Assembly (NCBI GenBank): GCA_003978765.1 | Contig: QNYO01000062.1 | Location: forward strand, 1 to 32,926 | Origin: Hydrogenimonas sp. | GTDB lineage: Bacteria > Campylobacterota > Campylobacteria > Campylobacterales > Hydrogenimonadaceae | DNA length: 32,926 nt | Reading direction: 5' to 3' | Shown: positions 1-32,926 of the stretch, one piece after another | Layout of the letters: each line of letters begins with the position of its first letter | Position numbering within the stretch: the first letter of the stretch is position 1 | Made by a program: the position numbers and the translations under genes | Notes under the pieces: model-generated | Told to the model about the DNA's origin: nothing | The model's input: only the letters and a program-made list of their open reading frames with translations | Databases searched by the model: none

Positions 1-199
1 AAAGCTCTTTATTGCCTTCAAATATATTTCTTAGCGTATCTAAAAAGAGGCTCTTTCCAAATCGTCTTGGTCGTGCAAGAAAGGCATATTTATAGTTCAA
101 AATAAGCTCTAATGCCTCTTTTGTCTTATCGACATAGACATAATCATTGGTTCTGATTTCTCGTAAATTCTGAATACCTACCGGTAATCTTTTTAGCAT
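1..199 (-). CDS. AAA-ATPase-like / PD-(D/E)XK family protein (DUF1703 type), N-terminal part
   Basis: Only the first 66 codons are present; the gene runs off the left edge. The protein opens [18 protein letters not shown], then VYVDKT, and has the P-loop-like stretch [15 protein letters not shown] at about residues 44-58. This opening is typical of the large AAA-ATPase_like/DUF1703 family, in which an N-terminal ATPase-like domain is followed by a C-terminal PD-(D/E)XK nuclease domain. The family is often present in many copies in Campylobacterota and Bacteroidota, and its function is not established. The ATG has a good Shine-Dalgarno (AGGAG, 7 bases upstream) and a strong -10 box further up, so it is an independent transcription unit. 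The nuclease half is an inference, since it lies outside the window. Confidence 0.8.
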
Positions 200-205
200 A
201 CAAAA

Positions 206-232
206 CTCTCCTACTCTTTACATTCGATTATA
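206..232 (-). promoter_or_regulatory. Promoter -10 box and Shine-Dalgarno of the AAA-ATPase-like gene
   Basis: On the minus strand a perfect TATAAT (227-232) lies about 27 bases before the ATG at 199, and AGGAG (about 206-210) lies between them. No convincing -35 hexamer is visible, which is usual for sigma-70 promoters of Campylobacterota. The start point would be near 220. Confidence 0.55.
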
Positions 233-251
233 TCATACAGGTCTAATTCCT

Positions 252-278
252 AAAAAAAGAGATAAAAGTAGGTTATCT
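252..278 (-). terminator. Weak intrinsic terminator candidate after the nuclease/membrane-protein pair
   Basis: Read on the minus strand, AGATAA (273-278), a 7-base loop and TTATCT (260-265) form a 6-bp stem followed at once by CTTTTTTT (252-259). It lies about 70 bases past the stop at 347. The stem is short and AT-rich, so termination is plausible but not certain. Confidence 0.4.
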
Positions 279-346
279 GCTCATAAATAAAAAGGACTCT
301 ATAGGTATTTTTTATACTCTTCTCTAAAAACCCTATCCAGACTCTC

Positions 347-1777
347 TTAACTCATCTTATTCCGACTGACCAACCATCTCCATCCTATAACTATCAATAG
401 TAGTAAAAAGATTCCAGTTCCTATAAGCACCATATTTTTACTAATGTTTTTGATATCTGATGTTGCACTATCCTCTTTCTCAATACGCATATGCAACGCT
501 TCTTGAAACTCCTCCAACTCTTGAACTACTTTCTCCAAGTAGTGTGTACTCTCTTCATATTTTGCATAAACAATCACTATTTGATTATTCTCTTTTATTG
601 CCTCTTCCAATACTTTCATATGAAGTATAGGCTTCATAGATACAAGAAGGGCTTTATACTCTTCTAATGATCTTTTTAAAATATCTAATGTTTTAGGACT
701 CTCTTTGATTCTATCATTTTCTGATTCAGCTAATGCAAGTATTTTTTGCTGTTCGATTTTTATTCTTATAAAATAACGCATAAGTAGAATCATCAAAGAT
801 TGTGCTTTAATCTCCTCATCTTTGATCTCCATAGCTATTTCTTTGACTTTATCAAGACTCTTATGGTTCAAGTCGGTATTGTCATTCATACGGTATAAAA
901 GCCTATCTAAATAGATAGCAAACATTAATGGTATAAACGCATTATCAGGTTCTGCCAAAATGGCATAGCGAAAATAGTTGGTTGTCAACTGATCATAGTC
1001 AAACTTCTCTTCATAGAGTGTGGAAACAGCATAGATAAAAGCGGGAAGTGTTCTACGCAACTTTTGTTCTCGTGCTAACTCAATAGCCTTTTGTGCATCC
1101 TCTTTTGCTTCTCTATATCGATTCCTTACAAAGAGTAAATAACTTCGTAATACATAATCTTTAATACGCTCTTTGGAATCATCCGTAACAATTTTAAATT
1201 GATCAAGAGCATGTTGCAGAACCTTCTGATTTGACTCTGTAAATAGTGGTTTTTCAGTATCAATAGACTCTTTAAGATACTCCACTATCTTCTCATACTC
1301 AGAAGAGCCATCTTCATTTTGAGGAATAGGTAGTGTAAGCATTTTTTTACTATCATCGACAAATTTATGATAATTATAGGTATTGATAGCAGTCGTCAAG
1401 GTATAATCGATAATGACTTCCGTTGAAAATGTCAATGCTGCTGTTAATATTGCGATGCCACCTGCAATACCAAGCCCTCCTGTTGCCAATGAACCAAAAC
1501 CGATAAGTGCCAAACCGTAATTTGTAGCAGCAATTCCAGAATAACCTGCCAAACTTCCAATCCAACTTCCAATACTGATAACGATTGGAGAGGCTGTACC
1601 TCCTGTAAAAAAGACGATGAATCCTACTGCAATGGCAATGATGGCAGACAATATCCAACCAATAGCTAAAGACTCTACATAGAAAGATTCAAAAGTTGCA
1701 AACTCTTCAGCCAATAATGGCGTAGAAAACAATATAGTAAAACCTACAATTTTCCATACCAATTGCAGTTGCTTCAT
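347..1777 (-). CDS. Exported/membrane protein with Gly-rich hydrophobic N-terminal region and C-terminal anchor
   Basis: I do not recognise a named family. The 476-residue protein starts with a signal peptide (about 1-23, ending LLAEE). Residues about 36-130 are strongly hydrophobic and rich in Gly and Ala, with runs such as SLATGGLGIAGGIAILTAAL; this could be several membrane helices. Residues about 145-310 are helical and charged, and YREAKEDAQKAIELA resembles a TPR-like helical repeat. A second helical, coiled-coil-like stretch precedes one C-terminal membrane helix (about 452-472) with a short basic tail. The ATG overlaps the stop of the upstream nuclease-like gene by one base (TAATG), so the two are probably translationally coupled. 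A membrane partner or immunity-like role is a guess. The region is visibly AT-richer than the central genes. Confidence 0.85.
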   Translation of the reverse strand: MKQLQLVWKIVGFTILFSTPLLAEEFATFESFYVESLAIGWILSAIIAIAVGFIVFFTGGTASPIVISIGSWIGSLAGYSGIAATNYGLALIGFGSLATGGLGIAGGIAILTAALTFSTEVIIDYTLTTAINTYNYHKFVDDSKKMLTLPIPQNEDGSSEYEKIVEYLKESIDTEKPLFTESNQKVLQHALDQFKIVTDDSKERIKDYVLRSYLLFVRNRYREAKEDAQKAIELAREQKLRRTLPAFIYAVSTLYEEKFDYDQLTTNYFRYAILAEPDNAFIPLMFAIYLDRLLYRMNDNTDLNHKSLDKVKEIAMEIKDEEIKAQSLMILLMRYFIRIKIEQQKILALAESENDRIKESPKTLDILKRSLEEYKALLVSMKPILHMKVLEEAIKENNQIVIVYAKYEESTHYLEKVVQELEEFQEALHMRIEKEDSATSDIKNISKNMVLIGTGIFLLLLIVIGWRWLVSRNKMS

Positions 1778-2550
1778 TACAAAAGAGTTAATAAGATTTT
1801 GATCTGTTCAACTTGCTGTTCAGGAGTACCAAAGATCAACTCCACCCCTTTTCTCTTAGCCCAAAACTTATATTGCCGTAGGACTTCTTTATTCTGTGGC
1901 TTTTCTGTAAAGCTAAACACTTTCAAAGTACTATTTTGTGTATGGTTTTGGGCATATAGATTTAATGTATCAAGATCTGCTTTATACTTATCTATTGGCA
2001 TTTTTGTTGAAGAGGCATAGTTCTTTGCCTCTATAAGAATCTCTTTACCATCTTTTTTAAGTAGTACATCAATATCGGTTAATGAATTTTTAACACCATC
2101 ATCAAACTTTTTACCAATAGCAATCACATCAAAGCCCTCTTCAACAGCATGGTTGGCAATACGCAACTCATTTAAATGCCCCTTGGTCACCTGATCACTA
2201 TTGCCAATAATCTTACTTAATGTCTCTTTGAAGCCATCTTTTCCACTGAGATTTTTAAACATTTGCTTCGCTTCAGCACGACTAATCTTTCCTTGATATA
2301 CCGCAATACGTAAATAAATATCTTCCTGCACTTCTTGAGGAAGATTCATCTTTCCAATGATTTTTTTAACCTGCTTAGTCCCTTGAAAACTATCACTTAA
2401 CTTGGAAAGTTTTATAATCTCACTGTCAGGAATACTCTTTGTGCTTTCTAAAAACGTACCAAAAAACTTTGCTATTTTGATAGTATTTGTAATTTGATCA
2501 GCTGTTGCATATCCTAAAAGTAACCATATAAACAAAAAGATCTTTCTCAT
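1777..2550 (-). CDS. Secreted PD-(D/E)XK nuclease-like protein
   Basis: The 257-residue protein begins with a short signal peptide (MRKIFLFIWLLLGYATADQ). Residues about 25-120 form a helical region of unknown role. The C-terminal half carries a restriction-endonuclease-like pattern: GHLNELRIA with E128, then TDIDVLL with D161, then ILIEAKNY with E174-x-K176. This E...D...ExK layout is the PD-(D/E)XK core seen in Mrr-like and 'Tox-REase' nucleases. A nuclease behind a signal peptide is unusual: it should reach the periplasm or outside, so DNA uptake/processing or an antibacterial toxin are possible roles (inference). The start is supported by GAGGAG 7 bases before the ATG. It is the first gene of a two-gene unit with the membrane protein that follows. 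Confidence 0.85.
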   Translation of the reverse strand: MRKIFLFIWLLLGYATADQITNTIKIAKFFGTFLESTKSIPDSEIIKLSKLSDSFQGTKQVKKIIGKMNLPQEVQEDIYLRIAVYQGKISRAEAKQMFKNLSGKDGFKETLSKIIGNSDQVTKGHLNELRIANHAVEEGFDVIAIGKKFDDGVKNSLTDIDVLLKKDGKEILIEAKNYASSTKMPIDKYKADLDTLNLYAQNHTQNSTLKVFSFTEKPQNKEVLRQYKFWAKRKGVELIFGTPEQQVEQIKILLTLL

Positions 2551-2671
2551 GAATACTCTCCTCTATGTTCATATAGAATGGTATATTCAAATATCTCTTT
2601 ATTAAAACTATTTCTAACTTATTAAATTATTTAATTTGATATTTTAACAAAAAATAGGCAAATCTCTATCT

Positions 2672-3253
2672 CTAACCAAGCTCAATAATCCGATCACTAC
2701 ACCACTGTGCTAAATCCCTATCATGGGTAATCATTAAAATACCTACAGAATCAAGGGTTTTGAGGAGTAGTTTCATCACATCGAGCTGAATCAGATTATC
2801 GAGTGCCGATGTGGGTTCATCGGCAAGAAGTAGTTTTGGCTTCATAAGTAGCGCACGTAAAATAGAGGCTCTTTGGAGTTGTCCACCAGAGAGTTCATAG
2901 GCTCTTTTTTTAAGTAAGTTTCGCTCAAATCCCATCTGCTCACAGAGTGTATCGATTCCTTCTAAAGAGGCGACATCGGCAATCTGATTCTCTATCGTAT
3001 AGGTAGGATGAAAAGAGCTGTAAGGGTCTTGAAAGACTTGTGAAAAAGGGGCTTTCTCAATACGCCCCGATAGGGGTTGGAGGTTGCCTGCAATCAGTTC
3101 AAAAAGGGTACTCTTTCCACTTCCACTTGGACCAAGAATCGTGACAATCTCCCCTTGATGGAGTTTCAAAGAGAACTCTTGATACAAAAGCTTCTCTTTG
3201 GTATAACCAAATGTCAGATTCTCAATCCTTAGCACAACCTCCTGACGCTTCAT
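2672..3253 (-). CDS. ABC transporter ATP-binding protein, peptide/nickel (DppF/NikE) type
   Basis: Compact ATPase of 193 residues with all motifs: Walker A GPSGSGKS (41-48), Q-loop in FQDPYSSFHPTYT (Gln75), signature LSGGQ (121-125), Walker B LLLADEP (141-147), D-loop and switch His177 (MITHD). The QDPYSSFHP stretch is characteristic of the peptide/nickel subfamily (DppF, OppF, NikE), which usually have 250-330 residues. This protein lacks their C-terminal oligopeptide-binding extension. No permease, second ATPase or binding protein is nearby; the ATG follows the proA stop directly, so it is the last gene of the gpsA-proA run. Substrate unknown. Its partners may be encoded elsewhere. Confidence 0.88.
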   Translation of the reverse strand: MKRQEVVLRIENLTFGYTKEKLLYQEFSLKLHQGEIVTILGPSGSGKSTLFELIAGNLQPLSGRIEKAPFSQVFQDPYSSFHPTYTIENQIADVASLEGIDTLCEQMGFERNLLKKRAYELSGGQLQRASILRALLMKPKLLLADEPTSALDNLIQLDVMKLLLKTLDSVGILMITHDRDLAQWCSDRIIELG

Positions 3254-4486
3254 TTAGCGGATCTGCCCTTCCCCGTAAATTTTATATTTGTAGGTTGTCA
3301 AATCGTTAATCCCCATCGGTCCTCGTGCATGGAGCTTGTTGGTACTAATCCCTACCTCTGCACCAAAACCAAATGCTCCACCATCGGTAAAGCGGGTTGA
3401 GGCATTGACATAGACACATGCCGCATCCACTTCATTCAAAAACTTCTCAGCCACACGATGGTTATTGGTCAAAATCGCTTCAGAGTGTCCAGAGCCATAG
3501 GTACGAATATGCTCAATCGCCTCTTCAACCCCTTTGACCACTTTAATCGAAAGGATATTTGCAAGATATTCGGTATGGTAATCCTCTTCTGTCGCAGACT
3601 CAACATCGATAATTGCACGTGTCTGCTCATCACCAAGCAGTTTGGTCGATTCAGCATCAAATGCAGTTTTAAGCTTTGGTAAAATCTCCTTAGCAATCGC
3701 TTCATCGACAATCAAAGTCTCCATCGCATTACAGACACCTGGACGCTGACATTTGGCATTGACAGCAATCCGAACAGCTTCATCAATATCAGCATCTTGA
3801 TGGATATAGGTGTGGCAGAGTCCTTTATCGTGTTTCACGACAGGCACGGTCGCATTCTCATTGACAAAGCGGATCAATGCTTCACCACCACGTGGAATGA
3901 TAAGATCGACGTACTGATCCATCTTAATCAGCTTCGCCACCCCTTCACGACTGCTATCGGGCAGAAGGCTAACCAATGCTTTAGGCAATCCTTCACTCTC
4001 CAACGTCTCTTGGATCACTTTTGCAATCGCTTCATTACTCTTCTGTGCCTCTTTTCCCCCTTTAAGAATGGCAACATTACCACTCTTAAAACAGAGAGCC
4101 GCTGCATCACTGGTGACATTAGGGCGTGATTCATAGATGATACCAATGACACCAATCGGAATCGAAACCTTTTCAATGCGCAAACCATTATCGGTCACCC
4201 AACCATCTAAGACACGTCCAACAGGCTCTTTAAGGGCTGCAATCTCACGCACAGCCTGTGCCATCGCTTCAATACGGCTCTGATCGAGATAGAGTCGATC
4301 CATCAATGCTGAAGAGAGGTTATTGCGTTTGCCCTCTTCCATATCAAACTTATTATGCTCGATAATCAAGGCACTATTAGCCACCAATGCATCGGCAATT
4401 TTATTCAAAACACGATTCTTAACCTCTCCACTCAGTGTGGCAAGAACTGAAGCGGCTTGTTTCGCCTCTTGTAAATAACTTTCCAT
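3254..4486 (-). CDS. proA: Gamma-glutamyl phosphate reductase
   Basis: Second step of proline synthesis: NADPH reduces glutamyl-5-phosphate to glutamate semialdehyde in the cytoplasm. Family signatures are clear: YESRPNVTSDAAALCFKSGN near residues 118-137, and the active-site segment CQRPGVCNAMETL with the catalytic Cys about residue 252. The length, 410 residues, is normal. Two ATG codons stand in a row (4489 and 4486). AGGAGG lies only 2 bases before the first but 5 before the second, so the second was chosen; its A overlaps the gpsA stop (TGATG). No proB or proC is visible here, so the pathway genes are split. Confidence 0.97.
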   Translation of the reverse strand: MESYLQEAKQAASVLATLSGEVKNRVLNKIADALVANSALIIEHNKFDMEEGKRNNLSSALMDRLYLDQSRIEAMAQAVREIAALKEPVGRVLDGWVTDNGLRIEKVSIPIGVIGIIYESRPNVTSDAAALCFKSGNVAILKGGKEAQKSNEAIAKVIQETLESEGLPKALVSLLPDSSREGVAKLIKMDQYVDLIIPRGGEALIRFVNENATVPVVKHDKGLCHTYIHQDADIDEAVRIAVNAKCQRPGVCNAMETLIVDEAIAKEILPKLKTAFDAESTKLLGDEQTRAIIDVESATEEDYHTEYLANILSIKVVKGVEEAIEHIRTYGSGHSEAILTNNHRVAEKFLNEVDAACVYVNASTRFTDGGAFGFGAEVGISTNKLHARGPMGINDLTTYKYKIYGEGQIR

Positions 4487-5385
4487 CATCTCCTCCTATT
4501 ATTTAAAAGATCTTTCAAACTCTCCATTGGGTCTTTACCCTCTAAAATAGCATAGACCTCATTGGCAATGGGCAAATAGATATCATTGGTTTTAGAGATG
4601 GTATGGAGGGCTTTGGCAGTACCCACCCCTTCAGCCACCTCTCCAAGCTCTTGAAGAATCTCATCAAGCGTTTTTCCCTCGGCAAGCCCCAAACCGACAC
4701 GGAAGTTTCTTGAGAGTTTACTACTCGCTGTTAAAAAGAGATCGCCTGCACCACTAAGGGATAAAAAGGTCTCCTCTTTGGCACCAAACTCACGCCCCAA
4801 ACGTGCCATCTCAACAAGCCCACGCGAAATGAGGCTTGCCCGTGCATTCTCACCAAGCTTTAATCCCTCACAAATGCCCCCTGCAATGGCAATGACATTT
4901 TTGTAAGCACCACCAATTTCAGCCCCAATCACATCGGTACTCACATAGGTCTTGATAAAGTTGGGAAAGAGTTCACTCCATGCTGTCGCAGCCAGACGGT
5001 TATGGCTATTAAGGACCAGAGCTGTTGGTAAGCCTGCCATCACCTCTTTGGCAAATGAAGGACCACTCAAATAGGTCAAATGGCTACTGGGTACAAATGT
5101 TTCATAAATCTCATTCAAAAAAGCACCCGTATCAGCCTCAATCCCTTTGGAAGCAACAAGGATATTATGATCTTTAAAACTGTAGTGTTGAGAGAGCCAT
5201 GCACGTATCGATTGGGCGGGAATTGTCATCACAACATTCTCCACCTCTAGTGCCTCATCAAGTGAGACAAAGCCAGGAATATCACGCTCTCTTCTTGATG
5301 TAATCACCACTTCACACTTTTGACGCAAAGCAAAGGCGAGTGCCTGCCCCCACTTTCCTGCTCCAATCACTGCAATCTTCTTCAC
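4486..5385 (-). CDS. gpsA: Glycerol-3-phosphate dehydrogenase [NAD(P)+]
   Basis: Makes sn-glycerol-3-phosphate from dihydroxyacetone phosphate for phospholipid synthesis; soluble enzyme. The N-terminal Rossmann motif is IGAGKWGQALAFAL (about 7-20). YLSGPSFAKEV and the catalytic-domain segment GGAYKNVIAIAGGICEGLKLG (catalytic Lys within) are standard for GpsA, as is ENARASLISRGLVEM. The length of 299 residues is slightly short but complete. The start is GTG, with AAGGAG 8 bases upstream; no ATG in frame fits. Downstream proA is coupled through overlapping stop and start. I remember gpsA next to gatB in C. jejuni too, where the two ion-channel genes found here are absent. Confidence 0.96.
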   Translation of the reverse strand: MKKIAVIGAGKWGQALAFALRQKCEVVITSRRERDIPGFVSLDEALEVENVVMTIPAQSIRAWLSQHYSFKDHNILVASKGIEADTGAFLNEIYETFVPSSHLTYLSGPSFAKEVMAGLPTALVLNSHNRLAATAWSELFPNFIKTYVSTDVIGAEIGGAYKNVIAIAGGICEGLKLGENARASLISRGLVEMARLGREFGAKEETFLSLSGAGDLFLTASSKLSRNFRVGLGLAEGKTLDEILQELGEVAEGVGTAKALHTISKTNDIYLPIANEVYAILEGKDPMESLKDLLNNRRR

Positions 5386-5399
5386 TCTCTCATCTCCTT

Positions 5400-6161
5400 T
5401 TACTCAGGCAGTGGTTCATCACCACTCAATAACCGATAAAAGCGTTCAAGGGCTTGACGTTCTCCCAATAAGACCAACACATCCCCTGCATCAAACTTAT
5501 GGTTAATCCCTCGTGAAACAAAGATAAAGTCATCACCCAACTCTTTATCGGTAATACCAATCAGCACCAACCCATAAGCTCTAAAATCGACCTCATTGAC
5601 ATACTTATCTTCAAGAAATGAGTTGGGTGGAATCTCTATCTCTTCAATCCGAATATGGTTATCGGCATAAATAATCTCATCAAGCACCTTTGTCACAGCG
5701 GGTCGGGTAATAATATCGACAATTCTATTGGCACTCGACTCATAGAGATCAATCACCTTGTCTGCTCCGATAAATTTGAGTTTCCGACTGCTTTCGGCCG
5801 AGGTTGAAACTGAAATAATCGTTGAATCCGTTGTGATACTTTTGAGTGACAAGACCAAAAAGATGTTGTGTGAGATATCATCCATTGCACAAAAGAGAAT
5901 TTTATGATCAATTCCCAACTCTCTTAGGGCGGTATCATCAATCAGATCGATATGATAGGCTGTCACAATACCATCCTCTTTGGCTCGTTGAATCGCCTCT
6001 TCATCACTATCGGCTACATAGATCTTGGAAAAGTTGGATGAGAGGATCTCATAAATACGATGGCCTAAAGTACCATAGCCAAAAAGGATAATATCACGTG
6101 ACTCTTGCTTTGAACCGAACACTTTGTTCCAACCTTCCCTTAAAATCTGCAATACTGACAC
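5400..6161 (-). CDS. Stand-alone RCK (TrkA-N/TrkA-C) potassium-regulatory protein
   Basis: Soluble protein of up to 253 residues. The TrkA-N Rossmann domain has FGYGTLGHRIYE (about 27-38) and a beta-2 acidic stretch VADSDEEAI; the region about 165-250 matches a TrkA-C domain. No membrane segment is seen. It follows an ion channel that carries its own RCK domain and overlaps its end. Such proteins bind nucleotides or ions and gate K+ channels, so it may join or modulate the gating ring of the neighbour (inference). The longest start is GTG at 6161 (68-base overlap) without a clear Shine-Dalgarno; GTG at 6122, preceded by AAGGGAAGG, would cut the overlap to 29 bases and keep the whole Rossmann domain. 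Confidence 0.85.
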   Translation of the reverse strand: MSVLQILREGWNKVFGSKQESRDIILFGYGTLGHRIYEILSSNFSKIYVADSDEEAIQRAKEDGIVTAYHIDLIDDTALRELGIDHKILFCAMDDISHNIFLVLSLKSITTDSTIISVSTSAESSRKLKFIGADKVIDLYESSANRIVDIITRPAVTKVLDEIIYADNHIRIEEIEIPPNSFLEDKYVNEVDFRAYGLVLIGITDKELGDDFIFVSRGINHKFDAGDVLVLLGERQALERFYRLLSGDEPLPE

Positions 6162-7689
6162 TATACCCCATCACAACAAGAATATCACCCGCTTCTAACG
6201 TGGTGGCTTCTGAAGGATTAAAGGTGACAATATGCTTTTTCTTATCGCTATCTTTCATCCGTTTCAAAACAGCCAAGAGGACTAAGCGATTGGCTGAAAA
6301 GTCAAAATCCCCAATGGTTGCACCATCAAGAAAGGAGCCAAACTTAATCTCAACTTCATCAATTCTGGCTGTTCTCTTTTGGGTCAAGATCGCTTGCATC
6401 GCCTCAAATGCGACAGGCTGACCGATATAGACAGCTCCTAATAGACCTGCAATCTCTTCAGGCATAATCACATGATTCGCACCTGCAAGTTTAAGTTTTT
6501 TTGCCACACTCTGATCACTGCATCGTGCAATAATCTCAACATGTTTACAGAGACTTCGGGCATTAATCGTAATAAAGACATTGGTGATATCATCATGCGT
6601 CACACAGATAACCGATTTGACATTATCACAAAGCTTCAACTTCAAAAATGTTTCACTTTTGGTCGCATCGGCACGTAGTACATGAAAGCCATCAAGCTCT
6701 GCCTTCTCTACCTTCTCAGGATCGGATTCAATCACCAAAAAGGTCTCTCCTGCATCTTGTAACTTCTTTGAGACCAGTTGACCAACCTTTCCATAACCAC
6801 AAACAAGATTGATCTCTCGCTTTTTCATAATCTGGTTCATGACACGGGTCTCTTTAATTTCGGGCAACTTTTCGCTAAAAGCTGAAACAATAATTGAGGT
6901 CAAAAAGGAGATCGCACCGATACCTGTAAGGATAATCAGCATCGAAACCGCACGCCCCTCGGTTGTGATGGGAGCAATATCTCCATACCCCACTGTTGTA
7001 ATCGTCACAAGTGCCCAATAGACAGCATCAAAAAGACCATTAATATTGGGATTGGTACCGTTGCCTTCAAAGACATAGATCATCACCGATGCAATCATCG
7101 TAAAGAAGGCAAGCAGTGTCATTAGGGTGTAGAGTTCAATCTTCTTACTTCGTAAAATCTCAAAAAATTGTAATAGGCTCTTACTGTAACGGAGCATCTT
7201 GAAGGCTCGAAAGAGAACAAAAACACGAAGCACTCGAATTTCACGATAACTTGGAAGAATTGCAATCAAATCGATCAATGCCGGTAGTGAGGTGATATAG
7301 CTCCACTTTTTCGCCACAATCTCCTTGAAGACTTTGGAGAGCTTAAAGGGCTTTTCAAAAAATTGCGACTCCTCATATTCAGCAATGATCACTTTATGCA
7401 TATCATCATGCACCCATAACCGCAAAAGATATTCAACAACAAATATCGTTGTCACGATATAGAGATCATAGTAGTCAAGCCATGCTGAGACATGCTCACG
7501 CACATCGATCACTAAGATGGTAACACTTGAGAGGATGATGACAACCATAAAGAGATCAAAATATTTTTTGTAGGGGTAGTCATCGTTGTTGAGGATATTG
7601 TTAAAAAACTGTTTAATACGCTGATAGCGTGGCGCACTCTCCAAGAAGTAGGAGAATGCGATCAGATACTTCAAAAAGAGCTGTTTCAA
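6094..7689 (-). CDS. Voltage-gated-type K+ channel with C-terminal RCK domain
   Basis: The 531-residue protein has a six-helix channel followed by a cytoplasmic RCK unit. S1-S3 lie at about 44-147; S4 carries regularly spaced arginines in [19 protein letters not shown] (R149, R152, R155, R161). The pore has the K+ selectivity filter TVGYGD (232-237), followed by S6 (about 248-270). The RCK Rossmann motif is [14 protein letters not shown] (297-310), and TrkA-C is at about 440-531. This is the architecture of Kch/HpKchA-like prokaryotic K+ channels. The start is TTG in a TTGA overlap with the gatB stop and lacks a good Shine-Dalgarno, so translation probably depends on coupling. The gating ligand is not predictable from the sequence. 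Confidence 0.93.
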
Positions 7690-9116
7690 GAGTTTAGACG
7701 CTCTTTAAGCAGTTGGTTGACTTTACCAGGGTTGGCAGAGCCTTTAGAGGCTTTCATCACTTGCCCAACAAAGAAACCAAAGAGTTTCTCTTTTCCACCC
7801 TTATACTCTTCAACCTTATCTTGATTGTTTGCCAAGACTTCATCAATGAGTGCCAAAATTGCACTATCATCACTCACCTGTTTCAGTCCAAGCTTTTCAA
7901 TCGTCTCATCCACATCGGCACCGACATTTTCAAAGAGATAGTCAAGTACCTCTTTACCTGCCTTACCGCTAATGGTACTCTCTTCGATACGTTTTACAAT
8001 CAGAGCAAGCTGTTTGGCTGTGACAGGTGAGGTTTCAACCGTCATACCCCCTTTGAGTCGTCCTTGCAATTCGATCGTGAGCCACTTCGCCGCCTCTTTC
8101 GGATTGGCACCCTCTTCAATCATCTCTTCAAAGAATTGTGCCATCTCAACCTCTGCGGTGATAACGGTGGCATCATATTCACGAATCCCAAACTCTTTGA
8201 CATAGCGCGCACGCTTGGCATCTGGCATTTCAGGGATATTTTTTGTCTCTTCGATCATCGCATCGTCAAGAATGACAGGGAGCAGATCGGGTTCAGGAAA
8301 GTAGCGATAGTCAGCACTATCCTCTTTACCACGCATTGAACGGGTCTCACCTTTAACGGTATCAAAGAGACGTGTCTCTTGCCACACCTCTTCATCATAA
8401 ACACCATCTTCCCACGCCTCAATTTGGCGTTGTACTTCATAATCAATCGCTTGATGAATAAAGCGGAAGCTGTTCATATTCTTAATCTCTACACGGGTGT
8501 AGAGTTTATCATCTCCCTTTGGACGGATCGAAACATTAACGTCACAACGGAAAGACCCCTCTTGCATGTTGGCATCACTAATACCAAGATAGCGAACAAT
8601 CGCATGCAACTTTTTAAGATAGCGTACCGCTTCATCGGCACTTCGCATATCTGGTTCACTTACAATTTCAAGCAGAGGTGTACCTGCACGGTTCAAGTCA
8701 ACAAGTGACTGGTTGCCTTCATGCATATTTTTTCCCGCATCCTCTTCAAGGTGGGCACGGGTAATTCCGATACGTTTTTGTGTTCCATCATCGAAATCGA
8801 TCATCAAATGACCGTTTTCAACAATAGGAATCTCAAACTGGCTGATCTGATACCCTTTTGGAAGGTCTGGATAGAAGTAGTTTTTACGATTAAAGACAGA
8901 CTTTTTATGAACCGTCGCCTCAATCGCATGACCAAACATCATCGCCTTTTTGACCGCCTCTTTATTCAAAACAGGAAGCGCACCAGGCAGACCGAGACAT
9001 ACTGGACAGGTATGTGTATTCTGTCTGTCGGCAAAACTGGTCGCACAATTACAGAAGATTTTCGTTTTGGTGTTGAGCTGAACGTGGACTTCAAGCCCGA
9101 TAATCACTTCAAACAT
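7686..9116 (-). CDS. gatB: Aspartyl/glutamyl-tRNA(Asn/Gln) amidotransferase subunit B
   Basis: GatB is the kinase/tRNA-binding subunit of GatCAB, which converts misacylated Glu-tRNA(Gln) or Asp-tRNA(Asn) to the amide. The start [22 protein letters not shown] is diagnostic. Zinc-ligand cysteines are seen at C22, C24, C37 and C40. The 'cradle' and the C-terminal YqeY-like helical domain (ending [13 protein letters not shown]) complete a normal 476-residue protein. AAGGAA lies 9 bases before the ATG. gatA and gatC are not in the window; scattered gat genes are usual in this phylum. Confidence 0.98.
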
Positions 9117-9147
9117 ATTGGGAAGTTCCTTGAAAATGGTTTTAGTT

Positions 9148-9714
9148 TTATTCTACAAAATAACGTATCGACGCGAAACCGTCGGCTCCGGCGTTTTTGA
9201 CAGCTTCAATCTGATCATCTGTCACAATACCGCCAAGTGCAAAGAGTTTGATAGATATTTTATCTTTAATTTCTTTTAACTTCTCTAAACCGACAGGTGC
9301 CCCTTTTCCGGGTGTTGCAAAAATAGGACTAAAGGTTATGGCATCGGCACCATAACGCTCTGCCAATAACGCTTCATCAAGTGTATGGGTACTTACAATG
9401 GTCCATAAACCAAAGGATTTGGCATCACCAATTTCATGAAGGGCATTTGAGGGAAGATGAACACCATCCGCACCCAATCTTTTGGCTAAAGCACTATCGG
9501 TATGTAGTAGAAACTTAATCTCTGGATAGAGGGGTTTAAGCGAAAGAAAGCTCTTTGCTAAGGTTGCATAATCTGCTGTCTCTTTATCTCTTAAGACCAC
9601 CATATCAATCGGTTGAGAGCTCAACACTTGATAGAGGGTATGTTTGAGATAGGCAGGCTCTGAAGTGTAGTACTTCGGATCAGTGATCGCGTAACGTAGC
9701 ATCATGAGAGGCAT
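9148..9714 (-). CDS. ThiE/TenI-superfamily protein (thiamine phosphate synthase or thiazole tautomerase)
   Basis: A TIM-barrel of about 188 residues. Superfamily marks: [11 protein letters not shown] near the start, [19 protein letters not shown] (strand 2 with an R-x-K), [34 protein letters not shown], and the phosphate-binding ALGGI near the end. ThiE joins the pyrimidine diphosphate to thiazole phosphate. However, the usual NDR motif is LLHTD here and the HLGQ motif is HLPS, as I remember for TenI, so either assignment is possible. The longest frame starts at GTG 9747, but homology starts at MLRYAITD; ATGs at 9714, 9705 and 9702 all fit, and none has a clear Shine-Dalgarno. The start overlaps the upstream gene by 23-35 bases. 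No other thi gene is nearby. Confidence 0.8.
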
Positions 9715-9970
9715 TGAGTGATGCTTGGATCGATTCAAGAATCTCACGTTGGCGTTTTAGCTCTCTAAGCTTTTCAAACTGCAAAGATGCTACTTCCAAC
9801 ATGACGACCAAAAATAGACCGAAAAGTGAACCGATCATGCCAGCCATAAGGGCAACAATAAGACCAAAAGGGAGAAATGACCAGAAAAGGAAGATGGCAC
9901 CGAGCAGGGCCAAAGCCCATGCGGCACCAAGAAGAAAGCTGATAATTGTCTCAGCAAATCTCTGTTTCAA
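9680..9970 (-). CDS. Small two-helix membrane protein of unknown function
   Basis: Not recognised. The chosen frame gives 96 residues: two adjacent hydrophobic helices (FLLGAAWALALLGAIFLFW and the Gly/Leu-rich stretch after FGLIVALMAG), then a charged, coiled-coil-like tail (QFEKLRELKRQREIL). The longest frame starts at TTG 10024 inside atpB, with no ribosome site. TTG at 9970 lies 16 bases after the atpB stop and is preceded by GGAG at 6 bases, so it is the better start. Its position directly after ATP synthase subunit a recalls AtpI/AtpZ-like accessory proteins, but there is no sequence proof for that. Confidence 0.72.
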   Translation of the reverse strand: MKQRFAETIISFLLGAAWALALLGAIFLFWSFLPFGLIVALMAGMIGSLFGLFLVVMLEVASLQFEKLRELKRQREILESIQASLNASHDATLRDH

Positions 9971-9986
9971 AGAGAACTCCGCAAAA

Positions 9987-10667
9987 TTAGAGAGCCTCTT
10001 CTTCCAAGAGAACAGCTCCAGCAAGATAGACGTATGTCAAAATCATAAAGATGAATGCCTGCAAAATTGCAGAGAATGAGAGAAGTAAGAATGCTGGAAG
10101 TGGCACGATCCATGGTGCAAGCATAAGAAGAACCCAAAGGAAAAGATCGTCACCCTTGATGTTACCGAAAAGACGGAAAGAGAGAGAAATGATACGTGAA
10201 ATATGAGAGACGATCTCAATTGGGAACATCAATGGTGCAAGCCACTTAACTGGTCCCATGAAGTGTGCAAAGTAGTGAACAACACCATGTCTTCGGATAC
10301 CTTCAAAGTTGTAGTAGATGAAGACAATCAACGCCAATGTAAGCGTCATGTTGATGTTGCCTGTTGGAGACTCGAAACCTGGGATGATACCAAGAACGTT
10401 TGCGATAAAGACGATAATTCCGATGGTTGCAACAAGCGGAAGATACTTTCTCGCATTGGTTTCACCAATAACGTCGCGTCCCATTGCAACAACGCCTTGA
10501 AGATACGCTTCCATAATGTTTTGCGCACCAGTTGGAACAAGTCGGAGTGACTTTGTTGCCATTTTTGCAAGCAGTAGAGCCAATACAGCTGTCAAAAGTA
10601 CATGGGTCGTAAATACGAACGCATGTGAGTGGTTGATGGCTCCAAAAAAGGTAAATACACCTTCCAT
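9987..10667 (-). CDS. atpB: F1Fo ATP synthase subunit a
   Basis: Membrane stator subunit that forms the proton half-channels facing the c-ring. The 226 residues are almost wholly hydrophobic. The essential arginine is R165 in [15 protein letters not shown], and the last helices ([27 protein letters not shown]) carry the partly conserved Gln203. AAGGA lies 6 bases before the ATG. No other atp gene is here: atpB is separate from the atpFHAGDC cluster, as is common in Campylobacterota. It is the first gene of a run down to 2672 with gaps of at most about 31 bases and many overlaps. Confidence 0.98.
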
Positions 10668-10695
10668 TCGGCTTCCTTTGATCTGAATTTGTGCG

Positions 10696-10704
10696 ATTTT
10701 AGCA
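10696..10704 (-). promoter_or_regulatory. Extended -10 promoter candidate for atpB
   Basis: Minus-strand TGCTAAAAT is an extended -10 (TGn plus TAAAAT) ending 28 bases before the atpB ATG. A start near 10689 leaves a 20-odd base leader containing the AAGGA ribosome site. No clear -35 box was found. The 69-base gap to the upstream TIGR02757 gene is the only real space before the long atpB-to-ABC run, which supports a promoter here. Confidence 0.5.
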
Positions 10705-10736
10705 TAATCTCCATTAATCAGGCTTTAACAGAGTGC

Positions 10737-11498
10737 TTATATCACGCTTTTCTCTTGCCCAATACGATAAAGTGCAAAGTCATATTTGACAGGATCATCA
10801 GGAGAGAAAACTTTCAATCGCTCGGTCAACTCCACAGCCGCTTTCCAGTCATAAGTTTTACGCTCTAAAAGACCCAATTGACGGCTTACATGAAAGGTAT
10901 GGGTATCGAGTGGAATGATAAGATCGGCAGGTGAAACCTCCTGCCATCGCCCTAAGTCTAGGGCATCGTGACGCACCATCCAGCGTAAAAACATCATCCA
11001 GCGTTTATAAGGACTGGTTGGTCGTCCATTTTTGGGCAGTGAACCGATCAAAAAACGGTATCCCCTACTCTCATAATGGTTAACCTGCTCAAATCTCTGA
11101 ATCAGAGCAAAAACACCCTCAATGACTTGACCAGACTTTTGGTAAGCTTCAACAAACCTCTCCTTCAACTCCCCCTCTTCCAAACGACGCAGGGTTACAA
11201 AGATTTGAAAGAGATCTTCTGAAGATTGAAAGCGGTAGTAAAAAGGTGCCAATGCCTCTTTTAAAACTGCTTCATCACAATTGAGAAGCGAAAAGTCCAA
11301 CTTTTTAAGAAACTTAACAATGGCATTGGCGTTCCCATAACCAAAAAGGGCACAGAGTAAAATGGCACGATCATCCTCTAAATCTTTTGCCACTTGCAGA
11401 GGATCAGCACCCCCATTCAGAAGTTCAGAGGGATCATTACGCTTTTTAACCTCTGCTTCAAGCCTCTCACGCAAGCTTATAGAAGCGTTTTCGCTCAC
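10737..11498 (-). CDS. TIGR02757 family protein (DUF2400)
   Basis: Matches the conserved bacterial family TIGR02757 in its C-terminal half: LPKNGRPTSPYKRWMMFLRW, then MVRHDALDLGRW, then IPLDTHTFHVSRQLGL, and finally SPDDPVKYDFALYRIG. The family is distantly related to HhH-GPD DNA glycosylases, and its biochemical role is unknown. The longest frame begins at TTG 11510. GTG at 11498, four codons later, has GGAGG exactly 5 bases upstream, giving 253 residues (MSENASISLRERL...). It overlaps the end of rpoN by 32 bases, so it is probably co-transcribed with it. Confidence 0.85.
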   Translation of the reverse strand: MSENASISLRERLEAEVKKRNDPSELLNGGADPLQVAKDLEDDRAILLCALFGYGNANAIVKFLKKLDFSLLNCDEAVLKEALAPFYYRFQSSEDLFQIFVTLRRLEEGELKERFVEAYQKSGQVIEGVFALIQRFEQVNHYESRGYRFLIGSLPKNGRPTSPYKRWMMFLRWMVRHDALDLGRWQEVSPADLIIPLDTHTFHVSRQLGLLERKTYDWKAAVELTERLKVFSPDDPVKYDFALYRIGQEKSVI

Positions 11499-12723
11499 TC
11501 GATCCTCCAATCTTCATCTGTTTTCTATATTTGGTAATGGTTCGTCGCACCATCTTCACCCCAAACTTCTCCTCAATCATCTCCAAAAGCTTTTGGTCAC
11601 TAAAGGGTTTACTACGATCTTCAGAAGCAATGGTATCGGCAATAAACTGCTTAATGACCGCATTACTCACCTCTTCATCAATCCCTGCTGTAAAGAATGC
11701 CTTCATTGGGAAGATGCCACGGTCACACATAAGATATTTATTGGCAATGGCACGGGAAATTGTTGAGGGGTTATGATCAAACTCATCAGCAATATCTTTA
11801 AGCTTCATCGGGCGAATATCACCCCCATGAAAAAAGTCATACTGAAACTCAACAATCATCAACCCAATTTTATAGAGTGTCGCTTTACGCATCTGAAGAG
11901 CATCAATAAGGTCACGTGCCTCTTTAATCTTTTTACGGACAAAACTGTGGTCATTACGCGCCTCTTCAATATGTATATCGGGATAGAAGAGATCATTAAT
12001 GGCAACCTCGATTCCACCCTTTGTGGTTTTAATAATCAGATCAGGAATAATTGGGCTGGAGGGTTCAAGAATATCGAGTGCTGGAGGATTTTTAAAGGTG
12101 CGAATGACCCGAAGTGCTGCCTCATAATCGGGATGGTCACGAAATTGGCTAATCTGATCAAAAGATTGAAGCATCTTTTCAACCAATGAGTAGAGAGGAT
12201 CATCAATACCACTTTGACGCAGTTGGAAGAGCATAGCTTCGGGGGCATTTTTGGCACCCACACCTGGCGGATCAAGATAGGCGAATCGTTGGCGTATCTT
12301 CTCAACCTGTATGGCAGAGATACCAAAGCTTTTGGCGATTGTCTCAACGCACCCTTCAAAGTAGCCCTCAGTATTAATCTCCTCAATAATTGCGTAAGCA
12401 ACCGATTCACTCAATGGAGTTGGGAAAAGGGGTGCATTAATCTGTTCGGTAAGTAGTTCATAGAGTGACTTTTGGTGTGCTGTAAGTGCCTCAATCGTTT
12501 CTGTATTTGCAGAGAGATCACTCTGGTAAGGGTACGGAGAGGTAACACGACTTAATGGCTCTTCAAATCCTGATCGAACCTGAATATAGGGATTCTCTTG
12601 CTCATAAGCTCTCAGATGATCTTCAAGCTCTTCTAAACCAGCTTGTAAGATCGGAAGCCAACTACGTAACGTGTTAGAGAGTTTGCTCTTAACCTGTACG
12701 TTTTGGCTCTGTCGGAGTCTCAT
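11467..12723 (-). CDS. rpoN: RNA polymerase sigma-54 factor
   Basis: Alternative sigma factor. In Campylobacterota it usually drives middle/late flagellar genes. The 418-residue length fits the compact version of this phylum. Region I shows the Gln/Leu pattern (QILxxxL-like LPILQAGLEELEDHLRAYEQENPYI); the core-binding middle is followed by a helix-turn-helix region (KLKDIADEFDHNPSTISRAIANKY). The RpoN box is VRRTITKYRK (392-401), one residue from the classical ARRTVTKYRE pattern at several sites but with the core RRT.xKYR kept. The ATG overlaps the lptB stop by 4 bases. The lptB-rpoN linkage is widely conserved in proteobacteria. Confidence 0.97.
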   Translation of the reverse strand: MRLRQSQNVQVKSKLSNTLRSWLPILQAGLEELEDHLRAYEQENPYIQVRSGFEEPLSRVTSPYPYQSDLSANTETIEALTAHQKSLYELLTEQINAPLFPTPLSESVAYAIIEEINTEGYFEGCVETIAKSFGISAIQVEKIRQRFAYLDPPGVGAKNAPEAMLFQLRQSGIDDPLYSLVEKMLQSFDQISQFRDHPDYEAALRVIRTFKNPPALDILEPSSPIIPDLIIKTTKGGIEVAINDLFYPDIHIEEARNDHSFVRKKIKEARDLIDALQMRKATLYKIGLMIVEFQYDFFHGGDIRPMKLKDIADEFDHNPSTISRAIANKYLMCDRGIFPMKAFFTAGIDEEVSNAVIKQFIADTIASEDRSKPFSDQKLLEMIEEKFGVKMVRRTITKYRKQMKIGGSSERKRFYKLA

Positions 12724-13442
12724 AGCGTAAAATGCTCTCCAAGGTAGTATTTGATAACATCAGGGTGCGAGGCGATCTCCTCTGCACTCCCTTGTGCCAT
12801 CAGTTCACCCGATCGCATCACATAGGCACGATGGCAAATGCCCAATGTTTCGCGCACATTATGGTCGGTAATCAATACACCAATATCGAGTTCAAGGAGT
12901 TGACGGATTACATTTTGAATATCAATCACAGCAATGGGATCGACACCTGCAAATGGCTCATCAAGGAGAAGAAACTTTGGTTTGCTCACCAATGCCCGTG
13001 CAATTTCAGCACGTCGTCGCTCTCCACCGCTAAGCCGAATCCCTTTACGGTGACGAATCGGTTCGATATTAAAGAGTTCCAAGAGGTTTTCAATCCGCTT
13101 GTAGGCACTCTTTTTATCAAGCTTTGCCGCTTCTGCCGCAATCAATAGATTCTCTTCAACGGTCAAATCTTTAAAGATACTCGACTCTTGTGGCAAATAC
13201 CCGATCCCCATACGTGAACGGACATGAAGCGGATCTTTGGTCACATCAATATCATCGATATAGACATGCCCACTAGTGACACCAATCAGACCGCAGATCA
13301 TATAAAATGTTGTGGTTTTACCCGCACCATTGGGACCAAGCAGTCCAACAACCTCTTTGGTATTGAGCTCTAATGAGATCCCTTTGACAATCTCTGTCTT
13401 TTTGATCGTTTTACGAATATTTTCGGCACGCAAATTATGCAT
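12720..13442 (-). CDS. lptB: LPS export ABC transporter ATP-binding protein LptB
   Basis: Cytoplasmic ATPase that powers LptFG to extract lipopolysaccharide from the inner membrane. Walker A is GPNGAGKT (36-43), Q-loop Gln85 in GYLPQESSIF, signature LSGGE (137-141) with the Arg-rich ERRRAEIARAL typical of LptB, and Walker B LLLDEPFAGVDP (158-169). The ending YYLGEHF also fits the family. AAGGTGA lies 6 bases before the ATG. The start overlaps the tsaE end by 8 bases. lptA and lptC are not in the window. Confidence 0.96.
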   Translation of the reverse strand: MHNLRAENIRKTIKKTEIVKGISLELNTKEVVGLLGPNGAGKTTTFYMICGLIGVTSGHVYIDDIDVTKDPLHVRSRMGIGYLPQESSIFKDLTVEENLLIAAEAAKLDKKSAYKRIENLLELFNIEPIRHRKGIRLSGGERRRAEIARALVSKPKFLLLDEPFAGVDPIAVIDIQNVIRQLLELDIGVLITDHNVRETLGICHRAYVMRSGELMAQGSAEEIASHPDVIKYYLGEHFTL

Positions 13443-13854
13443 CCGTCGTCACCTTATATTGCCGTTTCCCCTCTTTTGGCGTAATCTCAACCACAGCAAC
13501 ATAAAAACCGTGCATACGCAAAAGATTCTCGAGTGCTTCATCACCCCACTCGATCAGATGCCATCCTGGCTCTTCAAGACTCTCTAACAATCCCATTGCC
13601 ATAAACTTCTCATTAGGACACTGGTAAAGATCGTAGTGATAGAGACCATTGTCATAAATCTGTTGAATCGAGAAGGTGGGAGATGTCACCTCATCAGAAC
13701 ACCCCTTGACTTTGGCAAGGGCTTTGGTCAGTGTTGTTTTACCTGCTGCCAAATTGCCACGTAAAAAGATGACAGCATCGTCGGGAAAAATCTCTTTCAT
13801 CTGCTCTGCTACGCTCATAAGACCTTCGAGCGGTGCTTCCATAACTGTTGTCAT
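13435..13854 (-). CDS. tsaE: tRNA threonylcarbamoyladenosine biosynthesis ATPase TsaE
   Basis: P-loop ATPase that works with TsaB and TsaD to install t6A37 in ANN-decoding tRNAs. The Walker A is GNLAAGKTT (33-41), where most homologs have GDLGAGKT. The switch region TSPTFSIQQIY, the HYDLYQ motif and the C-terminal IEWGD are all TsaE signatures. The length of 139 residues is usual. The gene overlaps trpD by 4 bases upstream and lptB by 8 downstream, inside a fully overlapping cluster. Confidence 0.94.
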   Translation of the reverse strand: MTTVMEAPLEGLMSVAEQMKEIFPDDAVIFLRGNLAAGKTTLTKALAKVKGCSDEVTSPTFSIQQIYDNGLYHYDLYQCPNEKFMAMGLLESLEEPGWHLIEWGDEALENLLRMHGFYVAVVEITPKEGKRQYKVTTDA

Positions 13855-14834
13855 AGTGCGTTGGAAACCTCTATAATCTTTTTCAATGCCTCTTTGGCAC
13901 GTCCCGAATCGATCGTCTCTTCAGCGATCTGCAAACCATCTTGAAAGTCGCGTGCCTTGCCATCAACGATTAATGCCGCTGCCGCATTAATCAGCACAAT
14001 ATCCCGTTTTGGCCCTCTCTCTTCACCAAAGAGAATTGCTGTCGTAATCTTCGCATTCTCCTTGGCATCTCCACCTTTGATCGCCTCCATCGATACACGG
14101 CGTATGCCATAGGCTTCCGGATCGATTGTAAGTGTATCAAGGCTTCCCTCTTCAACCATTTCGGCAACAGTGCGATCGCTAATGGAGATCTCATCAAGCC
14201 CGTCACAACTACTGACCACCATCGCTCGACGGCTTCCAAGCTTCTTCAAAGCTGTTGCCATCTTTGGAACAAATGTTGGGTCAAACACACCGATCAACTG
14301 CTTTTTGACATTGGCTGGGTTGCTCAAAGGGCCAAGGATATTAAAGATGGTACGGTGTGGGATCGATTTTCGTATTGGCATCACAAACTTCATCGCTGGA
14401 TGGTGATGAATGGCAAAGATAAAGGTAAAACCGCACGCTTCAAGCATCTTCACCTGCTGTTCTGGGGCAAGATCTAAACGGATACCAAGATGCTCAAGCA
14501 TATCAGCACTTCCTGACTTACTGGTAATTGAGCGGTTACCATGTTTGGCTACATAACAGCCAGCACCTGCCAATAGGAGTGAAACGGTTGAAGAGATATT
14601 AAAACTACCGCTCTTATCCCCACCTGTACCACAGTTGTCGATCAACTTCTCTTGTAAATCTTTAGAGACAGGGAGTTGAATCGCATGCGCACGCATCACT
14701 TCTGCTGCTGCAGCAATCTCATCGGCACTCTCACCACGCTCTGCCATCTCAATCAATAGAGTTCTTGCCTCTTCTTCTGCCATCTGACCACTAAAGAGTC
14801 TTTCAAAGGCACGTTTGGTCTCATCGTAGGTCAT
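13851..14834 (-). CDS. trpD: Anthranilate phosphoribosyltransferase
   Basis: Second step of tryptophan synthesis: anthranilate plus PRPP. The glycine-rich PRPP/Mg site is DNCGTGGDKSGSFNISS (about 66-82), followed by VAKHGNRSITSKSGSAD (95-111). The later acidic cluster SSCDGLDEIS binds the second magnesium in the family. The 327-residue length is normal, and no TrpG fusion is present. It is separated from all other trp genes and sits between an S4 RNA-binding protein and tsaE, with 4-base overlaps on both sides; its expression is therefore likely tied to housekeeping genes rather than to a trp attenuator. Confidence 0.97.
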   Translation of the reverse strand: MTYDETKRAFERLFSGQMAEEEARTLLIEMAERGESADEIAAAAEVMRAHAIQLPVSKDLQEKLIDNCGTGGDKSGSFNISSTVSLLLAGAGCYVAKHGNRSITSKSGSADMLEHLGIRLDLAPEQQVKMLEACGFTFIFAIHHHPAMKFVMPIRKSIPHRTIFNILGPLSNPANVKKQLIGVFDPTFVPKMATALKKLGSRRAMVVSSCDGLDEISISDRTVAEMVEEGSLDTLTIDPEAYGIRRVSMEAIKGGDAKENAKITTAILFGEERGPKRDIVLINAAAALIVDGKARDFQDGLQIAEETIDSGRAKEALKKIIEVSNAL

Positions 14835-15079
14835 CCGATCTCCTCCACATACTCATCTTTTGCACTTTTGGGAATCGTTTTTGTTGTAGGAATTTTAAGC
14901 ACCTTGTACTGCTTTGCGCCTTTGAGGTAACGTATCTCGATCTGATCGCCCACTTTGACCTCTTTACTCGGCTTAGCCTGCACACCATTGATAAAGACAA
15001 CACCACTTTTGACCATATCCTGCGCAATGGTTCGACGCTTTACAAGATTCACACTACTTAAATACTTATCGATTCGCAA
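14831..15079 (-). CDS. Small S4-domain RNA-binding protein
   Basis: An 82-residue protein that is mostly one S4 domain: MRIDKYLSSVNLVKRRTIAQDMVKSG, then VFINGVQAKPSKEVKVGDQIEI. This is the HslR/RqcP (YlmH/YabO-like) type that binds rRNA or the 50S-tRNA interface; whether it acts in ribosome rescue or stress response cannot be told from sequence. The start codon is TTG with GGAG 5 bases upstream; homologs begin with exactly this MRIDKYL, so the start is secure. First gene of the cluster down to 10737, divergent from mlaE. Confidence 0.9.
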   Translation of the reverse strand: MRIDKYLSSVNLVKRRTIAQDMVKSGVVFINGVQAKPSKEVKVGDQIEIRYLKGAKQYKVLKIPTTKTIPKSAKDEYVEEIG

Positions 15080-15180
15080 ATTTTCTCCAACTTTTTCTTT
15101 TATTTTATCGACTTGATGATTAAATTAAAGTTTTGAGCCAATCGCAATTGCCCTTTTTTCTCATTGATAGACAACTTTCA

Positions 15181-15197
15181 ATCACATACTTTGTGAT
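15181..15197. repeat. Inverted repeat overlapping the mla promoter (possible operator)
   Basis: ATCACA (15181-15186), five bases, then TGTGAT (15192-15197) form a perfect 6-bp palindrome that overlaps the proposed -35 box of the mla operon. The half-site order is opposite to a CRP site (TGTGA...TCACA). A regulator is only inferred. Confidence 0.4.
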
Positions 15198-15219
15198 GTA
15201 ACCAAATCTTCGATAGAAT
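15191..15219 (+). promoter_or_regulatory. Sigma-70 type promoter of the mla operon, apparently leaderless
   Basis: TTGTGA (15191-15196), a 17-base spacer and TAGAAT (15214-15219) make a good -35/-10 pair. The -10 ends six bases before the mlaE ATG at 15226, so transcription should start at or within a base or two of that ATG. No Shine-Dalgarno precedes the ATG. Confidence 0.55.
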
Positions 15220-15225
15220 AGCCCT

Positions 15226-16362
15226 ATGAGAGATGAAACCTTTATTCGTATCACAATTGCAGATGATCAAGCAATCCTCTTCTGTTCGGGTGAGTGGACG
15301 ATTGATAACCTTGATCGCATTGAACGCACCTATGAGCAACTAAAGCCCCAACTGATAAGTGTCAAAAGCGTTCTATTCGATCTTCAAGGTATCCAATCGA
15401 TCGATACAGGGTCCATGCTCTTTTTTATTACAATCCGCCAATCACTTCAACAGCACAAACATCTCCAAGCCTGTCATCTCTCTAAAGAGTTTTGTCGGAT
15501 GTTTCGACTCGTCAAACGTTTTACACAGCCAACACCACCACCCCAAAGAAATCTTTTTGACACAATCGTGCAACGCTTTCAACAGATTGGCAAAGCAAGT
15601 ACCGAGATCATTAAAGATCTTATACTCTTTCTCAATTTTATCGGTCAACTCACCGTGGCAACCTTTCATATGATACTGCATCCTTCCACCTTCCGTTTGA
15701 AAGAGACTGCCACCAATCTCTATAAAGCAGGCGTCACTGCTCTACCCATTGTTGCATTGAGTGCCTTTCTTGTTGGTATTGTTATTACCTTTCAAAGTGC
15801 TGTCCAACTCCAAAAGTATGGTGCCAATATTTTTATTGTCGAATTGGTCGGTATCTCTATTCCAAGAGAACTCTCCCCACTTATTACTGCCATTATTGTT
15901 GCAGGCCGAAGTGGCTCAGCTTATACAGCACAGATTGGGGTGATGAAGATTACTGAAGAGATTGATGCGATGAAGACGATGGGCTTTGAGATCTTTCGCT
16001 TTTTGGTCCTTCCACGGGTCATTGCAATGATGATTGCTCTACCGCTGCTCATCTTTTTTGCCGATATTGTCGGAATTTATGGTGGACTTCTTGTCGCCAA
16101 ACTTCAGCTTAGCATCACCCCAGCCCAATTTTTAGAACGCCTCCATGAAACGGTGGATGTTCGCCACTACCTTGTTGGTCTCTTTAAAGGTCCTTTTTTT
16201 GCACTGATTATCGCATCTGTTGGATGTTTTCGAGGCTTTCAAGTCTCCAGTAATACCGAAAGTATCGGACGCTATACAACCATGAGTGTCGTCAATGCCA
16301 TCTTCTTAGTGATTGCGATGGACGCACTCTTCTCTATTATCTTTACGGAGCTTGATATATGA
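15226..16362 (+). CDS. mlaE: MlaE-type phospholipid ABC transporter permease with N-terminal STAS domain
   Basis: Permease of the Mla/MCE lipid transport system in the inner membrane. Residues about 5-100 are a STAS-like domain (VLFDLQGIQSIDTGSMLFF), which in the textbook E. coli system is the separate protein MlaB; the fusion is common in Campylobacterota and chloroplast-type TGD systems. Residues about 140-378 are the MlaE fold, with FLVGIVITFQSAVQL, then GISIPRELSPLITAIIVAGRSGSA and the EEIDAMKTMGF coupling motif. No ribosome site is seen; the STAS fold begins by about residue 7, so a later start is unlikely. The stop overlaps mlaF by 4 bases. Confidence 0.93.
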   Translation: MRDETFIRITIADDQAILFCSGEWTIDNLDRIERTYEQLKPQLISVKSVLFDLQGIQSIDTGSMLFFITIRQSLQQHKHLQACHLSKEFCRMFRLVKRFTQPTPPPQRNLFDTIVQRFQQIGKASTEIIKDLILFLNFIGQLTVATFHMILHPSTFRLKETATNLYKAGVTALPIVALSAFLVGIVITFQSAVQLQKYGANIFIVELVGISIPRELSPLITAIIVAGRSGSAYTAQIGVMKITEEIDAMKTMGFEIFRFLVLPRVIAMMIALPLLIFFADIVGIYGGLLVAKLQLSITPAQFLERLHETVDVRHYLVGLFKGPFFALIIASVGCFRGFQVSSNTESIGRYTTMSVVNAIFLVIAMDALFSIIFTELDI

Positions 16363-17162
16363 CAAAACGTGAAGTGATTATGATTCGTAACCTTGAAACA
16401 CGATTTGGTGCAAAGGTGATTCATGAAGATGTTAACTTAACCATCTATGAAGGAGAGATCTATGGACTGCTTGGTGGCAGTGGATCAGGTAAGACAACAC
16501 TCCTTCGTGAAATGATTATGCTCCTACAACCCACCAAAGGAACGATCAAGGTTCTTGGATACGATCTAAAAAATATCTCCCGACAAGAGGCACAAAAACT
16601 TCGTAGCGAATGGGGGGTTCTTTTTCAATTTGGTGCACTTTTTACCTCATTAACAGTTGGTGAGAATATTGCCATTTGGCTCAAAGAATATACTAATCTC
16701 TCTGAAAAGATGATTCAAACCATTCTTCTTTCAAAGCTTGAGATGGTTGGCTTAGACCCATCGGTTGCAAAGCTCTACCCCAGTGAGTTGAGTGGTGGAA
16801 TGGTCAAGCGTGCTGCTTTGGCACGTGCATTGGTGATGGATCCCAAACTCCTCTTTCTTGATGAACCCACATCGGGTCTTGATCCTGTCAGTGCAGAGGC
16901 TTTTGATAAACTTATTACCGACTTAAGAGATCTGCTTGGGCTTACAATCGTCATGATCACCCACGACATTGACACGATTTTCAATGTCATTGATCGTATG
17001 GCAGTCCTTGGAGACAAGCATGTTGTGGCTGAAGGAACCCTCAAAGAGATCCTACAGATCGACCACCCCTTTATCCACCAATTCTTTGGTGGCAATCGTG
17101 CCAAAATGCGTATTCAAACTCTGGAGAAGCCATGGAAAGCAAAACCAACTATATCATCGTAG
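16359..17162 (+). CDS. mlaF: MlaF-type phospholipid ABC transporter ATP-binding protein
   Basis: Cytoplasmic ATPase partner of MlaE. Walker A GGSGSGKT (39-46), the Q-loop segment GVLFQFGALFTSLTVGENI (Gln90) typical of MlaF/Mkl proteins, signature LSGGM (144-148; Met instead of the usual Gln is normal in this subfamily), Walker B LLFLDEPTSGLDP (164-176), His202. The C-terminal segment IHQFFGGNR resembles the tail that bridges MlaF dimers. GGAG lies 8 bases before the ATG. The last 31 bases overlap mlaD. Confidence 0.94.
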   Translation: MTKREVIMIRNLETRFGAKVIHEDVNLTIYEGEIYGLLGGSGSGKTTLLREMIMLLQPTKGTIKVLGYDLKNISRQEAQKLRSEWGVLFQFGALFTSLTVGENIAIWLKEYTNLSEKMIQTILLSKLEMVGLDPSVAKLYPSELSGGMVKRAALARALVMDPKLLFLDEPTSGLDPVSAEAFDKLITDLRDLLGLTIVMITHDIDTIFNVIDRMAVLGDKHVVAEGTLKEILQIDHPFIHQFFGGNRAKMRIQTLEKPWKAKPTISS

Positions 17163-18100
17163 GACTCTTTGTCCTTCTTCTTGGAACAAGTGCTATACTC
17201 TTTGCACTCTGGATGGGAAACTACGATAATAAGCAATCATTCTCTTACTACTACACCTATATGGAAGAGTCTGTGGCAGGACTTCCACCCGATGGTTCCG
17301 TCAAATATATGGGGGTTGATATTGGTAAGGTAAAAGAGATCTATATTGACCCTGCTGATCCTACTCGTATTCGTCTGCTCCTTCAACTTCCAAAGAGTTT
17401 TCCGATTCGTGAAGGGATGTATGCTATGCTTAAATTTACAGGCATTACAGGACTTGCCTATATCGAAATTATTGGTGGAAAACGAGATGCTCCTATCCTC
17501 ACAACTCAAGCAGATACGATTGCCGTCATCCCTTCAAAACCATCAATGTTGGCACAACTTGGTACCTCAGCAACCGATATTGCCGAACAGATTGCACAAG
17601 CACTCAATAAACTCAACCGAACCTTTAGTGAAGAGAATATGTATTATATCAACCATACTCTTGCCAATATCGATCACGCCTCAAAAAGTCTCAATGAGAT
17701 CTTAAAAGAGGAAAATGTTAAAAAGATTGATCAAATTCTTACCAATCTTGCAAAAGCAAGTGATCAGATTGATCGTCTCTATCAGACCATCGATCTCATC
17801 TCTACAACTACCCGTGAACTTGGTAGAGAGAGCAATCAAACACTCCTTGCGATCAAAGAGAGTGCCCAATCGTTTCAACAACTGAACCAAACACTGCAGC
17901 AGCACCTTGATGCAGGAGATTTTAATATTCGATCTATTCTTCAACAAACACTTTCACAAAGCAGTGCATTGATGTATGATCTACAATCACTCATCACACA
18001 ACTGCAAGAGGATGCAGAGGCTTTAAAAAATAGTCCAAGAGATCTCTTTTTTAAAGAGGCAAATCCCAATCTTGGACCTGGCGAGAAGGAGAGAGAATGA
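17132..18100 (+). CDS. mlaD: MlaD-type MCE-domain protein
   Basis: Periplasmic lipid-binding subunit anchored by one N-terminal helix (about 8-28, VGLFVLLLGTSAILFALW). The MCE domain spans about 38-118, with the recognisable GSVKYMGVDIGKVKEI and FTGITGLAYIEI. The rest (about 140-300) is a long amphipathic helical/coiled-coil tail rich in Asn, Gln and Leu, longer than in E. coli MlaD (183 residues) and more like the TGD2/Mce type, so a longer lipid tunnel is possible. GGAG sits 5 bases before the ATG, which supports the start within mlaF. Confidence 0.92.
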   Translation: MESKTNYIIVGLFVLLLGTSAILFALWMGNYDNKQSFSYYYTYMEESVAGLPPDGSVKYMGVDIGKVKEIYIDPADPTRIRLLLQLPKSFPIREGMYAMLKFTGITGLAYIEIIGGKRDAPILTTQADTIAVIPSKPSMLAQLGTSATDIAEQIAQALNKLNRTFSEENMYYINHTLANIDHASKSLNEILKEENVKKIDQILTNLAKASDQIDRLYQTIDLISTTTRELGRESNQTLLAIKESAQSFQQLNQTLQQHLDAGDFNIRSILQQTLSQSSALMYDLQSLITQLQEDAEALKNSPRDLFFKEANPNLGPGEKERE

Positions 18101-18690
18101 GATGGCTTATGATGGTAATCACTATCCTCTTTATGGGTGGATGTGCTGTGAAAACTGTTCCAACCCCCACCACCTACACACTACATCAAGAGACACCCTA
18201 TCTTAAAAATCTACGATTACAACAGGCAAAGTTTGAGGCGTTGCGTCTTACATTAACCCACGCCACACGACTCTCTAATACAACTGCTATCTACTATCAA
18301 AAGAGTGATTTTCTGCAACAACCCTATACATACAGCCGTTGGTACGATCGTCTCGATTCGATGTTTGAGAATAAACTGATGCAGGCACTCTATACAACCA
18401 ATCTTGCCAAGAGTATCCTACCCGCAACAACCCATGCCGACACCCCAATGACTTTAGAGGTTGTGATTCTCAATTTTGTTCAAGACTTTTCACAAGGAGA
18501 ACCATCTATAGGGCGTGTGGTCGTTATGGCAACCTTAATCGATAATCATCAAGGTAAGACCATTGCATCCAAAAGATTTTCAGCCAATATACCTGCCCCT
18601 TCTGAAGATGCACAAGGAGGTATTGTGGCACTCAACAGAGCAACCGATCGTGTGATTATGGAGATGGTGGAGTGGCTTGAAGCACTTTAA
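18097..18690 (+). CDS. ABC-type transport auxiliary lipoprotein (PqiC/ABC_trans_aux family)
   Basis: A 197-residue lipoprotein: the signal peptide MRWLMMVITILFMGGC ends in a lipobox with the lipidated Cys at 16. The mature part has the alternating pattern and the ending of the ABC_trans_aux family (R.V.M.TL.D, then ATDRVIMEMVEWL). Such proteins accompany MCE systems, as PqiC does with PqiAB, and probably guide lipid transfer at the outer membrane. It takes the place where mlaC would be expected. AAGGAG is 5 bases before the ATG, and the start overlaps the mlaD stop by 4 bases. Confidence 0.85.
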   Translation: MRWLMMVITILFMGGCAVKTVPTPTTYTLHQETPYLKNLRLQQAKFEALRLTLTHATRLSNTTAIYYQKSDFLQQPYTYSRWYDRLDSMFENKLMQALYTTNLAKSILPATTHADTPMTLEVVILNFVQDFSQGEPSIGRVVVMATLIDNHQGKTIASKRFSANIPAPSEDAQGGIVALNRATDRVIMEMVEWLEAL

Positions 18691-18696
18691 TGATCA

Positions 18697-18730
18697 TCAT
18701 AGCAAACGATAGAAAAATCGTTTGCTATGA
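18697..18730. terminator. Perfect 14-bp stem-loop between convergent operons
   Basis: TCATAGCAAACGAT (18697-18710), loop AGAAAA, and ATCGTTTGCTATGA (18717-18730) pair without mismatch. It lies 7 bases after the stop of the plus-strand lipoprotein gene and 5 bases past the stop of the minus-strand ubiD-type gene, so it can serve both. Neither side has a good U tract, so it may protect 3' ends rather than release polymerase alone. Confidence 0.65.
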
Positions 18731-18734
18731 CCAC

Positions 18735-20555
18735 TTAGAGATAGAATTTTTTGACAAAAGCCTCATCAATATCGATAAGACCGCGTGCTTTGAGATCTTC
18801 AAGAACCTTTGGATCGCAAAGGACATCACCTGGCCACTCTCTTTCGTAGCCATCAAGCTCATTTTTATCGGTTGCATCTAACATGATAAATGGTGCTTTT
18901 CGGACATCACGTAAAGCATCGATATTATTTGTGACACGCCAAACCAGCATATAGGGATTTTCAATATCGTTACGCTCTGCATCAACAACCACAAGGAGTT
19001 TGATATGGGACTGAAGTGACTCAATGGCATCAAAGAGCTCCTGTACAGATCGCTCTTTCTTATAGGCAATAACACAGATCGGTGTTTTGGTGTAGGTAAA
19101 GTACTGTTTCAAAGCAACCACATTCTTGTCAATAGTTTGCATCATCTCTAAGAGTTTGGCATCATCAAGTGCCTCCTCTACGCCATGCAAGACCTCTTCT
19201 CCCGTACAGTCAAGCCCCAACTTTCCACCCACAAGTGTTTCAGGGCTGGAGTGGTCGAGTGCATCTACGATCCCTTCTGTAATGAGAATATTCTTTGGAT
19301 CAAGACGGTTAAGAATATGTTCGGTTATCTCTTCATAGTCGGTCAGTTTTGGTGCATCTTTGCCGACAAAGATGGCATGCTTGACAAAACTCATCTGTCC
19401 AACACCCCAAAAGGCGTGCATAAACTGTTTGGCATGCCCTTTGTAGTGTGTCTCCATCTGTGCCAAAATAAGGTTGTGGAAAACCCCATTTTCAGGCATA
19501 TGATAATCAATAAGATCAGGTGCTGTGGTTTTAAGAAGGGGTAAGAAGATACGCTCTGTCCCCCACCCCATATATTTATCTTCAAGTGGTGGTTTACCAA
19601 CAACAGTGGCTTGATAGACAGGGTTCTTTCTCATGGTAATCGCTGTCACTTCCATGACAGGATAGGGCTCTTTCAGCGTATAGTAGCCCGTATGGTCACC
19701 AAATGGTCCCTCAATCTCAAATTTCGTTGGATCGACCACCCCTTCAATCACAATATCGACATCTTCGGGAATCCAAATATCGTTGGTAATGGATTTGACA
19801 AGCTTGGCAGGTTCATTACGAACAAAACCGTATAAGAGCATCTCAAAAACACCATGTGGCAATGGTGCCTGACCACACCAGATATAGAGTGGATCACCAC
19901 CTATCGCAATCGAGACTGGCATCATTTCGCCTGCATCACGATACTGATCGAAAAAGTGGCTGGCATCTTTATGAATCTGCCAATGCATTCCTAAATGGTT
20001 ATTATCATACTGTTGCAGGCGATACATACCAAGGTTTTGCATCGTACCATCAAGTGATCGGGTATAGACCTGTCCCATTGTAATAAATGGACCACCATCT
20101 TCCGACCAAGTTTTTAGAATCGGTAGTTCATCCAGATCGACCTGTGATGCCGTTTTGATGATCTGCTGACAAAGACCTCTCTGTTTGAGTCGCTTTGGAA
20201 AGACATTTTTCAAAGCAAAGAGTTTTGGAATGAGTGAAAGCTTCTCCATCAACCCTTGTGGCGGTTTCATATGCAGAAGCTCTTCAATCTCTTGAGCGAT
20301 CGCATCGGGGTGACGACCAAAAATCTTTTCGGTCACTTCAAAGTTGGCAAACATATTCATTACAACCGGCATATCATACTCAATCCCCTTCTCTCGATTC
20401 ACCGGTCGTTTAAACAAAAGTACCTTTGAAGGCTCTTTTTTGACCTCAACATACGCCACATGTGCCATCTCAAGATTGACATCACACGGCACATCAATAA
20501 TCTTTAGATCACCCTCTTGCTCCAATCGCTCCAACCATGCCTGCATATCTGCCAT
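18735..20555 (-). CDS. UbiD-family decarboxylase, probable menaquinone (futalosine) pathway
   Basis: Prenylated-FMN-dependent decarboxylase of 606 residues. Segments AWLERLEQEGDLKIID near the start, IAIGGDPLYIWCGQAPLPHGV, then EGPFGDHTGYY and VVGKPPLEDKYMGWGTERI are typical UbiD. The roughly 600-residue length and C-terminal extension (past about residue 480) fit the menaquinone-associated group (TIGR03701, SCO4490 type), which is expected in bacteria with the futalosine route; ubiquinone is absent from this phylum. GAGAGG lies 6 bases before the ATG, and the gene abuts hemC. Substrate assignment (a dihydroxynaphthoate derivative) rests on family and phylum, not on a visible residue. Confidence 0.9.
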   Translation of the reverse strand: MADMQAWLERLEQEGDLKIIDVPCDVNLEMAHVAYVEVKKEPSKVLLFKRPVNREKGIEYDMPVVMNMFANFEVTEKIFGRHPDAIAQEIEELLHMKPPQGLMEKLSLIPKLFALKNVFPKRLKQRGLCQQIIKTASQVDLDELPILKTWSEDGGPFITMGQVYTRSLDGTMQNLGMYRLQQYDNNHLGMHWQIHKDASHFFDQYRDAGEMMPVSIAIGGDPLYIWCGQAPLPHGVFEMLLYGFVRNEPAKLVKSITNDIWIPEDVDIVIEGVVDPTKFEIEGPFGDHTGYYTLKEPYPVMEVTAITMRKNPVYQATVVGKPPLEDKYMGWGTERIFLPLLKTTAPDLIDYHMPENGVFHNLILAQMETHYKGHAKQFMHAFWGVGQMSFVKHAIFVGKDAPKLTDYEEITEHILNRLDPKNILITEGIVDALDHSSPETLVGGKLGLDCTGEEVLHGVEEALDDAKLLEMMQTIDKNVVALKQYFTYTKTPICVIAYKKERSVQELFDAIESLQSHIKLLVVVDAERNDIENPYMLVWRVTNNIDALRDVRKAPFIMLDATDKNELDGYEREWPGDVLCDPKVLEDLKARGLIDIDEAFVKKFYL

Positions 20556-21512
20556 CTATAACCTCTCGCACCGTTCCTCTTTAAATGCCATCGCTTCAGC
20601 ACGTGCCAAAAGCTCTTTTGCCCCCTGCTTAATCATCCTATCGGCAAGTTCTACCCCAAGATCGCTGGCTTGCTCTTTTTGAGCCTCCATCTGCTCTCTT
20701 AAAATCTCTGTACCATCAGGAAGGCCAACCATCGCCCGTACTAAAACACGCTCCTCTGCCACTTTGGCATGCACAGCGATAGGCACCTGACAACTCCCCT
20801 CCAAACGGGCAACAAAGTCTCGCTCAATTTTTGCGGCAAGTGCTGAATCGGAATCATTGAGCGTTTCAGCAATCTTTGCAACTTCTGGATCATCGATAAT
20901 CTCAATACCAAGAGAAGCTTGCCCTGAAGGTGGAATCATAATATCGTCATCAATGGGTTCATGATAAGGTACACTCTCAAGGAGTCCAAGGCGCTTCATC
21001 CCGACATAGGCTAAGATGATTGCATCATACTCACCCTCAGCCAATTTGCGTAGACGGGTATTCACATTACCGCGAAGATTTTTAATGCACAGATCGGGGC
21101 GAATGGCACGCAGTTGCATCTGTCGACGAAGACTTGTTGTCCCGACAACAGCACCTTTTGGAAGATCCTCAATCGTCTTATATTTGTGTGACAAAAAGAC
21201 ATCACGAATATCATCACGCTTTGTAATCGCAGCAAGCGTAAGACCTTCAGGAAGCTCTGTTGGTACATCTTTAAGGCTATGGACTGCCAAATGGGCACGG
21301 CCAGCCAACATCACCTCTTCAATCTCTTTGGTAAAGAGCCCTTTACCACCAATCAATGCAAGCGGTTTATCTAAAATTTTATCACCCGTTGCAGTCACCA
21401 CCTCAAACTCTATTGTGAGGTTGGGAAAAGCTTTTTGGAGTTCACTTTTGACATACTCAGCTTGCCACATTGCAAGCTGACTTCCACGTGTTGCAATAAT
21501 CAATCGTTCCAT
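20556..21512 (-). CDS. hemC: Hydroxymethylbilane synthase (porphobilinogen deaminase)
   Basis: Joins four porphobilinogens into the linear tetrapyrrole for haem. Clear signatures: IATRGSQLAMWQAE (7-20), HSLKDVP (78-84), GTTSLRRQMQL (124-134), and the dipyrromethane-cofactor cysteine C241 in LEGSCQVPI. Total 318 residues, normal. The longest frame adds one GTG codon that overlaps the upstream stop; the following ATG (21512) is preferred, with a purine-rich GAAGAAGAAG just upstream. hemA lies three genes upstream in the same cluster. Confidence 0.97.
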   Translation of the reverse strand: MERLIIATRGSQLAMWQAEYVKSELQKAFPNLTIEFEVVTATGDKILDKPLALIGGKGLFTKEIEEVMLAGRAHLAVHSLKDVPTELPEGLTLAAITKRDDIRDVFLSHKYKTIEDLPKGAVVGTTSLRRQMQLRAIRPDLCIKNLRGNVNTRLRKLAEGEYDAIILAYVGMKRLGLLESVPYHEPIDDDIMIPPSGQASLGIEIIDDPEVAKIAETLNDSDSALAAKIERDFVARLEGSCQVPIAVHAKVAEERVLVRAMVGLPDGTEILREQMEAQKEQASDLGVELADRMIKQGAKELLARAEAMAFKEERCERL

Positions 21513-21514
21513 CA

Positions 21515-22357
21515 CTACTTCTTCTTCATAAATTGTTTATATTTATCGCGTGTAATATCTTTCTTTCCATCCACAAAGATGGTTGGTGTTCCTGTTACAA
21601 GCAATCTTCGTGACATCGCATGATCTTTTTTTAGCTTCTCATCGATCCAAGGTTGATGAATCTGTTCAGGTGATAGGGTGTAGCCAATCTTCTCTGAAAC
21701 AATCTGTAAAATCTTCTTCTCATCCTTCAGACGAGGATCGATTTTAATCGTGTACATCTTATCGATGATCTCGTTCTTACCCTCTTTTTGTGCCACTTCC
21801 ATAATACGCACAAGTGTCTGTGAAGCAGGATGAATCGTTACAAGTGGCAGATGGTAGTAGTAGAGTACCATTTGATCAGGATTCTTTTTGACAGCTTCAA
21901 GCAATTCTGGCACATACATACGGCAGAATGGACAGAGTGGATCAGAAAAGAGTACCAACTTATGCTCTGCATTAGGGTTACCATAAAGAAGATGCGATGC
22001 GTCATAAATATCATCTGGCATATTTGGTTGAATCATTGAACGCAGATCACGACCTGTTCGTCGATCAACCAACTCTGCAGTAATCAGATGTTTACTGACA
22101 AAAAGGATATCTTCAAAGTTGATTTGGCGTGTCTCTTGACCGCGTGTCAAATTGAGATCGACATCAACCATATAAGCCGACCACCCTTTTATCCCTGGGA
22201 TTGGAAGCTTATCAACAATCTCTACATGATTAATCTTAACTTTTGGGTTTTTAGATAATCTCTTTTCAACATATTGAATCACATCACTATCGCTACCGGC
22301 AAGTGCCAGACTACTTGCGATCATCATGATGCTCAATGATTTCCACATCGATGACAT
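21515..22357 (-). CDS. DsbC/DsbG-like periplasmic thiol-disulfide protein
   Basis: Exported thioredoxin-fold protein of 280 residues. Signal peptide about 1-20 ([20 protein letters not shown]); a middle domain of about 100 residues; then a thioredoxin-like domain with the active site CPFC (142-145) in FSDPLCPFCRMY and the cis-proline loop TGTPT (P258). The frame can be extended to 22474, but that part ([10 protein letters not shown]...) is out-of-frame FxsA coding sequence; ATG 22357 has GGAG 6 bases upstream and gives a proper signal peptide. It still overlaps fxsA by 47 bases. Role: disulfide isomerase or reductase, possibly in cytochrome c maturation given the haem genes around it (inference). 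Confidence 0.88.
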   Translation of the reverse strand: MSSMWKSLSIMMIASSLALAGSDSDVIQYVEKRLSKNPKVKINHVEIVDKLPIPGIKGWSAYMVDVDLNLTRGQETRQINFEDILFVSKHLITAELVDRRTGRDLRSMIQPNMPDDIYDASHLLYGNPNAEHKLVLFSDPLCPFCRMYVPELLEAVKKNPDQMVLYYYHLPLVTIHPASQTLVRIMEVAQKEGKNEIIDKMYTIKIDPRLKDEKKILQIVSEKIGYTLSPEQIHQPWIDEKLKKDHAMSRRLLVTGTPTIFVDGKKDITRDKYKQFMKKK

Positions 22358-22742
22358 CACACTCTCCTTCTTCTTGAAATGGTTTGGATTGAAAATCATA
22401 CTTCTGTCGGTGCTTTCTTGTGAGTCGGCTCGCCAATAGATTGGTAAAAACACCAAACTGTAAAAGTACACCAATAATATCGGTCAAAAAGCCAGGAACA
22501 ATCAACAAAATGGCACCAATCAATGCAGCTAAATTTTGATTTTGGAAGGTTTCGGGGCTCATACTCCCCTCCACCATCGCCCGCATATTTTCAAAAAAAG
22601 TATAACGGAAATTGGTTAACAGAAGTAAACCGGCAACGGCACTTCCAATCACCTCTAAAAAGGTCCCCAAAGGACCAATGGCAGAAGATAGCTCAACCGA
22701 AACGAAAATCTCAAGAAAGAGATAGATTAAAAAGTAGATCAT
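22311..22742 (-). CDS. fxsA: FxsA family membrane protein
   Basis: Small inner-membrane protein of 143 residues. Four hydrophobic segments fit Fxs[19 protein letters not shown], then [17 protein letters not shown], then [20 protein letters not shown] with the family's conserved PGFLTD, and a final short LLQFGVF. The C-terminal tail is cytoplasmic and acidic. In E. coli, FxsA overproduction relieves F exclusion of phage T7; its normal role is unknown. The ATG overlaps the proS stop by 4 bases. I remember an FxsA-like gene between proS and hemC in C. jejuni as well. Confidence 0.88.
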
Positions 22743-24502
22743 TGGACTTTTTCCGCAACAATATTTGCAATATCGGAGAGTGCAATCTCTTGACGCTCTA
22801 AGGTTGCCCGTTCAATCAGCTCAACATGCCCATCAGCAAGCTTTTTACCCACAACCACAGCATAAGGGAAGCCAATCAACTCAAAATCTTTCATTTTAAA
22901 TCCAAAACGCTCTGGACGATCATCGAGTAAGACATCAACACCTTTGGCTTTAAGCTCGTTGTAAATCTTCTCTCCTGCCTCTCTTTGTGCCTCATTTTTG
23001 GCATTTCCAATCACCACAACCACCTCAAATGGTGCAACACTTACAGGCCAAATAGCACCCTTCTCATCATGGTTTTGCTCAATCACTGCGGCAAGAAGGC
23101 GACTCACACCAATTCCATAGGTTCCCATAACAAATGGCTTACTCTTACCATTTTGATCCAAAAACTCCGCTTTGAGTGGTTCAGAGTATCGGGTACCGAG
23201 TTGGAAGATATGCCCGACCTCAATCCCTTTGGTATAGGTGAGCTTTCCACCACACTGCATACAGCAATCCCCCTCTTGGGTTTGTGCCAAGTCAGCAAAC
23301 TTCAGATCTTTAAGCCCACAAAGAGAGACACCAACAATATGGTAATCTTTCTCATTGGCACCACAAATCATATCGGTAGCATCTTTGAGACTCTCATCAA
23401 AGACCATTGTAAGGTTTGGATGCGCCTTCTCCTCATAAAATGGTGATTCAGCTTCAGCAACCTCTGCTTTACGTATCAACTCAACCGGTCCCATAAAACC
23501 AGGAACCAATCCAACAGCTTCAAGCTCCTCTTCAGTGACATCTACCAACTCATTGGCACCGACACTATTGGTTGCTTTGACCTCTTGTAACTCATCGCTT
23601 CCACGTAAGAAGAAGAGGACAATTTCACTTTTTCCTTCATCATAGAGTGCTTTTTTCGCTACTGCTTTAATGAGATAGTAGGGATCCACACTGAAAAATT
23701 TTGATAACTCTTCAATCGTCTTAATATTTGGCGTATGGAAACGGTTCAAAAGAGCTTCTGGTGCTTCTGTAGGTGCTTCTGGCATCTTGCGCTTGGCCGC
23801 TTCAATATTGGCAGCGTAATCACACCCTTCACAAACAACAATCGTATCTTCGCCACTATCGGCAAGGACCATAAACTCCTTGCTTCCTTCACCACCAATC
23901 GCACCACTATCAGCCTCAACCACACGAAAATCGAGCCCCATGCGTTGGAAAATTTTGCGATAGGTTGCTTCCATTAAGTTAAATTCGCGTACCATATCTT
24001 CATCGTCTGCATGGAAACTATACCCATCTTTCATAATAAACTCACGACCACGCATTAAACCAAAGCGAGGACGTGCCTCATCTCGAAACTTAAGGTTAAT
24101 CTGATAGAGGTTCATAGGGAGCTGTTTGTAACTGCTTACAAACTGCTTGGCAAGTTCGACCATCATCTCTTCATGGGTCGGTCCTAAGACAAACTCATTG
24201 GCTTTTCGATCTTCAAAGCGTAGAAGCTCCGCACCATACTTCTCATAGCGTCCACTCTTTTTCCAAAGCTCTGCAGGTGTCACAAAGCCCAACTGTACCT
24301 CTTGACACCCTGCACGATCAAGCTCCTCTTTGATGATGTTTCGAACTTTATCTAACACCCGCTTTCCAAGTGGAAGAAAATCGTAAACACCACTTGCAAC
24401 CTGATAGATAAAGCCACCTCTCACCAGATAGATATGGCTTGGTAATACGGCATCTTTTGGTGCCTCTTTTAGTGTTGGAATTAAAAGCTTCGAAAATCTC
24501 AT
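22739..24502 (-). CDS. proS: Prolyl-tRNA synthetase
   Basis: Class II aminoacyl-tRNA synthetase, bacterial long form: 587 residues with the editing (INS) domain between motifs 2 and 3 (about 225-385). Motif 2 is [26 protein letters not shown], motif 3 is [17 protein letters not shown], and the C-terminal anticodon-binding domain follows ([22 protein letters not shown]). The ORF starts [15 protein letters not shown], as homologs do, and overlaps the hemA stop by 4 bases. Confidence 0.98.
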
Positions 24503-25806
24503 CGTACATCATCCTTCATGATAAATTCGCACTTATACTGATCCATCATCTTAACATCTGTATCGGCATTAAAAATATACTTCATCGCTTCAATAATTGT
24601 ATCAGCACGTGGTTGTTCAGCCACTTCCCGCAACTGTTTGGTTGGCATATGTAGAAACTTATTAAATGCATTGAGCACAAGTTTTTCGACATTCTCTTCG
24701 GTCTCTTTGGGAATAAACCCCTTTTTAACGGCACGCTTCACTTCAGCGATTGCCGCATCTTTAGCCTGCAAACGAATCTCTTTAATCAAAGGATCGATCA
24801 TTAAAGATTGTAGCCACCTAAAAAAGTCTACCGTATAGCGACCCACAATCTCATAGGCTTTACGGGCTTGCTCTTGACGCAACGCCAAATTATTATTGAC
24901 AATCTCTTGCAAATCATCTACCGCATAGATATGGACACGCTGATCACGAATCACATCAATATCACGTGGTACAGCAAGGTCAAACCAGTGACGCTCAAAG
25001 GTTGTCTCATGCACCATATCATCGGTAATAATAGGGAGTGGTGATGCAGTTGCTGTAAAGAGGAGTCGATAGCGGTTAATAAACTCTGGCAACGCTTCAA
25101 ATGGCTCCACATCAACCTGATCCCCAACCATACGGGCAATCTCTTCTGCTTTTTCGATCGTTCGGTTAAAGAGGATCACATTGCAACCACTTGCAACCAG
25201 ATGCTTTGTCACAATTTCACTCATCTCGCCTGCACCAACAACCAGTCCTGTAAATCCACCCAAATTACCACCCATCACCATCTTAGCTTGTGCCACAGCA
25301 GCACCAGCCACAGAGACAGGACTTTTAGAGATTTCGGTTGAGTTACGAACCTCTGCTGCACACTTAAAGGCAAAATGGATAAGACGTGAGAGCTTTTGTG
25401 AGCAGTAGTTATGTTCATAAGCAAAACGAAAAGCATCTTTGAGCTGACCAGCAATCTGAGTCTCTCCAACCACAAGACTATCAAGAGATGAGGCAACAGC
25501 AAAAACATGGTGAACTGCCCCTTCATCTTGATAGATATCAGCACGCCCCTCAAGCTCTTCGACACTTAACCCACTATGTCGATGAAGTGCCATAAAGATT
25601 GGACCTAAAGCCATTGAGGGGTTGGATGTACTCACAATAAATTCGACACGGTTGCATGTCGATAGCAGAATCGCTTCATTGACACCATTGGCTTGTAAAA
25701 CCTCTTCGAGTGCCCGAAGTTTTGCTTCATTATCAGAGAAAGAAAGTTTTTCGCGCAGAGCTATATCAGTATTCTTATGCGAAAAACTCACCACGAGATA
25801 CTGCAT
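24499..25806 (-). CDS. hemA: Glutamyl-tRNA reductase
   Basis: First step of the C5 route to haem: NADPH reduces glutamyl-tRNA to glutamate-1-semialdehyde. The catalytic Cys is C51 in [10 protein letters not shown]; then [17 protein letters not shown], the NADPH-binding [15 protein letters not shown], and the C-terminal dimerisation helices. The 435-residue length is normal. The longest frame has a TTG before the ATG; AAGGA lies 7 bases before the ATG at 25806, and TGATG overlaps the upstream stop, so the ATG is used. Note that the substrate is also a product of tRNA metabolism, as for neighbour proS. Confidence 0.98.
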
Positions 25807-26720
25807 CAAAAGTTCCTTTCAATCATCGCTTCAACAATCTCAGCCAGTGCATTTTCATTTTTATTTCGCATCAACCGCACCGCCTCCTCTCCAAGCTCTT
25901 TGGCATAGAGATACGCTCTTTGGATGGCACCACTCTCTTGCATCATTGAGCGGATCCAATCTCTCTCTGCTTCATCAAGAACTTTTCCATGGAGTGATGC
26001 CAACTTCTCTTTCCCTTCTTGATCGAGTGCTTCATAAAGATAGATATAAGGGAGTGTCGTCTTTCCCTCTTCAAAATCATGCATGGCTGGTTTACCAAGC
26101 TGTTCAGAGGTTTGTGTAATATCGAGAATATCGTCAATAATCTGGAATGCTAAACCGAGATTACGACCATAGGTAGCGTAAACCTTCTCATCTTTCCCTG
26201 CTAAAAGTGCTGCAGAAGCTGCGGTGGCTTCAATTAACGAAGCGGTCTTTTGATAGATCATCTGCATATAGCTTTGAAGTTCTGGAGAGAAGCTTTCAGA
26301 GAGCTTAACATCCATCAACTCACCAATACTTAACTGTGTAACAGCACTGGCTACAATTTTGGCAATCTTGCTCTCAAATGCGACAAGCTCTTCAAACCCT
26401 TTTGAGTAGAGGATATCCCCCATCATCACAGCACGCTTACTCCCCTCTGTTGCATTAAGGGATGCAACACCACGACGTGTCTGTGCTTCATCAATCACAT
26501 CATCATGCAAAAGACTTGCCGCATGAATCATCTCAATGACGGCTGCCAACTTTACAGCTTTTGGCTGATCGCCCGCTACCTTCAAGACCAGTTTTGCCCG
26601 TAACCGTTTTCCTTTAGGAAGTGCTTTAAAGAGCTTTTTAATCTCTTCATTATCAAGCGCTTCAATAAAGCGGTGCATCTGCCATTCAACCTGTTCAAGC
26701 ATTACTTCTATTTCCCTCAT
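25806..26720 (-). CDS. Long-chain polyprenyl diphosphate synthase (IspB-like)
   Basis: Trans-prenyltransferase that builds the menaquinone side chain from FPP and IPP. First Asp-rich motif DDVID (73-77) in HAASLLHDDVIDEAQTRRG, second DDILD (196-200) in AFQIIDDILDIT, both complete. The residue five before the first motif is Ala68, a small residue, which fits long-chain (C35-C40) synthases rather than farnesyl synthase. LLHDDVIDEA..RRG is also the IspB/HepT pattern. Two starts are possible: ATG 26720 (4-base overlap upstream) or ATG 26702; neither has a strong ribosome site. Same cluster as the menaquinone decarboxylase. Confidence 0.93.
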   Translation of the reverse strand: MREIEVMLEQVEWQMHRFIEALDNEEIKKLFKALPKGKRLRAKLVLKVAGDQPKAVKLAAVIEMIHAASLLHDDVIDEAQTRRGVASLNATEGSKRAVMMGDILYSKGFEELVAFESKIAKIVASAVTQLSIGELMDVKLSESFSPELQSYMQMIYQKTASLIEATAASAALLAGKDEKVYATYGRNLGLAFQIIDDILDITQTSEQLGKPAMHDFEEGKTTLPYIYLYEALDQEGKEKLASLHGKVLDEAERDWIRSMMQESGAIQRAYLYAKELGEEAVRLMRNKNENALAEIVEAMIERNF

Positions 26721-27136
26721 TCATACAAAATTTTATGCTTATCATAGCTCTTAATTAAAAGATCAAGATACGCTTCTCTCTTTTTCTCGTCAAATGCCCT
26801 AAAGATGAGTAGTGCAAAGGGGTGTTCGCCCCCCGGTTGTGAGAGATCGATCGGCTTTGAAAAAAGATCAACTTTAAAACGTTGAAGACGATAACGTGTC
26901 GATAGGTGTGGTTGATAGGTGTGACCATCATAATCGACATGCATGACAAGACCATGATTGACATAAAGCGTCCAACGAAAGGAGAGTTGATGCCTTTTCT
27001 CTCCATCATAGATCAGAACATGTTGTAGCTGATCTTTTTTCAAAACAAACGTTTTGCTATATTTCCACTCTCGATATTGCCCTCCATAGAGGAGGGACAA
27101 TGATAAAAGAGTGAGTAGAAAGAGCGTTCTACTCAT
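26717..27136 (-). CDS. Small exported protein of unknown function
   Basis: Not recognised by domain. The protein has 139 residues with a signal peptide (MSRTLFLLTLLSLSLLYGG). The mature part is beta-rich and basic: KTFVLKKDQLQHVLIYDGEKRHQLSFRWTLYVNHGLVMHVDYDG, read as two blocks of strands, then FALLIFRAF and a charged C-terminal helix. Its place between a DUF2018 gene and polyprenyl synthase matches, from memory, C. jejuni Cj0540, annotated only as an exported protein. It overlaps both neighbours (8 and 4 bases), so it is co-expressed with them. Confidence 0.8.
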   Translation of the reverse strand: MSRTLFLLTLLSLSLLYGGQYREWKYSKTFVLKKDQLQHVLIYDGEKRHQLSFRWTLYVNHGLVMHVDYDGHTYQPHLSTRYRLQRFKVDLFSKPIDLSQPGGEHPFALLIFRAFDEKKREAYLDLLIKSYDKHKILYE

Positions 27137-27410
27137 TCTGTGTCAAAATATTTGCTGTCAGTTCAATGTACTTACTCATTTTATGGTTTTCCAGTTCAAC
27201 TGACTCCTCAACAGTGCGTCTTTGAATTTCACGCTCCATTGCCTCTTCGCCCATCTGATCTTCAAGAATCATCTCCATCAAACAGAGACGTTCGACAAGA
27301 CGATCAAGCTCTAGCTCAACCAAGTTTCGGTTAGCATTATAAACAATATCAAAGAATTTCTTCTTTGGTGATCCACCAGAAAAGATATCTTCTTCATCTT
27401 CAAATAGCAT
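27129..27410 (-). CDS. DUF2018 family protein (H. pylori HP0242-like)
   Basis: All-helical protein of 93 residues. Acidic start MLFEDEEDIFSGGSPKKKFFDIV, heptad-like helices (LVELELDRLVERLCLMEMILED), and the ending IELTANILTQNE, which resembles the SMANILSGNE end of HP0242. HP0242 is known to form an entwined, pseudo-knotted homodimer; function unknown. The family is restricted to Campylobacterota and so supports the taxonomic call. The longest frame starts at TTG 27431; ATG 27410 has GGGAG 5 bases upstream and matches the family length, so it was chosen. Confidence 0.85.
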   Translation of the reverse strand: MLFEDEEDIFSGGSPKKKFFDIVYNANRNLVELELDRLVERLCLMEMILEDQMGEEAMEREIQRRTVEESVELENHKMSKYIELTANILTQNE

Positions 27411-27431
27411 GATTTCTCCCTCGTATGTCAA

Positions 27432-27453
27432 TATAATAGAGAAGTCTATTATA
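27432..27453. promoter_or_regulatory. 9-bp inverted repeat with a TATAAT box before the DUF2018 gene
   Basis: On the minus strand TATAATAGA, loop CTTC, TCTATTATA pair perfectly. The repeat covers the GGDEF-EAL stop codon and lies 22 bases before the DUF2018 ATG. Its first arm contains a consensus -10 (TATAAT), so it may be the promoter of the haem/quinone cluster, with the palindrome as an operator or as an RNA hairpin at the 5' end. A terminator for the operon upstream is the alternative; the U tract is poor. Confidence 0.45.
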
Positions 27454-29398
27454 CCACCGTTTGCTTAGAAGAGATTCTCTCTATCGGTTTAGGTTCATCA
27501 ATATAATATCCTTGAACAATATCGACACCAAGTTTTTCAACAGTCTCAAAAATGACATCATTACTGACAAACTCAGCAACTGTCTTAACACCCAACTTTT
27601 TGGCAAATGAGATAATGGTCTCCACAACAATTTGGGTATTTTTATCGGTATGGATATTTTTGATAAGTGAACCATCAATCTTAATATAGTCAACTTTCAA
27701 GTTGACAAGATAAGAGAAGTTTGAATACCCTGTCCCAAAATCATCAATAGCAATCTGACATCCAAGCTCCTTCATCTCTGCCACAAAGGCTTCAGCCTCT
27801 GGATAGAGCTCAATATTCTCACTCTCCAAAAGTTCAAAAACTACACGGTCAACCACATGATAGTGGGTAATTCTATCCTTAATAAAGGCTACTGTCTCAC
27901 TATTTAAAATATCTTCAACAGAGAGGTTGATCGAAAATGTCAAATCTTTTTTATCAGCAAAGAATGCACAACTCTGCTCCACGATCAAACGTGTAATCGT
28001 TGGATAGTAGTGGGTCTTTTGTGCAAGTGAAAGGAAGTAGTAAGGAGATACCACAGTCCCATCACGCTTAATCAAACGCACAAGCATCTCATACCCTTTA
28101 ATCCGCTTTCTTTTTAAATCGTAAAGCGGTTGGGCATAGGTATGAATACGACCTTCTGAGAGTGCACTTTTGATCTCACTTCCCCAATGAATATTATCAC
28201 GGAAATTCTTCTCAAGATGCCACTCTTCTGAAAAGAGCATTAATGGTTTTCTCGCTTTTTTTGCCATCTTATAGGCCATATCGGCTTGAATAATGGTTGG
28301 TGGTTGCTCAATCGTTGCTCCGATAGTCACATGCAAATCGATTGGTGTATCTTCATAGTAGAATTTCTGATTCTCGATCGATTCACGAATCTCTTTCATC
28401 AACTTCAAAGCACTATCAACCTGATAGGTTCCCTTTTTAAGAATAACATACTCATCACCTGAGGTTCGATAGACCTTATCAAAATCCATCAACTTCAACT
28501 TTTGTGCAAACTGTTGAAGAATCTGATCACCCGCTTTATGACCATAGAGATCGTTAATTTCAGTAAAACCATCAATATTGATAATTGCAAGAAGTGCACA
28601 ATCGATATGGACCAAATCCTCAATCAATGCCTTACGATTGGGTAAACCTGTCAAGGAGTCGGTATGCAACTGTTTCCATAACTCCGCTGTCTTCTCATTG
28701 ACCCGTTCAGAGAGAAGTTGATTCATATTTTTTTGAAAATTCATATGGGCTTGAATATTCTCTTGCATCTTCTGAATCGCCTGTTCAATCTGCTTAATCT
28801 CCCGATCACGACTTTGGCTCTCAAAGACAACAGGCTTCTTGACATCATACTCTGCCAAAAGGTGGGCAAGTTTTTTGAGTGGAACCAGACGCTTTTGAAT
28901 CAGATAGACCAACCCCAAGTAGAGTAACGCAAGAATAGAGAGAAAGATGATCAAAATATGGGTCAACTCTTTGGACATCTGCTGATAGTGCAAACTTGAG
29001 TAGTAGAGTTCAAGTACCGCAATCCTTTTTGTACCATCTGGTTCAAAGACAGGAACTTCAACACGAAAGATATCGGTATCATCACTCTCTTGATCTTTTT
29101 CAAGCTGACTAATGACCCGACCATCCTTCTTTAAAAAGACAGAGATAATATCTTTTTGTGTCATAATTTGACGTAAAATTTCATCAAGTCGATCATCCAA
29201 TCCAAGATAGAGATTAAGTCCAATTTGAGGTGCAAAAGTCGTTGCAATCAGCTCTGCCTTCTCCTTCTCAATATCAAAGAGGATCTTCTTTCCAATATTG
29301 CCAAAGACAAAAAAGATCGAAAGAAAGACAAAAAGACCACCCATGACAACATAAATAGTCAGTGTTGATGAGAGAGATTTATCAGTCCGTCCCAACAT
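27449..29398 (-). CDS. Membrane GGDEF-EAL c-di-GMP enzyme
   Basis: A 649-residue protein: TM helix (about 12-34), periplasmic sensor of about 110 residues, TM helix (about 146-168), HAMP-like linker and coiled coil (to about 243), GGDEF (about 244-395), EAL (about 400-640). The GGDEF motif is SGDEY (313-317), a variant with the catalytic acids kept; the inhibitory RxxD site upstream reads MDFD, so its arginine is lost. The EAL motif reads EML (E437), and the other phosphodiesterase residues are all present: N491, E522, DD 552-553, K573, E609, Q629. So c-di-GMP hydrolysis is well supported and synthesis possible. ATG 29398 (AAGG 7 bases upstream) was preferred over TTG 29404. It overlaps the YfiR-like gene, its probable periplasmic partner. 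Confidence 0.93.
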   Translation of the reverse strand: MLGRTDKSLSSTLTIYVVMGGLFVFLSIFFVFGNIGKKILFDIEKEKAELIATTFAPQIGLNLYLGLDDRLDEILRQIMTQKDIISVFLKKDGRVISQLEKDQESDDTDIFRVEVPVFEPDGTKRIAVLELYYSSLHYQQMSKELTHILIIFLSILALLYLGLVYLIQKRLVPLKKLAHLLAEYDVKKPVVFESQSRDREIKQIEQAIQKMQENIQAHMNFQKNMNQLLSERVNEKTAELWKQLHTDSLTGLPNRKALIEDLVHIDCALLAIINIDGFTEINDLYGHKAGDQILQQFAQKLKLMDFDKVYRTSGDEYVILKKGTYQVDSALKLMKEIRESIENQKFYYEDTPIDLHVTIGATIEQPPTIIQADMAYKMAKKARKPLMLFSEEWHLEKNFRDNIHWGSEIKSALSEGRIHTYAQPLYDLKRKRIKGYEMLVRLIKRDGTVVSPYYFLSLAQKTHYYPTITRLIVEQSCAFFADKKDLTFSINLSVEDILNSETVAFIKDRITHYHVVDRVVFELLESENIELYPEAEAFVAEMKELGCQIAIDDFGTGYSNFSYLVNLKVDYIKIDGSLIKNIHTDKNTQIVVETIISFAKKLGVKTVAEFVSNDVIFETVEKLGVDIVQGYYIDEPKPIERISSKQTVV

Positions 29399-29924
29399 TA
29401 ACAAACCTTGCTATACTATATAAAACAGTATTGAATCTTGGACTATATGAGAGAGCACTTCGATTGAGATAGATCACTGTTGATCGTTCAATCGTCAATG
29501 CTAAAAGTGCCCCATACTTTAAATCATTTAAATCGTAAACAAAAATTGGAATATGCTTTTCCCGTCCAATAGCAACGGCAGATTTTAGATGCTCTGCATC
29601 CGCTTTTAAGAGATAGAGAGCATCTATCTTCATTGATGGATTCAGTGCTGTAAATGGTATCGTTTGGACATCTAAATGGAAAACCCCTATCTGATGACCA
29701 TGGTAGTGTTCAATTTTTTGAACAATTTGATGGGCAATCTCTTCATCTTCAGCCATATGAACAACACCTAATGTAATACTGTCTCCTTCTTTTTGCTTGG
29801 TAAGCCCCTCTTGTAAAATAATTAATTTTGGATAAATTCTGCTCTGTGCATCAATAAGTAGATCGTTATAGCTATATCCAAACACTACATCAAGACAAAG
29901 CAGAATCACCAAAAATATACGCAT
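29382..29924 (-). CDS. YfiR-like (DUF4154) periplasmic protein
   Basis: A 180-residue exported protein; signal peptide about 1-16 (MRIFLVILLCLDVVFG). The mature part has alternating strands and helices (ITLGVVHMAEDEEIAHQIV, later IDALYLLKAD) and ends with STVIYLNRSALSYSPRF and TVLYSIARFVN, which follows the DUF4154 ending (a strand, then LN.SA......LL..A..V). In Pseudomonas, YfiR binds the periplasmic domain of the diguanylate cyclase YfiN and inhibits it. Here it sits between a TonB receptor and a membrane GGDEF-EAL protein with a periplasmic domain, which fits the same job. Similarity is moderate by eye. AAGG is 7 bases before the ATG, which overlaps the receptor stop by one base (TAATG). 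Confidence 0.72.
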   Translation of the reverse strand: MRIFLVILLCLDVVFGYSYNDLLIDAQSRIYPKLIILQEGLTKQKEGDSITLGVVHMAEDEEIAHQIVQKIEHYHGHQIGVFHLDVQTIPFTALNPSMKIDALYLLKADAEHLKSAVAIGREKHIPIFVYDLNDLKYGALLALTIERSTVIYLNRSALSYSPRFNTVLYSIARFVNVGTD

Positions 29925-31981
29925 TAGAAGACCTTTGTCAATGTGACCATAACGCTACGTCCCTCTTGTGGAAAGTCATTATCGTAGTTATATGGTGATG
30001 AGGGATATTTGACATCCGCATCAAAAATATTCTTAATGGAGAGACGTAATGACAACTTTTTAGGTGTTTGGTACCCCAATGTCATATCAAGGGTTGCATA
30101 AGCATCAAGTGATTCTCTACTATCATATGCTGCCCGCTCTTTGCTTCCAACATATTTACCAATTAAGGCATAATCGATCGATTCATTAAATTGATGGCGA
30201 TAAAAACCTTTCAACATATGGGTTGCACTATTCGATAGTGGTTCATCTTGATTCTCCTGACCATCAACATAGGAGTAGTTGGCATAGAGTGTATCATGTA
30301 GCCCAATAGGAAGTTTCAACTCACACTCAAAACCGTAAATATCTGATTCTGAACTATTCTGATAAATGTGGTCGCTATTAATATTATCGATTTGATCACT
30401 ATTTTGTAGATAGAAGGCGTTGAGTTGGAAAAATGCATCAACACTCCATTTACGAATATATGCCAATTCAAAGGCATGCACGACTTCTGGATTGAGTTCT
30501 GGATTCCCTACACGTGCTCGGTTATTAATGGTAAAGAGCTCTTGCCATGATGGTGATCGACTAGAACGGCTATAGATCGCTTTATAGATATTCTTTCGAT
30601 CTTTCTGATAGACAATTGAGAATCTGGGGTTCACTTGTGTAGAGATATTTGAAACACGCTCCATATTGACCCCAAATTGGAAAGAGAGCTCTCTATTATA
30701 CTGGTATCTATCTTGTAAAAAGAGGCGGTAGGTATGCTGTTTGGCATTGGGATCGGTAAATGGATAACTCTCTGAATAGTCAGTTATACCAACACCTGTC
30801 ACTCTATCAGTTGTTTTGGTAACCACCTCATAGGTTTCAATATAATCAATATAGTATCCAATATTAAATGTATGGTGTTCAATACCAGAATATTTTGCAT
30901 AAGATGTTTGATAGACTTTTCTAAGTTTTGCAACATGTTCACCATAAAAACCATCTGGATAGATAACCTCTGCTAATGTTCCATCTGGTAAAGGGACACG
31001 AGCAATAAAACCTTCTGGTAATAGCATAGCTGAACTTTTAAAGGCACTCTCTTTAATACCCGCTTTGATAAAGGTTTGCCATTCACCAATTTGAGGGTGA
31101 TAGCTAAGTTCAGCATAAGAGATAGGAAACTTGGCATGATCATCTTCATTGGGAAGTGCCCCATTGATTCCATAGGCACTCCCTCGCTCATTATAGGTTG
31201 TTCGAAAACGGAAAGTTACTTCATGATAATCTAGTTGCAAGCCCAAAGCATAATTTCGCATCCAAAGTGGTGCTTCTCCCTCCTTAGCCAGAGGAGTATT
31301 GTCTTGGCCTAAAAGACCCGTAGCAAGGATATCGGGACCAGCAGGAAGATACTTATCATCTTTTTGGTAGTAGAAATCTGTAAAGATTGATAGATCACCA
31401 TCTTTATAAGCTTTCGTAAAACCTCCCATCAGATAGTTATATGAACCAACTTTTGCCACCAAACGATCTGCTGAAAGTTCATTATCAATCGTATGTTCTC
31501 CATAAGTGATAATATGGATAGAGCCTGCATAAGCATTGTAACCATCACTAATACTACCTGGTCCTCGTGTTACCTCAATGCGTTTAATCATCTCGATCGG
31601 CATAGCAAGAAAGGATCCATAACTATCAAAGAAGAGATCATTGACCTCAACACCATCAACAAAGAGCTTACTCTGTCCATAAGCATAAGGGTTGGAACCT
31701 CTAAAGACTGCCCGCTTATTATCCATATTATCGGTTGCGATGTCAACACCCGGAACAAGTTCTAAAGCCTCTTGTAGGTTAGATACACCTATACGCTCCA
31801 AATCTTTTCCTAAAAAGACAGTCACAATATAGGGTTGATAGGGCTCATTCATCTTCACCGACTCTGCAATGGCTTCCACTTTTTTCATCTCAGTAACAAT
31901 CTCTTGCATCCAATGCGATGAGTTGTCAGAAGCAATCAGTGGTAAACCACATAAAAATAGTGTAAAAACAGTCTTTTTCAC
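29924..31981 (-). CDS. TonB-dependent outer-membrane receptor
   Basis: A 685-residue receptor. Signal peptide MKKTVFTLFLCGLPLIAS; plug domain about 45-165 (VTVFLGKDLERIGVSNLQEALELVPGV in homologous order, then VEVTRGPGSISDGYNAYAG); then a beta-barrel rich in aromatic strands, ending in VTLTKVF with the C-terminal Phe used by the BAM machine. Ligand unknown: nothing marks it as a siderophore or B12 receptor, and neither TonB nor an ABC importer is next to it. The longest frame starts at TTG 32002; GTG 31981 gives a 4-base GTGA overlap with the upstream gene, a classical signal peptide, and GGGAG 10 bases upstream, so it was chosen. Confidence 0.92.
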   Translation of the reverse strand: MKKTVFTLFLCGLPLIASDNSSHWMQEIVTEMKKVEAIAESVKMNEPYQPYIVTVFLGKDLERIGVSNLQEALELVPGVDIATDNMDNKRAVFRGSNPYAYGQSKLFVDGVEVNDLFFDSYGSFLAMPIEMIKRIEVTRGPGSISDGYNAYAGSIHIITYGEHTIDNELSADRLVAKVGSYNYLMGGFTKAYKDGDLSIFTDFYYQKDDKYLPAGPDILATGLLGQDNTPLAKEGEAPLWMRNYALGLQLDYHEVTFRFRTTYNERGSAYGINGALPNEDDHAKFPISYAELSYHPQIGEWQTFIKAGIKESAFKSSAMLLPEGFIARVPLPDGTLAEVIYPDGFYGEHVAKLRKVYQTSYAKYSGIEHHTFNIGYYIDYIETYEVVTKTTDRVTGVGITDYSESYPFTDPNAKQHTYRLFLQDRYQYNRELSFQFGVNMERVSNISTQVNPRFSIVYQKDRKNIYKAIYSRSSRSPSWQELFTINNRARVGNPELNPEVVHAFELAYIRKWSVDAFFQLNAFYLQNSDQIDNINSDHIYQNSSESDIYGFECELKLPIGLHDTLYANYSYVDGQENQDEPLSNSATHMLKGFYRHQFNESIDYALIGKYVGSKERAAYDSRESLDAYATLDMTLGYQTPKKLSLRLSIKNIFDADVKYPSSPYNYDNDFPQEGRSVMVTLTKVF

Positions 31982-32559
31982 AATCTTTTTACTCCCTTGC
32001 AAAGTTCACGATTTGCCGCTATCAACTTCTCTGTACTCAAAAGAACAGGAAAGCGTTCTTTACCAGCATACACTATACTTTTCCCAATAATCTCATAGGG
32101 GTACCCATATTTATGAAGTAACGAGTAAAAACGACTTTCTAAAGCACCAAGTGTATAGTCTAAACCAAGCTCTACCATTTTATGGCATAAACATATTTTC
32201 ACTAAAGTAAAAATCTCTCGGCTTGTTTTTAAGTTCCGATACTCTTTTTGAATAAATATGCGTGACATCTCTCCAACTCTATCACGTTCAATATTAAGCT
32301 GTTGAAGATCCAGTTTAAATACATTCTCTGTAGGATACCCTATTGGTGAATGATGAATAAGACGAATACATGCCACAAGTTCATCATGTTGACCTAAAAT
32401 TGCAAATTGGACACTATATTGGTCATACTCATCATACTCCATCCCATCAGGATAATCCTCTTTTTGATAAACTCCCAACTCTTCACAAGCTATAAAATAA
32501 CGAAATCGATAGATTCTTTCTAATAAGTCAGGATCGTGTACCTCAACTATCCTAAACAT
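31978..32559 (-). CDS. GNAT/LuxI-fold acyltransferase, PEP-CTERM/exosortase-associated type
   Basis: A 193-residue protein with the pattern of TIGR03694-like acyltransferases, relatives of LuxI acyl-homoserine-lactone synthases and N-acyl amino acid synthases: RFRYFIACEELG (R20), EDYPDGMEYDEYDQYSVQF (E41, D43, D46), CIRLIHHSP (R66), then GEMSRIFI (E97, R100). These follow the conserved R...E.D..D...R...E..R set of the LuxI fold. Such enzymes move a fatty acyl group from acyl-ACP to an amino-acid-like acceptor. No exosortase or PEP-CTERM gene is in view. AAGGG is 6 bases before the ATG. First gene of a coupled operon with receptor, YfiR-like and GGDEF-EAL genes. Confidence 0.82.
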   Translation of the reverse strand: MFRIVEVHDPDLLERIYRFRYFIACEELGVYQKEDYPDGMEYDEYDQYSVQFAILGQHDELVACIRLIHHSPIGYPTENVFKLDLQQLNIERDRVGEMSRIFIQKEYRNLKTSREIFTLVKICLCHKMVELGLDYTLGALESRFYSLLHKYGYPYEIIGKSIVYAGKERFPVLLSTEKLIAANRELCKGVKRL

Positions 32560-32656
32560 TCACTACCCTTATGCTTTATTCTTTTATTATTCCAAAATAA
32601 AGCTTAGTTTTTCCAATAAATTATCTAATTTGAGAAACTTTTTTTAAACACTTTTT

Positions 32657-32926
32657 CTATTTTTGTCGATATAGGATGTTATACAAAAGAGGAACATAGT
32701 AGAGGTTAAGAATTGTTGCCCAGATCAATCCAAAGCCAAGAGTCACTGCCATAGGTTGAAGAATCAGCGCCTGTCCAGAGGCAAAAAAGATCAGAGATGA
32801 GAGTCCTAAAACGGTTGTTAAAGAGGTCAAAAGAATGGGGCGAAGTCGCAATACAGCACGCTCAATCACCTCTTCATCGCTTCTACCTTTTCTTATAAAA
32901 TCGAGCATAATCAAGCCATCATTGAC
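32657..32926 (-). CDS. RND efflux transporter, C-terminal end (partial)
   Basis: The last 89 codons of a gene that enters from the right edge. VNDGLIMLDFIRKGRSDEE, then RLRPILLTSLTTVLGL, and the final membrane helices are the conserved end of AcrB/HAE1-type proton-driven pumps (motif RxRPIxMT with Leu in place of Met). The protein ends soon after the last helix (YVPLLYNILYRQK). It is followed by a 97-base AT-rich gap and then the acyltransferase gene on the same strand, so co-transcription is possible. The substrate cannot be read from this part. Confidence 0.92.
   Translation of the reverse strand, partial: VNDGLIMLDFIRKGRSDEEVIERAVLRLRPILLTSLTTVLGLSSLIFFASGQALILQPMAVTLGFGLIWATILNLYYVPLLYNILYRQK

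What the first reader, a model, noticed from the sequence alone, without database searches (positions are those of the whole stretch)
347..2550. Secreted PD-(D/E)XK nuclease coupled to a Gly-rich membrane protein
A signal peptide directly ahead of an E128/D161/E174-x-K176 nuclease core is rare. The next gene starts on its stop codon (TAATG) and encodes an exported protein with a Gly/Ala-rich hydrophobic region, helical repeats and a C-terminal anchor. The pair could be a periplasmic anti-DNA defence (against incoming phage or plasmid DNA), a toxin with its membrane immunity or delivery partner, or a DNA-uptake nuclease. The region is AT-rich and beside another nuclease-superfamily gene (1-199).
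Basis: partly seen in the sequence, partly recalled or inferred. Interest (0 to 1): 0.62.

Follow-up and report, generated by a model that had tools for sequence, protein, structure and literature searches.

The report
Exported nuclease with membrane docking partner
Two overlapping bacterial genes encode an exported DNA-cutting enzyme and a membrane protein that travel together across several bacterial phyla, often beside antiviral genes, and may form an unrecognised trap for DNA crossing the cell envelope.

Summary
On the minus strand, window 1777-2550 encodes an exported PD-(D/E)XK nuclease (E128, D161, E174-x-K176) and 347-1777 an exported Gly-rich membrane protein with a TPR-like domain and a C-terminal anchor. 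Neither passes a Pfam or NCBIfam cut-off. A catalytic-motif scan of GTDB genomes found 17 true nuclease homologs (36-50% identity) among 19 hits. In 15 of the 17 the same membrane protein starts directly downstream, mostly with a 4-nt overlap. E128, D161 and K176 are invariant in 18 of 18 pairs (E174 in 17). The partners' divergences correlate (r=0.72). Two distant relatives of the membrane protein instead follow an exported WHH/colicin-type DNase and its SUKH immunity protein, so the nuclease is exchangeable. One solo nuclease carries its own membrane anchor. Several loci sit in defence contexts: inside BREX, beside type I or III restriction genes, Septu, or CRISPR arrays; enrichment over controls is moderate. 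Best reading (0.45): a nuclease docked on the periplasmic face of the inner membrane that cuts incoming DNA. Main rival (0.27): an exported anti-bacterial toxin with a membrane partner. The window copy is a rare, low-GC insertion absent from its relatives. No activity has been tested.

The parts
1777..2550 (-). Exported PD-(D/E)XK nuclease, 257 aa
   Evidence: ORF; 17 homologs from the motif scan; AF2 pLDDT 88.2; VIA-align Z 12.4 to 1y88, rmsd 3.1, 115 aligned
2497..2550 (-). Signal-peptide-like N-terminus (residues 1-18) of the nuclease
   Evidence: heuristic scan, 20 of 21 homologs alike
2167..2169 (-). Catalytic E128 codon, in the helix before the core strands
   Evidence: 18 of 18 pairs
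2068..2070 (-). Catalytic D161 codon
   Evidence: 18 of 18 pairs
2023..2031 (-). E174-A-K176 (ExK) codons
   Evidence: E174 17 of 18, K176 18 of 18
347..1777 (-). Exported Gly-rich/TPR-like membrane protein, 476 aa, overlapping the nuclease stop codon
   Evidence: ORF; homologs in nuclease loci
1391..1603 (-). Gly/Ala-rich hydrophobic region (residues 59-129)
   Evidence: invariant glycines in A2 and A5; PADLOC PDC-M09A match to residues 68-206, 2.5e-9
590..1372 (-). Helical TPR-like solenoid (residues 136-396), predicted periplasmic
   Evidence: AF2 pLDDT mostly 80-97; TPR structures top the structural lists
383..433 (-). C-terminal transmembrane segment (residues 449-465) with basic tail
2..199 (-). 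Start of an AAA-ATPase_like gene, cut by the contig end; a neighbour, probably not part of the module
   Evidence: PF09820 2.8e-22

Best explanation
The two genes form a module in which a Sec-exported PD-(D/E)XK nuclease works in the periplasm together with an inner-membrane partner. The partner's glycine-rich helices sit in the membrane and its TPR-like domain faces the periplasm, where it docks or gates the nuclease. The nuclease cuts DNA on its way across the envelope (phage injection, conjugation or transformation). The chromosome is spared because the nuclease is kept on the other side of the inner membrane. Shown by computation: nuclease fold and conserved catalytic residues, export-like N-termini, strict gene pairing, co-divergence, exchangeable nuclease type, positive C-terminal tails of the anchor. 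Inferred: location, docking, and DNA in transit as the target.
For: Pairing: the partner follows the nuclease in 15 of 17 homologs found with the nuclease motif alone. The exceptions are L030, whose nuclease 3' part is lost, and L042, a nuclease with its own C-terminal transmembrane segment and +4 tail followed by an unrelated gene. L042 places the catalytic domain on the periplasmic face of the inner membrane. Overlap of 4 nt in 15 of 20 pairs. Identity matrices of the two proteins correlate, r=0.72, 0 of 2000 permutations as high (18 pairs). Topology: 9 of 20 partners have a C-terminal TM; in the 8 with a single one the tail charge is +1 to +4, which puts the TPR-like domain in the periplasm. 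Defence settings: Thauera sp. 28 L060, in line between PglX and PglZ with ZorA/ZorB-like genes; T. phenylacetica L061, next to PglZ and BrxL; L069, HKD+Snf2 helicase and type III methylase; L074, PtuA-like ATPase; L123, HsdR (PF04313) and a WYL regulator; CRISPR arrays in L064 (starting about 200 nt from the nuclease start) and L059. No cytosolic immunity gene is evident in the PD-(D/E)XK loci.
Against: Many loci have ordinary neighbours (L063, L065-L068, L070, L092). Locus-level enrichment is weak: 4 or 5 of 21 loci with strong PADLOC hits against 2 of 40 control regions, p=0.10 or 0.04; 7 of 21 only if CRISPR arrays are added after the fact, p=0.006. The two Thauera loci are probably not independent. 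The WHH + SUKH version looks like a polymorphic-toxin cassette. WHH is described as largely restricted to polymorphic toxins (PMC3482391, passage), and a cytosolic immunity protein is odd for an enzyme acting only outside the cytoplasm. No activity, export or localisation has been measured; the membrane region of the partner model has low confidence.
Confidence: 0.45

Rival explanations
1. The nuclease is an exported anti-bacterial toxin (Sec-type polymorphic toxin). The membrane partner helps release it or lets it into a target cell, or protects the producer; immunity is by a separate protein (SUKH in the WHH version) or by the partner itself.
For: Two distant partner relatives follow an exported WHH/Colicin-DNase protein and a SUKH protein (PF14414 1.1e-16 and 1.5e-13; PF09346 2.3e-23 and 4.6e-21). 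WHH with Imm-SUKH is a recorded toxin/immunity combination (PMC3482391 passages). The nuclease core also aligns with CdiA-CT toxins (4g6u Z 8.3, rmsd 3.6, 115 aligned; 4zqu Z 7.9, rmsd 3.2, 104 aligned). Distribution is patchy.
Against: No immunity-like gene recognised with the PD-(D/E)XK version; no secretion or adhesion domain found; the partner is larger and more conserved than typical immunity proteins (the comparison with typical ones is recalled); a self-anchored solo nuclease (L042) could hardly be delivered; insertion in line within BREX operons.
Confidence: 0.27
2. Periplasm-stored suicide nuclease: on infection or envelope damage the partner's glycine-rich helices open and let the nuclease into the cytoplasm, killing the infected cell.
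For: Conserved glycine-rich hydrophobic region (invariant glycines); a cytosolic SUKH guard in the WHH version; defence settings as above.
Against: The channel idea rests on composition alone; that region is modelled at pLDDT under 50. The solo anchored L042 lacks such a partner.
Confidence: 0.12
3. Housekeeping: extracellular or periplasmic DNA degradation for uptake or nutrition, or a competence nuclease.
For: Export plus nuclease fold; several hosts look like environmental bacteria (record titles).
Against: Very patchy: 1 of 298 genomes of the window's phylum and 2 of 300 of the order of Thauera; no link to competence genes seen in the neighbour lists; low-GC insertion. Not tested directly.
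Confidence: 0.1

Closest known systems
SNIPE (membrane-bound GIY-YIG nuclease that cuts phage DNA during injection; PMC13190303)
   Same: Inner-membrane nuclease proposed to meet DNA at entry; anchoring also serves to spare the chromosome.
   Different: SNIPE is one protein with DUF4041 and GIY-YIG domains in the cytoplasm (abstract and passages read). Here: PD-(D/E)XK fold, export signal, separate TPR-like/Gly-rich partner, predicted periplasmic side.
Sec-exported polymorphic toxins with WHH nuclease and SUKH immunity (PMC3482391)
   Same: Distant relatives of the partner occur with exactly such a toxin and immunity pair.
   Different: The main family carries a PD-(D/E)XK nuclease, has no recognisable immunity gene, and has a dedicated membrane partner. 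A Gly-rich TPR partner was not found in the passages searched; the whole paper was not read.
CRISPR ancillary nucleases Can2/Card1/Cdn1 and AF1548
   Same: Nuclease core: Z 12.4 (1y88, rmsd 3.1, 115 aligned), 12.1 (Cdn1, 2.8, 121), 11.8 (Can2, 2.5, 119).
   Different: Those CRISPR nucleases have a cyclic-oligoadenylate sensor domain and are cytosolic (recalled); ours has a helical N-terminal domain and an export signal.
PADLOC candidate PDC-M09A
   Same: Shares the glycine-rich membrane region (2.5e-9).
   Different: Its proteins seen here lack an evident signal peptide and the TPR part and, in the loci viewed, lie near small CxxCxxCC proteins, not beside this nuclease. No paper naming PDC-M09 was found.
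Zorya and Kiwa
   Same: Membrane component plus DNA-targeting component.
   Different: No Zorya or Kiwa model was matched by the pair at E up to 10; the ZorA-type hit is a neighbour in L060.

Membership tests
PD-(D/E)XK nuclease superfamily | Core alpha/beta fold | tested here: met
   AF2 model pLDDT 88.2; many PD-(D/E)XK structures at Z 8-12 over about 105-130 residues
PD-(D/E)XK nuclease superfamily | Conserved D...(D/E)xK plus helix E | tested here: met
   E128, D161, K176 18/18; E174 17/18
PD-(D/E)XK nuclease superfamily | Metal-dependent DNA cleavage | not testable with these tools
   needs the purified protein
NERD domain (PF08378) | Score above Pfam gathering cut-off | tested here: not met
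   15.1 bits against 22.1 for P0001; weak hits in 9 of 16 members, best E 0.015; 18.0 bits in L123
SNIPE | GIY-YIG and DUF4041 domains in one membrane protein | tested here: not met
   No such Pfam hit in P0001 or P0002 at E up to 10; fold is PD-(D/E)XK
SNIPE | Nuclease on the cytoplasmic side | tested here: inconclusive
   Sequence predicts the periplasmic side; not measured
Polymorphic toxin system, Sec type | Export signal plus C-terminal nuclease | tested here: met
Polymorphic toxin system, Sec type | Adjacent immunity gene | tested here: inconclusive
   SUKH present in L094 and L095; none recognised beside the PD-(D/E)XK version in the neighbour lists, though an unknown immunity family cannot be excluded
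PDC-M09 candidate system | Full-length match to PDC-M09A and its partner genes | tested here: not met
   Only residues 68-206 match profile positions 171-306 of 330; partner genes differ
Core BREX component | Present in most BREX loci | tested here: inconclusive
   BREX genes were seen at only 2 of the 21 loci whose neighbours were scanned, so the pair does not need BREX; BREX loci in general were not surveyed for the pair

The most novel reading that the evidence does not exclude
A so far unnamed immune module works outside the cytoplasm: exchangeable exported nuclease warheads (PD-(D/E)XK, or WHH with a SUKH guard) are docked on a dedicated glycine-zipper/TPR inner-membrane protein and destroy phage or plasmid DNA while it crosses the periplasm. 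It would be restriction at the periplasmic face, with self/non-self discrimination by compartment alone.
Probability: 0.33. Interest if true: 0.87.

Novelty: new variant of a known kind. Interest (0 to 1): 0.63.

Why it matters
The DNA-targeting defences tabulated in a 2026 review (PMC12904381, passages read) act in the cytoplasm as far as those passages say, and 'periplasm' does not occur in its text. A defence that cuts DNA in the periplasm would discriminate self from non-self by place alone, with no sequence or modification code. If the toxin reading is right instead, the module is a new Sec-type toxin class with a dedicated membrane partner and exchangeable nucleases. Either way it gives function hypotheses, catalytic residues and test constructs for two protein families that have no Pfam or NCBIfam model.

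Tried and rejected
Searches that led nowhere. P0001 as a single query found no relative in genome contigs or viral contigs; the alignment A1 found none in viral contigs. No match in plasmids (P0001 and P0002; L046 nuclease) or phages (L037 nuclease). PDB sequence search gave no meaningful hit for P0001 or A1 and only weak solenoid-like hits for A2. The helical N-terminal region of the nuclease showed no profile similarity to the WHH proteins' N-termini (hhalign probability 0.3). The weak first-look hits G070/G094 and G003/G058 were judged not true relatives of the pair (L007 not read by eye). Foldseek against viral models gave mostly generic PD-(D/E)XK-type matches.

Rejected ideas. Chance ORFs: excluded by conservation. 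A phage or plasmid gene: no hits in those collections. A subunit that belongs to BREX only: most loci scanned have no BREX genes. Membership in NERD, SNIPE or PDC-M09: see the membership table. Similarity of the Gly-rich region to eukaryotic ISG12/IFI6 proteins is recalled only and was not tested; DUF726 came up weakly in 3 of 14 members (best E 0.0033).

Results against my reading. The control set A4 also held strong PADLOC hits (MTase_II, Cas3e; 2 or 3 proteins of 132); the second control A6 held none but mad3 at 1e-20 (130 ORFs). My gene calling by ORF length and GC3 is rough in GC-rich genomes. The locus-level test is weak, and counting CRISPR arrays was decided after seeing them. The Fisher tests used 2 control hits; with 3 they would be weaker.

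Full report
WHAT IS THERE. The window is contig C10 of its assembly, bases 1-32926. I take the organism to be of the Campylobacterota from its gene content; this is an inference, no call names it. Two minus-strand ORFs match the finding: 1777-2550 (P0001, 257 aa) and 347-1777 (P0002, 476 aa), overlapping by one base in TAATG. Window 2-199 is the start of an AAA-ATPase_like gene (PF09820). Upstream lie an ABC ATPase and then housekeeping genes.

NOT A KNOWN FAMILY. P0001 gets only a sub-threshold NERD hit (15.1 bits, cut-off 22.1), and P0002 only sub-threshold TPR hits. NCBIfam gives nothing real. PADLOC gives a weak Unk_05 hit (0.0085) for P0001 and PDC-M09A (2.5e-9, residues 68-206 only) for P0002. 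PHROGs gives only weak hits.

THE FAMILY FOUND. Simple searches with P0001 found no clear relative beyond the window. A DNA pattern for [ST]-D-I-D-x12-E-A-K-x-Y over GTDB contigs gave 19 stretches. In 17 the surrounding ORF is a P0001 homolog; L040 and L047 are chance. Hosts by record title include Thauera, Allochromatium, Thiocapsa, Thiospirillum, Thiomargarita, Parabeggiatoa, Albidovulum, Desulfovibrio, Lutibacter, Acidobacteriia, Nitratiruptor and a Campylobacterota MAG. Further homologs came from whole-genome profile searches: G373, G676, G858, G860 and G861, and G930, which was found through the partner. The family is rare: 4 of 147, 2 of 300, 1 of 298 and 5 of 42 genomes in the orders or phylum searched; these counts include the genomes used as centres.

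THE PAIR IS REAL. In 15 of the 17 motif-scan loci the next gene is a P0002 homolog; in L034, L036 and L041 it is cut by the end of the stretch held. The exceptions are L030, whose nuclease gene loses its 3' part after the catalytic motif, and L042, a nuclease with its own C-terminal transmembrane helix and no partner. The partner also follows the nuclease in L069, L073, L091, L092 and L123, and as a broken fragment in L093. The overlap is 4 nt in 15 of 20 pairs. Pairwise identities of the two proteins correlate at r=0.72, reached by 0 of 2000 permutations (18 pairs). This shows co-inheritance; shared species history is not removed.

STRUCTURE. P0001 is modelled at pLDDT 88.2. Its core (about 119-257) aligns best with AF1548 (Z 12.4, rmsd 3.1, 115 aligned), Cdn1 (12.1, 2.8, 121) and Can2 (11.8, 2.5, 119), and with many restriction-type nucleases. 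P0002 is modelled at pLDDT 75.1. The Gly-rich part (50-132) is under 50, the helical solenoid 136-396 is good, and a long helix runs 398-475. The best structural neighbours are TPR proteins at Z about 10-12, within the range that helical repeats reach anyway.

TOPOLOGY. Nuclease N-termini look like signal peptides in 20 of 21 (heuristic; the exception L073 may be a start-codon error). 9 of 20 partners have a C-terminal transmembrane segment; the 8 with a single one have positive tails, which by the positive-inside rule places the preceding TPR-like domain in the periplasm. The solo nuclease L042 has a +4 tail after its anchor, which by the same rule leaves its catalytic domain in the periplasm.

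AN EXCHANGEABLE NUCLEASE. The partner profile, run over 147 genomes, gave full-length matches only in three of the four genomes that hold the nuclease; the fourth is L042's. It also gave two distant relatives, L094 and L095, in genomes G279 and G395. Both stand in three-gene sets: an exported protein ending in a WHH/Colicin-DNase domain, then a SUKH protein, then the Gly-rich TPR membrane protein. WHH with SUKH is a recorded toxin/immunity combination (PMC3482391, passages).

SURROUNDINGS. L060 (Thauera sp. 28): BrxC, PglX, the pair, PglZ, ZorA/ZorB-like genes and BrxL, all in line (the family calls are given per set of ORFs, so the names of single genes are partly by reading). L061 (T. phenylacetica): BrxL and PglZ beside the pair. 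L069: HKD+Snf2 protein and type III methylase. L074: PtuA-like ATPase (AAA_15) and a small protein that I read as PtuB (no Pfam hit at 0.01). L091: a large methylase-type protein, read as a restriction-modification enzyme. L123: HsdR and a WYL regulator; WYL regulators also lie near the nuclease in L036 and L073. CRISPR arrays: L064 has three, one starting about 200 nt from the nuclease start, and L059 has one. Other loci look ordinary. PADLOC at 1e-100: at least 9 of 133 neighbour ORFs from 21 loci against 2 or 3 of 262 control ORFs. Fisher p=0.0013 if 2, but ORFs of one operon are not independent. By locus, 4 or 5 of 21 against 2 of 40 gives p=0.10 or 0.04. The defence link is therefore suggestive, strongest in single loci such as L060.

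IN THE WINDOW. The pair has 34.3% GC against 42.3% (SD 2.2) for the rest. The flanking ABC gene is in 18 of 18 genus genomes. In the 10 relatives whose flanks I read, none has the pair behind it; in the closest (92% identity) a small unrelated gene follows at once. The pair is a lineage-specific insertion.

MECHANISM. The simplest reading of an exported nuclease, a partner with its soluble domain in the periplasm, an exchangeable nuclease, a self-anchored variant and a bias to defence neighbourhoods is an envelope-side nuclease acting on DNA in transit. SNIPE shows that membrane-bound nucleases can cut phage DNA during injection, but from the cytoplasmic side (PMC13190303, abstract and passages). 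The SUKH gene in the WHH version is the best argument for a toxin origin or function; it may instead guard the cytosol before export. I cannot decide between these without an assay.

LITERATURE. Searches for PDC-M09, BREX with periplasmic nuclease, SUKH/WHH with signal peptide, ISG12-like prokaryotic conflict systems, periplasmic anti-phage nucleases and a domain combination showed no description of this pair in their listings. The BREX survey PMC12839542 has none of my terms (signal peptide, periplasm, TPR, Thauera, membrane-associated, secreted). The DefensePredictor paper PMC13092281 has no 'periplasm' or 'signal peptide' in its main text. The library holds open-licence papers only.

Noticed in passing
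G000:C30:277-645 (L014, L050) and 23 of 150 genomes of the phylum: PDC-M09A-type Gly-rich membrane proteins are common in the phylum. In the loci read (L005, L006, L097) they lie near a small CxxCxxCC protein that I read as YkgJ-like; function unknown.
   Followed up: partly
L094:5233-7809 and L095:5778-8341: Three-gene sets of exported WHH/Colicin-DNase protein, SUKH protein and Gly-rich TPR membrane protein.
   Followed up: yes
L063:9490-10437 (= L042): Nuclease with its own C-terminal membrane anchor and no partner gene.
   Followed up: partly
L059:6995-9402, L061:17349-18263, L069:7917-8459: GTPase or DUF697-type genes recur next to the pair: YcjX (PF04317) and DUF697 in L059, an MMR_HSR1 GTPase in L061, a just sub-threshold DUF697 protein in L069. 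Could be a third component.
   Followed up: no
L038:3185-3466 and L091:7606-8088: A similar exported protein (LHFEFEVTETR...) lies behind the pair in two loci; no Pfam hit for the L091 copy.
   Followed up: no
L030:2170-2460: The nuclease gene is broken soon after its catalytic motif and runs into unrelated sequence that looks like toxin-antitoxin remnants (read by eye).
   Followed up: no
window 2-199 and L039:1393-2934: Both have an AAA-ATPase_like type gene near the pair (PF09820 for the window; L039 by reading only).
   Followed up: no

Follow-up and report, generated by a model that had tools for sequence, protein, structure and literature searches.

The window, by which we mean the whole 32,926-nucleotide stretch of DNA that was analyzed, corresponds to contig C10 in a Hydrogenimonas-like genome that is 80% complete and belongs to a one-genus family. 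On one strand it carries four consecutive genes encoding a predicted N-acyltransferase (AT), a TonB-dependent receptor, a YfiR-like periplasmic protein, and a membrane GGDEF-EAL protein (Table 1). The stop codon of the AT gene overlaps the start codon of the receptor gene by 4 bases (GTGA), the receptor and YfiR-like genes share 1 base (TAATG), and the YfiR-like and GGDEF-EAL genes share 17 bases; the location of the genes agrees with a preliminary description of the locus, which had reported exactly the same three overlaps. The longest open reading frame of the receptor begins at a TTG codon, from position 32002. An RND pump gene lies upstream of the four genes, across a gap of 97 bases, and a DUF2018 gene lies 17 bases downstream. 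Since these two neighbors recur only inside the genus, we took the unit to consist of the four genes. A promoter scan was no richer than shuffled sequences. Elsewhere in the window, two adjoining minus-strand open reading frames (476 and 257 amino acids, positions 347 to 2550) had no Pfam match at an E value of 1e-5.

Table 1. Genes of the four-gene unit, listed in the order of transcription, with window coordinates
Feature	Position	Strand	Start codon	Basis
Predicted LuxI/FeeM-fold N-acyltransferase (AT), 193 amino acids	31978-32559	minus		Pfam, AlphaFold/AF2 model, residue counts, hydropathy
TonB-dependent receptor (plug and barrel)	29924-31981	minus	GTG	Pfam, NCBIfam
YfiR-like periplasmic protein, 180 amino acids	29382-29924	minus		Fold search, alignment, hydropathy, cysteine positions
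Membrane GGDEF-EAL protein	27449-29398	minus	ATG	Pfam, hydropathy, EAL residues

The AT scored above the Pfam cutoffs of Acetyltransf_5 (PF13444), FeeM (PF21926; 41.8 bits against a cutoff of 27), and Autoind_synth (PF00765; 31.1 bits against 24). The top structural matches of its AF2 model (pLDDT 94.9) were TofI, BjaI, LasI, and FeeM (2g0b), with the acyltransferase domain of nocardichelin siderophore biosynthesis also among the neighbors, and hydropathy indicated neither a signal peptide nor a membrane segment. The residue set singled out in the preliminary description (R20, E41, D43, D46, R66, E97, and R100) proved to be conserved in essentially all of 43 AT homologs: R20, D43, D46, E97, and R100, along with S99 and R108, were invariant where present, and E41 and R66 were near-invariant. 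Judged by these profiles and the model, the AT has a LuxI/FeeM fold; its product may be an N-acyl amino acid.

The receptor matched the TonB plug and barrel domains above the Pfam cutoffs, and these alone; no N-terminal STN domain, as used in FecA-type signaling, was detected by Pfam. Receptor homologs with a metal as established ligand had been named beforehand as a contrary outcome; the nearest solved relatives, all of them distant, are CirA and BtuB, receptors of siderophore and B12 transport. The third protein has a signal peptide, within which lies its sole cysteine (C10). In Pfam searches, the window protein had no match of its own, including to the YfiR/HmsC-like family PF13689, which was matched by one of nine homologs (E value of 0.007). 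Its profile likewise retrieved nothing meaningful from the PDB by sequence, where the fold search succeeded: in Foldseek, the AlphaFold model (pLDDT 88.8) matched the YfiR structures 5eb1, 4yn7, and 4xjy, among others, with E values of 5e-6 and weaker and a TM score of about 0.7 by target. YfiR entries made up most of the top 20 matches, and small Rhodothermus substrate-binding proteins matched as well. A different fold had been named as the outcome that would speak against the YfiR-like identity first proposed for this protein; the structural match is to YfiR.

In the fourth protein, GGDEF and EAL domains both exceeded the Pfam cutoffs and were the only domains matched, with no PAS domain detected. 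By hydropathy, two hydrophobic segments flank a periplasmic domain of about 100 amino acids; the N-terminal region gave weak profile matches only. The EAL domain is intact, its catalytic residues (E, N, E, D, D, K, E, and Q) being invariant in 36 of 36 homologs. The GGDEF signature is mostly degenerate: among the same homologs it reads SGDEF in 25, SGDEY or SADEY in 4 (SGDEY in the window), and GGDEF in 4, and the GGDEF domain contains no RxxD I-site. Given the invariant EAL residues and the prevalence of SGDEF, the output is likely to be c-di-GMP breakdown, and these motifs suggest that the protein most likely acts as a c-di-GMP phosphodiesterase. The identities originally assigned to the four proteins were thus borne out by Pfam for the AT, the receptor, and the GGDEF-EAL protein and by fold for the YfiR-like protein. 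Two homologous loci depart from the usual arrangement at this gene. In L111 (genome G086), the GGDEF-EAL gene (8211-10160) is split into two frames, by a frameshift or a sequencing error, and the other three genes are intact. In L122 (G201), the GGDEF-EAL gene (9170-11128) lies upstream of the AT, receptor, and YfiR-like genes and points away from them; the AT and receptor of this genome have diverged further than any others in the set.

The four genes are conserved as a unit. The preliminary description had proposed co-occurrence across Campylobacterota genomes as a check, with absence of the AT from most homologous loci as the contrary outcome. In a genome scan seeded with the receptor only, so that the count was blind to the AT, 26 loci were retrieved, belonging to Hydrogenimonas, Sulfurimonas, and Nitratiruptor, and the AT was directly upstream of the receptor in 23 of them, the exceptions being L147, L148, and L152. 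With all seeds pooled, the AT was present at 36 of 42 informative nonredundant loci (no two receptors more than 95% identical), a count biased by the AT and YfiR seeds; in all absence counts, incompleteness of metagenome-assembled genomes (MAGs) may hide genes. Carriers are mostly sulfur-oxidizing Campylobacterota and fall into three families: f1 is that of Hydrogenimonas, and f16 and f18 are presumably those of Sulfurimonas and Nitratiruptor, respectively, as judged from shared neighborhoods and trees. The flanks of the unit differ among these genera, with the RND pump in Hydrogenimonas and several other neighborhoods in Sulfurimonas- and Nitratiruptor-type genomes, and the linkage is therefore not a by-product of frozen synteny. 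The coupling of AT and receptor is far above chance.

At the level of the phylum, 18 of 298 sampled genomes had a strong AT match (E value below 1e-30), and 16 of these 18 also had a close YfiR-like match (E value of at most about 2e-28), such matches being found in about 20 of the 298 genomes. As a control, 20 loci of more distant YfiR-like matches were inspected. These were mostly receptor-YfiR-GGDEF sets, and none contained an AT, in keeping with the earlier statement that such sets occur elsewhere. Pairwise tree-distance correlations among the four proteins ranged from 0.81 to 0.90 (r, 28 complete loci), values that in part mirror the common descent of the organisms. A second, distantly related receptor-YfiR-like-GGDEF/EAL set without an AT is present in the genome of the window itself (L157, contig C20, 3658-8607; proteins of 689, 184, and 794 amino acids). 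In addition, one bacterial four-gene unit was found on a contig filed under an Archaeoglobaceae MAG (L132, JALWBF010000049.1), which is almost certainly a mis-binned Hydrogenimonas contig.

Departures from the unit occurred in both directions. Six receptor loci were without an intact adjacent AT. In one of them (L116; genome G277, family f16), the AT gene has decayed (5374-5586), leaving one 70-codon open piece and further stops, with intact receptor, YfiR-like, and GGDEF-EAL genes downstream. In L123 and L152, the AT is absent and the receptor, YfiR-like, and EAL genes are kept; in L127, the AT of the genome is located elsewhere (L128); and L125 and L148 are without both the AT and the EAL gene. 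At a further locus, L124, the YfiR-like and EAL genes are kept and neither receptor nor AT is present. Given the six receptor loci, the receptor can act on another ligand or on a signal made by others. Receptor-only genomes fit the role of listeners and equally fit a receptor with another ligand.

Conversely, some ATs occur alone. A separate clade of solo ATs, located mostly downstream of a helicase-like gene, was found in five Hydrogenimonas genomes (L025, L028, L030, L031, and L033). Four of these five genomes (G004, G008, G009, and G016) had no close receptor, and two of the four, G008 and G016, contained nothing that matched the receptor profile at an E value of 1e-20. A solo AT in another genome (L129, 63-1786; G318) directly adjoins an flhB-like flagellar gene, and no such receptor is present in that genome. 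Since these ATs occur without this receptor, the AT product has some role independent of it; for the Hydrogenimonas clade, a second product or role is possible. The solo ATs are the strongest counterevidence to a simple ligand-receptor pair.

The likeliest function of the unit, to which we give about an even chance, is that an N-acyl product of the AT is sensed via the receptor and the YfiR-like protein and controls the phosphodiesterase; the link between this ligand and the receptor is what we infer. The cytoplasmic AT would couple a fatty acyl chain with an amino compound; the probable product is an N-acyl amino acid or something chemically close to it. N-acyl tyrosines, the stieleriacines, are known to alter biofilm formation (PMC7293339). 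The product would leave the cell, and the TonB-dependent receptor would bind it, or a complex of it, and carry it across the outer membrane. In the periplasm, the YfiR-like protein may bind the product or sense the receptor. In Pseudomonas aeruginosa, YfiR, which acts on a membrane GGDEF enzyme, binds small molecules in a pocket that its partner also uses (PMC4887326). Here, the YfiR-like protein would grip the GGDEF-EAL protein more or less tightly, through a presumed contact with the periplasmic domain of the latter, and phosphodiesterase activity would rise or fall in turn. The resulting change in c-di-GMP would lead to a switch between attached and swimming life. More tentatively, and with somewhat less than an even chance, the unit may serve cell-to-cell acyl signaling without a LuxR-type receptor, comprising a LuxI/FeeM-fold synthase, TonB-powered uptake, a c-di-GMP phosphodiesterase, and a YfiR-like protein that relays the signal to it; genomes with the receptor but no AT would then be listeners.

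As the chief alternative, the unit may sense a nutrient and have a lipid enzyme attached to it. The receptor would import an outside nutrient such as a metal chelate or cobalamin, the YfiR-like protein and the EAL enzyme would report it, and the AT would make an aminolipid for the membrane or matrix, either OlsB-like or an N-acyl amino acid, which would be part of the output; alternatively, the AT would simply be co-expressed. We consider this explanation less likely. It is consistent with CirA and BtuB as the nearest solved receptors, with the weak profile similarity of half of the ATs to ornithine N-acyltransferases, with the generic receptor-YfiR-GGDEF sets that have no AT, and with the existence of solo ATs. 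However, a 19-mer Fur-box consensus had no good match upstream of the operon in 33 loci, where shorter Fur-type palindromes were only mildly above shuffled sequences, and the reading of the receptor as a siderophore receptor is therefore weakly disfavored. Moreover, nothing would oblige an output enzyme to remain linked to a single receptor clade, as the AT does at 23 of 26 loci, in differing gene contexts.

Considerably less probable is that the AT product is not a density signal but an amphiphilic metallophore or scavenger that returns metal via the receptor, with the YfiR-like protein and the EAL enzyme sensing its return. The receptor class and TonB dependence suit a chelate, and the nocardichelin domain among the structural neighbors of the AT points the same way. 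Yet the four-gene unit contains no further siderophore biosynthesis genes and its flanks vary, there is no clear Fur box, and N-acyl amino acids by themselves chelate metals only weakly.

Classical quorum sensing, in which the AT would synthesize an acyl-homoserine lactone (AHL) for a LuxR-type receptor, is very improbable and was rejected, despite the Autoind_synth score and the fold matches to LasI, TofI, and BjaI. The SAM-pocket tryptophan of LuxI (W34/W35), which profile alignment to LasI maps to AT position 30, is a tryptophan in 2 of 43 ATs, and the LuxR autoinducer-binding domain (PF03472) was found in none of 40 genomes (that of the window and 39 relatives). Because the tryptophan is not conserved and no LuxR domain is present, the AT is not part of a classical AHL system; the profile of the exosortase-associated acyltransferase also gives it a higher score. 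A plasmid search with the AT returned only weak Rhizobium matches, of which the annotated ones are AHL synthases, and one inspected match adjoins a LuxR gene. Assignment of the AT to a PEP-CTERM/exosortase system is the least credible alternative and was likewise rejected: the exosortase-associated family TIGR03694 is the best NCBIfam match of the AT in all 16 members scanned, but its score (83.9 bits) is below the cutoff of 111.95, exosortases were found in 2 of 40 genomes, with none in that of the window, which is 80% complete, and the conserved linkage is to the receptor.

If sensing of the AT product is the function of the unit, it would connect an acyl compound made by the cell itself with c-di-GMP by way of the outer membrane. 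To our knowledge, sets of a receptor, a YfiR-like protein, and a GGDEF enzyme or kinase are common, but few of their ligands have been identified. A lineage where such a set is tied to a dedicated small-molecule synthase offers a way to find such a ligand, through the product of a single enzyme. Cell-to-cell signaling of this kind would also give an acyl-signal system to the sulfur-oxidizing Campylobacterota, bacteria important at vents and redoxclines. In the literature searched, the sole signal considered for Campylobacterota of these habitats is AI-2 (luxS; PMC5364579).

Among known systems, YfiBNR of Pseudomonas and Escherichia coli resembles the unit in placing a small periplasmic YfiR-fold protein beside a GGDEF enzyme of the inner membrane that carries a periplasmic domain. 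However, its outer-membrane partner is the OmpA-like lipoprotein YfiB rather than a TonB-dependent receptor, and the unit described here has an intact EAL domain in the enzyme and an added acyltransferase. P. aeruginosa YfiR also has two disulfide pairs (PMC4887326), whereas the mature YfiR-like protein has no cysteine. The NCBI-curated trio of TOL_0244, TOL_0243, and a YfiR-associated kinase (NF053590, NF053591, and NF053592) shares the combination of TonB-dependent receptor, YfiR-like protein, and membrane signaling enzyme. Here, in contrast, the window receptor scored 94.6 bits against a cutoff of 645, NF053591 had no match in this genome, and the output is a GGDEF-EAL protein rather than a kinase; the trio names include no acyltransferase. 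FeeM and the exosortase-associated N-acyl amino acid synthases share the fold of the AT, which exceeds the FeeM profile cutoff, but most carriers of the unit lack an exosortase, and the conserved partner is the receptor set.

In the NspS/MbaA system, the ligand is a polyamine, and we know of no outer-membrane receptor or ligand synthase in that set. Like the YfiR-like protein as proposed here, NspS is a periplasmic binding protein that controls its partner, a membrane GGDEF-EAL enzyme (PMC8967002, PMC8079147). RpfF/RpfR, the BDSF system of Burkholderia and Cronobacter, likewise places an acyl-signal synthase gene beside that of a GGDEF-EAL protein, and the acyl signal triggers the phosphodiesterase activity of this receptor (PMC6361424). 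RpfF is, however, a crotonase-type enzyme that makes a free fatty acid from acyl-ACP, as opposed to the GNAT-fold synthase here, and RpfR senses in the cytoplasm through a PAS domain, whereas sensing by the present unit would cross the outer membrane and the periplasm. The receptor-YfiR-sensor trio is thus already curated by NCBI in kinase form, and LuxI/FeeM-fold synthases are well known. We found no description of the four-gene unit in the literature searched, which left most subscription journals outside; joined in one operon, these elements may constitute a self-made chemical signaling circuit of a design not described before.
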